Shown: positions 1 through 64,000 of the stretch, piece by piece
How the letters are laid out: every line of letters starts with the position of its first letter
Position numbering within the stretch: position 1 is the first letter of the stretch
From: Acinetobacter lactucae
GTDB taxonomy: Bacteria; Pseudomonadota; Gammaproteobacteria; Pseudomonadales; Moraxellaceae
Assembly (NCBI RefSeq): GCF_001605885.1
Contig: NZ_LRPE01000034.1
Span: forward strand, 62,001 to 126,000
Direction of reading: 5' to 3'
Length of the DNA: 64,000 nt
The notes under the pieces: model-generated
Database searches by the model: none
Seen by the model: the letters and a program-made list of their open reading frames with translations, nothing else
Told to the model about the DNA's origin: nothing
Translations under genes and position numbers: made by a program

Positions 1-330
1 TTGGTAAGTTGGATTTGTTTCTATTTCGGACAAACTCTACTTTCAGCTTATGTTATTGGTTTTGCTTTAATCCAATTGGCACTTGCGCTGGTACACACCA
101 GTAACCAGAGCATTATTTTCCGTTTACGTCCAGATGCCAAATCTCGTATTAATGCCATCTATATGACGACTTATTTTATTGGAGGAGCTGGTGGCTCTGC
201 TTTAGGGATTTTTGCATGGAATCGTGGTGGATGGACCATGACATGTCTTGCTGGTGTTGTACTCGTTATGTTTTGCATTTTGTTTAGTGTGATTGATGCT
301 TTCTTACAAAAAAAGCAACTCGCTCATTAA
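1..330 (+). CDS. MFS transporter, C-terminal end (5' truncated by window)
   Basis: The reading frame is open from the first base and stops at TAA, giving 109 codons of a membrane protein whose start lies outside the window. Three hydrophobic helices are visible (about residues 10-35, 52-72 and 78-100). A polar loop between the first two, containing RLRPDAKSRINAIYMT, is typical of the last cytoplasmic loop of major facilitator superfamily exporters. The protein ends in a short basic tail. The TTG at base 1 is only the window edge and should not be read as the start. The substrate cannot be inferred from this fragment. Confidence 0.8.
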   Translation: MVSWICFYFGQTLLSAYVIGFALIQLALALVHTSNQSIIFRLRPDAKSRINAIYMTTYFIGGAGGSALGIFAWNRGGWTMTCLAGVVLVMFCILFSVIDAFLQKKQLAH

Positions 331-427
331 CAAAGTAAATTGTTATAAATCATCTCCCTATATTTAACACAAGGGTGGTTATAAATTACTCGGCTAAATG
401 CCACTGTCGATTCAGGGCTAAACCCCG

Positions 428-433
428 TATAAT
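428..433 (+). promoter_or_regulatory. -10 box (TATAAT), probable dusA promoter
   Basis: A perfect TATAAT lies about 42 bases before the dusA start. No good -35 hexamer is seen at 16-18 bases upstream, so the call rests on the -10 box and its position after the upstream gene has ended. Confidence 0.45.
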
Positions 434-475
434 GCTGCCCTTTCATTAATTTAGCGACTTTTGGGTCTATTGGCT

Positions 476-1480
476 ATGCAATCACTTCAATCGTTACAAC
501 CTCGTATTTCTGTCGCACCTATGATGGACTGGACAACGAAGGATTACCGATTCTTTGCACGGTTGTTTAACCCAAACGTTATCCTTTATACCGAAATGGT
601 GACTACAGGCGCGATTCTATTTGGCGATGCAAAACGTCATTTGGACTACAGCGCACAAGAACACCCTATCGTATTGCAACTTGGTGGCTCAAATCCGCAA
701 GAGCTTGCGACCTGCACAAAAATGGCCGAAGACTGGGGTTACGATGAAGTCAACCTCAATGTAGGCTGCCCAAGTGATCGTGTACAGAACAATAAAATCG
801 GTGCTTGCTTAATGGCAGAGCCAGACTTGGTTGCTGAATGCATTCATACCATGCAAAAGGCGGTTAATATTCCCGTAACGGTGAAGCATCGTATCGGTAT
901 TGATGACATGCAGTCTTACGAAGAAATGCTACATTTCGTAGATACTGTCGCGGCAACGGGTTGTACGTATTTCGTTGTACATGCCCGTATTGCTATTTTG
1001 AAAGGTTTGTCTCCAAAAGAAAATCGAGAAGTTCCTCCTTTACGCTACGAAGATGTATATCGTTTAAAGCAAGAACGTCCACATCTCACCATCGAAATTA
1101 ACGGTGGAATTAAAACGTTTGCTGAAACTCAAACCCATTTACAACATGTTGATGGTGTCATGATTGGTCGTGAAGCCTATCACAACCCTTACCTACTCGC
1201 TGAACTGGGACAGCTTTGGAATTTAGAAGCACCAGATCGTTTCGATATTATGGAACAAATGCTGCCTTATATTGAACAGCGCATGGCTGAAGGTGCGCCA
1301 CTCTCCATCATTACACGTCATATTTTAGGTTTATTCCAAAACTTACCAGGTGCTCGTAAATGGCGTCAGGCGCTAAGTGGCGGAAATGCAAAAACTTTAG
1401 CTGACGTTGAAAATGCAATTCAGAACATGCGAGCGGCCATGATTCGTACTGAAGAGTATTTAAAAGAGCAGCAAGTTTAA
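476..1480 (+). CDS. dusA: tRNA-dihydrouridine(20/20a) synthase DusA
   Basis: FMN-dependent enzyme that reduces uridine 20/20a in the D-loop of tRNA to dihydrouridine, using NADPH, in the cytoplasm. The 334-residue protein shows the Dus TIM-barrel signatures: the N-terminal VAPMMDWT flavin-site strand, NLNVGCPSDRV with the catalytic cysteine near residue 98, and VKHRIGI in the barrel. The length fits DusA rather than DusB or DusC. A TTG at 461 in the same frame would add five residues, but the ATG at 476 matches the usual MQS/MDW-type N-terminus and is preferred. The gene stands alone after a perfect -10 box. Confidence 0.95.
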   Translation: MQSLQSLQPRISVAPMMDWTTKDYRFFARLFNPNVILYTEMVTTGAILFGDAKRHLDYSAQEHPIVLQLGGSNPQELATCTKMAEDWGYDEVNLNVGCPSDRVQNNKIGACLMAEPDLVAECIHTMQKAVNIPVTVKHRIGIDDMQSYEEMLHFVDTVAATGCTYFVVHARIAILKGLSPKENREVPPLRYEDVYRLKQERPHLTIEINGGIKTFAETQTHLQHVDGVMIGREAYHNPYLLAELGQLWNLEAPDRFDIMEQMLPYIEQRMAEGAPLSIITRHILGLFQNLPGARKWRQALSGGNAKTLADVENAIQNMRAAMIRTEEYLKEQQV

Positions 1481-1523
1481 GTTAGTGATGACTTCTTAAA
1501 TTGTAAGAAAATGTGGCATTTTA

Positions 1524-1592
1524 AATCAGAGACTTAGATTTTGAGTATATTCGCAAATGTTGAAGCGAAATATTCAAATTTAAGCTCTGATT
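1524..1592. repeat. Long imperfect hairpin downstream of dusA
   Basis: The arms AATCAGAG (1524-1531) and CTCTGATT (1585-1592) pair perfectly. The pairing continues inward with small bulges through CTTA/TAAG and GATTTTGA/TCAAATTT to TTCGC/GCGAA, leaving a loop of about 10 bases (1555-1564). That is roughly 27 pairs in 69 bases. No T-run follows on either strand, so it is not a classical terminator. It may be an RNA stability element, a small RNA, or a relic of a small repeat. Confidence 0.5.
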
Positions 1593-1599
1593 AGTTATT

Positions 1600-1814
1600 T
1601 ATTTATAATGATATCAATAATTTAAATTTTACTATTTTTAACCATCTCTTTTATAAGTATCTTTTCTCTTCAAAGCAGACACTTCTGGAAAAAAGATACG
1701 TTATTACATAACATAAACAAAACTTTTAAGGTACGCCTATTAGTATCTCTGAACGCCACAGGTAGGTGGTGATTTTTTTAATATGGATATGAGTAGCACG
1801 GTAGAGATTTCACG
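1600..1814 (+). promoter_or_regulatory. Structured leader of the amidase-like gene (candidate attenuator or sRNA)
   Basis: A TATAAT sits at 1604-1609. After it comes a nested hairpin: GTATCTTTT (1657-1665) pairs with AAAAGATAC (1691-1699), and an inner CAGA/TCTG stem lies in its loop. Next is a terminator-like hairpin, CGCCAC (1754-1759) with GTGGTG (1766-1771, one G-T pair), followed by A and seven T. That hairpin lies only about 35 bases before the gene start, so transcripts from further upstream would tend to stop before the gene. A tiny ORF of 11 codons (1783-1818, MDMSSTVEISR) ends in TGA overlapping the gene's ATG as ATGA. Function is inference; the pairings are visible. Confidence 0.4.
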
Positions 1815-2327
1815 ATGATTATTTATGACGGACAAGTAGCTGATAATTACATGTATCAGGATTCAAATCAGGCAGCCATTGTTGTATCGCACAGCGCACC
1901 AAGCCTCCCTTATCCTTTCACCATGAAACCCAATAATCATCAAACTGAAACTTCCAATACTCCAGCAATAGATGTTGATAAATTCGTAGCTAAATTAGAA
2001 AGCATCACCTCTAGACGTAGTAAAGCTCGATGTGCACGTAGTATCCGCCTTGCTCTTGAGTCAGCCGGTGCTAATGTTGAAAACCATCCAATCGCAGCTT
2101 CCGATTGGGGCGATACCCTTAAAAAAATTGGCTACAAACAAATTGACCCAGCTTTTGACGAACCTCAAGAAGGCGATATTTACATCATTCACAGAACCCG
2201 CAACCATGTTTATGGGCATATTGCAGGCTATACGGGAAGTGAATGGGTCTCTGACTTCAAACAAAATAGCTATGATGTCTATAAAGATGACAGCGTAACT
2301 TATACTTATTATAGATTAGCGGCCTAA
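1815..2327 (+). CDS. Putative papain-like cysteine peptidase/peptidoglycan amidase (CHAP- or Tae-like)
   Basis: A 170-residue protein without signal peptide or membrane helix. From about residue 52 it resembles small CHAP/NlpC-type amidases: a helix carrying Cys73 (SKARCARSIRLALESAG), then an EGDIYII strand (120-125) and VYGHIAGY with His135, followed by SDF with Asp147. This is the Cys...GD...GH order of papain-fold peptidoglycan hydrolases, including type VI secretion amidase effectors. The first ~50 residues are polar, probably disordered. An in-frame stop (1794-1796) makes 1815 the first usable ATG; GAGA seven bases upstream can serve as ribosome site. No vgrG, immunity gene or holin is adjacent, so delivery is unknown. 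Family assignment is by motif only; it could instead be a cytoplasmic peptidase. Confidence 0.6.
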   Translation: MIIYDGQVADNYMYQDSNQAAIVVSHSAPSLPYPFTMKPNNHQTETSNTPAIDVDKFVAKLESITSRRSKARCARSIRLALESAGANVENHPIAASDWGDTLKKIGYKQIDPAFDEPQEGDIYIIHRTRNHVYGHIAGYTGSEWVSDFKQNSYDVYKDDSVTYTYYRLAA

Positions 2328-2335
2328 TCAATTTT

Positions 2336-3229
2336 TTAAGATTGAAAAATTTGGTGAATGTGTTCGGCACAATGCTGAATTATTTCATCATGATCTTTTC
2401 TATAGACTAAAACTACTTCTGAAAGTGATAACTGATCGGTTAAAGGTAATAGTTTCACCTGAGCAGGTAAGATCTGCTGAAATTCTTTAGGCACAATACT
2501 TACACCTAAATTTGCAGCCACAAGTTGTAACTGTGAAGTCTTACGCGACTGGATTGGAGCTTTTTGTGGAGTAAATCCTGCGGCTAAACATAGATTTGAG
2601 ACTAAATAGCTTAATCCACCTCTTTTAGAATGTGGCGTAGAAACAAAGTATTCATCTTTTAAATCTTTAACTTCCAACTTCTCTTTATTTGCAAACTTAG
2701 CATGATCAGTGTGCACGGCCACCATTAAAGGTTCTTCATATAATTTAATAACATTGATGTCATCTAATGTGTGCCGAACTGGTGGTCTAATCAAACCAAT
2801 ATCAATCTCCCCATTCAGTAAAGCCAAAACCTGATGCTCAGATGACAACGTGTTTATCTCAAAGTTAATTTTTTGCTTTAAGCTAATTTCTTTTAATATC
2901 TGGACCTTTTTATCATCCATAACAATACTGCTCGAGTGAGCAATTTTAATCTGACGATTTTTTCCTTCTGCAATATTCTTAGTAACTCCAATGATCTCAT
3001 TTAAATAATGCATATTATCTTTTATTTTTTTATAGAAGACCTCTCCTGCCGCCGTGAGTTTTACTTTCTTATCAGTACGATCAAATAATTGAAAATCAAT
3101 TTCTTCCTCTAATAATTTCATTTGCCGACTTAAAGCAGACTGAGCTATGAATAGCTTTTCAGAAGCCGCGGTAAAGCTTCCTTCTTCAACGATTTTTATA
3201 AAATATTGGAATTGTTTTAACGTGAGCAT
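2336..3229 (-). CDS. LysR-family transcriptional regulator
   Basis: A 297-residue LysR-type regulator. The N-terminal winged helix-turn-helix (residues 1-60) has the typical sequence order: one-helix LKQFQYFIKIVEEGSFTAASEKLFIAQSALSRQMKLLEEE, here cited in parts: LKQFQYFIKI, GSFTAASEKL and SALSRQMKLLE. The rest is a periplasmic-binding-type effector domain (from about residue 90). The start codon has GAGAT just upstream. It converges on the amidase-like gene with only 8 bases between stops and is divergent from the small membrane ORF at 3332. Target genes and effector are unknown; LysR regulators often act on the divergent neighbour. Confidence 0.9.
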   Translation of the reverse strand: MLTLKQFQYFIKIVEEGSFTAASEKLFIAQSALSRQMKLLEEEIDFQLFDRTDKKVKLTAAGEVFYKKIKDNMHYLNEIIGVTKNIAEGKNRQIKIAHSSSIVMDDKKVQILKEISLKQKINFEINTLSSEHQVLALLNGEIDIGLIRPPVRHTLDDINVIKLYEEPLMVAVHTDHAKFANKEKLEVKDLKDEYFVSTPHSKRGGLSYLVSNLCLAAGFTPQKAPIQSRKTSQLQLVAANLGVSIVPKEFQQILPAQVKLLPLTDQLSLSEVVLVYRKDHDEIIQHCAEHIHQIFQS

Positions 3230-3331
3230 TTCTATCTCAAAATTAGATCATAAGGTCTATTTTTTATATTAGATTAGATAGGTTGCCTTCGCTAGAATTT
3301 TATCAAGACCATTCACTTGATTGAATTATTC

Positions 3332-3454
3332 ATGAAGTATTTAAAAGGGTTCGCCATCTTCACCATTGTTGTTCTAATTTTATGGTGCTTTAAATTTTAT
3401 GATCAACAGCTCCCAACACAGCCCAAACACGACAGCATAGAGTTATATGATTAA
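3332..3454 (+). CDS. Small single-pass membrane protein, 40 residues (unannotated-size ORF)
   Basis: ATG to TAA gives 40 codons. The product has a basic start (MKYLKG), one strongly hydrophobic helix (about residues 7-22, ending in LWCFKF) and a hydrophilic tail rich in Gln, Pro, His, Asp and Glu. This is a convincing pattern for a small inner-membrane protein. It is divergent from the LysR gene, about 100 bases away, and is followed by a good hairpin terminator (3481-3514). The ribosome binding site is weak, which lowers confidence. No family recognised. LysR control is plausible from position only. Confidence 0.55.
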   Translation: MKYLKGFAIFTIVVLILWCFKFYDQQLPTQPKHDSIELYD

Positions 3455-3480
3455 ATCAATTTTAACTTTACTCAAAAAAC

Positions 3481-3514
3481 AAAAGGCAAGCACTCACATA
3501 AGTGCCTGCCTTTT
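3481..3514. terminator. Bidirectional hairpin terminator between the small ORF and tcdA
   Basis: AAAAGGCAAGCACT pairs with AGTGCCTGCCTTTT across a six-base loop with one mismatch. The flanking A and T runs allow function on both strands. Confidence 0.75.
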
Positions 3515-3524
3515 AAGATTTAAA

Positions 3525-4286
3525 TTACGCTTTCTTTAAATCGAGTTTCTTCAATACTTCAGCCACAGCAATCATCGCAAAGCTTGACGTCACCACTACC
3601 GCTGAACCATATCCACCGCAACGTAAGCCTGCCGATGGACAAACATCTGCACTTGAAAATGGATTATCGATTGAGTAAATACAGGTAATACCAAATTTCT
3701 CTTTTGGCTTTTTACAGATGCCGCGAGCACGAAGCTGACTACGGAGCTTCGCTAACATCGGGTCCTGTTCTGTTTTTGATAAATCAGCCACACGGATTTT
3801 AAGGGGATCGAGTTTACCACCTGCTCCGCCCGAAACAATCAAAGGAATTTTATTAAAACGACAATGAAGCATTAAAGCCAGTTTTGCTTTAACGTCATCA
3901 ATACAGTCCAAGATAATATCGGGTACAGGGTTTAAAAGCTCGGTGACATTCTCAGGGGTTAAAAAGTCATCAATAATATTAACTTTAATACGTGGATTAA
4001 TCTGGCGACAACGCTCCGCCATAATCTCAACTTTTTCACAGCCCAGTGTTGATGTCATGGCAGGTAGCTGACGGTTCACATTTGATGCTGCAACCACATC
4101 CATATCGACTAATGTAATCTCACCAATACCCGTGCGTGCCAAAGCCTCTACCGCCCAACTACCGACACCGCCAATACCAATCACCATCACATGACTTTTT
4201 TCATAGTGCTGGAACGATGAATCACCATAAACTTTGGCTACACCTGCAAAACGGCGGTCATATTCATCTTGTTGGAGATCGGTCAT
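3525..4286 (-). CDS. tcdA: tRNA threonylcarbamoyladenosine dehydratase TcdA
   Basis: E1-like (ThiF/MoeB superfamily) enzyme that uses ATP to cyclise t6A37 of tRNA to ct6A. Visible features in its 253 residues are the Rossmann nucleotide site GIGGVGSWAVEALARTGIG (about 37-55), the LVDMDVV acidic strand with the following SNVNRQ motif, and the late ICKKPKEKFG and CGGYGSAVVVTSSF segments seen in YgdL/CsdL proteins. Start ATG at 4286. It stands alone, divergent from the gene at 4397. No csdA/csdE partner is present here. Confidence 0.92.
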   Translation of the reverse strand: MTDLQQDEYDRRFAGVAKVYGDSSFQHYEKSHVMVIGIGGVGSWAVEALARTGIGEITLVDMDVVAASNVNRQLPAMTSTLGCEKVEIMAERCRQINPRIKVNIIDDFLTPENVTELLNPVPDIILDCIDDVKAKLALMLHCRFNKIPLIVSGGAGGKLDPLKIRVADLSKTEQDPMLAKLRSQLRARGICKKPKEKFGITCIYSIDNPFSSADVCPSAGLRCGGYGSAVVVTSSFAMIAVAEVLKKLDLKKA

Positions 4287-4396
4287 TGCTACTCTGTGGG
4301 GATATAAAACACGGGAGGTATTTTACCTCAATCAATTGGTATCGCATATCTTTTACGATATTATGAGTGGGAAAAGCTCCTTAGAACTTATTAATA

Positions 4397-5152
4397 ATGA
4401 ATCAAGAATTTAATCAAAAAATTATCTTATGTATTCCTGGTATTTGGGAAAATCATCAAGCTCTATTACATGCCCTACTTGTTAATGAAACTGGATATAT
4501 TTATGCGGGCTCAATTATTAAATCTTTAACAAATGAATATTATGCTGAAGTTGAAGAATATGGAAATGATCCAAATGTCAGTGAGGTTTTTAGATCATTT
4601 AGTCTAGGTCGTTTTTCTGAAAGCGAATTAAAAAAAATTGAACAACATAATATGGTTATTTATATTGTTTGTGATGGCGGATCAATAGAGTTAGCACAAC
4701 AAGCTCTGTTATTAGGTCAGGCCCTCATGAAAGCAGGTGGCTTAGCAATTAAAGTTGAGACTTCGGGTCTTACACACCTTAAAAGCGATTGGCTTAGCTA
4801 TAACGCTGAAAATATATTAGATCTATTTAAAGCCTTTATCCCTATTATTTCTGATGATAATTTACTCTACTCTTGTGGAATGCAGCAATTCGGCAAACCA
4901 GATGGATGTATAAACCTAAAGGTAGATCAAGCATCCTATATTTTGAATAACTTCTTGTTATATCTTCTTATAGAAAACCCAGAGTTATTAGAAAATCAAA
5001 CTTTTTCGGCTGATGAAGAATCAGAACCACTAAAGCTTTCCCTAAAAGCATCTAGCGATTTTTTTGATGTAGATTCACTATATTTTAATCCATTCGATGT
5101 TTGGGTACTGACGTCATCATTTAGCTGGAAGAAATTATTTAAATTTAGTTAG
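4397..5152 (+). CDS. Uncharacterised protein, possibly DUF4261-like
   Basis: A 251-residue acidic, soluble protein without signal peptide. An N-terminal alpha/beta region (strands IILCIPGIW and MVIYIVCDGGS, separated by helices) is followed by a second region starting near residue 152 with LYSCGMQQFGKPDGCINLKV, which resembles the GMxxFGxxE strand-turn pattern of DUF4261 proteins. That similarity is from memory and weak. Its AT-rich codon use (many AAT, TTA) is somewhat stronger than in flanking housekeeping genes. It is divergent from tcdA and ends at a strong shared terminator. No function can be assigned. Confidence 0.7.
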   Translation: MNQEFNQKIILCIPGIWENHQALLHALLVNETGYIYAGSIIKSLTNEYYAEVEEYGNDPNVSEVFRSFSLGRFSESELKKIEQHNMVIYIVCDGGSIELAQQALLLGQALMKAGGLAIKVETSGLTHLKSDWLSYNAENILDLFKAFIPIISDDNLLYSCGMQQFGKPDGCINLKVDQASYILNNFLLYLLIENPELLENQTFSADEESEPLKLSLKASSDFFDVDSLYFNPFDVWVLTSSFSWKKLFKFS

Positions 5153-5165
5153 ATTTTCATAAGAA

Positions 5166-5196
5166 GAAACCCCATATTTTACGGGGTTTCTTTTTT
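5166..5196. terminator. Bidirectional intrinsic terminator
   Basis: GAAACCCC (5166-5173) and GGGGTTTC (5183-5190) pair perfectly, followed by six T. It lies between the convergent gene ending at 5152 and acnA. Confidence 0.9.
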
Positions 5197-5198
5197 AA

Positions 5199-7955
5199 CT
5201 AACCAGCAATCAAATTCCGAAGTACATAATGCAAAATACCACCCGCCTTAAAGTACTCGACCTCATTTAACGTATCAATTCGACATAACACATTAAAATG
5301 GCTCGCTACTCCATTTGGTCCTTTGACATCAACTTCAAGAATTTGATGAGGTTCAATCCCATCCGACAAACCTCGAATTGATATCACCTCATGACCAGTT
5401 AAGTTGAGAGATTGTCGAGTTTGTCCATCAATAAACTGTAAGGGCAACACGCCCATACCTACCAAGTTTGAACGGTGAATACGCTCAAAACTTTCGGCAA
5501 TGACAGCCTTTACGCCTAATAAATTTGTTCCTTTGGCAGCCCAGTCACGTGAAGAACCTGTTCCGTATTCTTTACCAGCGATAATAATGAGCGGTGTATG
5601 CTCTTGTTGGTAAAGCATTGCTGCATCATAAATAGCAAGCTTTTCACCACTTGGCACATGAATGGTATTACCACCCTCTTCACCACCAAGCATTTCATTT
5701 TTAATACGGATGTTGGCAAAGGTCCCGCGCATCATGACTTCATGATTACCGCGTCGAGAACCATAAGAGTTAAAGTCTTTTGGCTCAACACCTTGCTCTT
5801 GTAAATATCGACCTGCCGGACTGTCTTTTTTGATATTACCGGCTGGGGAAATATGGTCTGTCGTTACCGAGTCACCTAAAACAGCTAAAATATGGGCCTG
5901 TTCAATATTCTTAATAGCTTTTGGTGGCTCACCAATGCCTTCAAAGAACGGCGGATGACGAATATAAGTTGAATCATCAGCCCACTCATAAGTTTTACTT
6001 TGTGGAATTTGAATCGCTTGCCATGTCGCATCACCATCAAACACAGCCGCATATTCTTTGTGGAACATGTCTGTATTTACTTTTTGCAAGACTTCATCAA
6101 TTTCTGCCTGACTTGGCCAAATATCTTTTAAATAGACAGGTTGCCCATCTTTACCTTGCCCAATAGGTTGCGTAGTCAAATCGGTACGAATATTACCCAC
6201 CAAGCCATAAGCCACAACAAGAGGTGGAGAAGCTAACCAATTAGTTTTAACTAATGGATGCACACGTCCTTCAAAATTACGGTTACCAGAAAGTACAGAT
6301 GCGACATTTAAATCATGGCATTGAATTGCATCTTCGACTGGCTCTGGTAATGGACCTGAGTTACCAATACAAGTCGTACAACCATATCCCACCAAGTTAT
6401 AGCCCAACTCATCTAAATATGGCGTAAGACCTGCAGCCAATAAATAATCTGTAACGACCTTAGAACCCGGTGCAAGAGAGCTTTTCACCCATGGTTTACG
6501 CTGCAAACCTTTTTCAATTGCTTTTTTAGCAAGTAACCCCGCCGCCAGCATTACACTCGGGTTAGAAGTATTGGTACAAGAAGTGATGGCTGAAATAACA
6601 ACATCCCCATGATTTAATGGATATTCTTTTCCTTCAATCACGCAAGAAGGACTTTCATGTTGGATATTTGCTTTTTTTGCTTCGACAGCAGTACCGCCAC
6701 CGCCTTCATTTTCTAAACGCTCTTTGGCTTCTTTGGCTGGTTTTAAAGTTAACTCCATCAGCGCATTAAACGTTTTTGGTACTTCTGATAAAAGCACTCG
6801 GTCTTGTGGGCGTTTTGGACCTGCCAAACTTGCCTGAACCGTGCTCATATCAAGACTTAAAGTGTCTGTAAAAACAGGTTCATCACCAGCATTTCGCCAT
6901 AAGCCTTGTGCTTTGCTATATGCTTCAACCAGTGCAATACGATCACTTTGACGACCAGTTAATCTCAAATATCCTAGTGTCACTTCATCAATCGGGAAGA
7001 AACCACAAGTCGCACCATACTCTGGTGCCATGTTGGCAATGGTTGCACGATCAGCAAGAGGTAAATCGGCTAAACCATCTCCATAGAACTCTACAAATTT
7101 ACCCACTACACCTTTTTGACGGAGCATTTGAGTAATGGTCAACACCAAGTCAGTTGCAGTAATTCCTTCTTGTAATTTGCCAGTCAGTTTAAAACCAATG
7201 ACTTCAGGAATAAGCATAGAAATGGGTTGACCTAACATAGCAGCTTCGGCCTCAATTCCTCCTACCCCCCAACCTAAAACACCTAAACCATTAATCATGG
7301 TGGTGTGTGAGTCTGTACCGACTAAAGTATCTGGAAATGCAAAAGTCTGACCATTATCTTCACCTAACCACACCGCTTGAGCCAAATATTCTAAATTGAC
7401 TTGATGGCAAATACCCGTGCCCGGTGGCACTACACTAAAGTTATTAAATGCAGACTGCCCCCAACGTAAAAATTGATATCGCTCACCATTACGCTGCATT
7501 TCAATTTGAACGTTTTCTTCGAAGGCCTGATCATCGGCAAAATAATCAACCATTACAGAGTGGTCAATGACTAAGTCTACAGGAGATAACGGGTTAATCT
7601 TTTCTGGATCGCCTCCCGCCTGTGCCATCGCTGCTCGCATTGCAGCTAAATCGACTACCGCTGGAACACCGGTAAAATCTTGCATTAAAACCCTTGCAGG
7701 TCGATATTGAATTTCTTGATCTGAGGTACGAGTTTTTAGCCATTCTGCTAAAGCATGAATGTGTTCAATTTTAACGCTATGTTGATCTTCAAACCGTAAT
7801 AAGTTTTCCAATAGTACTTTTAAAGATTTCGGCAGTTTGGCAATATCCCCTAGCGTTTTCTCTGCTTGGGCTAAGCTAAAAATCTGATAATTGCTGGAAC
7901 CTACTGTTAGCGTCTGTAAAGCATTAAAACTATTGATATTGCTATACTTAGCCAT
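5199..7955 (-). CDS. acnA: Aconitate hydratase A
   Basis: Iron-sulfur enzyme of the TCA cycle that interconverts citrate and isocitrate. At 918 residues it has the AcnA/IRP1-type length (about 890-920), not the AcnB type. The [4Fe-4S] cysteines are in SCTNTSNPSVM (about residue 456) and CTTCIGNSGPL (about 522 and 525). The swivelling domain carries GKEYGTGSSRDWAAKG near residue 785. The N-terminal substrate-site segments (VLMQDFTGVPAVVDLAA, GTDSHTTMING) are intact. A short Gly-rich insert (GGGGT) lies near residue 417. AGGAT precedes the ATG at 7955. Monocistronic; convergent with the 4397 gene. Confidence 0.97.
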   Translation of the reverse strand: MAKYSNINSFNALQTLTVGSSNYQIFSLAQAEKTLGDIAKLPKSLKVLLENLLRFEDQHSVKIEHIHALAEWLKTRTSDQEIQYRPARVLMQDFTGVPAVVDLAAMRAAMAQAGGDPEKINPLSPVDLVIDHSVMVDYFADDQAFEENVQIEMQRNGERYQFLRWGQSAFNNFSVVPPGTGICHQVNLEYLAQAVWLGEDNGQTFAFPDTLVGTDSHTTMINGLGVLGWGVGGIEAEAAMLGQPISMLIPEVIGFKLTGKLQEGITATDLVLTITQMLRQKGVVGKFVEFYGDGLADLPLADRATIANMAPEYGATCGFFPIDEVTLGYLRLTGRQSDRIALVEAYSKAQGLWRNAGDEPVFTDTLSLDMSTVQASLAGPKRPQDRVLLSEVPKTFNALMELTLKPAKEAKERLENEGGGGTAVEAKKANIQHESPSCVIEGKEYPLNHGDVVISAITSCTNTSNPSVMLAAGLLAKKAIEKGLQRKPWVKSSLAPGSKVVTDYLLAAGLTPYLDELGYNLVGYGCTTCIGNSGPLPEPVEDAIQCHDLNVASVLSGNRNFEGRVHPLVKTNWLASPPLVVAYGLVGNIRTDLTTQPIGQGKDGQPVYLKDIWPSQAEIDEVLQKVNTDMFHKEYAAVFDGDATWQAIQIPQSKTYEWADDSTYIRHPPFFEGIGEPPKAIKNIEQAHILAVLGDSVTTDHISPAGNIKKDSPAGRYLQEQGVEPKDFNSYGSRRGNHEVMMRGTFANIRIKNEMLGGEEGGNTIHVPSGEKLAIYDAAMLYQQEHTPLIIIAGKEYGTGSSRDWAAKGTNLLGVKAVIAESFERIHRSNLVGMGVLPLQFIDGQTRQSLNLTGHEVISIRGLSDGIEPHQILEVDVKGPNGVASHFNVLCRIDTLNEVEYFKAGGILHYVLRNLIAG

Positions 7956-8079
7956 TGGGTTATCCTCCCATGTCTGGCAATGTTATTTTTCACGTTTTTA
8001 CATGTTGTTTTCTTACTTTAAGCTTCTTTTTTAATCACTGTGTTTTGTTTTAGTTACTATTTTTAATCTTTGATTTTTA

Positions 8080-8892
8080 TTACGATAATTTCAATGCAGT
8101 GAGAGAGTTTTTCCACAGCAACTCAGCCAAATCCGACTCTGGCATATTTAAATTTTCAGCCAAACTTTGTAAAACATAAGGCAAATTAACAGGGGTATTA
8201 CGAGTCCGCTGTTCTGTTGAGGTTTGACAGCAAAGCGGTGTCATATCTGGACAATCTGTTTCAATCACCAAGTGCTCTGCACCTATAGCCTGCACAACGG
8301 TATGAAGTTTTTTTGCGTTCGGGTTGGTAATCTGCCCCGTCACACCAATTTTAAAACCAAGCTTGATAAGACCTTTTGCCTCTTCTACCCCACCACTAAA
8401 GGCATGAGCAATTCCGCCAAATTTAAATTTTTGAGCTTTTAATATGGCAAGCACATCACCATGCGCTTTTCGAATGTGGAGCAATACTGGTTTCTGATAT
8501 TGGGCTGCCAATTCTAACTGATCAGCAAAATATTGTTTTTGCTTGGCATAGATATCTGGCTGCTTATGTTCTTTTAAGAAAGTATCTAAACCAATTTCAC
8601 CCACAGCTACACAGTCCTGTTGCTGCAAAATTTGCTCAAGATGAGAAAGATGGTCTAGTTGGTGCTGCTCAATATAAAACGGATGTAAGCCTGGTGCTAA
8701 ATATGAAGTGGGGACATTTTCCCAACTTTTTAACTGATGATGAGTCTGTACCAACTCATCAAAGCGGGACTGTAAAAAGCCAATTAAGACTAATGCATCT
8801 ACACCCGCTTTTTTAGCATTAAGCGCTAATTGCTGCCGATCTTCATCAAAATCGGCAACATCGAAATGCGTATGAGTATCAAACAGATGCAT
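8080..8892 (-). CDS. TatD-family metal-dependent hydrolase (DNase)
   Basis: A 270-residue amidohydrolase-fold protein. Metal ligands expected for TatD are all visible: DTHTHFD at residues 5-11, GEIGLD, LLHIRKAHGD, HAFSGG and ETDCPDMTP. Family members are Mg-dependent 3'-5' exonucleases or deaminase-like hydrolases. The sequence fits the YjjV/YcfH group in general; I cannot separate them. Its ATG overlaps the TAA of the upstream lipoprotein gene by one base (TAATG), so the two are probably translationally coupled. Confidence 0.88.
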   Translation of the reverse strand: MHLFDTHTHFDVADFDEDRQQLALNAKKAGVDALVLIGFLQSRFDELVQTHHQLKSWENVPTSYLAPGLHPFYIEQHQLDHLSHLEQILQQQDCVAVGEIGLDTFLKEHKQPDIYAKQKQYFADQLELAAQYQKPVLLHIRKAHGDVLAILKAQKFKFGGIAHAFSGGVEEAKGLIKLGFKIGVTGQITNPNAKKLHTVVQAIGAEHLVIETDCPDMTPLCCQTSTEQRTRNTPVNLPYVLQSLAENLNMPESDLAELLWKNSLTALKLS

Positions 8893-9836
8893 TAGCCAGC
8901 ACTTTTTGCAACTGGTGCCGAAGCAGGTTTAGCTTTAGGCTGTGGCAAATAGTCTTCTTTCAACACATCGTGTAATTGGGCATAAGGAATCACTAATCGA
9001 GGAAGCCCAACCACATATGGTCCAATTTCATATTCACCGTATTGAAGGATTAAACCTTGCTCACCCAACAAGAAGTTATTAGATAATTTAAACGGCCACG
9101 CCTGCTCATAGTCAGCAACATTATCAGCAAGTTTGGAATCAGTTACCCAAGTCTTAAAGGCTTCATGCGCTAACTTTTCTAATACAGCTTTTTTCTGTGG
9201 GCGCAACAAGTATTCAAGCTCAATCTGTTTTTGCTCTTTTAAATCGAAATTATAGTAATGCTGTGCAGCAGAGCCATGAGCACCACCCAAATAGCTACTA
9301 CTATTAAGCACGACAGTGACAACTTTGCCTTGAGCCTGCAAAATTTTAGGTTTAACTAAAAGATTGATCTGATGATTACTACTTAAAGCTTTTAACTCAT
9401 TATCTAGATCAATAAATGAATTTGCATAACGTTGTACCTGCGCATCAAAGCTATTTTTTTGCTCTGCACCCGCAGTCGCTGAAGCTTCTGTTTTTTGTTC
9501 CGTTTGCGTGCCCTTAGCATCAGGTTTAGCAATTTCTAAAATTTGATTTAATGTATTTAAGATTTGCTGATCTATAATTTTGTCAATAAAAGGAAAATTA
9601 CTCTGTAAGCGCTCTACCGTAAATTCTGGACAAGTTTTACCATCACAATCAGGTAAAACCACCTTACTAGGAATTGTTTCACCCTTCAAAGTCAACTCTA
9701 CTGGCTTTTGTTCCTCGACTGCTGGTTTCTGCTGCTCTTGAGAATCTTTAGGATCAGCTTTAGGTTGGCATGCTGCCAAAAATATAGCAGAAGCAAGCAA
9801 AGTTAATCGCAGTGAAGCTTTAGAAGATAACATCAT
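8892..9836 (-). CDS. RsiV-like (DUF3298-type) lipoprotein
   Basis: A 314-residue predicted lipoprotein: basic start, hydrophobic helix and lipobox LAAC with Cys23. A charged, Pro/Glu/Lys-rich linker (25-60) leads to a periplasmic domain with a LPDCDGKTC pair of cysteines, SYLGGAHGSAAQHYYNFD (about 195-212) and a C-terminal YEIGPYVVGLPRLVIPY. The GGAHG...FDL pattern is that of RsiV/DUF3298 domains, which in Bacillus RsiV bind lysozyme. No ECF sigma factor is adjacent, so an anti-sigma role is not supported. It is the first gene of a pair with tatD (one-base overlap). The C-terminal 12 residues are an Ala/Pro/Lys tail. Confidence 0.75.
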   Translation of the reverse strand: MMLSSKASLRLTLLASAIFLAACQPKADPKDSQEQQKPAVEEQKPVELTLKGETIPSKVVLPDCDGKTCPEFTVERLQSNFPFIDKIIDQQILNTLNQILEIAKPDAKGTQTEQKTEASATAGAEQKNSFDAQVQRYANSFIDLDNELKALSSNHQINLLVKPKILQAQGKVVTVVLNSSSYLGGAHGSAAQHYYNFDLKEQKQIELEYLLRPQKKAVLEKLAHEAFKTWVTDSKLADNVADYEQAWPFKLSNNFLLGEQGLILQYGEYEIGPYVVGLPRLVIPYAQLHDVLKEDYLPQPKAKPASAPVAKSAG

Positions 9837-9923
9837 ATTTTGCCTTTTATTCTAAGGAGATTACGCTATGCCTTTCTAAGAAATTAGCGCATATAAATAG
9901 AGGTTGCAAATTCTGCTACCATC

Positions 9924-10766
9924 TTAAAACATTTGTTCATAAACCTCGGGTTGTAATATTTTTTTGGTCTGTTCTTTAGATAAATAAATGTCGAGCTGTG
10001 GAGCTTCTTTAGTAATCTGGTTTGCCTGATAATGTAAGCCAACCCCTTCACCATCAAAGAACCAATCTGCCTGTCCCCAATATAAAGTTTTTGGTGCTTC
10101 TTTCTTTATGTCAGCAGTCTGCTTTTTTAACCAGTCTTGATATGCCACCTGCACCATTTGATGCACAGTAGTTTGTTGATCTTTTTGTAAAACATCTAAC
10201 AAAGTTAAGCTCTTATGCAGTTTTCGGTCAGCCACAAAAAAGTAATAACGATCTTTAATCGTAAGCTCTTCTTGTTTGGTATCAAGCCCTAATTGCAATA
10301 GAACGTATTGATTACGCTGTGATGCAATACGGGTATGAAGATGCAATTCGTAAGCTCGATTCTTTGAATATTTATCTTGCCATTCATCAGACCTTTTAAC
10401 ATAAGCATTAATGGCTTGCTGCAAACTTAAGTCTTTTTTCAAATCAATTTGATCTTGAATTACCTTAGCCTGACTTTTCGCAATCCATTCATTTAGCCAT
10501 GCATCTTGAGTCTTTATCGTTTGAATATCGACATCAATACAATTCTTCTTCTCACAAAATGGCAAAGCATAATCAGCTTTTACTTGTTGTATGTTAAGAA
10601 ATGGTAGTACTTCGGCTTTCTCTATATTTTGATTCTGGGTAGAAGTTGATTTGATTTGAGAAGATGATGAAGGCTGAGTGCTTTTCCAGACAAAAAGACA
10701 AATCGCCAAAATTAATATGATTACCGCAACTAAAAACACAATAAATGTCTTTCTATTCAAATTCAT
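9924..10766 (-). CDS. Membrane-anchored RsiV-like paralogue
   Basis: A 280-residue protein with one N-terminal helix (residues 8-28) and no lipobox, so probably an uncleaved inner-membrane anchor with a periplasmic domain. It shares with the next gene downstream an LPFCEKKNC motif (compare LPDCDGKTC), a helix-rich middle and the C-terminal GEGVGLHYQANQI...LDIYLS section corresponding to the DUF3298-type end. It lacks the GGAHG segment, so it has diverged. The two genes, 87 bases apart and on the same strand, look like an old duplication. Function unknown; an envelope role is inferred from topology. Confidence 0.65.
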   Translation of the reverse strand: MNLNRKTFIVFLVAVIILILAICLFVWKSTQPSSSSQIKSTSTQNQNIEKAEVLPFLNIQQVKADYALPFCEKKNCIDVDIQTIKTQDAWLNEWIAKSQAKVIQDQIDLKKDLSLQQAINAYVKRSDEWQDKYSKNRAYELHLHTRIASQRNQYVLLQLGLDTKQEELTIKDRYYFFVADRKLHKSLTLLDVLQKDQQTTVHQMVQVAYQDWLKKQTADIKKEAPKTLYWGQADWFFDGEGVGLHYQANQITKEAPQLDIYLSKEQTKKILQPEVYEQMF

Positions 10767-10797
10767 CTCATCATCCTTTCTTATTTTTCAAAACAAA

Positions 10798-10818
10798 ACA
10801 GCTTCTTTTCGAAGCTGT
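10798..10818 (-). terminator. prfC terminator
   Basis: ACAGCTTC and GAAGCTGT form a perfect 8-pair stem with a five-base loop. On the minus strand it is followed by TTTTGTTTTG. Confidence 0.7.
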
Positions 10819-10835
10819 CTGTCAAATCTTAAAGA

Positions 10836-12428
10836 TTAGTGTTCACGTGTGTTACGGAACTGAATATCAGGCCAACGCTCTTGCATAATCTGCAAGTTCA
10901 CACGACTTGGTGCAAGATAGGTTAAGTGACCGCCACCATCGATAGAAAGCTGATCATGCGCTTTTTTCTTAAATTCATTGAGAATCTTGTCATCATCACA
11001 ATGAATCCAACGAACCGTATTAACACTTACAGGCTCATACACGCAGTCAACTTTATATTCTTCTTTCAGACGATAAGCAACAACGTCAAACTGAAGTACA
11101 CCAACTGCGCCCACAATCAAATCATTGCTAATTTGTGGCATAAATACCTGAGTTGCACCTTCTTCAGACAACTCTTTCAAACCTTTTTGCAATTGTTTTG
11201 ACTTTAATGGATCTTTCAAACGCACACGACGGAACATCTCTGGTGCGAAGTGCGGAATACCTGTGAAATGTAGATTTTCACCACTTGTGAAAGTATCACC
11301 AATTTGAATTGTGCCATGGTTATGTAAACCAATAATATCACCTGGCCACGCTTCTTCTAAGTGCTCACGTTCACCCGCAAGGAATGTCAATGCATCACTA
11401 ATACGTACATCTTTACCGATACGTACGTGATTCATTTTCAAACCTTTCTCGTATTTACCTGAACAGATACGCATAAAGGCAATACGGTCACGGTGTTTCG
11501 GGTCCATGTTTGCTTGAATCTTAAAGACGAAACCGGAAAACCCTTCTTCTTTCGCATCGACAACACGCTCTTGTGTTGGATGTGCTTTAGGTTCTGGCGC
11601 CCAATTCATAAATGCATCTAATACATGGTCAACACCGAAGTTACCTAATGCTGTACCAAATAGAACTGGAGTTTGTTTACCTTGTAAAAATAATTCACGG
11701 TCTAAAGGTTCGTTCGCCATTTGTACGAGCTCAAGTGACTCTTCAAAAGACGCCCAAGCCAGCTCACCTACTTTTTCACGGATATCTGCATGGTCATAAC
11801 CATCACGCACTTCAATATCGGTAATGGTTGAACCAAAACCTGCTTTGTAGACATACAATTTATTTTCAAGAATATTGTATACACCAGCAAAATCACGTCC
11901 CATCCCTAATGGCCATGTAATAGGTACACAGCGAATATTAAGGACATTTTCAATTTCATCCAGCAACTCAAGTGGTTCACGAATCTCGCGGTCCATCTTG
12001 TTTACAAATGAAATGATCGGAGTGTCACGCATACGACAAACTTCCATCAATTTGATGGTACGTTCTTCGACACCTTTTGCACCATCAATCACCATTAACG
12101 CAGAGTCAACTGCAGTTAGGGTACGATAAGTATCTTCAGAGAAGTCTTCATGTCCCGGTGTATCCAGTAAGTTAATGGTGTGACCTTTATAAGGAAATTG
12201 CATAACAGAAGTGGTAATGGAAATTCCACGCTCTTTTTCCATTTCCATCCAGTCAGATGTAGCTGCGCGATCAGATTTACGACTTTTTACCATCCCTGCA
12301 ACCTGAATTGCTTTACCCCATAACAGTAATTTTTCTGTCATAGTGGTTTTACCGGCATCGGGGTGGGAAATGATGGCAAATGTGCGGCGTTGAGCAACCT
12401 GTGCCGCTAACTCATCTTTAAAACTCAT
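10836..12428 (-). CDS. prfC: Peptide chain release factor 3
   Basis: Translational GTPase that recycles RF1/RF2 from the ribosome after termination. The 530-residue protein carries G1 (SHPDAGKTT), G2/switch (RGISITTSV), G3 (DTPGHEDF) and G4 (NKMDRE), followed by domains II and III with the RF3 ends ([16 protein letters not shown]). A GTG at 12437 in frame would add three residues, but the ATG at 12428 has TAGGTG at ideal spacing and is chosen. Single gene with its own terminator. Confidence 0.97.
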
Positions 12429-12612
12429 GAAATACACCTACTGCGGAGATTGCAGTGCCAAAGACCTAAAAGTCGATCAAAATAAAAATTGGCGTAATTG
12501 TAGCAGATTTATAGAACTGTTTAATGATTGTTGATAAACCAAAAGTTACTCATAAGCTTTTTAGATCTTATTTGAGAATATAGTTTAGCTTCTAAGAAAC
12601 TTTGTAATTTAA

Positions 12613-12640
12613 AAAGCCCATCTGTTTATAGATGGGCTTT
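12613..12640 (-). terminator. Terminator of the heme-oxygenase-like gene
   Basis: AAAGCCCATCT and AGATGGGCTTT form a perfect 11-pair stem around a six-base loop. The T-run is on the minus strand, just after the gene ending at 12661. Confidence 0.85.
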
Positions 12641-12660
12641 GTTCAAACTTATCAGAATGG

Positions 12661-13524
12661 TTATGCCAGTTTCTTTTCTTCAATAAATTGAACATCTGCA
12701 ATTTGTGCATCCCAGAACTCATTCCATAAAGCACAGTAATCAATACATAGCTTGGTTAAGCTTTCATAATCATCTTTTGTAATCGCTTGCGCTAACGCAA
12801 ACCAAAGGTCATCTTGATGATCATCATCAGCAGCCTCAGATGTTTCATCCGTGGATACACCATGTACATGGTAATAACCCCCACCTTCAACATCAATATT
12901 TACGAATTTAGTCGCTTGACGTAATGGTGGACTGAAAAGAATGACTTCTTCTTCTGCAACAGCCAATAATGCTACGACGTTAATATAGCTATCATAAGAA
13001 GATTCTAAGAATGATCTCACCTGATCTGCAAATTTTGATGGTTTATAATTACGGCGGTCAAGCTCAGTTAAACCATAATCATTAAGTAAATCTTCATATA
13101 AAGGATAGTGAGCGTATTCAGGATTCCCCAAATAATAATTATCTTTATCGAGTCCAGGACGAAAACCAAACTCATCAAGTATATTTAAACTTAATAATAC
13201 CCTTGGATACATCTTAGCTCCAGAATGAAGTTTAGGTTCCAATTGTTTTGTTAGAAACTGGGCCTTTAATAGAGCATCAGTAAAAATCTGTACAATCGCA
13301 TGGCGATACTCTAAATGAATATGCTTCAAAGTCGTCTTATCCAGATATCCACTATTTAATAACTCAATTGCAGGATGCTTACAAACCGGTAATTCTGCAA
13401 TTTTTTTTCTTAACTGTTGAAGAAATTGTAAATTCTCATCCCATTGTTTTGCAGGGATACTATTTTTCATCCCCTGCAATGCTTTTTCTCTTGGATTATT
13501 AAAGTCTTCAAATTTTTTTAACAT
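12661..13524 (-). CDS. Heme-oxygenase-like protein, possible diiron oxidase/oxygenase (HDO-type)
   Basis: A 287-residue soluble, helix-rich protein. Helix signatures resemble the heme-oxygenase-like diiron enzymes (UndA, CADD, SznF group): an E-x2-H motif in HLEYRHAIVQ (Glu72, His75), an AVAEEEVI helix with Glu191-193, and a late acidic helix with D-x2-H (Asp233, His236) in ADDDHQDDLW. A His-rich turn YYHVHG (218-222) precedes it. In that family these residues bind two irons. The usual extra His four residues before the Asp is not obvious (Ser229), so the ligand set may differ. It is divergent from a TetR regulator and has its own terminator. Substrate unknown; assignment is by motif only. 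Confidence 0.6.
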   Translation of the reverse strand: MLKKFEDFNNPREKALQGMKNSIPAKQWDENLQFLQQLRKKIAELPVCKHPAIELLNSGYLDKTTLKHIHLEYRHAIVQIFTDALLKAQFLTKQLEPKLHSGAKMYPRVLLSLNILDEFGFRPGLDKDNYYLGNPEYAHYPLYEDLLNDYGLTELDRRNYKPSKFADQVRSFLESSYDSYINVVALLAVAEEEVILFSPPLRQATKFVNIDVEGGGYYHVHGVSTDETSEAADDDHQDDLWFALAQAITKDDYESLTKLCIDYCALWNEFWDAQIADVQFIEEKKLA

Positions 13525-13851
13525 AATGATTCTCAGTAGAAAGTTGTTCTTATAGTTAAGTTATAGGTTTTCCCTTTATTTCAATTATGCATTCAATTGC
13601 CAAAATAAATTCCGCTCACCTATGCTTAACAAGTTGATACTATGTTTATTATCTCAACAAATCAACGGATTAATTAATAATATTTAAAAAAGTAAATTAT
13701 TGCCAACCAAATACATAATATGTTGTTTTTTTAAATCAACCAAACTATTGAATAAATATAATTTTTTAAATACTATAAAATAAGTTTTATTTAAGCATCT
13801 ACACTTTACAATAGCAAAGTTAATCAAAAAATATTCACGACGGGAAAACCA
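13525..13851. promoter_or_regulatory. Divergent regulatory region between the heme-oxygenase-like and TetR genes
   Basis: About 327 AT-rich bases with no convincing ORF. It must hold both divergent promoters. The only compact palindrome I note is ACATA-A-TATGT at 13713-13723, which is short for a TetR operator. Assignment as operator is speculative. Confidence 0.3.
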
Positions 13852-14424
13852 ATGTCAAAAAGAGAAACTATTATAAGAACAGCAACAGCCCTCTTTAACC
13901 AAAAAAGCTATACCTCCATTGGAGTTGATCGAATTATTGCTGATTCTGGCGTTGCAAAAATGACTTTTTATAAATATTTTCCTTCAAAGGAAAATTTAAT
14001 TATGGAATGTTTGCAACATCGGAATATAAATATTCAAAATTCAATCAATGAACAATTAAATTTACATCAAGATGCCAACCCACTCGAAAAAATTCATATT
14101 ATTTTCAAGTGGTATGTGGACTGGATCAATAGCGAAACATTTAATGGATGTTTATTTAAAAAAGCATTTATTGAAGTATCTAAACAATATACTTCGATTC
14201 GTGAACCATTTTATGAATATACAAAATGGTTAACTAATTTATTGGATGAAAAGCTTACTCAATTAGGTATAGAAAATCCTACCCCTCTCATTCATATCAT
14301 TATTTCTATTATAGATGGTATGATTATTGATGGGACTACGGATAAAAATCTAATTAACCCAGAAAAAATCTGGAAATATATTGAGTTTTTAATTACAGAA
14401 GAGATTCCCGAGTACGTATCTTAA
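13852..14424 (+). CDS. TetR/AcrR-family transcriptional regulator
   Basis: A 190-residue regulator. The N-terminal domain (residues 3-55) is a clear TetR DNA-binding domain: ETIIRTATALFNQKSY, then GVDRIIADSGVAKMTFYKYF with the recognition helix, then SKENLIMECL. The C-terminal ligand domain resembles TetR_C proteins whose typical middle reads GCLFKKAFIEVS. It is divergent from the heme-oxygenase-like gene, which is its most likely target. AT-rich codon use is notable. Ligand unknown. Confidence 0.92.
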   Translation: MSKRETIIRTATALFNQKSYTSIGVDRIIADSGVAKMTFYKYFPSKENLIMECLQHRNINIQNSINEQLNLHQDANPLEKIHIIFKWYVDWINSETFNGCLFKKAFIEVSKQYTSIREPFYEYTKWLTNLLDEKLTQLGIENPTPLIHIIISIIDGMIIDGTTDKNLINPEKIWKYIEFLITEEIPEYVS

Positions 14425-14609
14425 TTTAAAATTATCAAAGCTTGTTATTTTAATAAAAAATTTGAGAAAAAATAAAAAATAAATTTTCAAATACTTTATA
14501 ACTGAGATAATTCTAAATTTTAGTGCTTTACTTTAGCTTTCATAATTTCTCTAGGCTTTTTTACGAACTCATATTAGAATCCTGAAAATTTATCACCATG
14601 CACTGATCT

Positions 14610-15155
14610 ATGAAAAAATTTCTAGGTAACTCTATTTTTAAAGCCGTTGGTTGGACCTACAATGTAGACCCTCAAATTCTTGAAAAAAAACAAGTTATTA
14701 TTGGCTTTGAACATACTTCGAATCTAGATGCAGTGTTATCGATTGCCCTCTTCCAAATGTTAGATATCAAAATTCATACCTTAATAAAAAAAGAACTTTT
14801 TAAGGGTCCACTTAAACCAATTTTAGAAAAGCTCGGTGGTATTCCAGTTGACCGTAAAGCAAGTAAAGATATCGTTTCACAAATGGTCGAACAATTTCAA
14901 TCACATGAAACCTTTAACTTGGTAATTGCTCCTGAAGCTACTCGTGCTAAAGATGGCTCTGAACGTAAGCCTATCCGTACAGGTTTTTGGCATATTGCAA
15001 AAGCAGCCAATGTACCTATTGTTTTAATGTATGCAAACGCTCGAAGTAAACAAGGGGGGATTTTAGGTAAAATTTATCCGACTGATTTACAAAAAGACTT
15101 GGAAACCATTAAAGAGCTATATGCTCAATTTGATATAGATGTAAAAATTAACTAA
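14610..15155 (+). CDS. Small PlsC-like acyltransferase (LPLAT superfamily)
   Basis: A 181-residue protein with the acyltransferase motifs in order: H-x4-D (His35-Asp40 in EHTSNLD), FKGPLKPILEKLGGIPVDR (motif II/III region, about 67-86) and APEATRAKDG (motif III, about 110-119, Glu-x-Thr form), then VPIVLMY. It lacks the N-terminal membrane helix of PlsC and is about 60 residues shorter, resembling short 1-acylglycerol-3-phosphate acyltransferase-like proteins found widely in bacteria. Acyl donor and acceptor are unknown. An inverted repeat follows the stop. It is unrelated in function to the TetR gene upstream as far as can be seen. Confidence 0.8.
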   Translation: MKKFLGNSIFKAVGWTYNVDPQILEKKQVIIGFEHTSNLDAVLSIALFQMLDIKIHTLIKKELFKGPLKPILEKLGGIPVDRKASKDIVSQMVEQFQSHETFNLVIAPEATRAKDGSERKPIRTGFWHIAKAANVPIVLMYANARSKQGGILGKIYPTDLQKDLETIKELYAQFDIDVKIN

Positions 15156-15174
15156 ATCAAATGGGAATTAATTT

Positions 15175-15197
15175 GACCTAATCTCAATCATTAGGTC
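15175..15197 (+). terminator. Perfect inverted repeat after the acyltransferase gene
   Basis: GACCTAAT and ATTAGGTC pair perfectly around a seven-base loop, 20 bases past the stop codon. No strong T-run follows, so termination would be weak or assisted. It could also be an operator for yebC. Confidence 0.4.
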
Positions 15198-15316
15198 TTA
15201 AGCTTATTGTTCTTATTCAATTGGCTAACAAAACGCAGGGCAACAGTTTTCAACAAAACCAAGCCTATGCTAATATTCCAGCACTTTTGCATTTTCTTTT
15301 TTTGGAGTTCACGTCC

Positions 15317-16066
15317 ATGGCGGGTCATTCTAAATGGGCCAATATTAAGCATCGTAAAGCGAAACAAGATGCAAGTCGCGGTAAAGTTTTTACTAAATAT
15401 ATTCGTGAAATTGTGACTGCTGCCAAACTTGGTGGTGGAGATCCTGCTAGCAACCCTCGTCTGCGTGCAGTAGTAGAAAAAGCTCTCTCAGTTAATATGA
15501 CACGTGACACCATTAACCGTGCAATCCAACGTGGTGCTGGTGGTGAAGATAATGATGATTTAAAAGAAGTAACTTACGAAGGTTATGGGGTTGGTGGGGT
15601 TGCTGTTCTTGTTGAAACAATGACTGATAACTTAAACCGTACAGTACCAGACGTACGTCACTGTTTTAGTAAAACAAATGGTAACTTAGGAACTGCGGGT
15701 TCTGTATCTTATCTATTTACTAAACGTGGTGAGATTACTTTTGAAGATGTTTCTTTAGAAGATAAAATCATGGAAGTTGCTTTAGAAGCTGGCGCTGAAG
15801 ATATTGAAGTTTCTGAAGATGCAATCTTGGTCATCACTTCACCAGAAACTTTCGGTGAAGTTCAGGATGCTCTTGCTGCTGCTGGTTTAAAATCTGACAA
15901 CGCTGAAGTTGTGATGAGTCCATCTACAAAAGCTGAAATTACAGATGTTGACCAAGCAAAACAAATTCTTAAAATGATTGATATGTTTGAAGATCTTGAC
16001 GATGTACAAAACGTTTATACCAACGTTGAATTCTCGGATGAAGTTTTAGCTCAACTTGATGCTTAA
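15317..16066 (+). CDS. YebC/PmpR-family protein
   Basis: A 249-residue protein of the universal YebC/TACO1 family, known as DNA-binding regulators and, for some members, as factors relieving ribosome stalling. The N-terminal [19 protein letters not shown] and the following [12 protein letters not shown] are diagnostic. The frame stays open upstream to 15221, but the family always begins at MAGHSKW, and GGAG lies upstream of the ATG at 15317. Length matches the family (about 246-250). Not linked to ruvC here. Ends at a strong terminator. Confidence 0.93.
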
Positions 16067-16091
16067 AATCAAACATTTGAATTAAAGAAAG

Positions 16092-16115
16092 CGCACCAAT
16101 TGGTGCGTTTTTTTT
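16092..16115. terminator. Terminator between yebC and the lrp-like gene
   Basis: The 16-base perfect palindrome CGCACCAATTGGTGCG is followed by eight T on the plus strand. It also overlaps the end of the convergent regulator gene. Confidence 0.85.
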
Positions 16116-16584
16116 ATAGTTTGTTGAGCAAGTTATAACAATTAAATACATTATATTCTTTAATGACAAAGCTCGAATGCAAAGCAACTACGTTGTCGAT
16201 TTTTCCAATACGTCTTAATAAAATTTCACTGTAGTCATCCATGTTGCGTGCCACAAGCTCCAAAATAAAATCGGCACTTTGCCCTGTTACCAAAAATGCA
16301 TTGGTTACTTCTGGAATGGCTTCTATTTCAGAAAGAAACTTATCAAATGTTTCACTATCATGCTTGCTCAACGAAACTTGCAATAAAATATGTAAAGTAA
16401 AACCAAGCTTACTAAAATTAATTTCCCTTTTGAGCTGCCCCATAATGTTGGCTTCAATCAGGTGCTTAATCCGGCGGTGCACAGAACTGACTGACAGATT
16501 GATCCGTTCTGAAAGTTCATTCAAATTTAAGTCTTCATGAGACAAAATTTCTAGAATTTGTTTATCAAAACGATCTAACTCCAC
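16114..16584 (-). CDS. Lrp/AsnC-family transcriptional regulator
   Basis: A 156-residue regulator. The N-terminal helix-turn-helix (residues 1-50: LDRFDKQILEIL, LNELSERINLSVSSVHRRIKHL) and the C-terminal RAM ligand-binding domain (VTNAFLVTGQSADFILELVARNMDDY) are complete. The frame is open upstream to 16656, but the GTG at 16584 has GGAG at seven bases and gives the standard N-terminus xELDRFD, so it is chosen. Such proteins sense amino acids; its neighbours are an amino acid importer and a porin, which fits but does not prove local control. Confidence 0.9.
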   Translation of the reverse strand: MELDRFDKQILEILSHEDLNLNELSERINLSVSSVHRRIKHLIEANIMGQLKREINFSKLGFTLHILLQVSLSKHDSETFDKFLSEIEAIPEVTNAFLVTGQSADFILELVARNMDDYSEILLRRIGKIDNVVALHSSFVIKEYNVFNCYNLLNKL

Positions 16585-16658
16585 TCTTATCTCCAGCCAG
16601 AATTTCAAAGTAAAGACAGTATACCCTATACCTTCACTTCTGCATTGAAAATACAAAG

Positions 16659-16717
16659 GTTTAAAGGCAGCTAAAAATTTATTTTTATAAAACTTATTTC
16701 TTTTATGCCTTTTAAAC
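16659..16717. repeat. Widely spaced inverted repeat in the lrp-dcaP interval
   Basis: GTTTAAAGGCA (16659-16669) is mirrored by TGCCTTTTAAAC (16706-16717), one extra T, with 36 AT-rich bases between. It lies upstream of the regulator gene and before the porin gene. It could be a cruciform or a paired operator. The rest of 16585-16926 holds no ORF I believe. Confidence 0.4.
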
Positions 16718-16867
16718 GTGCAAATAGTTTCATGTACGGTTCATTTTAGAGAGTTAACTTTATGCTTTAATCCGAATTATCTATGTAAAATGCTTATTCT
16801 TACTACTATTTGAAGCTAGAAAGGAAGTAATTAGCAAAATTTGTTTGTTTTTCAAGTTTCTTAAAGT

Positions 16868-16883
16868 TGGCATCATTTTTGTT
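16868..16883 (+). promoter_or_regulatory. Weak sigma-54-like promoter candidate before the porin gene
   Basis: TGGCATC with TTGTT at -24/-12 spacing. The GG is correct but the normally invariant C of the -12 GC is T, so this is weak. It is noted because stronger examples precede gltI and ansB. Confidence 0.2.
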
Positions 16884-16926
16884 ATGTATTTGCAGGAAAA
16901 TTTTTATCCATGTCGGGGGAGTTCCT

Positions 16927-18240
16927 GTGAATAAGATCAAAACATTAGTGTTAGCAATGAGTTCTTTAGGTGCAATGAGCGTAACAATACCTGTGCATGC
17001 CGCTACAGATGCTGAAGTTAATGCCTTACGAGATGAAGTAAAAGAGTTAAAGCAACTCATCCAGAAACTATCTGATCAACAAAAAACTGCTTTAACTGTC
17101 AGTGCTCCAGCAACAATTCCCGCAGCACCAGCGTCTCCTACGCCTCCAGCATCAAAACCAGGTTGGATGGCAATGGCAGATGGACAAACCCAAGTTAAGC
17201 TTTATGGGAATGTTCGAGTAGATGCAACCTACGACTTTAAAGGCTCAAATGGTAGTATTTCAAATGCAGCCAACTATCCTTTAAATAAAGATGACCCAAG
17301 ACAAGATTCACTAAATGTATCAGCTGCAACTTCACGGATTGGTCTAGATATTACTCGCCCAACTCAGTATGGAGATTTAACAGGTAAAATTGAAGCCGAT
17401 TTCATGGGTGGAAACGGCGATAATGGTAATGGTACCTTCCGTGTTCGCCACGCCTACATGTCATTAGGTAAATGGTTAGCAGGCCAAACAACTTCACCTT
17501 TTGTAAATACCGATACATCACCAGAAACACTAGACTTTACTGGTGCAGTCGGAACAGGAACCACTCGTACTGTACAAGTCCGATATACTCAACCAATCAA
17601 TGCACAGCAAAAAATATTAATTGCCCTAGAAGGTGGCGATGTTGAAAAAGTAAGTAATGCCGCAGGAGGCAGTCGCTTCCCTGCTCTAACTACACGCTAT
17701 GACTTTAAAACTACAGATAATAAAGGCTTATTACAGTTACATGGGCTTGCGCATGAAAATCGAGTGGCTCCAAAAGATAGCTCATCTGAAGAAAAATTTG
17801 GTTGGGGTGTAGGTGTTGGGGGCAAATATGATTTAACGCCTCAAGATAGTTTAGTAGCTAACTATTATCATGTTAAAGGAGATGGTCGATATTTATCGTA
17901 TAGCAATTCTGCTTATGCTTATGACACAACAACACAAGACATTAATTTAGGTGAATTTGATAGTGCAGTGATTGGGTATCAACGAAAATGGAGTCCTATT
18001 CTCCGCTCTACTTTTGCTATAGGAGGCATTCAATATAAAGATGATAGTGTCTATGCAAATAGCAATTTAACCAGCACCAGCTATAACAAAGAAATTTATA
18101 ATGCTTTGGTCAATTTAATTTGGAATCCAGTTAAAAATATTGATTTAGGTGCAGAATACACATATGGCCAGCGTGAAACTTTTGCAGGTGATAAGGGAGA
18201 CTATTCTCGTATCAATCTCTTAGCAAAATATAACTTCTAA
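16927..18240 (+). CDS. dcaP: DcaP-type trimeric outer-membrane porin
   Basis: A 437-residue outer-membrane protein. The GTG at 16927 with GGGGGAG upstream begins a signal peptide (NKIKTLVLAMSS, cleavage after VHA near residue 25). A short coiled coil follows (about 29-56, EVNALRDEVKELKQLIQKL), then an Ala/Pro-rich linker and a beta-barrel ending in Tyr-Asn-Phe, the usual C-terminal Phe. This layout is that of Acinetobacter DcaP-like porins, which take up small dicarboxylic acids. It converges on the glt importer and may supply acidic amino acids to it. Related DcaP paralogues occur in the genus, so the exact member is uncertain. Confidence 0.85.
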   Translation: MNKIKTLVLAMSSLGAMSVTIPVHAATDAEVNALRDEVKELKQLIQKLSDQQKTALTVSAPATIPAAPASPTPPASKPGWMAMADGQTQVKLYGNVRVDATYDFKGSNGSISNAANYPLNKDDPRQDSLNVSAATSRIGLDITRPTQYGDLTGKIEADFMGGNGDNGNGTFRVRHAYMSLGKWLAGQTTSPFVNTDTSPETLDFTGAVGTGTTRTVQVRYTQPINAQQKILIALEGGDVEKVSNAAGGSRFPALTTRYDFKTTDNKGLLQLHGLAHENRVAPKDSSSEEKFGWGVGVGGKYDLTPQDSLVANYYHVKGDGRYLSYSNSAYAYDTTTQDINLGEFDSAVIGYQRKWSPILRSTFAIGGIQYKDDSVYANSNLTSTSYNKEIYNALVNLIWNPVKNIDLGAEYTYGQRETFAGDKGDYSRINLLAKYNF

Positions 18241-18253
18241 GAATTAGATAAAA

Positions 18254-18280
18254 AAAAGAGCCTTTAAAGGCTCTTTTTTT
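18254..18280. terminator. Bidirectional terminator between dcaP and gltL
   Basis: The palindrome GAGCCTTTAAAGGCTC (18258-18273) is flanked by A-run and T-run, working for both convergent genes. Confidence 0.9.
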
Positions 18281-18288
18281 TAGAGGTA

Positions 18289-19032
18289 TTAATGCATCGC
18301 CTGAATTTTTTCTAAGAACAATTTAGCGCGTTCATGACGAGCTTCTAAATTATCAAAGAATTCATGCGTTGGGCAGTCTTCTAAAATTTTACCTTCATCC
18401 ATAAAAATTAATCGATTAGATACTCTTTTAGCAAAGCCCATTTCATGGGTAACACACATCATGGTCATGCCTTCATGTGCAAGTTGCACCATAACTTCAA
18501 GAACCTCACCCACCATCTCAGGATCAAGTGCAGAAGTTGGTTCATCAAACAACATACAGATTGGGTCCATAGACAAGCCACGCGCAATCGCTACACGTTG
18601 CTGCTGACCACCCGACAACTGACCCGGAAATTTATCTTTATGAGCAAGTAAACCTACACGCTCTAAATATTTCAAACCTTTTGCACGAGCATCTGCAACT
18701 GAACGCTTTAACACTTTAACTTGAGCAATCGTCAAATTTTCCAAAACAGTCATGTGTGGAAAAAGTTCAAAGTGCTGAAAGACCATTCCTACTCGGGAAC
18801 GGAATTTAGCAAGATCTGTTTTTGGATCTTTAAGCGAAATTCCGTCAACAATAATGTCACCTTGTTGAAATGGTTCTAAAGCATTTACTGTTTTAATGAG
18901 TGTTGATTTTCCTGAACCAGATGGTCCGCAAACAACAACGACATCACCTTTTTCAATACTCGTCGTGCAATCTGTTAAAACCTGAAAATCACCATACCAT
19001 TTAGAGATATGTTGGATGTCTATCATTGGCAT
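18289..19032 (-). CDS. gltL: Glutamate/aspartate ABC importer, ATP-binding protein
   Basis: A 247-residue cytoplasmic ATPase of a polar amino acid importer. Visible motifs: Walker A GPSGSGKST, Q-loop VFQHFELF, signature LSGGQQQRVAIARG, Walker B MLFDEP, and the H-loop in VTHEMGFA. The sequence DLAKFRSRVGMVFQHFELFP is very like E. coli GltL. GGAGA precedes the ATG. It is the last gene of gltIJKL, 13 bases after gltK. Confidence 0.93.
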   Translation of the reverse strand: MPMIDIQHISKWYGDFQVLTDCTTSIEKGDVVVVCGPSGSGKSTLIKTVNALEPFQQGDIIVDGISLKDPKTDLAKFRSRVGMVFQHFELFPHMTVLENLTIAQVKVLKRSVADARAKGLKYLERVGLLAHKDKFPGQLSGGQQQRVAIARGLSMDPICMLFDEPTSALDPEMVGEVLEVMVQLAHEGMTMMCVTHEMGFAKRVSNRLIFMDEGKILEDCPTHEFFDNLEARHERAKLFLEKIQAMH

Positions 19033-19045
19033 TTAAAATCTCCAA

Positions 19046-19723
19046 TTAGCGAATGATGGCAATTTTTTGCTGTAAGCGTTTGACTAAATGAGACAGCACA
19101 AACGAGCTACAGAAATACACTACAGCGACGATTAAATAGAATGTTGCTTTCGTTTCAGGTCCATAGGTATTGGCCAATGTATCTGCACGACCTAAAAAGT
19201 CTGGTGCACTAATGACATAAACTAATGAGATGTCCTGAAATAGAATGATTGTTTGAGTTAACAATACTGGGAGCATGTTACGGAAAGCTTGAGGTAAAAC
19301 GACATAGCGCATTGATTGACCATAGGTAAAACCTAGCGCATAGCCTGCATGTACCTGACCTTTTGAAATAGACTGAATTCCAGAACGTACAATTTCCGAA
19401 AAAAAGGCTGCTTCAAAAATAGCAAAAGTAACAACACTGGAAAACAACGGCCCCCAATATGTATCAGATTGAAACTCAAATATTTTCGGCAACAAAAAGT
19501 AGAAGATAAAGATCACCTGAATCAGTGGAATACCACGAAACAGATCAACATAAAATTTTGCAAAATTACTTGCGATAGCATTGCTAGATAAACGCATCAT
19601 TGCCAATGGGGTTCCGATAAGGATACCGCCCATCATTGCTAATACCGTTACGGTAAGCGTAAAAATGAAACCTTCTTTAAGTGCTGCAATCACATCAGGA
19701 TTTTGTAATAAAGAAAAATCCAT
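19046..19723 (-). CDS. gltK: Glutamate/aspartate ABC importer permease
   Basis: A 225-residue inner-membrane permease with about five hydrophobic helices. The EAA loop reads AGYALGFTYGQSMRYVVLPQAFRNMLP (contact with the ATPase), cited as AGYALGFTYGQSMRY and LPQAFRNMLP. Length and sequence match the HisM/GltK group. It starts two bases after gltJ stops, indicating one transcript. Confidence 0.93.
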   Translation of the reverse strand: MDFSLLQNPDVIAALKEGFIFTLTVTVLAMMGGILIGTPLAMMRLSSNAIASNFAKFYVDLFRGIPLIQVIFIFYFLLPKIFEFQSDTYWGPLFSSVVTFAIFEAAFFSEIVRSGIQSISKGQVHAGYALGFTYGQSMRYVVLPQAFRNMLPVLLTQTIILFQDISLVYVISAPDFLGRADTLANTYGPETKATFYLIVAVVYFCSSFVLSHLVKRLQQKIAIIR

Positions 19724-19725
19724 AA

Positions 19726-20568
19726 TTACTTCCCTCCTGAACCTAAGCCAGGTACAGCCATTCGTTTCTCAATCCATGCCATCAAAAACTTAATGCTATA
19801 AGTGATAATCAAATAAACAGGTGTTGAGAGAATAAGAATGATAATGTCCTGAGAAGTTTCTTCACGCATAGTTTTCGTGTAAGCAAAGAAATTCAAAACA
19901 CTCAACGCATATAAAACAGCTGAGTTTTTGAAAACGTTCATTGCTTCAGAGGTAATCGTTGGCCATACAGTACGATATGCAACTGGTAAAATGACATAAC
20001 GATAACTTTGTGCTGTCGTAAAACCCATAGCGGAAGCCGCAAACTTCTGTCCACGAGAAACGGTATTAATTCCGGCACGTATGTGCTCAGATACACGGGC
20101 AGCCGTGTAAAGACCTAATGCAAAAACACCAATAACCGCAGGTTGCTGATTTAAAATATTTTTCCACCAACCACCAGCAACTACATCCCCACTACCTGCA
20201 CTTAAGCTGTCCGGTAAAAACTCCGGAAAAACAAAGGCCCAGAAGAATAGTTGCACAATAAGTGGAATATTACGGAAAATTTCAACGTAACAATTGCCGA
20301 TAAATGCGAGAGGTTTGTTGGGTAATGTACGAATTACCCCTAGGAGAGAACCTAATAAAAATGCGATAAGAAAGGCTATAACAGCTGTCCAAATCATAGT
20401 GAACACGCCTGAACCTAACATTTGTAACCATGTGGGTGCCTCAGCATAAGCATTGTAGCTTGAGCTACCAATAGCTTTACAAACTGATTCTGCCCATGCG
20501 GCTTTATCGACACCATATTCATTAGACTCCGCACAGAATATAGTCCAGTTTAGTGAGCCGACTGACAT
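19726..20568 (-). CDS. gltJ: Glutamate/aspartate ABC importer permease
   Basis: A 280-residue permease, partner of gltK. The first ~45 residues (SLNWTIFCAESN, VCKAIGSSSYN) form an N-terminal extension with two cysteines typical of GltJ. The transmembrane core follows, with the EAA loop FAASAMGFTTAQSYRYVILP. It sits 94 bases after gltI and two bases before gltK. Confidence 0.93.
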   Translation of the reverse strand: MSVGSLNWTIFCAESNEYGVDKAAWAESVCKAIGSSSYNAYAEAPTWLQMLGSGVFTMIWTAVIAFLIAFLLGSLLGVIRTLPNKPLAFIGNCYVEIFRNIPLIVQLFFWAFVFPEFLPDSLSAGSGDVVAGGWWKNILNQQPAVIGVFALGLYTAARVSEHIRAGINTVSRGQKFAASAMGFTTAQSYRYVILPVAYRTVWPTITSEAMNVFKNSAVLYALSVLNFFAYTKTMREETSQDIIILILSTPVYLIITYSIKFLMAWIEKRMAVPGLGSGGK

Positions 20569-20662
20569 GTTTGCCCCTTAAATTAATATCTTTAGAAAAT
20601 AGACCACTTGTGCAAATGCATCTTTACACTTACACAAGTAAATTTAGGACAAAAAGATCCAG

Positions 20663-21556
20663 TTAGATTCCTGCATCTGTTGGGCGAGCTTTTAATTTCT
20701 TATAAGATGAACTTTGTTGCATGTTCAAATTAGTATTTTTTGGTGGAATTGGTGATAAGAACCACTTCTTATATAAAGCGTCCATTTGACCAGTTTTCCA
20801 GAGATTATTTACAGTACGATCTGCAACTGCTTTAAATTTTGGATCATCTTTAGCAAGCATAATGCCATAAGGTTCAGATGAAAGTACCGGACCCACAATT
20901 GCAAAAGCTTTAGGTGTAGAAGACTTCGCGATCAAGCCTGCTAAAATATTATCATCCATTACAAATGCTGCAGCACGACCAGATGCCATCATGGCAAAAG
21001 AGTCAGCATGATCTTTACCATAAATATTTTGGACATTAACAGCCTGACCTTTTTCATTCATCTTGATGTATTTGTCAGATGTAGTGCCTTGAGTGGTAAC
21101 AACTGCTTTACCATTTAAGTCTGCCAAACTCTTAATGCCAGAGGTGGCTTTAACCGCCATACGCACTTCTGTCGCATAGTAGTTTGTTGAGAAACCGACT
21201 TGTTGCTGACGTTGTTTAGAGTTTGTAGTCGTACCACATTCCATATCAATATTACCGGCCAAAAGCTCAGGAATACGTGTTGATGAAGTTACTGCCTTAT
21301 ATTCAACTTTTAAGCCAGGCATTTTCAATTCTTTTTTAATTTCATTTGCAAACTGGTTACAGATATCGACTGCATAACCTACTGGTTTACCTGCAACAAC
21401 ATATGAAATTGGATCTGAGGATTCTCGATGACCAATGACGATTTTTCCGGTACTTTTAATTTTAGCTAATGTATCTGCTGCTTGAATTTGAGAAGTAGCG
21501 CCAACCGTACAAAGCATAACTGTTGAAATAATGAGAGAGGTTGCAGAACGTTTCAT
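20663..21556 (-). CDS. gltI: Glutamate/aspartate-binding periplasmic protein
   Basis: A 297-residue solute-binding protein of family 3 that delivers glutamate/aspartate to GltJK. It has a signal peptide (MKRSATSLIISTVMLC, cleavage near QA-AD at residue 27) and ligand-site segments GHRESSDPISY, STRIPELLAGNIDMECGTT and FSTNYY typical of GltI. AAGGAG lies six bases before the ATG. First gene of the operon; the 94-base gap to gltJ has a small AT-rich region that could lower downstream expression. A well-formed sigma-54 promoter candidate lies 80-100 bases upstream. Confidence 0.93.
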   Translation of the reverse strand: MKRSATSLIISTVMLCTVGATSQIQAADTLAKIKSTGKIVIGHRESSDPISYVVAGKPVGYAVDICNQFANEIKKELKMPGLKVEYKAVTSSTRIPELLAGNIDMECGTTTNSKQRQQQVGFSTNYYATEVRMAVKATSGIKSLADLNGKAVVTTQGTTSDKYIKMNEKGQAVNVQNIYGKDHADSFAMMASGRAAAFVMDDNILAGLIAKSSTPKAFAIVGPVLSSEPYGIMLAKDDPKFKAVADRTVNNLWKTGQMDALYKKWFLSPIPPKNTNLNMQQSSSYKKLKARPTDAGI

Positions 21557-21634
21557 AAGAACTCCTTGATGATCATTCTCTCTATTTATCTATAGAATCA
21601 TTCATATAGAGCAATAGAGTGATTTATTATTAAA

Positions 21635-21652
21635 TTGCAATTATCGAGCCAA
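21635..21652 (-). promoter_or_regulatory. Sigma-54 (-24/-12) promoter of gltIJKL
   Basis: On the minus strand TTGGCTCG-N4-TTGCAA. The GG (21650-21649) and GC (21638-21637) are exactly ten bases apart, the -24 box matches TGGCACG at 6 of 7 and the -12 box TTGCA at 5 of 5. The predicted start near 21625 gives about 70 bases of leader. Sigma-54 control of acidic amino acid uptake by NtrC- or AauR-like activators is known in Pseudomonas; it is inferred here. Confidence 0.65.
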
Positions 21653-22058
21653 CTTTTCCAAGTCAGGCACATCCATTTGCTTCACTTATTTTATTCAATC
21701 TGTTTTGCAGAATTAATACCTTTAAAACTGCTCACATGTTTCTACTTTAATCTATGTTTTAATCTTCTGTCTATTATTAAGCTCATCTATTTACACTTAA
21801 ATGTGGCAATTATTGATTACAATGTAAACACACGCACAATAAAGTGGCTTAACTTTGGCTAAAAACAATGTTTAAAAAAATTGTATTTTCCAAAAAATCA
21901 TAAAAATTAAAATTATTAGTTATTTAGGTAAATTTAAATTTATATCGTAAAAAGTATTTTAGGTAGCAAAATAATATAAACAAATGATCTAATAAAAATC
22001 ATTTAGAAACTTGATAGTAATGTCTATATAATTAAATCAATTATCAATGATTAAAAAA
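21653..22058. other. AT-rich intergenic stretch upstream of gltI
   Basis: About 400 bases with no ORF that looks like protein. It should contain enhancer sites for the sigma-54 activator, but I could not find a clean NtrC or AauR dyad by eye. Confidence 0.4.
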
Positions 22059-22077
22059 GCCCCGATTTTCTCAGGGC
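22059..22077 (-). terminator. Terminator of the GST gene
   Basis: GCCC (22059-22062) and GGGC (22074-22077) form a short stem, with TTTTTT on the minus strand, right after the GST stop. Confidence 0.6.
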
Positions 22078-22088
22078 ATTTTATAACT

Positions 22089-22853
22089 TTAAATTCCACG
22101 CCAATCTACACGCGCATTACGTTCAGTTTGATATATTCTTAAAACATACTGACCTAGGGGTAAATCGAGTAAATTTTGCTGATAATTATTCCATTCTTCC
22201 GAAACATCTTCAGCCTCTTCACGTTCCCACGGCGTACCCTTTATTTCCAATAAAGGAGCAAGCATAGAACATACAGAAATATCAGCAAGACTTAAGCGAT
22301 CGCCCACCATATAACGTGCCTGATTTTCGATTAAGCAGTTATTGAGTTCATTGATGAGTTCATCCATACGCTCTTTTGACTGGTTGACTAACTCCTCTTC
22401 AAGTTTATAGTTCTTCTTTACCAGTGTTTTGAGGAATGGCTTCGATATTTTTTCAAACTGGCGTAAATAACCTTGTTCACCCATCATAATTTCTAAAGCA
22501 TGGTCTCCATGTGCCAACGTGTGTGCCAAAGCCCAACGACGGACATGAATACCTAACTCATCAGCCAAACTATCAATTTTTAATGTTTGCTGTCTTAATT
22601 GTTCATCACGACGTAACAGTGAATGCTCCGGATAGGTATCATCCAGATAAAGTGCAATTTTAGTCGATTCAGCAATCCATTGATGATCATCTTTCAAAAT
22701 AGGCAGTAAATTCTGGCCTGTCTTGAGTTGTGCAAAAGCACGATGGAACCCTGGAATTAAGTTATGAGCCACATAATCAAGTTCTTTATGGTCTAACAAC
22801 CAGCGAGCTTTTTCACAATAATGGGACAAAGGAAACTGATACAAAACCCGCAT
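22089..22853 (-). CDS. Glutathione S-transferase family protein
   Basis: A 254-residue protein. The N-terminal thioredoxin-fold domain (1-75) has FPLSHYCEKARWLLDHK with the catalytic-site Ser/Cys, the cis-Pro in NLLPIL and the glutathione-binding ESTKIALYLDD. The helical C-terminal domain has the SLADISVCSML motif expected of GSTs. Substrate unknown. It is divergent from the sulfur cluster but 370 bases away, so a shared role is not implied. Confidence 0.88.
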   Translation of the reverse strand: MRVLYQFPLSHYCEKARWLLDHKELDYVAHNLIPGFHRAFAQLKTGQNLLPILKDDHQWIAESTKIALYLDDTYPEHSLLRRDEQLRQQTLKIDSLADELGIHVRRWALAHTLAHGDHALEIMMGEQGYLRQFEKISKPFLKTLVKKNYKLEEELVNQSKERMDELINELNNCLIENQARYMVGDRLSLADISVCSMLAPLLEIKGTPWEREEAEDVSEEWNNYQQNLLDLPLGQYVLRIYQTERNARVDWRGI

Positions 22854-23222
22854 AAAATCTCCACGTTTATTTTTATTTGACTATTTGTACAAAAATGGTC
22901 GATGGTAAGTAGATACTTTAGAAGCTATTTTTAGTTAAAACAATGGATATTGTGCTCATTTTTCACTGACAGTTAGGTCTATATTTTTTATATCTTTTTT
23001 TACCGTACTTATAGCTCTTTTTCATATTAAAACTATTTTAGTTATTCATTTTACAAATAAAAATCATAATTTGTTGATTTTTAATGTATTTCTATATCTC
23101 TATTTATCTATTAAAAATCAAAAAAAGTGCTTTGCATTTTTATTCATAAGCTGAGCATAAGTCCTCGTTTAGTGGAAAAATATTTCTTTTGTAAGGTAAT
23201 GATAGCAATACAAGGTGTCATT
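22854..23222. other. Intergenic region before the organosulfur cluster
   Basis: About 370 AT-rich bases. I looked for a -24/-12 promoter because SfnR-type control is known for sfn genes in Pseudomonas, and found no GG-N10-GC match. No ORF is credible here. Confidence 0.35.
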
Positions 23223-24434
23223 ATGTCTAATTCTCTATCTAAAACGACGGCATACGTCCAAATCATTCAAAATGATCAACAAGCAATTAATGCTGCTTAT
23301 CAAGTAGCTGATTTTGCTTTAGAGGGTCGTAATACACGTGATCAACAACGCTTATTACCGCATGAGCAAATTGAAAGCTTTAGCCAAAAGGGTTTAGGCG
23401 GAATTCGCATTGCAAAGAAATACGGCGGAGCTTTTGTTTCCAATAAAACTTTGGCTCAAGTTTTCCGTATTTTGAGTAAAGGTGATGCGAATGTTGGTCA
23501 GATTCCACAAAATCAGATTAGCCTGTTAAACCTGATCGAAATCATGGGCACAGAACAACAAAAACAATTTATCTTTTCAGAAATACTAGCCGGTAAACGT
23601 CTTGCCAACGGTGGCCCCGAACGAAATACTCATGACTCAAAAACCTTAAAAACTACTCTTACTATTGAAAACGGCAAATATATTTTAAATGGCGAAAAGT
23701 TTTATTCGACAGGTACCAGTTTTTCACATTGGCTCGCAATTAAAGCGATTCATTCCGAAGGTCATGTCGTTTTAGTGATTGTTAATCGAGATGCCCAAGG
23801 CATTGAAGTCATTAATGACTGGAATGGATTTGGTCAACGTACTACAGCGAGCGGTACAGTTAAATTAAATCAAGTTGAAGTTAATCCTGAACTTATTTTT
23901 GATGAGCGATTATTGACGCAAACCCCAACCTATCGGGGTGCCTATTCTCAGTTATTACAAGTGGCAATTGATGTAGGCATCGCTGAAGCTGCTTTTGAAG
24001 ATACTTTATCGACTATTCATAAAGCACGCCCAATTATTGATGCAAATGTTGAAAAAGCCAGCTTTGAACATTACACCCTGCAAGAAGTAGGTAAGTTAAA
24101 TATTTTGCTCGATGCTGCAATTTTACTGCTTGATGAAGCTGCTGAGTATTTAGATGAACTTGATCAACTTCAAACGGTGACTGACGAACAAGTAGCAAAA
24201 GCTTCAATTCTAGTCGCAGAAGCAAAAGTCTATGCTAATGATGCTGCCCTACAAATTTCTGAAAAGTTGCTAGAACTGGGCGGTAGCCGTTCAAGTTTAA
24301 GCCAACACAATTTAGATCAACATTGGCGAAATGCCCGTGTACATACTTTACACGACCCTGTCCGCTGGAAATTACACGCCATTGGCAATTATTACCTTAA
24401 TGGTCATTTCCCTGCCCGCCATGCTTGGATTTAA
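23223..24434 (+). CDS. sfnB: SfnB-family flavoprotein oxidoreductase (first copy)
   Basis: A 403-residue acyl-CoA dehydrogenase-fold flavoprotein of the SfnB group used in sulfur acquisition. Visible segments: LPHEQIESFSQKGLGGIRI (N-terminal helical domain), GDANVGQIPQNQ, NGEKFYSTGTSFSHW (middle beta domain) and a C-terminal ELGGSRSSLSQ...WRNARVHTLHDPVRWK ending, cited in parts. The frame is open to 23127, but the ATG at 23223 has AAGGTG five bases before it and gives the family N-terminus. First gene of a seven-gene unit; 12 bases separate it from its paralogue. Confidence 0.85.
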   Translation: MSNSLSKTTAYVQIIQNDQQAINAAYQVADFALEGRNTRDQQRLLPHEQIESFSQKGLGGIRIAKKYGGAFVSNKTLAQVFRILSKGDANVGQIPQNQISLLNLIEIMGTEQQKQFIFSEILAGKRLANGGPERNTHDSKTLKTTLTIENGKYILNGEKFYSTGTSFSHWLAIKAIHSEGHVVLVIVNRDAQGIEVINDWNGFGQRTTASGTVKLNQVEVNPELIFDERLLTQTPTYRGAYSQLLQVAIDVGIAEAAFEDTLSTIHKARPIIDANVEKASFEHYTLQEVGKLNILLDAAILLLDEAAEYLDELDQLQTVTDEQVAKASILVAEAKVYANDAALQISEKLLELGGSRSSLSQHNLDQHWRNARVHTLHDPVRWKLHAIGNYYLNGHFPARHAWI

Positions 24435-24446
24435 GGAGAAATTGTC

Positions 24447-25670
24447 ATGACTTCATATCAATCAGTTCAAACGAAACAAACGTCGGCATCAAACCAAGCA
24501 CACATTATTCAAAATGATGCTGAAGCTTTAGAAATTGCCAAACAATTTGCCGAACAATTTAAAAAAACCGCTGTTGAGCGAGACGCTAAGCGGATTTTAC
24601 CGTATACAGAAATCGATGCTTTGAGCCAGTCTGGCCTATGGGCAATTACAGTGCCAAAGCAATATGGCGGTACCGAAGTTTCAAGTCATACAGTTGCTAA
24701 AGTAATTGCGCTTTTAAGCGGTGCAGATGGTTCAATTGGACAAATTCCGCAAAACCATTTTTATGCTTTAGAAGTCTTACGCAATACGGGAACAGAAGCT
24801 CAAAAACAACGTTTATATGGCGAAGTTTTAAATGGCACTCGCTTTGGTAATGCACTTGCTGAGTTTAAAACCAAAACTTCAACTCATAAACAAACCAATA
24901 TCCGTCCTTATGAGAATGGATATTTGATTCAGGGAGAAAAGTTTTATTGCACAGGAAGTTTGTTTGCTCACCGTATTCCAACCTTAGTTTTAGACGATGC
25001 AGGTCGAGAGTATTTAGCATTTGTAAAAAGTGGTTCACAAGGACTAAAACTTGTTGATGACTGGTCTGGCTTTGGACAGAAAACCACAGGCAGCGGCACC
25101 GTTAAGTTTGATCAGGTTTTTGTCGATGTAGATGATGTTATTCCTTTCGATACTGCATTTTTACAACCAACCTTAGTGGGCCCTTTTGCCCAAATTATGC
25201 ATGCCTCAATTGAGGTAGGCATTGCACGAGCAGCCTTTGAAGAAAGCTTGCAAAGAGTGCATCAAGCCCGCCCATGGATTGATTCAAATGTAGAAACTGC
25301 AAACCAAGATCCATTAACGATTTATGAGCTAGGACGGATTGCCGTAGATGTACGAGCTAGTGAAGTGTTATTAAAACAAGCTGCTCAATCAATTGATGCC
25401 GCAAAAATTGAAACCACTCCTGAAACCATTGCAAAAGCTTCAATTGATGTGGCCAAAGTACGTGCTCATAGTAGCGATACAGCACTCAAAGCGTCGTCTA
25501 AGCTGATTGAACTTGCAGGGAGCCGTGGAAGTCAGTCACAAGATGGTCTAGACCGTTTTTGGCGCAATGCACGTGTGCACACGTTGCATGATGCCGCACG
25601 ATGGAAATATTACTTTATTGGGAACTATGTTCTTAACGGTGTTCTACCACCTCGTCGGGGGACATTGTAA
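24447..25670 (+). CDS. sfnB: SfnB-family flavoprotein oxidoreductase (second copy)
   Basis: A 407-residue paralogue of the preceding protein, sharing the layout and many motifs (GSIGQIPQNHF, GEKFYCTGSLFAHR, GFGQKTTGSGTVKFDQV, ELAGSRGSQSQ, WRNARVHTLHD). Its stop overlaps the next start as TAATG, so it is coupled to the monooxygenase. Likely reduces or oxidises a sulfonate/sulfone-type substrate or supplies FMNH2; the exact reaction of SfnB proteins is not firmly known. By eye about half of the residues agree with the first copy. Confidence 0.85.
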   Translation: MTSYQSVQTKQTSASNQAHIIQNDAEALEIAKQFAEQFKKTAVERDAKRILPYTEIDALSQSGLWAITVPKQYGGTEVSSHTVAKVIALLSGADGSIGQIPQNHFYALEVLRNTGTEAQKQRLYGEVLNGTRFGNALAEFKTKTSTHKQTNIRPYENGYLIQGEKFYCTGSLFAHRIPTLVLDDAGREYLAFVKSGSQGLKLVDDWSGFGQKTTGSGTVKFDQVFVDVDDVIPFDTAFLQPTLVGPFAQIMHASIEVGIARAAFEESLQRVHQARPWIDSNVETANQDPLTIYELGRIAVDVRASEVLLKQAAQSIDAAKIETTPETIAKASIDVAKVRAHSSDTALKASSKLIELAGSRGSQSQDGLDRFWRNARVHTLHDAARWKYYFIGNYVLNGVLPPRRGTL

Positions 25671-27082
25671 TGACAGATTTCAAAGCAAAAGAGATTTTAT
25701 TAAACGCCTTTGACATGAACTGTGTTGGACATATCAATCATGGCTTATGGACACATCCACGTGATGAGTCACACCGCTTTAATGAACTGAGCTATTGGAC
25801 AGAACAAGCCAAAACCTTAGAAAATGGTTTATTTGACGGCTTGTTTATAGCTGATATTACAGGTGTGTATGACGTCTATCAAAACGGTATAGATCTCACT
25901 TTAAAAGAGTCTATTCAACTTCCAAGCCATGACCCATCTACACTCATTTCAGCTATGGCGGCAGTCACTCAAAATTTAAGTTTTGGGGTCACTGTGAACT
26001 TAAGCTATGAGCATCCGTATCAATTTGCCCGCCGCTTTGCGAGTCTTGACCATTTAACTCAAGGCCGTATTGGCTGGAATATAGTTACGGGCTATCTAGA
26101 TAGTGCAGAACGCTTAATTGGCCAAAAGGGTTTAAAAGACCACGATGCTCGCTATGAACAAGCCGAAGAGTTTTTAGAGCTTTGCTATAAATATTGGGAA
26201 GGTTCATGGGAAAACGACGCAGTAAAAAAAGATAAAGCACGGCGTGTTTTTACAGATCCATCCAAAGTGCACACCATTCACCACCAAGGAAAATATTACC
26301 AAAGCGAAGGTGTGTTTCAGGTATCTCCTTCTGTGCAACGCACTCCAACACTGTTCCAAGCAGGTGCTTCACCTAAAGGTATGCAGTTTGCAACACGTCA
26401 TGCTGAATGTGTATTTATTGGCGGGGATAGACCCGAAAAGATACGCGAACAAGTGAAAAAGATTCGTGCGCTTGCAGAACAGCAAGGCCGCTCAGAGAAT
26501 GACATTAAAGTCTTTGTTGGTATAACCGTTGTTGTTGCCGAAACACATGATCTGGCTGTACAGAAACTTAATGAATATCGTCAGTATGCAAGTCCTGAAG
26601 CCGGCTTAGCGCATTATGCGAGTTCAACTGGCATCGATTTAAGTAAATTTGCCGACGATGAAGCGATTCCTTACCAAAAAAGTAACAGTATTGTTTCGAT
26701 TACCGAAAAATTCAAAGAGCAACAAATCACGAAAAATGACTTAAAAGCTCAACATGTTTTAGGTGGTCGTTATCCCCTCATCGTAGGTAGTGGCGAAGAA
26801 GTTGCTGAATACTTAATTCATCTTTTAGATGAAACCGATATTGATGGCTTTAATTTAACACGTACTGTTGCACCTGAGTCTCACCACGACTTTATTCGCT
26901 TAGTCATTCCTGAGCTACAACAACGTGGTCGCTATAAAACTGCATATAAAACGGGTTCACTGCGGAACAAAATTTTTAATCGGGGTGATCAATTACCAGA
27001 ACAGCACCCTGTTCAAGCGTTCCGATGTAGTCCCTATAACAACAGCAAAAACTTAACAACAATTGAAGAAATAACCGCTTAA
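25670..27082 (+). CDS. LLM-class flavin-dependent monooxygenase (NtaA/SnaA/DszA type)
   Basis: A 470-residue bacterial luciferase-like monooxygenase that uses reduced FMN and O2. Typical features: NHGLWTHPRDES near residue 24, TQGRIGWNIVTGYLDSAERL (about 139-158), the GVFQVSPSVQRTPTLFQAGASPKG region (cited as QRTPTLFQAGASPKG) and DGFNLTRTVAPESHHDF at the end. The family cleaves C-S or C-N bonds of compounds such as sulfones and nitrilotriacetate. Next to two SfnB and a Met-type importer, release of sulfite from an organosulfur compound is the likely role. A separate flavin reductase is not seen here. Confidence 0.88.
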   Translation: MTDFKAKEILLNAFDMNCVGHINHGLWTHPRDESHRFNELSYWTEQAKTLENGLFDGLFIADITGVYDVYQNGIDLTLKESIQLPSHDPSTLISAMAAVTQNLSFGVTVNLSYEHPYQFARRFASLDHLTQGRIGWNIVTGYLDSAERLIGQKGLKDHDARYEQAEEFLELCYKYWEGSWENDAVKKDKARRVFTDPSKVHTIHHQGKYYQSEGVFQVSPSVQRTPTLFQAGASPKGMQFATRHAECVFIGGDRPEKIREQVKKIRALAEQQGRSENDIKVFVGITVVVAETHDLAVQKLNEYRQYASPEAGLAHYASSTGIDLSKFADDEAIPYQKSNSIVSITEKFKEQQITKNDLKAQHVLGGRYPLIVGSGEEVAEYLIHLLDETDIDGFNLTRTVAPESHHDFIRLVIPELQQRGRYKTAYKTGSLRNKIFNRGDQLPEQHPVQAFRCSPYNNSKNLTTIEEITA

Positions 27083-27096
27083 ATTTGGAGATAGAC

Positions 27097-27927
27097 ATGG
27101 CTCAAACAGCCTCTAAAAAATGGCTAGGTGTAGGCTTAGTCGTTATAGTCCTTTTTGTTGCTTTATTCTTTTGGAATAAACACCGTCAAAGTGGCTCAAA
27201 TGAACTTGTGATTGGTATTAGTCCCCCATTTGCAAAAACTTTACAAGCTGCTGCCGATGAAGCAAAGAAACAGGGTTTAAACGTAAAACTGGTCGAGTTT
27301 TCTGACTGGAACACACCAAACATTACTTTAAATCATGGGGATATTGATGCCAACTTTTTCCAGCATCAACCATTCTTAGACAATGCAATTAAAGAAACTG
27401 GCTTTAAATTAAAGGCATTTGCAGTGGGTGCAGCATCACATGTGGGACTTTATTCAAAGAAATATAAAAGCCTTGATGAATTGCCACAAAACGCACGTGT
27501 AGTCATTCCAAATGATCCAGTCAATCAAGGTCGTGCCCTGCTACTTTTACAGCAAGCCAAATTAATTACGCTTAAAGATTCAAATAATCATTTATCTGCA
27601 CTTAAAGATGTAGTCTCAAACCCTAAAAATTTGCAATTCATTGAGGTTGAAGGGCCACAAACTGCTCGTGCAATTGATGACGTTGACTTAGCTTTTGGCT
27701 ATCCACATTACCTACGCTTAGCAAAAACTGCTGACCCTGAAAGTGCGCTTTTACTTGATGACAATACCAATAAACGTTATGCCATTTTGTTTGTAGTGCG
27801 TGACGACTATCAGGACAAGGGCGACAAATTGAAGAAATTTGTTGAGATCTATCAAAACTCGCCAAAAGTTAAAGCTGTGTTAGATGCTGAGATTGGGCCA
27901 ACACTTTGGTTCCCTGGTTGGAAGTAA
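27097..27927 (+). CDS. NlpA/MetQ-family substrate-binding protein, membrane-anchored (first copy)
   Basis: A 276-residue binding protein of an ABC importer. GGAG precedes the ATG at 27097. The N-terminus has one helix (about 9-25, LGVGLVVIVLFVALFFW) followed by the mature domain from ELVIGISPPFA. There is no lipobox cysteine, unlike usual MetQ lipoproteins, so it is probably held by an uncleaved helix. The core motifs FSDWNTPN, GDIDANFFQH, IPNDPVNQGRALLLL and FVVRDDYQDK are MetQ-like. Substrate probably an organosulfur compound, judging from neighbours. Confidence 0.85.
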   Translation: MAQTASKKWLGVGLVVIVLFVALFFWNKHRQSGSNELVIGISPPFAKTLQAAADEAKKQGLNVKLVEFSDWNTPNITLNHGDIDANFFQHQPFLDNAIKETGFKLKAFAVGAASHVGLYSKKYKSLDELPQNARVVIPNDPVNQGRALLLLQQAKLITLKDSNNHLSALKDVVSNPKNLQFIEVEGPQTARAIDDVDLAFGYPHYLRLAKTADPESALLLDDNTNKRYAILFVVRDDYQDKGDKLKKFVEIYQNSPKVKAVLDAEIGPTLWFPGWK

Positions 27928-27940
27928 TAACGGAAAGATT

Positions 27941-28774
27941 ATGACTATTCAGTTCAAACAGCATAAGCCTTGGTTACTCGGAATTACGATTTTAATCGTA
28001 GTTCTGGGCCTCGTCGGTTACCGTTATATTAAAAATAAACAAGCCGATGATGTTTTAACGATTGGCATTAGCCCGCCTTATGCTGAGCTATTACAAAGCG
28101 TGGCCAATGAAGTTGAAAAGCAAGGTGTTCATGTCAAACTCGTTGAATTTTCTGATTGGCGAGCACCGAATGTTGCCGTACAAAACGGCGATATTGATGC
28201 AAACTTTTTCCAGCAAAGTGTATTTCTACGTAATGCTGTTAAAGAAACGGGTTATGACTTACATGCATTTGCCGTGGGCTCAGGAAGTCATGTGGGTTTA
28301 TATTCAAAAAAATATAAATCACTTAAGAACTTACCTTCAAAAGCACGTGTGGCTATTCCAAACGATCCCGTCAATTTAGCTCGCGCTTTAATTTTACTGC
28401 ACCGTGCAGGCTTAATTCAGCTTAAAGATATTAATAATGAACTTTCAACCACTCAAGACATTATTGTTAATCCGAAACAGCTGAGCTTCGTTGAAGTTGA
28501 AGGTCCTCAAACTGCGCATGCATATAACGATGTCGATTTAATTTTCGGCTTCCCCCACTACTTAAAAATGGCAAAGGTAACCGACCCGCATAGCGCATTA
28601 TTTTTAGATCCAATCGACAAAAAATATGCAATTTTGTTTGTGACTCGTCGCGATTACCAAGATAAAAACCAAAAACTTGCAACCTTTGTTAAAGCATTCC
28701 AGAACTCAAAACAAGCACAAGACATTCTGGATAAAGACTTTGGCCAAGGTATGTGGTTTCAAGGCTGGAAATAA
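27941..28774 (+). CDS. NlpA/MetQ-family substrate-binding protein, membrane-anchored (second copy)
   Basis: A 277-residue paralogue of the preceding protein, starting 13 bases after it. The ATG at 27941 is chosen over an upstream in-frame start inside the previous gene; GGAAAGA lies before it. It has a helix at about 13-29 and no lipobox. Shared stretches such as GDIDANFFQ, HVGLYSKKYKSL and EVEGPQTA indicate a recent tandem duplication (about 60% identity by eye). Two binding proteins on one importer suggest different ligands or affinities. Confidence 0.85.
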   Translation: MTIQFKQHKPWLLGITILIVVLGLVGYRYIKNKQADDVLTIGISPPYAELLQSVANEVEKQGVHVKLVEFSDWRAPNVAVQNGDIDANFFQQSVFLRNAVKETGYDLHAFAVGSGSHVGLYSKKYKSLKNLPSKARVAIPNDPVNLARALILLHRAGLIQLKDINNELSTTQDIIVNPKQLSFVEVEGPQTAHAYNDVDLIFGFPHYLKMAKVTDPHSALFLDPIDKKYAILFVTRRDYQDKNQKLATFVKAFQNSKQAQDILDKDFGQGMWFQGWK

Positions 28775-28785
28775 GGAGAATGACG

Positions 28786-29856
28786 ATGGTGAGTTTTGGA
28801 TCACAAGTTGATTTTTCTCTACCCCATATCAAAATTCGTGGTTTAAATAAGTTTTACCAATCACAAGGTCAAAAGCTACATGCTTTAAAAGAGATTAACC
28901 TTGATATTACTCAAGGCAAAATTTTAGGCATTATTGGTAAAAGTGGTGCCGGAAAATCATCCCTACTCCGTACTTTAAATGGCTTAGAGCAAGTAAATGT
29001 AGGCAGTATTCATATTCATCAACAAAATATTGCTGAATTGAGTCATGCTGAGCTCATCCAAACACGCCAGCGAATTGGAATGATTTTTCAACATTTCAAT
29101 TTAATGTCTGCAAAAACAGTTTGGGAAAATGTGGCATTGCCTTTAAAAGTTTCCAATTACAACAAAGCAGATATCGACCAACGTGTAAATGAAGTTCTAG
29201 CACTCGTAGGTCTTGCAGATAAGTCTGGTTATTATCCATCACAACTTTCAGGTGGACAAAAGCAACGTGTTGGTATTGCACGCGCACTTGTTCACCACCC
29301 AGAAATTTTACTTTGTGATGAGGCGACTTCAGCACTTGACCCTGAAAGTACCGCCACTATTTTGGCTTTACTTAAAAAGATTAATCAGGAACTTGGTCTC
29401 ACCATTGTATTAATCACCCATGAAATGCAGGTCATTCGAGAAATTTGTGATCAAGTGGTAGTGATTGATCAAGGTGAGATAGTAGAGGCTGGACAAGTCT
29501 GGTCTGTATTTTCACGACCAGAGCAACAAATTACCCAAGAATTGTTAAACCTTGAGCAGATCACTCTGCCTTTTAAAATCAGTCCTCTACCTGATGAAAA
29601 TTCGACTCATATTATTGTAAAACTGAAATATGAAGCTGAAGCACATCAGGTTCCAGATATTCAAGAACTACTTGCTAGATTTAAAGCACCCGTCAATTTA
29701 TATCAAAGTCAGGTCGATACCATTCAAGGGCACATTATTGGTTCACTTTTAGTCGGTATTTCTAACGTAGAAATTGATCTTTCATCTATACGACAAGACA
29801 CGTCAACTGCAATTGCACAATTTGAGGTACTTGGCTATGCAAGACCAGCTCATTGA
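28786..29856 (+). CDS. metN: MetN-type ABC importer ATPase
   Basis: A 356-residue ATPase. AAGGAG is seven bases before the ATG at 28786; the ATG at 28780 is too close. Walker A IGKSGAGKSS, signature LSGGQKQRVGIAR, Walker B ILLCDEATSALDPES and H-loop ITHEM are intact. The last ~85 residues form the NIL/ACT-like regulatory domain of MetN (methionine feedback in E. coli), so allosteric control by the ligand is possible. An N-terminal extension of about 12 residues precedes the nucleotide-binding domain. It overlaps metI by 20 bases. Confidence 0.9.
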   Translation: MVSFGSQVDFSLPHIKIRGLNKFYQSQGQKLHALKEINLDITQGKILGIIGKSGAGKSSLLRTLNGLEQVNVGSIHIHQQNIAELSHAELIQTRQRIGMIFQHFNLMSAKTVWENVALPLKVSNYNKADIDQRVNEVLALVGLADKSGYYPSQLSGGQKQRVGIARALVHHPEILLCDEATSALDPESTATILALLKKINQELGLTIVLITHEMQVIREICDQVVVIDQGEIVEAGQVWSVFSRPEQQITQELLNLEQITLPFKISPLPDENSTHIIVKLKYEAEAHQVPDIQELLARFKAPVNLYQSQVDTIQGHIIGSLLVGISNVEIDLSSIRQDTSTAIAQFEVLGYARPAH

Positions 29857-30496
29857 TTTATTAATTACTGGAACTGTAGATACCTTACTGATGGTAGGCG
29901 CATCTGCATTTATTGCTTTTTTAATTGGCTTACCCATTGCTGTTATTTTAGTGAGTACTTCTGAGCACGGCATTCATCCGTCACAAAAGATTAATCAGGC
30001 TTTAGGTTGGGTAATCAACATTACTCGTTCTGTACCCTTTCTTATTTTAATGGTTGCACTGATTCCGCTTACTCGCTGGATTGTAGGTACAAGTTATGGC
30101 GTTTGGGCAGCCGTTGTTCCATTGACGATTGCTGCTATTCCCTTCTTTGCACGTATTGCAGAAGTCAGCTTACGCGAAGTCGACCAAGGCTTAATTGAAG
30201 CTGCTCAAGCCATGGGTTGTAACCGTAAACAAATTATTTGGCATGTGCTTTTACCAGAGGCTTTACCAGGAATTGTTGCGGGCTTTACCGTGACTATCGT
30301 GACGATGATTAACTCCTCTGCGATTGCTGGTGCTATTGGTGCAGGTGGCCTAGGAGACATTGCTTATCGTTATGGCTATCAACGTTTTGATATGCAAATT
30401 ATGTTGGCTGTCATTTTGGTACTCATTGTTTTAGTCATGTTAGTACAAGCGACTGGCGATGCATTAGCCCAGCAACTTGATAAACGTAAAGTTTAA
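29837..30496 (+). CDS. metI: MetI-type ABC importer permease
   Basis: A 219-residue permease of about five helices, with the EAA loop IEAAQAMGCNRKQIIWHVLLPEA and the MetI ending GAIGAGGLGDIAYRYGYQRFD (cited within limits as GAGGLGDIAYRYGYQRF). The ATG at 29837 lies inside the 3' end of metN (20-base overlap), implying coupled translation. Last gene of the sulfur unit. Confidence 0.9.
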   Translation: MQDQLIDLLITGTVDTLLMVGASAFIAFLIGLPIAVILVSTSEHGIHPSQKINQALGWVINITRSVPFLILMVALIPLTRWIVGTSYGVWAAVVPLTIAAIPFFARIAEVSLREVDQGLIEAAQAMGCNRKQIIWHVLLPEALPGIVAGFTVTIVTMINSSAIAGAIGAGGLGDIAYRYGYQRFDMQIMLAVILVLIVLVMLVQATGDALAQQLDKRKV

Positions 30497-30516
30497 AAGC
30501 AATACAACCCTGCTCT

Positions 30517-30537
30517 AGCCATGACTTTGTCATGGCT
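30517..30537 (+). terminator. Hairpin after the sulfur cluster
   Basis: AGCCATGAC and GTCATGGCT pair perfectly around a TTT loop. The downstream tract is poor in T, so it is a possible rather than strong terminator. It also lies 50 bases before ychF. Confidence 0.45.
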
Positions 30538-30589
30538 TTCATGTAAAATCAGCGACAATTTTTAATTTACACATTTGTGAGTGGTTTTC

Positions 30590-31681
30590 ATGGGTTTTAA
30601 TTGCGGTATTGTTGGCCTGCCAAACGTAGGGAAATCAACCCTTTTCAATGCATTAACGAAAGCAGCGATTGCAGCGGAAAACTTCCCTTTCTGTACCATT
30701 GAACCAAACACAGGTATTGTTCCTGTACCAGATCCACGTTTAGACAAACTTGCTGCGATTGTTAAACCACAGCGTATTTTACCAACTACAATGGAGTTTG
30801 TGGATATTGCAGGTCTTGTTGCTGGTGCATCAAAAGGTGAAGGCTTAGGTAACCAATTCCTTGCTAACATCCGTGAAACTGATGCAATCGCTCATGTTGT
30901 GCGTTGTTTCGAAGATGAAAACGTGATTCACGTAAATGGTAAAATTGATCCATTAGACGACATCGCAACTATCAATACTGAACTTGCACTTGCCGATCTT
31001 GAAACTGTGGCTAAAGCGATTTTACGTTTAACTAAAGTTGCTAAAGGCGGTGACAAAGAAGCTGTAGCAACTAAAGCAGTTTTAGAAAAAATCCAACCTT
31101 TACTTGACGAAGGTAAACCAGCGCGTGCAGCTGATTTGTCTGATGACGAACGTAAATTAGTTCGTGGTTTTGGTTTAATGACTTTAAAACCGACCATGTA
31201 TATTGCAAACGTTGCAGAAGATGGTTTTGAAAATAATCCACATTTAGATGCAGTTAAAAAACTTGCTGCGGAAGAAAACGCAATTGTTGTTCCTCTTTGC
31301 AACCAAATCGAAGCTGAGATTTCATTATTAGAAGATGAAGATCGTGCTGAGTTTTTAGAAGCAATGGGCATGGAAGAACCAGGCTTAAATGTGGTTATTC
31401 GTGCAGGTTACGCGCTTTTAGGTTTACAGACTTATTTCACTGCTGGTGTACAAGAAGTTCGCGCATGGACAGTAAAAGTTGGCGCAACTGCTCCTCAAGC
31501 CGCTGGTGTGATTCATACTGACTTCGAAAAAGGCTTTATCCGTGCAGAAGTTGTTGCATATGATGACTTCGTACAATACAACGGTGAAAACGGCGCGAAA
31601 GAAGCTGGTAAATGGCGTTTAGAAGGTAAAACTTACGTTGTTCAAGACGGCGATATAATGCACTTCCGTTTTAACGTTTAA
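30590..31681 (+). CDS. ychF: Redox-regulated ATPase YchF (Obg-family)
   Basis: A 363-residue ribosome-associated ATPase, exactly the family's usual length. P-loop [36 protein letters not shown] and the non-GTP-type NxxE (CNQIEAEIS) motif are visible, with the C-terminal TGS domain ([23 protein letters not shown]). The start ATG at 30590 matches MGFNCGIVG of other species; the upstream in-frame GTG is ignored. Single gene ending in a shared terminator. Codon use is that of a highly expressed gene. Confidence 0.96.
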
Positions 31682-31694
31682 GTTAAAGCTTAAG

Positions 31695-31722
31695 AAAAAG
31701 CCCCAATATGTTGGGGCTTTTT
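31695..31722. terminator. Bidirectional terminator between ychF and the Mpo1-like gene
   Basis: AAAAAGCCCCAA and TTGGGGCTTTTT pair perfectly around a four-base loop. Confidence 0.92.
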
Positions 31723-31728
31723 TTATTG

Positions 31729-32250
31729 TTAATGGCTAAGATCCATTGCCTCTCGTTTACTACGGGCCTCTTGTAAAATACGCTCATGCAATGGCTTTCT
31801 AAAACCTAACATAAATATAAATTCTGCCAATACAAATAATGGCCCTATCGCAAGTCCAATCACATCATCAACAAAAGCTGGTTTTTTCTTTTCGAAATAA
31901 TGCCCCATAAATTGAAAGCCCCACCCCACCACAAAGAAACTAATACTTGCTGCTAACCACTCTCCAAAAGATAACTGAGCAATTTGATTCGCCAGAGGAT
32001 ACACAGCAACTAAGATAATGAGCATGAGTAAGCCAAAAATTTTATCTAGCAATAAATAATAGATCGTACTAGCTGCAATCAGGACTATGGCTAAAGTCAG
32101 TTTAAAATTACCAATATCGATGCCTGCTCTTGCTGTTAAACACAAAATTGAAAACACGATGAGCGGAATACCAATAAAATGCGTCAAAATATTTTTATGA
32201 TTTAAATGATAAGCCGCATATTTGCTAAGCTCTTGCTCCAGATTTGACAT
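31729..32250 (-). CDS. Mpo1-like (DUF962) membrane protein
   Basis: A 173-residue membrane protein with about four helices. The N-terminal YHLNHKNILTHFIGIPL (residues 14-30) and the GHYFEKKKPAF segment (about 117-127) carry the conserved His residues of the Mpo1/YGL010w family. The yeast member is an Fe-dependent dioxygenase that alpha-oxidises 2-hydroxy fatty acids. Whether the bacterial protein does the same is unknown. It is convergent with ychF and divergent from the Crp-family gene. Confidence 0.8.
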   Translation of the reverse strand: MSNLEQELSKYAAYHLNHKNILTHFIGIPLIVFSILCLTARAGIDIGNFKLTLAIVLIAASTIYYLLLDKIFGLLMLIILVAVYPLANQIAQLSFGEWLAASISFFVVGWGFQFMGHYFEKKKPAFVDDVIGLAIGPLFVLAEFIFMLGFRKPLHERILQEARSKREAMDLSH

Positions 32251-32342
32251 GAGTTATTCCCTATTCACTTACATATAGTCATACTGTACATATAAGGAAA
32301 ACTTAAAGTTGTCAGCTATTTGACAAAGTAAAGAATTTTTTC

Positions 32343-33050
32343 ATGGATGTGCTGATATTGGACCTTATTTATATTAACCGACTAAAAGAAAACACATGGT
32401 TTAGTGTGCTTCCAGAAACATTCCAAAATTTTATTCTAGAACATGGCAAACAAATCACCTTTGAAAAAAATAGCTATGTTTTCCACGCTCAAGATATATT
32501 TGATGGTATTTATACCGTACTTGAAGGCTCAATTAGCTTGGGTTATGTCGATGTAAATGGTAATGAAGCACTTTCTGCTATTGCTGAGCCGATTATGTGG
32601 TTTGGCGAAATATCACTAATTGATCATGAACCGCGCTCACACGATGCGATTGCCTTGAAAAAAAGCACAGTTCTACATATTCCAGCGAAGCCTTTAAATG
32701 AGCTGCTCAAGGACAATCCATATTATTGGTACTATTTTGCACGTTTAACCAGTCAAAAACTCAGGTATGTTTTCTTAGAACAGATTGCGATACAAACACG
32801 TAGTATTTCTCAAAGGCTGGCTCAACGTCTTCTATTCATTTTAGAAGGATATGGCAACCATGTTCTTATTCAAGATCGCCAAATTCATATTTCTCAAGAA
32901 CAATTGGCAAATATGTTGACCACATCTAGACAGACGATCAATCATGAGCTGAGCCTGCTCGAAAAACAAGAAATCATCAAAATTGCTTTTAGAAAAATTG
33001 AAATTTTAGATATTGAGAAATTGAAAGTTGTTGCTCAAGCCCATTATTGA
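32343..33050 (+). CDS. Crp/Fnr-family transcriptional regulator
   Basis: A 235-residue regulator. The cyclic-nucleotide-binding-type beta-barrel spans about 25-145 (KNSYVFHAQDIFDGIYTVLEGSI, cited as YVFHAQDIFDGIYTVLEG) and the helix-turn-helix about 185-215 (ISQEQLANMLTTSRQTINHE). No cysteine cluster of the FNR type is present. The barrel lacks a clear RxS cAMP-contact motif at the usual site (here EPRSHDAIA), so cAMP binding is uncertain. Divergent from the Mpo1-like gene; convergent with a lipoprotein gene. Confidence 0.88.
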   Translation: MDVLILDLIYINRLKENTWFSVLPETFQNFILEHGKQITFEKNSYVFHAQDIFDGIYTVLEGSISLGYVDVNGNEALSAIAEPIMWFGEISLIDHEPRSHDAIALKKSTVLHIPAKPLNELLKDNPYYWYYFARLTSQKLRYVFLEQIAIQTRSISQRLAQRLLFILEGYGNHVLIQDRQIHISQEQLANMLTTSRQTINHELSLLEKQEIIKIAFRKIEILDIEKLKVVAQAHY

Positions 33051-33064
33051 TGTTATCAAAGCAA

Positions 33065-33091
33065 AAAAGCGAGATTGATCATCTCGCTTTT
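33065..33091. terminator. Bidirectional terminator
   Basis: AAAAGCGAGAT and ATCTCGCTTTT pair perfectly around a five-base loop, between the Crp-family gene and the convergent lipoprotein gene. Confidence 0.88.
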
Positions 33092-33106
33092 GTACATTCG
33101 TTATTT

Positions 33107-33598
33107 TTATTTTGGAGAAGTATTTCCAAGGTTTGGCTTATCGATCGCATCCTTACACTGAGCTTTATCACGCTCATAATCTGCTTGCTTTTGGGCAACT
33201 GAACTATTGTTTTCTAGCGTTTCGCGCGCCCATATATCCAAACTTGTTAGGGCTTTACGACAGAGTGCATATTTCCCTTCTGTCACAGAATCAGTCATTT
33301 TTACATTAATACGCCAGTCTGTACTCAATTGGCGTAAAGGTTTACGAACTTTGTCATTAATTTGGCTGAGTTGCTTTTCATAAACTAAATGCTCAACCGT
33401 ATTAATTAATGTCCATGCTTTTTGAGCATAAACAGTTGCATCATTGGTTAGTTTCGGTGCTGGCTTAATTTCTACTTTTTTTTCTGCACCTTGATTACCA
33501 TTATCACAGCCCTGCAATGTAAAAATACCTGCACTTATCATGGCGATATAAACTAAACGAATCTTTGCCTTGAACATATCAAACTGCCGATTAAACAT
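33107..33598 (-). CDS. Small lipoprotein of unknown function
   Basis: A predicted lipoprotein of up to 163 residues with lipobox LQGC (Cys31 from the first ATG). An alternative start at the internal Met (33577) would give a more normal-length signal peptide and may be the real one. The mature part is helical and charged, with two later cysteines (ALCRKAL, AQCKDAI) that could form a disulfide. No family recognised. Convergent with the Crp-family gene and divergent from azlCD. Confidence 0.7.
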   Translation of the reverse strand: MFNRQFDMFKAKIRLVYIAMISAGIFTLQGCDNGNQGAEKKVEIKPAPKLTNDATVYAQKAWTLINTVEHLVYEKQLSQINDKVRKPLRQLSTDWRINVKMTDSVTEGKYALCRKALTSLDIWARETLENNSSVAQKQADYERDKAQCKDAIDKPNLGNTSPK

Positions 33599-33680
33599 TT
33601 CGGCACTATGCTATTAAATTCGGCTACAATACTCAATCTTTCAAGTATTTTTATCATTTGGTTTATCGCCAAGGTGTATT

Positions 33681-34421
33681 GTGTCCGAACAACAATTGAT
33701 GCCTGCTCAAACGGCAACTTTTTGGCAAGGCGCCAAAGATAGCCAAGCTATCGTACTCACCTATTTACCCGTTTCTTTTGCCTTTGGCGTTTCTGCATCT
33801 CAGTTTGGTTTTACACCATGGGAAGCTTTTTTTCTATCTTGTTCAATGTATGCAGGCGCTAGCCAATTTTTGGTTGTCGCGCTTTTAGCTAGCGGTTCAT
33901 CCATTTGGCTAACAGCATTAACAGTCATTGCCCTCGATATTCGCCATGTTCTTTATGGGCCTGCTCTATACAACCTGATTCCAAACAAATTAAATCTTAA
34001 GAAAACGGCAGTGTGGGCTTGGGGCTTAACGGATGAAGTTTTTGCCAGTGGGATGATCCAACTTTCACAGCGCAGACAGCAATGGTCTGAGTCTTGGATG
34101 CTTGGCCTAAGTCTATTTAGTTGGATGGCTTGGGCAACCGGTTCTTTGTTAGGCGGATTATTTGCCGATCAAGTCGCTCATTTACCAAAGTTTTTACAAG
34201 CAGCTTTAGATTTCTTATTACCTGCTTTATTTTTAAGTTTTTTATTAGCGGCATTTGAACGAAAGCATAGCCTTGTTGTTGCTATATCGTTATTAGTTTC
34301 AGCCTTGGCCTGTTATTGGATTAACTTATCTGCTGCTATTTTTATTGGCATTCTTTCAGGTATTTTAGCTGGTCTGTTTAAACACTACCTGCTAAAACAG
34401 CATGATGAAGTTGAGGTTTAA
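33681..34421 (+). CDS. azlC: AzlC-family branched-chain amino acid exporter, large subunit
   Basis: A 246-residue inner-membrane protein with about seven helices. The family segments FGVSASQFGFTPWEAFFLSC, YAGASQFLVVALLA and DIRHVLYGPAL are intact (the last is the most conserved stretch of AzlC/YgaZ). GTG start with AAGGTG upstream. Works with the small subunit AzlD to export branched-chain or other small amino acids. One base separates the stop from the next start codon. Confidence 0.9.
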   Translation: MSEQQLMPAQTATFWQGAKDSQAIVLTYLPVSFAFGVSASQFGFTPWEAFFLSCSMYAGASQFLVVALLASGSSIWLTALTVIALDIRHVLYGPALYNLIPNKLNLKKTAVWAWGLTDEVFASGMIQLSQRRQQWSESWMLGLSLFSWMAWATGSLLGGLFADQVAHLPKFLQAALDFLLPALFLSFLLAAFERKHSLVVAISLLVSALACYWINLSAAIFIGILSGILAGLFKHYLLKQHDEVEV

Positions 34422-34422
34422 T

Positions 34423-34764
34423 ATGAACCTAGAAATTATTCTGGTCGGCATTATTGTGGGTATTGCCAACTTTGCTTCACGTTTCGGACCATTTTTTGTA
34501 ATACAAAAATTACAGGGTTCGCAGCAAAGACGCGGCTCAGTCTGGATCAAAATTGCTTTAGGAAGTATTGGTATCTCTGCAATTAGCGCTATGCTTGTGG
34601 TTGCAACTCTTCCACCACTCCTTGAAACCCCAGATAAAAGCTTAGCGATGCTGATCGGTTTTTTAGTTTTAGCAGGACTTTATTTTAAATTTAAGAAAAT
34701 CGTACCAGCAACTTTAACTGCTGCAATTGTTTATGGCCTCATCTATACATATTTACCTTTATGA
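34423..34764 (+). CDS. azlD: AzlD-family exporter, small subunit
   Basis: A 113-residue membrane protein with about four helices. GAGGT lies six bases before the ATG at 34423; the longer in-frame start would overlap azlC and lacks support. NFASRFGPFF and ALGSIGISAISAML are typical of AzlD. Translationally linked to azlC. Confidence 0.88.
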   Translation: MNLEIILVGIIVGIANFASRFGPFFVIQKLQGSQQRRGSVWIKIALGSIGISAISAMLVVATLPPLLETPDKSLAMLIGFLVLAGLYFKFKKIVPATLTAAIVYGLIYTYLPL

Positions 34765-34895
34765 ATAGATAAACTCATCTTCCTTATATAAAATAAAACC
34801 TAGCCAGAAGCGTTTAAGATTGAAACTTCTGGGTTGAAAAATCTAATTTTTGAATTGATTAAAAAGATAACCTTAGCTACTTAATAGAGATAAAA

Positions 34896-35285
34896 ATGTC
34901 ACAAGTTAAAATTTATGCAAATGAACAAACTATTATGCAATATCGAGAATTACTTTCTCATGCAATCCATCAAGCACTTATTGAAGAATTGAAATATCCT
35001 GTCGAGAAAAGATTTCAGCGTTTTATTAGTCTTAAACCCGGGAACTTCATTTACCCTTCTGACAGAAGCCAGCATTACATTATTATCGAACTTTCAATGT
35101 TTGTAGGCCGCAGTCCAGCCACTAAAAAACAACTCATTCAAACCCTATTTCGCAACATTCAAGAACAATGCAAAATTGCACCTCAAGATATCGAAATCAC
35201 TATTTTTGAAACACCTAAAGAAAATTGGGGCATCCGTGGTAAAAATGGAGATGAATTGCTTTTAAACTATCAGGTTAATATCTAA
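34896..35285 (+). CDS. Tautomerase-superfamily protein lacking the catalytic Pro-1
   Basis: A 129-residue protein similar in layout to malonate semialdehyde decarboxylase-type tautomerases: EKRFQRFISLKPGNFI, a strand with VGRSPATKKQLIQTLF (about 69-84) and the closing APQDIEITIFETPKENWGIRGK (cited as IEITIFETPKENWGIRG). The superfamily uses an amino-terminal proline as catalytic base, but this protein begins Met-Ser-Gln, so after Met removal Ser would be first. It is either catalytically different or a binding protein. The ATG at 34896 is the only reasonable start. Single gene. Confidence 0.8.
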   Translation: MSQVKIYANEQTIMQYRELLSHAIHQALIEELKYPVEKRFQRFISLKPGNFIYPSDRSQHYIIIELSMFVGRSPATKKQLIQTLFRNIQEQCKIAPQDIEITIFETPKENWGIRGKNGDELLLNYQVNI

Positions 35286-35396
35286 AAACTACATTTTTAA
35301 TTGTCCGACAAAATTACTTTTTTTATGCGTTATAAGGCTTAACTCCACCATAAGTTCTGCTATGCTTAAAAAAATAATTTTGTCAGGATGATTCGC

Positions 35397-36605
35397 ATGA
35401 GCGTGACACTCGGTACCCCACTTCAATCTTCTGCATTTAAAGTTTTATTGTTAGGTTCAGGAGAGCTTGGCAAAGAAGTTGTAATTTCCTTACAACGCCT
35501 TGGTGTAGAAGTACATGCAGCCGACCGTTATGATCATGCACCAGCCATGCAAGTTGCACATTTTTCTTATGTGTTAAACATGGCAGATCCTGCTCAATTA
35601 AAACAACTCATCGAAAAAATTAAACCAAATTTAATTGTCCCTGAAATTGAAGCAATTGCGACAGAAGTTTTACTAGAAATTGAAGCAAGTCAAACCGCAA
35701 CTGTGATCCCTTCTGCTAAAGCTGTAAATCTCACCATGAACCGTGAAGGCATTCGCCGTCTTGCGGCTGAAGAACTCGGCCTACCTACTTCTGCCTACCG
35801 TTTTGCAGATTCTCTAGAAAGCTTCCGCGCTGCATGTGACGACATTGGTTATCCAAACTTTGTAAAACCTGTAATGTCTTCTTCTGGCAAAGGTCAATCT
35901 CGTGTAAAAAGTTTCGATGAAGTCGACGCTGCATGGGAATATGCAATGCAAGGTGGCCGGGTTAATCAAGGTACAGTCATTATTGAATCTCAAATTGACT
36001 TTGATTTTGAAATTACCTTACTTACTGTTCGTGCTAAAAACCCTGAAACTGGTGAAATTGAAACTCACTACTGTGATCCAATTGGTCACCGTCAAGATGC
36101 GGGTGATTATGTAGAAAGCTGGCAACCTCAACCCATGACCGTAGCAGCACTTGAAGAAGCAAAACGTATTGCAAATAAAGTGACAACGGCACTGGGTGGT
36201 TGTGGTATTTTTGGTGTAGAGCTGTTTATTAAAGGCGATAAGGTTTGGTTTAGTGAAGTGTCACCTCGCCCGCACGATACAGGACTCGTAACTTTAGCGT
36301 CACAATTTCAAAGTGAATTTGAACTGCATGCACGTGCCATTTTAGGTTTGCCTGTAAACACTGCACGCCATAGTGTTGCCGCAAGTGCAGTGATTTATGC
36401 GGGTGTAGATGCCAACAACTTAAGCTTTAGCGGTTTAAATACGGCGTTAGCCAATCCAGACACTGACCTGCGATTGTTTGGTAAGCCAGAAGGTTTCAAA
36501 CGCCGTCGTATGGGTGTCGCAACTGCACGTGCAGAAAATACCGATCTTGCTCGTACTTTAGCAAAAGAAACCGCTGATCAAGTAAGCGTAAAAACTAACT
36601 CTTAA
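35397..36605 (+). CDS. purT: Formate-dependent phosphoribosylglycinamide formyltransferase
   Basis: Third step of purine synthesis using formate and ATP (GAR transformylase 2). The 402-residue ATP-grasp enzyme begins [10 protein letters not shown] with [11 protein letters not shown] at about 20-30, then [41 protein letters not shown] and [11 protein letters not shown] with the metal-binding Glu. The ATG at 35397 has AGGA at eight bases and fits better than the in-frame ATG at 35388. Length matches E. coli PurT (392). Confidence 0.96.
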
Positions 36606-36632
36606 TATTTACTTATTGGTAGACCCATTTTC

Positions 36633-39296
36633 ATGATCAATACATCGCCATTGTTGAACTACGTTACAAGCCATCATGATATTAAAGCCATTAATCAATG
36701 GCGAACGGATGTAGAAAAGCAATTGCAAGATTCATATGAAAATGGGCAATCTATTCGTGAAATCATCAAAGCGCGCTCAGACCTGGTTGATGAAGCACTG
36801 ATCTTTTTATGGAAACATGCTGAACTCGACCAGACTGGACTCGGCTTATTTGCGGTAGGTGGTTATGGGCGACGTGAAATGTTGCCCTATTCTGATGTCG
36901 ATATCATGATTTTATCAGAGCATGAAATTAACGAAGAAAACGAAAAACGTATCTCTACTTTTATTTCCTCTTTATGGGACGTGGGTAATTTCAAACCCGG
37001 CATTAGCGTTCGCACCATTCAAAGCTGTGTTGAACAAGCTGCGACCGATTTAACCGTAGCAACAACTTTAATTGAAGCCCGTTTAATTACAGGTAATAGT
37101 CAGCTTGCAAAATGGCCTCGCCGTATTGTTTCGCAAACATGGACAGATAAAACATTTTATGACGCAAAAATGGCAGAGCAAGCCAAGCGTTATCACCAAC
37201 ACAATAATACTGAAAGTAATTTAGAACCTGACATTAAAAATGCACCGGGCGGTATCCGTGACATTAACCAGATTGGCTGGATTGCTAAACGTCACTTCCG
37301 TGTGAACCGTATTTATGACTTAGTGCATTTAGGTTTCATTTCAGAGTTTGAACTTGCGGTTTTAGAAGAAGCTGAAAGTTTTCTTTGGGAAATTCGACAT
37401 CATTTACACCGTTTAGCCAAACGTGATGAAAACCGGTTACTCTTTGACCACCAAAGAGAAATTGCTGCTAAATTTGGTTACGTTCGTCAAGAAGGCCAAC
37501 CTGTAAATTATGGCGTTGAGCAATTCATGAAACGCTACTACCGTACGGCGCAGCAGGTTTCAACACTCAATGAAATGTTACTGGCGTATTTTAGTGAGTC
37601 AGTCATTACTCCTCGACTCCCCAACTATGAACGCAAAATTGAAGTTGTTAACGATCACTTTAAGATTGTCGACAATAAACTTGCAGTACAACATCACAAA
37701 ATATTTGCAGAGCATCCAAGTGCGATTTTAGAGTTGTTCTATATTTTGGCTAATCGACCAGATATTGAAGGCATTCGCGCTCGTACCTTACGCTTACTCA
37801 TTCTTGCTGCGAAACGAATCAACCAAAGTTATCGTGATAATCCAGAGCATCAAGCACTATTTATGTCGATTATTCGTTCACCGTATCGTTTATACGATAC
37901 CTTGGTTGCGATGAAACGATACGGTGTTTTAGGAAACTATATTCCTGCTTTTGGCCAAATTATGGGCCTTATGCAATATGACCTGTTCCATATCTATACG
38001 GTCGATGCCCACACATTATTATTACTACGTAATTTAAATCGTTTTAGAGAACCTGAATTCGCTAAAGAATTCCCTGTAGTAAGTTCAGTTTTCCAACGTC
38101 TTGCTCGTCAAGATATTGTCTTTATTGCTGCTTTATTCCATGACATTGCAAAAGGTCGCGGTGGTGACCACAGTGAACTTGGAGCTGAAGATGCGATTGA
38201 GTTTGGTCGTGCACATGGCTTTACAGAACGTGAATGTAAATTAATTGCATGGCTTATTCAAAACCATTTACTCATGTCTTTGACAGCTCAGAAAAAAGAT
38301 ATTTCTGATCCAGATGTTGTTAAAGATTTCGCCGAAAAACTGGGCGATATGGAGCATCTTGATTATCTCTATACCTTAACGGTTGCAGATATTAATGCGA
38401 CAAATCCAAAACTCTGGAATACATGGCGGGCATCTCTCATGCGTCAACTTTATACGCATGCTCGTGATGTAATCCGTACTGGTTTAGGTCGTCCTGTTGA
38501 TTATCAAATGCTGATTGAAGACACCAAATTTGCAGCAAGTGAATTACTCGTAAATAACTTCTCATTGGCAGATGTCGAAAAAGTATGGCAAGAACTAGGT
38601 GATGAATACTTCATTAAAGAATCGGCAGATGAAATTGCATGGCACACACAAGCAATTTTAAAGCATGGAGATAATCCAGAGCCATTAGTGCTCTTGCGTG
38701 CTCACCGTAAAGCAGCTCAAGATGCAGTACAAATCTTTATTTATACTCGCGATCAACCTAACCTGTTTGCCACCACTGTTGCCGTTTTAGACCGAATGAA
38801 CTTAGACGTTCAAGATGCAAAAATTATCACAGCAAGTACAGCATTTAGTTTAGACACTTATGTTGTACTTGACCGTTTCGGTACATTACTTACTGACCCA
38901 GAACGTGAAGAAACCGTTAAAAATGCATTAGTGAAGGCACTTAGCCAACCAGACCAATATCCGGGACTCATGCAACGCCGTATTCCACGTCAATTACGTC
39001 ACTTCGACATTGAAAATACAGTCGATGTAACATTAAATGAAGCCTTACAGCAAAATATGGTCGAAATTTCAACACTCGATCACCCTGGCCTACTTGCACG
39101 CGTGGGTGGTTTATTTATGATGCAAGGTTTAGACATCCATTCAGCCCGAATCGCAACTTTAGGTGAACGCGCCGAAGATATTTTCTTTGTCACCAAAAAG
39201 GATGGAAAACCGCTGAATAACGAAGAGGTCAAACTCTTCTCGGAAAAACTGAAAGCTGCATTAGATGAAGCATCTAATCAAATTTGTCAGCACTGA
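36633..39296 (+). CDS. glnD: Bifunctional uridylyltransferase/uridylyl-removing enzyme GlnD
   Basis: Nitrogen sensor that adds UMP to PII proteins when glutamine is low and removes it when glutamine is high. In 887 residues: nucleotidyltransferase motif [17 protein letters not shown] (76-92, catalytic Asp88 and Asp90), HD domain [14 protein letters not shown] (about 500-512), and two C-terminal ACT domains (from [12 protein letters not shown] near 705 and [12 protein letters not shown] near 808) that bind glutamine. All key residues are present. It follows purT by 27 bases. Through PII and NtrBC it would feed the sigma-54 promoters proposed in this window. Confidence 0.97.
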
Positions 39297-39321
39297 AACT
39301 CAACTACTTGGTAACTGTTTA

Positions 39322-40491
39322 ATGAACTCTAGCTTGTCGTTATTACATCCGTATCCATTTGAAAAGTTAAACCAACTTTTTAAGGATACTACTCCTGCTA
39401 ACCTTCCCTTGATTCCTCTATCAATTGGCGAACCGAAGCATCCAGCACCAGAGTTTGTTAAACAGGCTATTATTGATAACTTTAACCATCTATCAACTTA
39501 TCCAAACAGCAAAGGCTTACCAGAACTTCGCCAAAGCATTGCAAATTGGTTAACCAAGCGCTTTAAACTTAACAGCATTAGCGCTGAAAACCACATCTTG
39601 CCTGTGTCTGGTACACGTGAAGGCATTTTCTCTTTTGTACAGGCATTAATTAATCGTGAAGATGCACCTTATGTGGTGATGCCAAACCCGTTTTATCAAA
39701 TTTATGAAGGTGCGGCTTTACTTGCAGGTGCAAAGCCATACTTCATCAATTGCACAGAAGAAAATGGCTATTTAGGTGATTTTGATGCTGTACCAGCAGA
39801 AGTTTGGGAAAAGACAGCCCTTCTTTTTGTATGTACACCAGGTAACCCAACCGGTACAGTGCTTTCTAAAGAACAATTTAAAAAGCTAATTGCCTTATCT
39901 GATCAATATAATTTTGTTATTGCTTCTGACGAATGCTATTCAGAACTTTGGTTCGATCAAGCACCTACTGGTCTATTAGAAGTTTGTGCTGAACTTGGCC
40001 GCGATGACTACAAAAACTGTATCGTATTCCATTCACTTTCAAAGCGTTCAAACTTACCGGGTTTGCGCTCAGGTTTTGTAGCGGGTGATGCCGATCTGTT
40101 AAAGCCATATTTGCAATACCGCACCTATCACGGCGCTGCAATGCCAGTACAACACCAGCTTGCTTCAATCGCAGCGTGGAACGATGAAAACCATGTTGAA
40201 GAAAACCGTAAGCAATATCGTGCAAAGTTTGATTTATTCCAATCTGAGCTAGGTCATCTACTCCCATTACAAAAACCTGATGCCGGTTTTTATTACTGGT
40301 TAAAAGTCGATAATGATGAAACTTTTGCAAAAATGCTAATGGAACAAGCACACATTAAAGTTTTACCGGGTCGTTATCTATCTCGTGATACCGAACAAGG
40401 TAACCCTGGTGCCAATCATGTGCGTATGGCTTTAGTAGCAGATTTGGCACAATGTGAAGAAGTTGTTAAACGTTTAAAAGCGATTCTTTAA
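39322..40491 (+). CDS. dapC: Succinyldiaminopimelate transaminase DapC
   Basis: PLP-dependent class I aminotransferase for the lysine/diaminopimelate pathway. The 389-residue protein begins MNSSLSLLHPYPFEKLNQL; PLSIGEPKHPAPEFV and STYPNSKGLPELRQ are characteristic of DapC. The PLP lysine is in HSLSKRSNLPGLRSGF. The frame opens at 39265 inside glnD, but the family N-terminus points to the ATG at 39322. In several gamma-proteobacteria glnD and dapC/dapD are neighbours, which supports the call. Confidence 0.92.
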   Translation: MNSSLSLLHPYPFEKLNQLFKDTTPANLPLIPLSIGEPKHPAPEFVKQAIIDNFNHLSTYPNSKGLPELRQSIANWLTKRFKLNSISAENHILPVSGTREGIFSFVQALINREDAPYVVMPNPFYQIYEGAALLAGAKPYFINCTEENGYLGDFDAVPAEVWEKTALLFVCTPGNPTGTVLSKEQFKKLIALSDQYNFVIASDECYSELWFDQAPTGLLEVCAELGRDDYKNCIVFHSLSKRSNLPGLRSGFVAGDADLLKPYLQYRTYHGAAMPVQHQLASIAAWNDENHVEENRKQYRAKFDLFQSELGHLLPLQKPDAGFYYWLKVDNDETFAKMLMEQAHIKVLPGRYLSRDTEQGNPGANHVRMALVADLAQCEEVVKRLKAIL

Positions 40492-40504
40492 ACCCAGCAA
40501 AATT

Positions 40505-40537
40505 GCATAGCTTTCAATTTTATTTAGAAGGCTATGC
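40505..40537. repeat. Inverted repeat between dapC and the lysE-like gene
   Basis: GCATAGC and GCTATGC pair perfectly around a 19-base loop between convergent genes. It may end transcription, but there is no T-run. Confidence 0.4.
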
Positions 40538-40545
40538 GATCTGCT

Positions 40546-41178
40546 TTAACTATAGGCAACCAATAGCACTGCGAAAAAAATGAAAGCCAGACTGGAGCAA
40601 TAATATATTCCTCTGGCAGAGCGTTTAATCTGTGCTAATACACGCTCTTGACGCAATAAACGAACTAATAATAAATTCCACCCGAAAACCACTCCTGTCA
40701 TCCATATACTCATTAGTAATTTTTGAAATAAGCTAAACTCCTGTTGAATAAGTAGCATTAAGCTACTATAAAACATAATATTTTTAGGATTAAGAAGACT
40801 GGATTGCAAACCCAAAGCCAAGCTTTTAGCTTTACTCTTATAATTAGACTCTTGTTCAACCAAACTATTTTCAGCAACAGTAATATTTAAGTTTGTTCCT
40901 TGAGTGGCTCTAAAACAGAGAAAACTCAAATAAGCTAAATATCCAGCCCCCAGCCATTTAAGTACTAAAAGAATCGTTGTACTTAAATTGCCAAGCACCA
41001 TAAATCCAAATATACACACCATTAAGATAACAGCATTACCCAAAGTAATTCCCAGAATAACGCCATAGGTATAACGCGCTCCTTTTTGCAAAAGACTGGT
41101 CAAAATAAGAAAAAAATCTGGACCTGGAGATAGTAGTGCTAAAAAGTGAGTAAAGGCGATAACCAAAAAAACTTCCAT
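40546..41178 (-). CDS. LysE/RhtB-family amino acid exporter
   Basis: A 210-residue membrane protein with about six helices. The N-terminal FLALLSPGPDFFLI (10-23) and the GYLAYLSFLCFRATQ segment are typical of LysE/RhtB. The conserved LNPKNIMFY follows near residue 130. Exported substrate unknown. It lies 65 bases downstream of an AraC-type gene on the same strand. Confidence 0.88.
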   Translation of the reverse strand: MEVFLVIAFTHFLALLSPGPDFFLILTSLLQKGARYTYGVILGITLGNAVILMVCIFGFMVLGNLSTTILLVLKWLGAGYLAYLSFLCFRATQGTNLNITVAENSLVEQESNYKSKAKSLALGLQSSLLNPKNIMFYSSLMLLIQQEFSLFQKLLMSIWMTGVVFGWNLLLVRLLRQERVLAQIKRSARGIYYCSSLAFIFFAVLLVAYS

Positions 41179-41242
41179 AACGATTTCATCTTTAAAATTG
41201 TATGGAGTAGCTTAAAAATAGAGAAAAATAATTTCTTGTAAA

Positions 41243-42079
41243 TTATTGCGCGGCTGCAAGTTGAAACTGTCGAGGAGTAATTCCCGTATGTGCTTTAAAA
41301 GCTTTATGAAAATGGCTTTGATCACTAAAGCCTAAATTGACAGCTAGCTCTGCGAGTGAAATCCCTTGCTTTAATTGAGCTCTGGCTTGATTAATCTTTA
41401 AATTAATTTGAAATGCATGTGGAGTTAAACCAACATTGGCCTTGAATAAACGAATGATTGCATATCGACTAAGACCAACCTGCTCTGCAAGCTTTTCAAG
41501 AGAAATAAATTGTTCTGACGATTTAATAATATGAATTAAGTCCAAAAAATCTTCATACAAATATTCAGTTTTTTGTATTTCTTGTAATACGAAATGTGGG
41601 AGTAACAACTGAGTAAGGCAATAGATCAGCGACTGTTCTTTTTCAATAATTAATTTTTCAGGATCGAATAAAGTTTCATTCATATCAGAAAAAGCCTGAT
41701 ATAAAGTTTCTTCTTTTATTATGAGCGGCTTATGCTGAGGCAGATGTAAATCCAGACCATGTTCTCGAAATTCTGAATACAGCTGATTTAACCACCTTAT
41801 GTCCAAATGTAGCATTTGGTAGCTCCAATCTTGATCTGGCAAAGGGTTACATGAATGCTCAATATGTGCTGGTACGATCACCAAAGTACCAGCATCAATC
41901 TTTTGCAGTGTACCAAATGAACTTTGAAAAACGCTATTCCCCTCGTCTATAGCCCCGATAGAAAACGTTGGATGACTATGAGACTTATAACACGTTCGGC
42001 TAAAACAGGACCTTCTGGTTTCAACATACGGCATTCGCCCATCTTGCCAAAACTCAAAAGCTTGAGGAATAGCGTTCAT
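41243..42079 (-). CDS. AraC-family transcriptional regulator
   Basis: A 278-residue regulator. The N-terminal cupin-like sensor contains SFSRTCYKSHSHPTFSIG-type His residues (cited: YKSHSHPTFSIG) and VIVPAHIEHSC. The C-terminal double helix-turn-helix covers about 180-278 (LEKLAEQVGLSRYAIIRLFK, SLAELAVNLGFSDQSHFHKA). Similar proteins sit next to LysE exporters and act as their activators; the lysE-like gene just downstream fits that. Eight bases separate it from gpx. Confidence 0.9.
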   Translation of the reverse strand: MNAIPQAFEFWQDGRMPYVETRRSCFSRTCYKSHSHPTFSIGAIDEGNSVFQSSFGTLQKIDAGTLVIVPAHIEHSCNPLPDQDWSYQMLHLDIRWLNQLYSEFREHGLDLHLPQHKPLIIKEETLYQAFSDMNETLFDPEKLIIEKEQSLIYCLTQLLLPHFVLQEIQKTEYLYEDFLDLIHIIKSSEQFISLEKLAEQVGLSRYAIIRLFKANVGLTPHAFQINLKINQARAQLKQGISLAELAVNLGFSDQSHFHKAFKAHTGITPRQFQLAAAQ

Positions 42080-42087
42080 TTAAACGA

Positions 42088-42573
42088 TTAACTCGCTAAT
42101 GCTTTTTCAATATCAGCTTCTAAAGCTTCTGGCTTAGTCGTAGGCGCATAGCGATTTAAAACAGCACCATCTTTGCCTACCAAAAATTTGGTAAAGTTCC
42201 ATTTAATGCTACTACTACCTAAAATACCTTTAGCTTCACGTGTTAAATATCTAAAAATCACATGGGCTTCTGGGCCTTTTACATCAACTTTAGCAAACAT
42301 GGGAAATTTCACCCCATAGTTACGCTGACAGAAGCTACCAATTTCTTTATTACTTCCTGGATCTTGCCCACCAAACTGGTTGCAGGGAAAACCTAAAACT
42401 TCTAATCCTTGATCTTTATATTTTTCATAAAGTTTTTCGAGGCCAGCAAATTGTGGTGTAAAACCACATTTACTAGCAGTGTTTACAATTAGTAAAACTT
42501 TACCTTTGTAATCAGCCAATTGCTTAACTTCACCCTCTAACAGCTCAGCTTCAAACTGATAAATATTACTCAT
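42088..42573 (-). CDS. Glutathione peroxidase-family peroxidase
   Basis: A 161-residue thiol peroxidase. The active Cys is in [11 protein letters not shown] (Cys36), followed by [12 protein letters not shown] with the Gln and the resolving-type Cys, and the Trp in [10 protein letters not shown]. These make the usual Cys/Gln/Trp set. Bacterial members mostly use thioredoxin. The ATG at 42573 overlaps the end of msrB by four bases, indicating coupled expression for oxidative repair. Confidence 0.93.
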
Positions 42574-42989
42574 GGATAGGTTTCCTCATCATTTTTTTCT
42601 TCTGTTTTCAGTTGTAATGATGCCGAGTTTACACAGTAGCGCAAACCAGTCGGCTGTGGTCCATCTTCAAATACATGCCCTAAATGAGCTTCGCAATCAT
42701 GACAAACTATTTCAGTTCTGACCATACCATGCGTTAAATCTTCATGTTCATCAATGACAGCACCATTGATCGGACGGAAGAAACTTGGCCAACCGCAACC
42801 GCTATCATATTTGGTATCTGATGAGAACAACTCTGCGCCGCAACAACGGCAGACATAGGTACCATGTTGCTTAGTATTCCAGTATTGCCCCGTAAATGCA
42901 GGTTCAGTGCCCTTTTGTCGTGTAATCCGATACTCTTCTGGTGATAACTCTCTTTGCCATTCCCGGTCTGTTTTATTGACTTTTCCCAT
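42570..42989 (-). CDS. msrB: Peptide-methionine (R)-S-oxide reductase MsrB
   Basis: A 139-residue repair enzyme for Met-R-sulfoxide. Two CxxC zinc pairs ([20 protein letters not shown]) and the catalytic Cys in RYCVNSASL are present. AAAGGTG at six bases favours the ATG at 42989 over the GTG at 42998. First gene of the msrB-gpx pair, divergent from alaA. Confidence 0.95.
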
Positions 42990-43228
42990 GACATACACCT
43001 TTTATTCTGAAGTAAACATTTCTGATGATCGAGTTTTATATTTACGCCATTCATCACAAAAACACTAGTCTCTGAACGTAAAATTTGTTGGAATTTAAAC
43101 ATATAAAGAACAAAAAGCAAAAAGTAAGCAAAATACAAAATCAAAAGTAAGCAAATTTATTGTCAATCGTCTTTAAAGCAAGCAAACTTAGTGTTATTCT
43201 TATTGCGCACGGTTGTATAGGACAGAAC

Positions 43229-44659
43229 ATGTCTCAGAAAAAAAGTGTGGTTTTCCAACAGCTACTACCAATTATCAAACAGTATCAGCAATCGGGCTTT
43301 ACCCATGAAAAAATTGTTGAATTACTAAAAGATCAACATGATCTGAATTTGGTAACAGTTAAAACATTTAAAAGTTATTTATACCGATATGCAAAAGTGA
43401 ATCCAGCTATGTCTAAAAATACTGCTACTCTCCAATCTATGCCAACTTCTCGAGAAATTAAAAAATCATCGAAGCTTGAGCATGTTTGTTATGACATTCG
43501 CGGACCGGTATTGCGAGCCGCCAATGAAATGGAAGAGCAAGGACATAAAATCATTAAGCTGAATATCGGCAACCCTGCTCCATTTGGTTTTGAAGCACCA
43601 CAAGAAATTATTAATGACGTTGCTTTAAACCTGCCAAATGCAATTGGTTATGTAGATTCAAAAGGCATTTTCCCTGCTCGTAAAGCGATCTGCCAGTACT
43701 ACCAGCAAAAAGGCATCTTAAATATGCACGTTAATGACGTGTATGTTGGTAACGGTGTATCTGAGCTCATTGTAATGGCTATGCAAGGTCTATTAGATGA
43801 CGGAGACGAAATGCTTATTCCAATGCCGGATTACCCGCTTTGGACAGCAGCAGTTAATCTTTCAGGCGGTACAGCCATTCACTATAAATGTGATGAAGAA
43901 AATAGCTGGTATCCAGATATTGCTGATATTGAAAGTAAGATTACTCCGAATACTCGCGGTATTGTCATCATTAACCCGAACAACCCGACTGGCTCAGTGT
44001 ATCCACGCCACATTCTTGAACAGATTGTAGCGATTGCAAAAAAATATGATCTAATTTTATTTGCTGATGAAATTTACGACAAAATTATTTATGACGGTAT
44101 TGAACATGTTTCAGTAGCATCATTAGCGGGCGACCAACTTTGCGTATCTTTCAATGGGTTATCAAAAGCTTATCGTATTGCAGGTTTCCGTTCAGGTTGG
44201 ATGGCAATTACGGGTGATAAAAGCCGTGCTGCCGACTATATCGAAGGACTAGACATGTTGGCATCAATGCGCCTATGTGCAAACGTTCAAGCTCAATATG
44301 CAATTCAAACTGCTCTAGGCGGTTATCAATCTATTAATGACTTGATTCGTCCAGGTGGCCGTTTATACGAACAGCGTAATATTGCATGGGAAATGCTAAA
44401 CGAGATTCCTGGGGTAAGCTGTGTAAAACCAGACGGCGCAATGTACTGTTTCCCACGCCTCGATCCAAACATTTACCCAATTGAGGATGATGAAAAGTTA
44501 ATGCTTGATTTGCTACGCGCAGAAAAAGTTTTACTGGTTCAAGGTACTGGCTTTAATTGGCCGACTCCAGATCATTTCCGTGTGGTTTTCCTGCCTGCCG
44601 AAAATGAATTACGTGAAGCAATTACTCGTCTAGGTCGTTTCTTAGCCAATCGTCGTTAA
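43229..44659 (+). CDS. alaA: AlaA-type alanine transaminase with an extra N-terminal DNA-binding-like domain
   Basis: A 476-residue protein. Residues about 70-476 match the alanine/valine aminotransferase AlaA almost from its start (KSSKLEHVCYDIRGPVL, then NIGNPAPFGFEAP and the PLP lysine in FNGLSKAYRIAGFRSGW near Lys313). Before it lies a ~60-residue extension, SVVFQQLLPIIKQYQQSGFTH... and VTVKTFKSYLYRYAKV, which resembles a helix-turn-helix unit found in plasmid and regulatory proteins. E. coli AlaA (about 405 residues) lacks this. AGGA precedes the ATG at 43229; the internal ATG at 43409, which would remove the extension, has no good ribosome site. Makes alanine from pyruvate and glutamate. 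Confidence 0.88.
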   Translation: MSQKKSVVFQQLLPIIKQYQQSGFTHEKIVELLKDQHDLNLVTVKTFKSYLYRYAKVNPAMSKNTATLQSMPTSREIKKSSKLEHVCYDIRGPVLRAANEMEEQGHKIIKLNIGNPAPFGFEAPQEIINDVALNLPNAIGYVDSKGIFPARKAICQYYQQKGILNMHVNDVYVGNGVSELIVMAMQGLLDDGDEMLIPMPDYPLWTAAVNLSGGTAIHYKCDEENSWYPDIADIESKITPNTRGIVIINPNNPTGSVYPRHILEQIVAIAKKYDLILFADEIYDKIIYDGIEHVSVASLAGDQLCVSFNGLSKAYRIAGFRSGWMAITGDKSRAADYIEGLDMLASMRLCANVQAQYAIQTALGGYQSINDLIRPGGRLYEQRNIAWEMLNEIPGVSCVKPDGAMYCFPRLDPNIYPIEDDEKLMLDLLRAEKVLLVQGTGFNWPTPDHFRVVFLPAENELREAITRLGRFLANRR

Positions 44660-44672
44660 AAAAAAGCATAAT

Positions 44673-44704
44673 AAAAAGGCATCCTATAGTTGATGCCTTT
44701 TTTT
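44673..44704 (+). terminator. alaA terminator
   Basis: AAAAAGGCATC and GATGCCTTTTT pair perfectly around an eight-base loop, with a T-run. Confidence 0.92.
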
Positions 44705-45132
44705 ATAAATTTATTTTATTCAATTTTATAAAAGAAGAATTACTCCCCTTCACCACGCCTTTACTATCTAAAAATAAAACATTGAAATTAAGGTAATTTT
44801 ATTAAATTTCCAATCCTTATAAATTTAAAAATGAGTTCAACTTTGTATTTATATATTTTTACCATACGTTAAAAATTATTTACATTCTCTTAACTTAGCA
44901 AATTTTTATTATGCAAAAAATGCATGGTTCAATATATTTTTGCATTTCACACTGCTTCAAAATCAAGCAACAATCCATCTCCATAACAACATCGCCATAT
45001 TCGTTTCGGTTAAAACAGATTCTGATCTAGGAAGATAACATCGTTAAAACAACCGGACTGAACTAACAAGGAAAGCTTTCAATTATCCAAATCCCATCAA
45101 AGGATGATTGAATCAAATGGATAGAGGTTCAC
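44705..45132. promoter_or_regulatory. Upstream region of the symporter gene, with a dyad
   Basis: About 430 AT-rich bases with no gene. An inverted repeat ATGCAAAAA (44911-44919) and TTTTTGCAT (44937-44945) centred near 44928 could be an operator. No sigma-54 match was found here. Confidence 0.4.
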
Positions 45133-46440
45133 ATGAAGCAAAAGAAATTGCTCAAGTATATTGTTATTGCTATTTTACTTGGCGTACTAACAGGTTGGGT
45201 TTGTCACCACTTCTTTAATGAAGGTGAACAATTGAAGCAAATCGCTTCTTATCTCAACATTCCTACAGATATCTTTTTACGCCTTATCAAAATGATTATT
45301 GCTCCATTGGTATTTGCCACAATTGTTTCAGGCATTGTATCAATGGGCAAATCTACATCAATTGGCAGTATTACCCTTAAATCAATGACTTGGTTTATTA
45401 CTGCTTCGTTCGTATCGCTTGCTATCGGTATGGGTTTGGCAAACTTTTTCCAACCAGGTGCAGCTTTAGATTTAGTATTACCAACTGCACAACAATTGAG
45501 TAGCTCTTCTGCTCCAGCGACTACAGGCTTCACTCTACAATCATTTTTAAGCCATGTTTTCCCACGCAGTATTGCTGAAGCAATGGCAAACAATGATATT
45601 TTACAAGTCCTTGTTTTCTCTATTTTCTTTGGTTCAGCTCTTGCTTTTGTAAATCAGGGCAAAGAAAAAGATTCAGTGATTATTCGTTTGACTGATGAAC
45701 TCAGCAAAATCATGTTCCGCATTACTGATTACGTCATGATGTTTGCACCTGTTGCAGTATTTGCAGCCATCGCTTCAGCAATTACAGTACAAGGTTTAGG
45801 CTTGATTGTTGACTATGGCATTTTAATCGCAGAATTCTACTTCGGACTTTTATTGCTTTGGATCATCTTATTCTCTGTTGGCGCAATCGTACTTAAAAAA
45901 GATATTTTCCGCTTAGGTAAATTAATTCGTGAACCTGTAACCCTTGCTTTTGCTACAGCTTCAAGTGAATCAGCCTACCCTAAAGTAATGGATGCACTAA
46001 ATAAGTTTGGAGTGCCTAAAAAAGTAACGAGCTTCGTATTACCTTTGGGTTATTCATTCAACCTAGATGGTTCAATGATGTACACAACGTTTGCTGTACT
46101 CTTTATTGCTCAGGCTTACAATATTGATCTTAGTTTCACTCAACAAATCTTAATTTTGTTAACTCTCATGGTAACAAGTAAAGGTATTGCAGGTGTTTCT
46201 CGAGCTTCAATTGTCGTTATTTCCGCGACGCTCACTATGTTCCATTTACCTGAAGCTGGCATCCTTTTATTACTCGGTATCGATCAATTCCTTGATATGG
46301 GGCGTACTGCAACGAACGTAGTAGGTAACAGTATTGCGACCGCAGTTGTTGCCAAGCTTGAAGGCGACAAAGTAATCGACACCGAAGAACTACCAGAACC
46401 TGTATTAATTAAATCAAACCAAGAACAAACGATCGCTTAA
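45133..46440 (+). CDS. Dicarboxylate/amino acid:cation symporter (DAACS family)
   Basis: A 435-residue inner-membrane transporter of the GltP/DctA family with about eight helices and two re-entrant loops. The serine-rich loop reads ATASSESAYPKVMDAL, followed by FVLPLGYSFNLDGSMMYTT and, later, the RTATNVVGNSIATAVVAK segment with the substrate-binding Asp/Arg-type residues (DMGRTATNV). These distinguish the family but not glutamate from C4-dicarboxylates. The next gene makes glutamate/aspartate in the periplasm, which favours acidic amino acids. Monocistronic, with a strong terminator. Confidence 0.93.
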   Translation: MKQKKLLKYIVIAILLGVLTGWVCHHFFNEGEQLKQIASYLNIPTDIFLRLIKMIIAPLVFATIVSGIVSMGKSTSIGSITLKSMTWFITASFVSLAIGMGLANFFQPGAALDLVLPTAQQLSSSSAPATTGFTLQSFLSHVFPRSIAEAMANNDILQVLVFSIFFGSALAFVNQGKEKDSVIIRLTDELSKIMFRITDYVMMFAPVAVFAAIASAITVQGLGLIVDYGILIAEFYFGLLLLWIILFSVGAIVLKKDIFRLGKLIREPVTLAFATASSESAYPKVMDALNKFGVPKKVTSFVLPLGYSFNLDGSMMYTTFAVLFIAQAYNIDLSFTQQILILLTLMVTSKGIAGVSRASIVVISATLTMFHLPEAGILLLLGIDQFLDMGRTATNVVGNSIATAVVAKLEGDKVIDTEELPEPVLIKSNQEQTIA

Positions 46441-46470
46441 GTTTCTCTTTTCTCCCACTCTCCCAACTTA

Positions 46471-46510
46471 AGAGCAATTTTATATGACCTTATAAAATTG
46501 CTCTTTTTTT
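46471..46510 (+). terminator. Strong terminator after the symporter gene
   Basis: AGAGCAATTTTATA (46471-46484) and TATAAAATTGCTCT (46491-46504) pair perfectly (14 pairs), then T-run. Confidence 0.93.
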
Positions 46511-48179
<1,669 letters not shown>

Positions 48180-48188
48180 GTTTTTCAA

Positions 48189-48215
48189 CCAACCCAAACT
48201 CAAAGTTTGGGTTGG
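48189..48215 (+). terminator. ansB terminator hairpin
   Basis: CCAACCCAAACT and AGTTTGGGTTGG pair perfectly (12 pairs, CAA loop). The T-run after it is weak. Confidence 0.7.
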
Positions 48216-48378
48216 TCCTATTTCTTAATTAAGAAACTCTTTTATATTAAATCTGTACAATAGATATTCAAATCATTCTTCTTAAATAATAAAATCCTTA
48301 ACAGTTTGCCAAAATATTAAGCATTTCGTTTTAACTTTGCGTGCTAAACTATGCTGCAGTCGTATTAAGGATTGGTTT

Positions 48379-51300
48379 ATGCAGTTTGTTCATCTCGGTA
48401 TCTATACAGAATTTTCGATTACAGAGTCGATAGTTCGCATACCCGACTTGGTCAATGCTGCGGTTAAAGACCAAATGCCTGCATTGGCATTAACCGACCT
48501 CTCAAACCTACATGCAGCAGTAAAGTTTTATAATTCTTGTTTAAAAAAAGGAATTAAACCGCTTTTAGGTAGCACAATTCGCCTTGATGATGCACAACAT
48601 CGTGCAACTTTACTTGCAATGAGTAATGTAGGCTGGAAAAGTCTGACTGAAATCGTTTCACGCGGTTTTATTGAAGGTCAACAACTCAGTATTCCATGTG
48701 TAAAAAAAGAATGGGTACTTGAACAGCATCAAGATATTATCGTTTTACTTGGCCAGCATAGTGATGTGGGTCAGATGCTTTGTTCATCTAACCCTCAAAA
48801 AGCAGCTCCCCTTTTAGAAGCATGGATCGAAAAATTTGGTAATCGTGTTTATCTTGCTTTAACACGTACTGACCGTCCCGGTGAAGAAGACTTTATTCAA
48901 GAAGCCGCTAAACTTGCTGCCCAATATAATGTGGGTGTAGTTGCACATAATGATGTGCACTTTGTAGAAAAAGAAGATTTTGAGGCACACGAAGCTCGTG
49001 TTTGTATTGCTGATGGCTATGTATTAGCAGATGATCGTCGTCCACGTTTATATAGCCCTGAACAGCACTTTAAAACCTCCGATGAAATGATCGAATTGTT
49101 TTCCGATATCCCAAGTGCTATCGAAAACACCTATAACATTGCAAAACGCTGTAATGTTAGCCTACAACTTGGCACCTATTTTTTACCTGATTACCCAATT
49201 CCAGATGGCTTTACCATCGACACTTACTTTGAACATTTGTCAAAAGTAGGTTTAGAAGAACGCTTAGATTATCTTTACCCTGTCGAAAAACGTGGCGAAG
49301 ACTGGCCAGAAATTCGTAAGCCTTACGATGAACGAATTGATTATGAAGTCGGCATTATCCTGAAAATGGGGTTCCCGGGTTACTTCCTTATTGTCATGGA
49401 CTTCATTCAATGGGCAAAAAATAATGGCGTTCCTGTGGGTCCAGGCCGTGGTTCAGGTGCGGGCTCTCTTGTTGCATATAGTTTAAAAATTACCGATCTT
49501 GATCCTCTTCGTTACGATCTACTTTTCGAACGTTTCTTAAACCCAGAACGTGTTTCGATGCCCGACTTTGATGTCGACTTCTGTATCGCTGGACGTGACC
49601 GCGTTATCGATTATGTTTCACGCACTTATGGACGTGAAGCCGTGTCGCAAATTGCAACTTTCGGTACGATGGCAGCGAAAGGAGCTATTCGTGACGTTGC
49701 CCGTGTATTAGGTAAATCTTACGGTTTAGCTGATCGTATTTCAAAAATGGTGCCTACTAAACCGCTCGGTGTGGACTTAGCCACTGCTATTGAGATGGAA
49801 CCTCAGCTTAAAGATATTGTTACCAATCCATCTAATCCAGATAATGACGATGCCAGTGAAATCTGGGAAATGGCATTAAAACTAGAAGGTATTACCCGAA
49901 ATACTGGTAAACATGCTGGTGGTGTTGTCATTGCACCGGGTAAGATTACCGATTTCTCGGCTGTACTTTGTGATGAAGACGGAACCAGCCGTGTTGCTCA
50001 ATACGATAAAGACGATGTAGAGGCAGCCGGTCTCGTTAAGTTCGACTTCTTGGGTTTACGTAACTTAACCGTTATTGAAGACGCAATTCAAAATATCAAT
50101 AAAAACCGCGATAGTAATGATCCACTCATTATTTCGCATGTTCCACTTGATGATGCTAAAGCATATTCTGTCTTTGCGGATGCAAATACAACCGCGGTAT
50201 TCCAGTTTGAATCCGTCGGCATGAAACGAATGCTTAAAGAAGCACGTCCAAGTAAATTTGAAGAGATTATTGCGTTTGTATCATTGTACCGTCCTGGTCC
50301 AATGGATCTTATTCCTGACTTTATTCACCGTATGCATGGTGGGGATTTTGAATATCTTCACCCCCTTCTTGAAGGTGTATTAGAACCAACTTACGGGATT
50401 ATGGTTTACCAAGAACAGGTTATGCAGACGGCACAGATATGTGCGGGTTATACACTCGGTGGCGCTGACTTACTACGCCGTGCAATGGGTAAAAAGAAAC
50501 CTGAGGAGATGGTTAAGCAGCGTCAAATTTTCTTAGCAGGTGCTGCTGAAAAAGGGATTGACGAAAGTACAGCCAACCATATCTTTGACTATATGGAAAA
50601 GTTCGCAGGCTATGGTTTTAACAAATCTCACGCCGCTGCTTATGCTCTCGTTGCCTACCATACTGCATGGTTAAAAGCTCATTATCCTGCCGAGTTTATG
50701 GCAGCTGTAATGTCATCGGAAATGCAAAACACTGACAGTGTTGTATTTTTAATTGATGACTGCCGAAATAATGGCCTAGAAGTTTTACCACCATCCGTCA
50801 ATATGTCGACCTATCATTTCCATGCGAGCGATGATAAAACGATTGTTTATGGTTTAGGTGCGATTAAAGGTGTTGGCGAGCAAGCGATGCAGTCCGTAAT
50901 TGACTCTCGCCGACAGTTTGGCCCTTATACAGATCTATTTGATTTTTGCCATCGTATTGATCTGAAGAAAATTAATAAGCGTACTCTTGAAGCTTTAATC
51001 CGTGCGGGTGCACTTGATTGCTTAGGAATCGAACGTGCAAGCTTAATGGCTCAATTGCCTGAAGCCGTGCAAGCTGCCGAACAAGCACGCAGTAACCGTG
51101 AAAGCGGTATTATGGACTTGTTTGGTGAAGTTGAAGAAGTTCAGCGTAAGCCTGCTAAACCGGTAAAACCGTGGAGTGATGAAGTTCGTCTAAAAGGCGA
51201 AAAAGATACGCTTGGGTTATATTTAACGGGCCATCCAATTGATGTTTACCGACAAGAACTTAAAGCTTTTATTCCTGTAAAACTTAATGAAATTACGGCT

Positions 51301-51942
51301 ACACGTCGTGGTGTTACAACAGTTTATGCAGGACTAGTGATTGACGTTGCAAACTTTCCAAACCGCGTAGTTATTGTACTAGATGATGGTACCGCTCGTA
51401 TTGAAGTAAGTTGCAATCATGAACGTTTCCAGCGTTTTAAAGATATTATCCAAGTTGAGCGCGTTGTCGTCTTTGAAGGCGAAATTTATGAAAGAGAAGG
51501 CTTTGAACGTCCAATGGGCCGTTTAACCAAGGCTTTTACTTTAAATGAAATACGACAAAAACGTGCTAACAGTATTCAGATCAAATTAACTGAAGAGTTT
51601 ATGCAAGCCACTTTGGCAAAAGATCTGCAAAATATCATCTTGCCATTTTGCAATGTAGATATGCATCAACATATCACCTTACAACTCTTGATTGATCAAC
51701 CTTATGCTCAAGCCGAGCTTCAACTTGGTCCACAATGGAAAGTCGCTCCTTTAGATGAATTACTTGCTAAACTCAGAGATTATTTCGGTAAAGATAATAT
51801 TTACATTGAATATCAAGTAAAGTCGAAAGCAGCTAAAGCAGCAGAACCTGTCCGTCCGCAAACCGTTGCTTCCCCTCCCGCGGACGTGACTATGGACGAT
51901 GCATTGGATTTATACCAAAGCGAAGTTTCTCAATATTCGTAA
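48379..51942 (+). CDS. dnaE: DNA polymerase III alpha subunit
   Basis: Main replicative polymerase, 1187 residues. PHP domain at the N-terminus (VHLGIYTEFSITES), the PDFDVDFC motif near 395-402 with two catalytic Asp, FGTMAAKGAIRDVARVLG, the beta-clamp/HhH region (INKRTLEALIRAGALD) and the OB-fold near 970-1050. The ATG at 48379 with AAGGA at eight bases is chosen; upstream codons to 48337 are not family-like. The PHP domain begins VHLGIYTEF instead of VHLRxHSxF, so several metal ligands appear changed, as in proofreading-inactive PHP domains. It is followed closely by trmJ. Confidence 0.96.
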   Translation: MQFVHLGIYTEFSITESIVRIPDLVNAAVKDQMPALALTDLSNLHAAVKFYNSCLKKGIKPLLGSTIRLDDAQHRATLLAMSNVGWKSLTEIVSRGFIEGQQLSIPCVKKEWVLEQHQDIIVLLGQHSDVGQMLCSSNPQKAAPLLEAWIEKFGNRVYLALTRTDRPGEEDFIQEAAKLAAQYNVGVVAHNDVHFVEKEDFEAHEARVCIADGYVLADDRRPRLYSPEQHFKTSDEMIELFSDIPSAIENTYNIAKRCNVSLQLGTYFLPDYPIPDGFTIDTYFEHLSKVGLEERLDYLYPVEKRGEDWPEIRKPYDERIDYEVGIILKMGFPGYFLIVMDFIQWAKNNGVPVGPGRGSGAGSLVAYSLKITDLDPLRYDLLFERFLNPERVSMPDFDVDFCIAGRDRVIDYVSRTYGREAVSQIATFGTMAAKGAIRDVARVLGKSYGLADRISKMVPTKPLGVDLATAIEMEPQLKDIVTNPSNPDNDDASEIWEMALKLEGITRNTGKHAGGVVIAPGKITDFSAVLCDEDGTSRVAQYDKDDVEAAGLVKFDFLGLRNLTVIEDAIQNINKNRDSNDPLIISHVPLDDAKAYSVFADANTTAVFQFESVGMKRMLKEARPSKFEEIIAFVSLYRPGPMDLIPDFIHRMHGGDFEYLHPLLEGVLEPTYGIMVYQEQVMQTAQICAGYTLGGADLLRRAMGKKKPEEMVKQRQIFLAGAAEKGIDESTANHIFDYMEKFAGYGFNKSHAAAYALVAYHTAWLKAHYPAEFMAAVMSSEMQNTDSVVFLIDDCRNNGLEVLPPSVNMSTYHFHASDDKTIVYGLGAIKGVGEQAMQSVIDSRRQFGPYTDLFDFCHRIDLKKINKRTLEALIRAGALDCLGIERASLMAQLPEAVQAAEQARSNRESGIMDLFGEVEEVQRKPAKPVKPWSDEVRLKGEKDTLGLYLTGHPIDVYRQELKAFIPVKLNEITATRRGVTTVYAGLVIDVANFPNRVVIVLDDGTARIEVSCNHERFQRFKDIIQVERVVVFEGEIYEREGFERPMGRLTKAFTLNEIRQKRANSIQIKLTEEFMQATLAKDLQNIILPFCNVDMHQHITLQLLIDQPYAQAELQLGPQWKVAPLDELLAKLRDYFGKDNIYIEYQVKSKAAKAAEPVRPQTVASPPADVTMDDALDLYQSEVSQYS

Positions 51943-51956
51943 TTTCTGGAAATCTT

Positions 51957-52796
51957 ATGAGTTCGTTTGATCACACCACTGTGTCAAAACAGTTAGCACA
52001 AGTGCGTATTGTCATGGTAAATACCACTTTGCCTGCTAATATTGGCAGCGCTTTACGTGCCATGAAAACAATGGGACTAATTAAATTAGTTCTGGTTGCT
52101 CCAAAAACATATCCGCATCCAGATATACAAGCGCTCGCTGCTGGTGCTCAAGATTTATTTGAACATCTTGAGATTGTAGATACTTTAGAAGATGCCATTA
52201 AAGATTGCCATTTAGTGTTTGGAACAAGTGCACGTAGCCGTACCATTCCTTGGCCTCTACTTGATGTACGACCTGCAGCTAAAGAAGCCATTAAAGCCAC
52301 CACTCAAGGACAACAAATTGCGATTGTTTTTGGCCGTGAAGATCGTGGTTTAACAAACGAAGAATTAGCCCTGGCCAATTATCATTTAACAATTCCTGTA
52401 AATCCGGACTATGGCGTATTAAATGTTGCGCAAGCAATCCAAGTCGTATGTTACGAACTTCGCATGTCTGCTCTAGAACAACAAAACGTGGACCAAGATG
52501 CAGAAGAAATGCCATTAGTTCAAGGTCAAAGCATGCAATGGGATGAACCATTGGTGACTCAGCAACAAATGGAAGAGTTTTATCCTCATCTAGAAAAAAT
52601 GTTGACTGAAATTGAATTTTTAGATCCAGACAATCCACGTTTATTACCTTTACGCTTGCGTCGTTTATTTGGTCGTATACAATTAGATCGTATGGAATAT
52701 CATTTACTTCGCGGTATTTTTAGTCGTGTACAAGCCCTAACAAGTGGTAAATGGAAAAAAGCATTATCTGACAAGGAGGATCAACCCAATGCTTAA
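51957..52796 (+). CDS. trmJ: tRNA (cytidine/uridine-2'-O-)-methyltransferase TrmJ
   Basis: SPOUT-class enzyme methylating position 32 of tRNA. In 279 residues: [25 protein letters not shown] (start of the fold, cited as [17 protein letters not shown]), [22 protein letters not shown] and the knot strand [20 protein letters not shown] (cited as [15 protein letters not shown]). C-terminal helical tail with [14 protein letters not shown]. Starts 14 bases after dnaE and overlaps cysE by eight bases. Confidence 0.93.
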
Positions 52797-53601
52797 ACAG
52801 CTTAAAGAAGATATAAAGGCTGTATTTGCGCGAGATCCTGCTGCACGCAATACACTTGAGGTTCTTACCACCTATCCTGGCATTCATGCGATTATGATGC
52901 ATCGTGTCGCGCATGAATTATGGCAAAAAGATTGTAAAGGAGCTGCTCGCCTTCTTTCTTCATTTAGCCGTTTTGCAACAGGTATTGAAATTCATCCAGG
53001 CGCTAAAATCGGTAAACGTTTTTTTATTGATCACGGTATGGGTGTTGTGATTGGTGAAACTGCTGAAATTGGCGACGATGTTACGCTTTATCATGGTGTT
53101 ACCCTCGGTGGTACAACATGGAAGACCGGCAAACGTCACCCAACTTTAGAAGATGGCGTGGTGGTTGGTGCGGGTGCGAAAATTTTAGGCCCATTTACGG
53201 TAGGTAAAGGTGCAAAAGTCGGTTCAAATGCTGTTGTGACTAAAGCCGTTCCTGCCGGCGTGACTGCTGTAGGAAACCCGGCTCGCTATATTTATAAAGA
53301 TGCCACAGACAAGAATAAAGATGAAGAACGTCGTCGTGATTATGCGCAAAGTATTGGTTTCGCTCCATATGCGACAACTGCTGATCAGTCAGACCCTATT
53401 TTAGAAGGTATGCGTGTTTTGCTTGATCGTATTCAACATAATGAAACGCGTATGAATAATTTATGCCAGCGTTTATCAGAGCTAGACCCTAGTTTCAAAA
53501 AAGAAAGTCAGGATCAACAGCCTTTTAGTGATGAAGAGCTGAAAATTATTGAAGAAGTTCGTCGTGAGTGCGGTGCGCAAGATAAGACATCAAAAACGTA
53601 A
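52789..53601 (+). CDS. cysE: Serine O-acetyltransferase CysE
   Basis: First step of cysteine synthesis (serine plus acetyl-CoA to O-acetylserine). 270 residues; the left-handed beta-helix hexapeptides are clear ([40 protein letters not shown] cited in parts: [27 protein letters not shown]). Catalytic His is in IDHGMG and [15 protein letters not shown] nine bases before the ATG at 52789 decides the start. A C-terminal helical tail of about 80 residues follows the helix, longer than in the short CysE of some bacteria. Eight-base overlap with trmJ. Confidence 0.95.
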
Positions 53602-53706
53602 TATTCTTGATTCATAATGTAACACGCTTACCCTTGCATGTCTGTTTAGCTTTTCCTAGACTTACCTGTACCAAATCTGACTTTACTAAAATGAACGGAA
53701 GATCCT

Positions 53707-54648
53707 ATGAATTTTAAGCCTTTGGCATATATAATCCTTGCGACCTCAAGTTTAACCGCTTGTACAATGGCACCCGTAAAAGAACAAAAAATTGAGCCTT
53801 TTGTTTTCAAGGAACCAGAGCTTACTCCTCCTTTTTATGCACTAAACCCTTTTAACTATGATCAGCCACCGGCATTTGAAGTTGCATTAAAAGATGCTGC
53901 TGCACAGCCTGTAACGAAAATGGTGGTTAATCGTCAAGATGATCCGACCAAACAACTTACTCTCGACGTCAACAAACTGATTATTCCGACTGTCAATAAT
54001 TCACAACGTTCAATGAAATACGCAGTTTTAGCTGGTGAAAATGAAATTGACGTGACTACTATTGATGACTTTTTACAATTAGTAGAAGGTAAAGCACGTC
54101 ACTACCCACCTCGCTTTACTGACCGCCAAGAACGTAAAGGCTTTGAAAGTAAACTTAAAGAAGTCACACAGCAACTCGATACACTTGCTGCAAATGAAAA
54201 TGCATCATTTGATATTTTAATTCGTGCTTTTAAAGCAAGTGTTCTTGCACGTAACCTTGATTTAGGTACTGTTCATACAACTAAATCTTTAGAATATGCT
54301 CAAAGACTTTTGAAAATTAATCCAGATGATGCAGAAACAAATTTCTGGTTCGGTTTTGGTTTATCTGAAGGTGGCGGCCAACGTGAAGCTATTCCATACT
54401 TAGACAAAGCCATTAAAGGTAATGTTCAAGAAGCATATCTAGCTGCTGCAAATAACTATATTGCAATGGAACAAAAGAAAAACGCGATCCAGACGCTGAA
54501 GAACTATAAAGTTAAATATCCAGATGAAGCGGAAATTGCTGATCGTTTAATTCAAGAAATTGAAAAACAAGGTCGTTGGAACGTATGGCAAGTTTTAACT
54601 AACCCAGCAATGTCTCCTGCTACTCCTACTCAAACACCTAAAAAGTAA
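53707..54648 (+). CDS. TPR-containing lipoprotein of unknown function
   Basis: A 313-residue lipoprotein with lipobox LTAC (Cys19). A Pro-rich, extended region (20-100) is followed by a helical region and about three tetratricopeptide-like repeats (from about 190: AKSLEYAQRLLKINPDDAET-type unit, cited as YAQRLLKINPDDAETNF, then GQREAIPYLDKAI and AYLAAANNYIAMEQKKNAI). Probably an outer-membrane scaffold. It ends in Pro/Thr residues and at a strong terminator. The next gene is also a lipoprotein, so they may work together, but a terminator separates them. Confidence 0.82.
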   Translation: MNFKPLAYIILATSSLTACTMAPVKEQKIEPFVFKEPELTPPFYALNPFNYDQPPAFEVALKDAAAQPVTKMVVNRQDDPTKQLTLDVNKLIIPTVNNSQRSMKYAVLAGENEIDVTTIDDFLQLVEGKARHYPPRFTDRQERKGFESKLKEVTQQLDTLAANENASFDILIRAFKASVLARNLDLGTVHTTKSLEYAQRLLKINPDDAETNFWFGFGLSEGGGQREAIPYLDKAIKGNVQEAYLAAANNYIAMEQKKNAIQTLKNYKVKYPDEAEIADRLIQEIEKQGRWNVWQVLTNPAMSPATPTQTPKK

Positions 54649-54662
54649 GTTTAATGATTTAA

Positions 54663-54686
54663 AAAGGGCTGTTTTGACAGCCCTTT
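54663..54686 (+). terminator. Intrinsic terminator after the TPR lipoprotein gene
   Basis: AAAGGGCTGT and ACAGCCCTTT pair perfectly around TTTG, followed by T-run. Confidence 0.92.
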
Positions 54687-54763
54687 TTTATATTTGATCA
54701 TTTGAAAATTACTTTAAAATTTGTATGATCTACCTACCATTGAGCCACTATATTTTGACCCTA

Positions 54764-56770
54764 ATGTTTTCAATAAAAAGAAACAAAACACTGCTGACGG
54801 TCATGCTACTCGGTTCAATTCTGAGTGGATGTCAGGTCGTAAATGTTAAACAGCAAGCTTTGAATGTAACAATTGCAAATGAACGTAATAGTATTCTTAC
54901 CCAAGATAAACTCAGCGAAGCAAGTCTGAATGTTTTATCAATGTCTGGGCAGGAAGCTAAAGTTTGTACAGATACACCTGAAACCTGTGTAAATCAACTC
55001 AAAAACCTTCCTCAAATTTTAGATGAACAGTTCTTATCGGCTGCAAGTGAGATGTATCTCGCAAAAGCAATGGCTTTATCAGATACGTCTAACTGTAAAG
55101 TAAGTAAATTTACCAAGCATAAGTCTGAAGAAGAACAAAAGAATATTCTAAATAGATATGATGATTGCTTAGACCAGCAATTGAGTCTATTAGATAAAAG
55201 TATTCGCTATAGCTATGCTTATCTATTTTCAACAAAACGTCAGCCTAATGACCGTATTTTTGATAATAGACAAGTTCAGATTCGCGATTTCTATAATCAA
55301 GCAATTGCCAAAATGGTCAGTGTTTATGATTTAAGACATCCTAAAAAAAATGTGGTTGAACCACAAATTCATATTGGTAAAAGTGTTTACTCAATCGATT
55401 TTGAATTTCATAAACAACTCACAGGTCAAAAATTAGAAAAATTAATTTCAAGTTATAACTTAAATTTTTCAGGCTTAAGAACTATTAACCGCCGTGATGG
55501 TTTTGGATCTGAATTTGTGGCTGTTTTTCCGAGTTCAGGAAATGAAGATATTAATGAATATATTCTAGATCCACTTAAATATAATTATAAAAATGGTGTA
55601 AATCCAAATATTCATAATGCACGCTATTTAGCTGCGACGATTGTAGCTGAACCTAAACACGCGACCACTGTCGAAGAAATCATAAATAATCCTGAATTCG
55701 TGATTCGAGTTTATGATCCCTATCGAACAGATAATATTAATGTAGCAGGCAAACAATATCCTCTAGCTGCTAACTTTTCAGCACCTTATGGTCTATGGTT
55801 AGCCGAAAACAATTTAGGGGTTGCAGCCTATTTAAGTCTGATTGATCGTGATCAGCATTTAACAATGCCGCATCTCTACATGCTTGAACCGTACAATCCA
55901 AATAAGAAAATTATTGTGTTAGTCCATGGTTTGGCAAGTAGCCCGGAAGCTTGGATTGCGCTCACCAATGATGTTATGGGCGATACGGTATTAAGAGACA
56001 ATTATCAAGTTTGGCAAGTCTTCTATTCAACTAACATGCCAATTTTGGAAAGCCGTTTCCAGATTTATGCACTACTCAAACAAGCTTTTAGTTCATTAAA
56101 CCCAAGTGACCCTGCCGCGCATGATGCTGTTCTTGTTGGACATAGTATGGGAGGTATTATCAGCCGTTTACTGGTCAGTGATGGAGATATTACGAAACCT
56201 GCTTTAGATTTAATGACGATCCGTCAGCAAAATCGCTTTAAAAAACATCCAATGGTTACCGAACGATTGCAAATGCATTCAATCAATAATTTTGATCGCG
56301 CAATTTTCTTGGCTTCCCCTCATCGAGGTACAGATTATGCAGATCGTTGGTTTACCTTGGCGGCACGTAAAATCATTCGTTTACCTGGTGCATTCTTGTC
56401 AGCTGTAGCAACTTCACTGACAACCGAAAATTTAGATGTTAAAGATTTCTTGAGTAATATTGATAATGGTTTGATTCAAAATGGACCAAGTGATCTAAGT
56501 CATCAATCTAAATTTATGGAGCTGACTAAAAATATTAATCCACATCAAGGATTAGTTTTCCATTCAATAATGGGAAATATTACCAAGAGTGATGATCCAA
56601 ATGTGATTACCGATGGTATTGTTCCGTACAAAAGTGCTCACTTAGACGGAGCAAAGTCTGAGAAAGTTCTTCCAGGTGGTCATTCCATCCAGCTTACACC
56701 GCAAGCTGTATTAGAGTTGCGTCGTATTTTACGAGAACATTTAGTCGAACATGGTTTATATAAACCATAA
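54764..56770 (+). CDS. Large alpha/beta-hydrolase lipoprotein (putative esterase/lipase)
   Basis: A 668-residue lipoprotein with lipobox LSGC; the ATG at 54764 gives a proper signal peptide, while the in-frame start at 54725 adds an unlikely extension. About 370 residues of unrecognised N-terminal region precede a lipase-like core: oxyanion loop VLVHGLASSPEAW (His388), nucleophile GHSMGG (Ser461), probable acid in VITDGIVPYKSAHL and final His in GGHSIQLTP. The catalytic set looks complete. The N-terminal half is rich in helices and has two Cys (VCTDTPETC) that may pair. Substrate unknown; location probably outer membrane. Confidence 0.8.
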   Translation: MFSIKRNKTLLTVMLLGSILSGCQVVNVKQQALNVTIANERNSILTQDKLSEASLNVLSMSGQEAKVCTDTPETCVNQLKNLPQILDEQFLSAASEMYLAKAMALSDTSNCKVSKFTKHKSEEEQKNILNRYDDCLDQQLSLLDKSIRYSYAYLFSTKRQPNDRIFDNRQVQIRDFYNQAIAKMVSVYDLRHPKKNVVEPQIHIGKSVYSIDFEFHKQLTGQKLEKLISSYNLNFSGLRTINRRDGFGSEFVAVFPSSGNEDINEYILDPLKYNYKNGVNPNIHNARYLAATIVAEPKHATTVEEIINNPEFVIRVYDPYRTDNINVAGKQYPLAANFSAPYGLWLAENNLGVAAYLSLIDRDQHLTMPHLYMLEPYNPNKKIIVLVHGLASSPEAWIALTNDVMGDTVLRDNYQVWQVFYSTNMPILESRFQIYALLKQAFSSLNPSDPAAHDAVLVGHSMGGIISRLLVSDGDITKPALDLMTIRQQNRFKKHPMVTERLQMHSINNFDRAIFLASPHRGTDYADRWFTLAARKIIRLPGAFLSAVATSLTTENLDVKDFLSNIDNGLIQNGPSDLSHQSKFMELTKNINPHQGLVFHSIMGNITKSDDPNVITDGIVPYKSAHLDGAKSEKVLPGGHSIQLTPQAVLELRRILREHLVEHGLYKP

Positions 56771-56777
56771 AAATAAA

Positions 56778-56807
56778 AAAGAGCCAAAGGATATCCTTTG
56801 GCTCTTT
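56778..56807. terminator. Bidirectional terminator between the esterase gene and ahpF
   Basis: A 24-base perfect palindrome (56781-56804, arms GAGCCAAAGGAT and its complement) flanked by A and T runs. Confidence 0.92.
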
Positions 56808-56824
56808 CGTTTTGGGATTAAATT

Positions 56825-58390
56825 TTACTGCCCAGAACGGATGATGTAATCAAATGCAGAGAGCGATGCTTTAGCACCTTCACCTGTAGCAATAATGATT
56901 TGCTTGTAAGGTACAGTGGTACAGTCACCTGCAGCGAATACACCTTGAACATTGGTTTCATTGCGGTCATTGACAATGATCTCACCACGGTTGGTTAACT
57001 CAACTTCACTGTCTTTCAAGAAGTCAGTGTTTGGTAGTAAACCAATCTGTACAAAGATCCCTGCAAGCTCGACCACATGCTCTTCGTCAGTGGCACGGTC
57101 TTTATATTTAAGACCAGTCACTTGTGAACCATCACCTAGCACTTCTGTACTTAACGCATTCATAATCACAGTGGTGTTTGGCAAGCTATGCAATTTGTTT
57201 TGCAATACTTGGTCTGCACGAAGTTTGGTATCGAACTCAACCAGAGTTACATGCTCAACAATCCCTGCAAGGTCAATTGCTGCTTCAACACCTGAGTTAC
57301 CGCCACCAATCACTGCAACACGTTTGCCTTTAAACAATGGGCCATCACAGTGTGGACAGTATGCGACACCACGGGTACGGTATTCTTGCTCACCCGGTAC
57401 ATTCATTTCTCTCCAACGTGCACCTGTTGAAAGGATTACAGTTTTCGATTCAAGTTTTGCACCGTTTTCAAGTTCAACTTCAACCAGACCGTTTTCAGTT
57501 TGGTTGGCACCTGTGATTTTGCTCACACGTTGCAAGTTCATGATATCAACATCATATTCACGAACATGCGCTTCCATTTCGGCAGCAAACTTAGGACCTT
57601 GCGTCTTTTGCACAGAGGTGAAGTTTTCAATGTCCATGGTATCCATGACCTGACCACCAAAGCGTTCAGCCACGATACCGGTGTTAATGCCTTTACGAGC
57701 AGCATAGATCGCAGCTGTTGCACCTGCAGGACCACCACCAATGACCAATACATCAAAGGCATCTTTGGCATTAAGTGCTACTGCATCTTTTTCGGCAGAG
57801 TTGGTATCAAGTTTTGCCACAATCTCTTCAAGGGTCATACGACCTTGACCAATATGTTCATTGTCTTGGAATACCATTGGTACAGCCATGATTTTGCGTT
57901 GTTCGACTTCATCTTGGAAGAATGATCCGTCAATCATGGTTGCCGTGGTGTTCGGGTTGTAAATTGCAATCAGGTTAAGTGCCTGTACTACATCCGGACA
58001 GTTATGACAGCTGAGTGATACAAACACATCAAAGTTTGCTTTGAGGTTTAAACCTTTAATCTGGTTGAGTACTTCATCTGAAACTTTAGGTGCATAACCA
58101 GACACCTGTAACAGTGCCAAGATCAAAGACGTAAACTCATGACCCATCGGTAAGCCAGCAAAGAACACACGAGGTTGTTCACCTGCTTTAGCCACACCAA
58201 AGCTTGGACGACGTGTATTGTTACCGTCAAAACGGGCAGTCACCTTGTCAGAAAGCTCGGCGATTTCACTTACCAGCTCTTTAATTTGAGCAGCTTTATC
58301 TGATTCATCTAAAGCAGCAACTAATTCGATGGGACTTTCTAGACGTTCTAAATAAGCTTTTAATTGAGTTTTAATGTTTTGATCTAACAT
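56825..58390 (-). CDS. ahpF: Alkyl hydroperoxide reductase subunit F
   Basis: A 521-residue FAD/NADH-dependent reductase of AhpC. N-terminal glutaredoxin-like domain with CHNC ([12 protein letters not shown], about 125-132), then the FAD site [20 protein letters not shown], the CxxC of the reductase (AYCPHCDGP, about 338-341) and NADH site [14 protein letters not shown]. The final [25 protein letters not shown] is conserved. GGAG upstream of the ATG at 58390 and the E. coli start MLD support this start over the one at 58411. ahpC is not adjacent, unlike the enteric operon. Confidence 0.96.
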
Positions 58391-58524
58391 CTGTTTTTTA
58401 CTCCAATGCATCCAAATTCTTTCAATAGATGCATAGTACGTTAAAACATAAAATAGGTAAAACAGTATGTTTTTATAGATTTGATCGGTTTTTTAGATTT
58501 TGTTATTCACGTCTATTAAAAAAA

Positions 58525-58556
58525 GCCAACCTGAACTCATCCCAGCGCAGGTCAGC
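58525..58556 (-). terminator. Terminator of the chromate transporter genes
   Basis: On the minus strand GCTGACCTG pairs with CAGGTTGGC (two G-T pairs), followed by seven T. Confidence 0.75.
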
Positions 58557-58568
58557 AAACTGGTTAAA

Positions 58569-59090
58569 CTAGAGTAAGACCACACCAAATACAGCCCCAG
58601 CAATCAGTACATGCAAGGGATGAACTTTTTTAATTAAAGATAATAAAGTTGCAATGACCACCATAATAATGAGTAAAGTATTTATGGCAGCTGCTTCGGA
58701 AATAATCCATGCACTGGCAAGTACAGTTCCCACAGTGACAGGTTGTAAAGCAAGCTGTAAAACACGGCGCCATTTCTTATCTTTAAATTTTGACCAACCT
58801 CTCATCACAAATACAGTAATAAGAGATGAAGGTAAAAATTTAGCGGTAGAAGTCACAAGTAGACCTGACAACCCTGCTACATGCCACCCTACCAACGGTA
58901 CAATCATCATGTTTGGACCGGGTGCTGCTTGAGCCATAGCAAACAGAGCACTAAATTCTTGTGCCGTCATCCAATGATGAATATCAACTACTTGGCGTTG
59001 CATTTCGGGCAAAATTGTATTCCCGCCACCAAATGCAATAAGAGACAATTGAGTAAAAATGATCGCTAAAGTAAGTAGAACTGCACCCAT
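58569..59090 (-). CDS. chrA: Chromate transporter, C-terminal half subunit
   Basis: A 173-residue membrane protein, one of two half-size ChrA units. It contains SLIAFGGGNTILPEMQRQVVD and AMAQAAPGPNMMIVPLVGW, the CHR-domain motifs FGG and QxxPGP. The ATG at 59090 overlaps the TAA of the partner by one base (TAATG); the longer reading frame upstream is within that gene and is rejected. Short CHR pairs work as heterodimers. Substrate chromate, sulfate or another oxyanion; not certain. Confidence 0.85.
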   Translation of the reverse strand: MGAVLLTLAIIFTQLSLIAFGGGNTILPEMQRQVVDIHHWMTAQEFSALFAMAQAAPGPNMMIVPLVGWHVAGLSGLLVTSTAKFLPSSLITVFVMRGWSKFKDKKWRRVLQLALQPVTVGTVLASAWIISEAAAINTLLIIMVVIATLLSLIKKVHPLHVLIAGAVFGVVLL

Positions 59091-59650
59091 TACACACGTC
59101 TCCAAATGATAGCTGAATAAAATGCCAACAAAATCAGCATCGTCACTAGTAAAGAGATTTTTAGAAAAGCAATACTGATAATTGCAGCAACAACTACGCA
59201 AATCGCTAATGGATTACGTAATAATGGCTTAAGCATTTTCAAACCTGTTGCAACTAGCAGCCCCGCTGCCGCCGCAGCTAGCCCTTCAAAAAGATGCTTC
59301 ACCATTAAATTATCTTGGAACTGTTCATAGACATAGTGTAAAAGTACAACAATTATCGTAGGTGCAAGAATCAAACCAATGAGTGAACTCACTGCCCCAC
59401 GAACACCACGAAACTCCATGCCAATCGCAACCGATAAATTAATAATATTGCCGCCCGGTAAAAATTGACACAGACCCAGTAACTCAGTGAATTTTTCAGG
59501 GCTTAACCACTGTCTCTGCTCTACAATAACTTTACGGGCTAAAGGCAGCACGCCACCGAATCCAATTAAACCTAATGTTAAAAAACCTAAAAATAACTCT
59601 GTGCAGGTCGGGACACTCTCCTTCTGCACGGCAATCTCAACATGGTTCAT
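59090..59650 (-). CDS. chrA: Chromate transporter, N-terminal half subunit
   Basis: A 186-residue membrane protein, first gene of the half-size pair. Motifs FLTLGLIGFGGVLPLARKVIVE (cited as GLIGFGGVLPLARK) and GLCQFLPGGNIINLSV correspond to the same CHR-domain positions as in the partner (FGG and PGGN for PGPN). The two proteins therefore arose from a duplicated domain. It is divergent from a LysR gene 101 bases away. Confidence 0.85.
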   Translation of the reverse strand: MNHVEIAVQKESVPTCTELFLGFLTLGLIGFGGVLPLARKVIVEQRQWLSPEKFTELLGLCQFLPGGNIINLSVAIGMEFRGVRGAVSSLIGLILAPTIIVVLLHYVYEQFQDNLMVKHLFEGLAAAAAGLLVATGLKMLKPLLRNPLAICVVVAAIISIAFLKISLLVTMLILLAFYSAIIWRRV

Positions 59651-59693
59651 TTTCGTTACTTTTCACTTTATCTGACCAAGATAGGATGATACT

Positions 59694-59712
59694 TTTGTGG
59701 TATATCTACAAA
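59694..59712. promoter_or_regulatory. Candidate LysR operator between chrA pair and its regulator
   Basis: TTTGT-N9-ACAAA with partly matching inner bases (G...C). The 101-base divergent region also has ATACC-N5-GGTAT at 59733-59747, just before the LysR start. Both are candidates for the regulator's binding sites. Confidence 0.35.
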
Positions 59713-59751
59713 TGCTTTTATTTTCATTAACCATACCATAAAGGTATTCCT

Positions 59752-60654
59752 ATGCTCGATTTACATAAGCTCCATGCCTTTGTTGTGGTAGTTGAAGAAA
59801 GGAATATTACACATGCCGCAAACCGATTGTTTATTCAACAGCCACCTCTAACGCGTTTACTTAAAAAACTCGAAGAAGAACTCGGTACTCAATTACTTAT
59901 TCGTCAACCGCGTGGTATTGAACCTACAGAAGCAGGCTTAGCATTATTTAAAGAGGCACAAATTTTACTAGAGCATGCCAGACATATTCCCAAATTAGTC
60001 CAAGATGTTAGCCAAGGTAAAACGGGACAACTTAATATTGGTTTTACAAGTTCCGCAGGTTTGCATCCGCTTATTTCACTTGTATTACGCTCATATCGAG
60101 AAATATATCCAAAGGTACAAACCAAACTTGAAGAAGCAGGTAGCCAAAAACAATTAGATCGATTAATTTCAGAGAAACTTGATATTGCTTTTTTAAGAGC
60201 ACCGATCAGCCGTGATATTGGGTTAAAACATCTTCATATATTAGATGAACCAATGATGGCAGCATTGCCTATAGGCCATCCACTTACACAAAAAGAAAAA
60301 ATTAGCTCAAATGACTTGTCAGATGAAAATTTTGTTTTATACCGTCGTTCTTCAGGACAAGGTTTATACGACAATATTTTATATAGCTGCTATCAGGCAG
60401 GTTTTAGTCCACGCATTATTCAAGAAGCGCCTCGACCTACCGCTACATTAAATTTAGTCGCTGCTGGAATTGGTATAACGATTGTGCCAGCCTCAATGCA
60501 TAATTTTTGGGAACACGAAATTGTATACCGCGAGTTTGATGATTCAATAAAGCTGAATGCGCCTCTTTACTTAATTACAAGAGAAAATGAAAATTCAGCC
60601 AAAGTGGCAAACTTTATTGAATTATTACAGAAACTATTACCGACAATGATTTAA
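59752..60654 (+). CDS. LysR-family transcriptional regulator
   Basis: A 300-residue LysR-type protein. The DNA-binding region (LHKLHAFVVVVEERNITHAANRL, cited in parts, and PPLTRLLKKLEEELG) is followed by the effector domain (GQLNIGFTSSAGLHPLI). The ILYSCYQAGFSPRI segment resembles BenM/CatM-type regulators that sense small acids. Most likely controls the divergent chrA pair, as is common for LysR genes. Its inducer is unknown. Confidence 0.92.
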   Translation: MLDLHKLHAFVVVVEERNITHAANRLFIQQPPLTRLLKKLEEELGTQLLIRQPRGIEPTEAGLALFKEAQILLEHARHIPKLVQDVSQGKTGQLNIGFTSSAGLHPLISLVLRSYREIYPKVQTKLEEAGSQKQLDRLISEKLDIAFLRAPISRDIGLKHLHILDEPMMAALPIGHPLTQKEKISSNDLSDENFVLYRRSSGQGLYDNILYSCYQAGFSPRIIQEAPRPTATLNLVAAGIGITIVPASMHNFWEHEIVYREFDDSIKLNAPLYLITRENENSAKVANFIELLQKLLPTMI

Positions 60655-60672
60655 TCTCAAAAAATACTCAAT

Positions 60673-60700
60673 AAAAAGTGCCCTAACTAGAGCACTTTTT
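60673..60700. terminator. Bidirectional terminator between the LysR and arsH genes
   Basis: AAAAAGTGC and GCACTTTTT pair perfectly around a ten-base loop. Confidence 0.85.
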
Positions 60701-60713
60701 GGGATGAAACTGT

Positions 60714-61427
60714 TTATTTTTGATTTACTCGTTTTGATAGTTCTTCTGCCGATTCTTTCCGCTCCGAATAGCGATCAGTCAGATACTGTTTTTGCCCACG
60801 TGTTAATAATGTGAACTTATACAACTCCTCCATAACATCAACGATTCGATCATAGTAAGAGGATGGTTTCATACTGCCATCTTCTTCAAACTCTAAAAAA
60901 GCTTTAGCAACTGAAGACTGATTCGGGATAGTAATCATACGCATCCAACGTCCTAAAATGCGCATTTGATTAACCGCATTAAAAGACTGTGAACCACCGC
61001 TGACTTGCATAACCGCTAAGGTTTTACCTTGTGTTGCACGTATTGCTCCACCAGCTAAAGGAATCCAATCAATTTGAGCTTTTAAAATTGAACTCATCGC
61101 CCCATGACGTTCAGGCGAACACCACACCATACCTTCTGACCAAGCCAAAAGTTCATGTAACTCTTGTACTTTTGGATGATCAGTTGCTGCATCTTCGGGT
61201 AAAGGCAAACCTTTAGGGTGAAAAATTTTGACTTCGGCACCTAGGTATTCAAGGATACGCCCAGCAGTTAGCACAGCAAAACGGCTATAAGAGCGCTCAC
61301 GATTCGAACCATATAACAATAAAATACGGGGTGGATGTTCAAGCTGCTGTGCTTGGATTTGTTCGAATGTAGGCTTCTCCAAAAGGTTGAGCTCTACATT
61401 TGCTAAATCATTATTATAACTGTTCAT
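60714..61427 (-). CDS. arsH: ArsH, NADPH-dependent FMN reductase
   Basis: A 237-residue flavodoxin-like flavoprotein linked to organoarsenical detoxification (oxidises trivalent methyl or aromatic arsenicals). [15 protein letters not shown] (about 37-51) is the ArsH flavin motif; [20 protein letters not shown] and [19 protein letters not shown] are also characteristic. It overlaps the end of acr3 by 14 bases. Last gene of the ars operon. Confidence 0.95.
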
Positions 61428-62460
61428 GTGAGAAATACTTTTTCTTTAACCAAAGTGAAACTGAAACGAGTGAAATAAGTACAGGTACTTCAACCAATGG
61501 TCCAATCACTGTAGTAAAAGCAACCGGAGAAGCTAAACCAAATGTGGCAATGGCAACCGCTAAAGCGAGCTCAAAATTATTACCCGCTGCGGTAAATGAA
61601 ATGGCAGTAGTACGTGGGTAGTTATTCCCCATCTGTTTACTCATAAAGAAGCTGATAAAGAACATCACCACAAAGTAAATCGTCAGTGGGACAGCAATCA
61701 GCAATACATCTAGAGGCAAACTCACCACATCGCCACCTTTTAAACTAAACATCGCGACAATAGTAAAGAGTAAGGCGATTAGACTTAACGGGCTAATTTT
61801 TGGTAAAAACTTAGTTTGATACCAGTCCAAACCTTTTGATTTAACTAAAACCAAACGTGTTAAGAAACCCATTAAAAATGGGATACCCAAATACACCAAT
61901 ACCGCATGGGTAATCGTCCAGAAGTCAACGTTAATTACTTGTCCAGCCACACCAAAGTATGGTGGCAAAAAGGTTAGAAATAGCCATGCATAAGTACTAA
62001 AGAATAAAATCTGGAAAATACTATTAAAGGCCACTAGAGCAGCTACGTATTGGTTATCCCCACATGCCAAACCATTCCAGACTAAAACCATTGCAATACA
62101 ACGTGCTAACCCAATTAGAATGAGACCCGTCATATATTCTGGATAGCTATGTAAAAAAATAATCGCAAGAATAAACATTAAGACTGGAGCAATAATCCAG
62201 TTCTGTACCAACGATAAAGTTAGGGTTTTCTTATCTTTAAACACTTCTGGCAAAGCTGCATAGTCTACTTTTGCCAAAGGCGGATACATCATTAAAATTA
62301 AACCAATCGCAATTGGAATATTAACGTTATCTATACTGAGCTGATTTAAAGACACTGATGCTTGAGGAAAGAAAACACCAATGGCTACACCTAAAGCCAT
62401 AGCAATAAAAATCCATAGCGTTAGGTTTCTATCTAAAAATGATAGCTTAGATTTGGCCAT
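61414..62460 (-). CDS. acr3: Arsenite efflux permease Acr3 (ArsB class)
   Basis: A 348-residue, about ten-helix arsenite exporter of the Acr3 (BART) family, not of the 12-helix ArsB type. The conserved [20 protein letters not shown] (about 135-154) holds the key Cys, and [19 protein letters not shown] is present near 300. The start at 62460 (M-A-K-S-K) is chosen because the longer frame overlaps arsC. Ten bases separate it from arsC. Confidence 0.94.
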
Positions 62461-62470
62461 GTCATTCTCT

Positions 62471-62944
62471 TTAATCAATATGCGAGATTTGGTTAATTTC
62501 ATTAATAAGTTGCGAACGGCTCAAATGTGCAACATCTAATGCAAATAAAGCGTCTAAACGGCGGTTAATATGATTGACAGTCTCTTGGAACGCTTTGAGT
62601 TTTTCTTCTTTTGGTAAGTCGAGATGTGACGGGTCACTTAAGCCCCAATGTGCTTTAATCGCACCACCTAAATATAGTGGGCATGCTTCTTGCGCTGCTG
62701 AGTCACAAACAGTAATCACTACATCTGGTTGATATTGCTCGCAATCGTCAATCGTTTTACTCCATAAGCCATCTGTAGATAAACCTAAATTTTCAAGTGT
62801 TTCAATCGTTAGCGGATGTACCTGACCAGAAGGTTTGCTGCCCGCACTATAAGCTTTCCACCCTTCTGGTGCGCGGCTATTAAATAAAACTTCTGACAAA
62901 ATACTACGGCAACTATTACCCGTACATAGAAATAGAAATTTCAT
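62471..62944 (-). CDS. arsC: Arsenate reductase, low-molecular-weight phosphatase type
   Basis: A 157-residue arsenate reductase of the thioredoxin-coupled LMW-PTP family. The P-loop C-T-G-N-S-C-R-S (Cys7) and the redox pair Cys80 and Cys88 ([10 protein letters not shown]) are present; Asp in SDPSHLDLP is the general acid. Five bases downstream of arsR, ten bases upstream of acr3. A different arsC family is encoded on the other strand nearby. Confidence 0.95.
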
Positions 62945-62949
62945 GATCT

Positions 62950-63279
62950 TTACTCACAAAAGGTAGAAATAGACCCTAGCTGACCAGACAATGGTTTCAT
63001 TGCATCGTCATCTTGCTGCGCCAAAATATTCAAAATATTGTTTGCCCAGATCGGTAGTTCAGGATTAACGCTGTAATACACCCATTGCCCCTGTCTTGAA
63101 TCAAGAAGTATGCCATGCGTGCGTAATAGGGCTAAATGTCGGGAAATTTTTGGTTGGCTCAACTCAAGCTGTTCAGTTAGCTCGCAGACACAAATATTTT
63201 GTTTGCTCAGAACTAACTTAAGAATGTTTAACCGAGTTTGATCAGAAAGACATTTAAAGAAATCGACTTGAGTGATCAT
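62950..63279 (-). CDS. arsR: ArsR-family arsenite-responsive repressor
   Basis: A 109-residue winged-helix repressor. The arsenite-binding CVC pair (Cys30, Cys32 in NICVCELTEQL) sits in the helix before the recognition helix LSQPKISRHLALLRTHG, as in E. coli ArsR. GQWVYYSVNPEL forms the wing. The ATG at 63279 is preferred over the GTG at 63291. First gene of arsR-arsC-acr3-arsH; it probably binds the palindrome in the divergent promoter. Confidence 0.94.
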   Translation of the reverse strand: MITQVDFFKCLSDQTRLNILKLVLSKQNICVCELTEQLELSQPKISRHLALLRTHGILLDSRQGQWVYYSVNPELPIWANNILNILAQQDDDAMKPLSGQLGSISTFCE

Positions 63280-63302
63280 ATATGCAGCCACTTATATTCG
63301 TT

Positions 63303-63338
63303 ATTGCAAATATACGGATATCCATATATAAATGCAAT
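63303..63338. promoter_or_regulatory. ArsR operator region (nested palindromes)
   Basis: An inner palindrome (63310-63329) centred on GGATATCC, with one mismatched pair, lies inside an outer inverted repeat ATTGCA/TGCAAT (63303-63308 and 63333-63338). It is midway between the divergent arsR and arsC starts, the expected ArsR site. Shared control of both directions is inferred. Confidence 0.6.
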
Positions 63339-63362
63339 ATCTTAATTCAATGAATAATTATC

Positions 63363-63791
63363 ATGGCGGAACTAGTGAAGATTTACCATAATCCAGCATG
63401 TGGCACATCACGCAATACATTGGCACTCATTCGTCATGCGGGGTTTGAGCCTATAGTGATTGAATATTTAAAAACACCCCCTAGTAAAGATGAACTGATT
63501 CAACTCATTAAGGATTCAAATCTAAATGTACGTGAAGCAATCCGTAAAAATGTTGATCCCTATAAAGATTTAGAACTTGAACAAGACTATTGGACCGACG
63601 AACAGTTAATTGATTTTATGGTTCAGTACCCAATTTTAATTAATCGCCCATTTGTGGTTACATCCAAAGGCACACGCCTTTGCCGCCCTTCTGAGGTTGT
63701 ATTAGACATTTTAGATTCACAAAACTTAGGCTATTTCGCAAAAGAAGATGGTGAAGTGATCATTGATGAACAAGGTCGGCGTATAAAGTAA
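63363..63791 (+). CDS. arsC: Arsenate reductase, glutaredoxin-type (plasmid R773-like)
   Basis: A 142-residue arsenate reductase of the ArsC/Spx family. The active Cys13 is in YHNPACGTSRNTL, and the arginines in VREAIRKNV, LINRPFVV and GTRLCRPSEV line the arsenate site as in R773 ArsC. This family uses glutaredoxin. It is divergent from arsR by 83 bases and has its own strong terminator, giving the locus two unrelated arsenate reductases. Confidence 0.95.
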   Translation: MAELVKIYHNPACGTSRNTLALIRHAGFEPIVIEYLKTPPSKDELIQLIKDSNLNVREAIRKNVDPYKDLELEQDYWTDEQLIDFMVQYPILINRPFVVTSKGTRLCRPSEVVLDILDSQNLGYFAKEDGEVIIDEQGRRIK

Positions 63792-63811
63792 TTAAAGATA
63801 CTTATTAATAT

Positions 63812-63847
63812 AAAAAGCTAAATGGCGTAACACCATTTAGCTTTTTT
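63812..63847. terminator. Bidirectional terminator between arsC and the XapX gene
   Basis: The arms AAAAAGCTAAATGG and CCATTTAGCTTTTT pair perfectly (14 pairs) around a seven-base loop. Confidence 0.93.
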
Positions 63848-63859
63848 GAGTGAAACAGA

Positions 63860-64000
63860 TTAAAAATAAGACTTAATAAAAGGAAGAAGTTGCTCTCCGA
63901 TTACCATGCCTAATAACCCCACTAATGCAACAAGAGGCGGAGCTGGTGACTTCACATTTAAAACATAATATAAGATACCAACGAGTAGCCCTACAGCCAA
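63860..64000 (-). CDS. XapX-domain (DUF1427) small membrane protein, partial
   Basis: On the minus strand the last 47 codons of a gene whose start lies outside the window. It reads as two hydrophobic helices separated by NVKSPAPPLVALVGLLG, the diagnostic motif of XapX-domain proteins, ending FIKSYF. These proteins are usually 50-100 residues, so probably little is missing. Function unknown. It converges on arsC through a strong terminator, so it is not part of that unit. Confidence 0.85.
   Translation of the reverse strand: MAVGLLVGILYYVLNVKSPAPPLVALVGLLGMVIGEQLLPFIKSYF

Follow-up and report, generated by a model that had tools for sequence, protein, structure and literature searches.

A predicted dimetal HDO with a stretched third metal helix and a divergent TetR-family neighbour in Acinetobacter

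Introduction

What kind of protein does a 287-codon gene of Acinetobacter lactucae encode, and does the TetR-family regulator transcribed away from it control its expression? The gene lies in the window that we analysed, a stretch of 64,000 nucleotides numbered here from its first base, and a first-pass annotation had proposed its product as a member of the heme-oxygenase-like dimetal oxidase (HDO) superfamily. According to an excerpt of a 2026 review, functional validation had by then reached about a dozen HDOs (PMC13108848). We favor, at a probability of roughly 0.65, a two-gene TetR-HDO module in which the regulator would control a single-gene, O2-dependent oxidase of a small molecule, perhaps a fatty-acid-like one.

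Results

Two conserved genes share an upstream region

The HDO and TetR genes are transcribed divergently, with 327 bp between them.

12661..13524, minus strand: HDO gene, 287 aa (open reading frame, homologues, fold model and profile alignment)
13525..13851, no strand: 327-bp upstream region common to the HDO and TetR genes
13852..14424, plus strand: TetR-family regulator, 190 aa (PF00440, 43 bits)

Both open reading frames are genes and not chance frames, because they are conserved in other genomes. Counting the window's own genome each time, we found HDO homologues in 18 of 58 relatives searched, in 86 of 348 genomes from the same family as the window and in 2 of 398 genomes sampled across the phylum; a profile search recovered them in 3 of 369 genomes sampled across the class. 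The closest named matches to the enzyme, at 98% and 97%, came from A. pittii, records very near the window possibly having been left out. The window accordingly derives from a member of the calcoaceticus-baumannii complex near A. pittii. The window's own genome also carries a second copy of the enzyme (67% identical) and two further PF14518 proteins, of 470 aa and 250 aa. The longer of these has E143, H153 and H232, as in DtpC, and its 714-aa neighbour is taken for KatE; the shorter looks UndA-like when judged by eye.

The HDO protein matched no NCBIfam family, models of defence systems gave no match, and searches of solved structures by sequence, with either the protein or a profile as query, returned no credible relative. 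We found no paper on the gene in the open-access literature searched, including with the terms Acinetobacter, 'iron-containing redox enzyme' and TetR in combination, and as far as these searches go the subfamily is uncharacterised.

The modelled fold is heme-oxygenase-like

An AlphaFold2 model of the window protein, built with 41 sequences, reached a pLDDT of 88.9 and a pTM of 0.88, and Foldseek ranked BesC and CADD first among its structural matches. Using VIA-align 2, we aligned the model with CADD over 210 residues (Z 22.4, rmsd 2.2), followed by HrmI (Z 22.1), UndA (20.1), PolF (19.8), BesC (19.5) and FlcD (18.8). CADD was also the top match when we modelled a relative of 32% identity (pLDDT 91.4). 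SznF was not among the 50 matches listed in either fold comparison, which is no evidence of a difference.

Against the Pfam family PF14518 (Haem_oxygenas_2), the window protein scored 20.3 bits, under the curated cut-off of 28.9, and its paralogue in the same genome scored 31.7 bits, over it; 31 of the 41 aligned sequences matched this family at E <= 0.01. A profile-profile comparison of the enzyme family with HDOs gave a probability of 97.2 (E 3.2e-11, 213 columns). Because of the fold, the profile match and the PF14518 matches among relatives, the HDO assignment is well supported, and the window protein is very probably a dimetal HDO. The first-pass annotation had suggested a heme-oxygenase-like fold and had named a different predicted fold as grounds for dropping the suggestion; the helical fold predicted by both models, like the profile match and the Pfam matches of relatives, bears it out.

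Six predicted metal ligands are conserved

The usual HDO metal site consists of three His and three carboxylates contributed by three core helices, as described in an excerpt of PMC13108848. We built a reference alignment of 16 PF14518-type proteins (15 of 28 loci plus the DtpC-like protein), in which one Glu and the third-helix His, Asp and His were kept in all 16. Profile alignment placed six residues of the window protein on the six HDO ligand positions.

13171..13173, minus strand: E118, predicted ligand on the first metal helix (41/41; aligns with the Glu kept in 16/16 HDOs)
13108..13110, minus strand: H139, predicted ligand (40/41; aligns with a His)
12952..12954, minus strand: E191, predicted ligand on the second metal helix (41/41; profile alignment)
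12862..12864, minus strand: H221, predicted ligand, third-helix His (40/41, one gap; aligns with the His kept in 16/16 HDOs)
12826..12828, minus strand: D233, predicted ligand (40 Asp and 1 Glu of 41; profile alignment)
12817..12819, minus strand: H236, predicted ligand (40/41; profile alignment)

Of the 41 aligned sequences, 39 retain all six predicted ligands; the exceptions are L081, which has Glu for D233, and L074, from which several are lost. Profile alignment and conservation together suggest that the 3-His/3-carboxylate set is complete in the window protein, so that the 3-His/3-carboxylate (or 3-His/4-carboxylate) arrangement on three core helices appears to be present with unusual spacing. 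The predicted mapping rests on the broad profile, and narrower comparisons concur in part only: the subset with E-x9-H gave a probability of 96.7, single sequences and the DtpC-like subset gave 79.5 down to 0.6, and the comparison with one UndA-like sequence was weak and left E118 unpaired. Besides the ligand set, D83 (41/41) and D239 are invariant in the family alignment. D83 lies within a long helix of the model; a seventh carboxylate, on an auxiliary helix, is an SznF-type feature. The degenerate copy L074:6640-7461, 42% identical, lacks several ligands, including third-helix His residues, and is possibly a pseudoenzyme.

This ligand set differs in part from that of the first-pass annotation, which had read E-x2-H, a Glu-rich middle helix and D-x2-H as the metal motifs. 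The letters are all present, as E72-x2-H75, a Glu run at 190-192 and D233-x2-H236, and the latter two motifs stand, with E191 kept in 41/41 and D233 and H236 in 40/41 each. We rejected E72 and H75 as ligands: E72 is kept in 33/41 (Asn in 8/41) and H75 in 31/41 (another residue in 10/41), against 40-41/41 for the better candidates, and the pair falls outside the aligned HDO ligand positions. The third-helix His had also been described as replaced. H221 aligns with that very residue, displaced by an eight-residue insertion, and we rejected its loss given the profile alignment and the conservation of H221.

An insertion lengthens the predicted third metal helix

The usual third-helix motif, H-x3-D-x2-H, is stretched to H-x11-D-x2-H in the window protein, and the ligands of the first metal helix are likewise widely spaced.

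12829..12861, minus strand: residues 222-232, the lengthened segment of the third metal helix (H221-to-D233 gap of 11 residues in 39/40 sequences and 9 in the remaining one; low pLDDT in two models)
13111..13170, minus strand: residues 119-138 between the first-helix ligands E118 and H139, containing a short modelled strand pair (length 16-20 residues across all 41 sequences)

The contiguous H-x3-D-x2-H occurs in 23 of 28 PF14518 open reading frames and in 1 of 41 family sequences, there near the C-terminus and away from the metal site. Conversely, H-x11-D-x2-H matches 2 of the 28 (L116 and L128) as a pattern match only, and L128 has the usual motif as well. Judged from these alignments, the ligand motif is lengthened by insertion and not lost, and stretched helices are not without precedent, as DtpC-type proteins show.

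Model confidence fell below a pLDDT of 50 at residues 222-233 of the window protein and at 218-226 of its 32%-identical relative. The sole internal low-confidence stretch in both models lies between the third-helix ligands, the extreme ends of the window protein being low too. An excerpt of PMC13108848 reports the third metal helix as unresolved or disordered in SznF and AetD when no metal is bound, and the low pLDDT at 222-233 is therefore no argument against an HDO. The stretched helix offers a test of the spacing that an HDO metal site can accommodate.

Could the stretched helix instead mean that the protein has the HDO fold with altered metal chemistry, either mononuclear or metal-free? 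The low confidence between the third-helix ligands fits this idea, as does the existence of a family member, L074, without several ligand residues, and the same review excerpt (PMC13108848) describes one HDO as mononuclear, with two ligands of the third helix lost. However, the retention of six ligands in 39/41 sequences is hard to explain without metal binding, and low confidence is expected of metal-free models; we regard altered chemistry as improbable. The first-pass annotation had reached a similar idea from a missing His, and that argument falls because its ligand reading (E-x2-H, His lost) is unsupported; what survives is the milder form, in which the third metal helix is stretched. A metal-free enzyme like TenA or PqqC is highly unlikely: TenA and PqqC structures match the model at Z 16-18 and 5 of the 41 sequences reach E <= 0.01 against PF03070, yet the HDO structures score higher, PF14518 is matched by most of the family and the HDO ligand set is conserved.

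A divergent TetR accompanies the enzyme at most loci

We mapped 41 enzyme loci with their neighbours, and in 34 of them the gene immediately upstream of the enzyme is a divergent TetR, always from one sequence cluster; no other gene cluster is the next neighbour at as many loci. The divergent TetR claimed by the first-pass annotation is thus present in the window and widely, although the window copy is a hybrid gene (see below). Among the seven loci without an adjacent divergent TetR, L063 and L073 reach a contig edge and L074 is the degenerate enzyme copy; L083 has the cluster TetR on the opposite side of the enzyme, L084, a plasmid record, has a TetR annotated on the opposite side, L069 has only a 91-aa open reading frame at the TetR position, and L081 has the enzyme in a biosynthetic cluster instead of a TetR pair. 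At L081:8519-9346 and L179, a distant relative of the enzyme belongs to a PKS/NRPS-like cluster of the fatty-acid-initiated type, which also encodes a desaturase and a 2Fe-2S reductase. L067, counted among the 34, has a split enzyme gene with the TetR beside the first fragment only; the fragments of this b-type gene (L067:4584-4799 and 18179-18784) are about 13 kb apart. At L177, from another family of the class, a TetR lies nearby, downstream and on the same strand.

HDO and TetR distances were correlated over 27 loci (r 0.597; 0 of 2000 permutations as high), with six short-ORF loci and the window omitted (r 0.581 with the window), and species kinship alone can cause such a correlation.

Three elements of the regulator and the shared region are candidates for control.

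14149..14151, plus strand: Cys100 of the TetR, candidate sensing residue (Cys in 34/34 distinct HDO-linked TetRs)
13549..13560, no strand: CTTATAGTTAAG, close to the start of the HDO gene, putative promoter or operator (13549-13558 kept in 11/11 close relatives, all 12 bases in 9/11)
13803..13820, no strand: imperfect palindrome close to the start of the TetR gene, putative operator (identical in 7/11 close relatives)

Near the enzyme start, TAACTATAAG is kept in 11/11 close relatives. A near-perfect palindrome, ACAGACNNGTCTGT, stands out against 200 simple shuffles per region (p <= 0.005) in 7 of the 28 intergenic regions, lying between TetR and HDO at L076, L077, L078, L079, L090, L097 and L100, where the 'intergenic' stretches scanned for L078 and L079 contain some coding sequence; it is likely the operator of these divergent members. 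This ACAGAC palindrome was not found in the window's upstream region or in those of its close relatives. On balance, we think that the TetR probably represses the enzyme gene.

Several loci carry further genes. In 8 loci the TetR is followed on its far side by a gene for a protein with FAD- and NAD-binding domains, a candidate electron donor. In A. baumannii, L147 (NZ_CP104448.1) has a predicted aminoglycoside-resistance gene between the TetR and the enzyme gene. An integrase-like gene lies just downstream of the enzyme in L065 and in the plasmid copy L146:2256-3488. An excerpt of PMC11998280 describes an 'iron-containing redox enzyme' beside an MFS gene as an A. baumannii prophage hotspot, possibly the gene analysed here.

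The window's own TetR is a hybrid

Comparison with the a and b loci of A. pittii revealed a junction within the window's TetR gene.

13920..13989, plus strand: junction zone of a-type and b-type TetR sequence (comparison with the A. pittii a and b loci)

Similarity to the A. pittii a locus (L023) extends through the window as far as 13989, and similarity to the b locus (L064) sets in at 13920; the first part of its TetR is a-type and the remainder b-type, with the join in the DNA-binding region. We found no intact a-type TetR in the window's own assembly, where the best match is the hybrid, at 59%. The expected continuation of the a locus opens a different contig at its base 1, roughly 216 bases beyond where the TetR should end, and the contig that carries the paralogous enzyme gene breaks off 167 bases above it. 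In the relatives compared that have both loci on one contig (G007 and G008), the loci share the same orientation, and therefore one crossover would split the chromosome. The hybrid is either a rearrangement, by true recombination, or an assembly error. The genes to the right in the window, from an acyltransferase onward, were rejected as partners of the enzyme, as they belong to the paralogous b locus.

Discussion

The presence of a regulator and one enzyme without pathway genes suggests the sensing and oxidation of one compound. We propose that the TetR would occupy the shared upstream region and hold expression of the enzyme gene low until a small molecule or reactive compound, perhaps acting through Cys100, freed it. 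The enzyme would then take up two metals, Fe/Fe or Fe/Mn, over which the third helix would close, and would use O2 to oxidise one small substrate, our leading guess being a fatty-acid-like molecule. That guess is tentative, and a fatty-acyl-type substrate is weakly favored by the context of one locus at 34% identity, L081, where the enzyme gene lies ahead of a megasynthase whose domains include AMP-binding, ketosynthase, acyltransferase, aminotransferase and condensation; a 2Fe-2S reductase and a fatty acid desaturase come next. As most loci offer a single regulatory partner and no pathway genes, the search for the substrate is tractable, making the enzyme a promising, if not revolutionary, candidate for testing.

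Two other explanations bear on this proposed module. The adjoining TetR could be incidental, or the neighbourhood seen here an assembly artefact, as the hybrid TetR and an assembly broken near both parent loci might suggest; because 34/41 loci have an adjacent, divergent TetR from that same cluster, the pairing is independent of the window, and we consider this explanation improbable as well. The enzyme could also be a protective HDO like DtpC, which would hold down hydrogen peroxide or free iron under stress and act on no particular metabolite. The A. baumannii HDO DtpC limits peroxide while cells dry out, and its protection is lost on change of E143, H153 or H232 (excerpt of PMC13232832), the residues found in the 470-aa protein of the window's own genome. 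Overexpressed TetR-type regulators lower katE and heme oxygenase-like genes (excerpt of PMC9802203), and an A. pittii transcriptome table has an unplaced 'iron-containing redox enzyme' near trehalose-phosphatase (excerpt of PMC7296048). However, the responding heme oxygenase-like genes are unnamed in that excerpt of PMC9802203, the enzyme belongs to a different subfamily whose comparison with the DtpC-like subset is weak, and DtpC is co-transcribed with katE, whereas no catalase lies beside the enzyme gene. A DtpC-like role thus seems to us rather unlikely, and we retain the TetR-controlled oxidase as the preferred reading.

Comparison with known systems

CADD (CT610) of Chlamydia trachomatis is a self-sacrificing p-aminobenzoate synthase. 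It is the best fold match to the window protein and, according to an excerpt of PMC13108848, has a 3-His/3-carboxylate set; it is only 19% identical, and the window protein is longer, with its first and third metal helices stretched. UndA, a fatty acid decarboxylase, is also an HDO of similar fold, but it is 14% identical to the window protein and, as noted above, the profile comparison with an UndA-like sequence was weak. DtpC is an HDO of the same genus that likewise has E-H first-helix and His third-helix ligands, and DtpC-type proteins also have a small third-helix insertion, of three extra residues against eight in the window protein. The two differ in length (470 aa against 287 aa), subfamily and the adjoining catalase gene of DtpC; with a DtpC-like gene elsewhere in the same genome, we rejected the possibility that the enzyme is DtpC itself. 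The enzyme nevertheless bears on stress biology, since DtpC, a fellow HDO of the genus, limits peroxide during drying.

The regulator invites comparison with the TTTRs of phenotypic switching in A. baumannii, of which an excerpt of PMC9802203 counts 11 and a pseudogene. A complete A. baumannii record in the plasmid collection carries four TetRs of the HDO-linked kind, three of them near an enzyme copy and one of those three sites with a resistance gene between. The same record has a second TetR kind, ten intact and one shortened, with an eleventh intact copy at the same locus of another record; together these have a nearly identical recognition helix (L152, L154-L163 and L144:3317-3880). We take this second kind, picked by count and motif and not by name, for the TTTRs because the paper counts 11 plus a pseudogene. 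One second-kind TetR lies tail to tail with the HDO-linked TetR at this enzyme locus in A. baumannii. Identity of the window TetR with ABUW_3353, a guess from locus-tag arithmetic, was set aside, as the HTH signature argues against it.

A bolder idea is that TetR-HDO pairs are sister modules of the switch TetRs, in which O2 chemistry on a fatty-acid-like molecule would make or remove a ligand sensed by the pair's own TetR, and perhaps by the switch regulators, with the stretched helix gating the metal site until substrate is present; we hold this to be very doubtful. The HDO-linked TetRs and the presumed TTTRs have related DNA-binding domains, yet they form separate clades in a tree (support 100/100) and differ in recognition helix, MTFYKYF in the HDO-linked TetRs against an ATFYNYF-like signature in the presumed TTTRs. 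By clade and signature, and with the switch set itself inferred, we rejected the window TetR as a switch TTTR.
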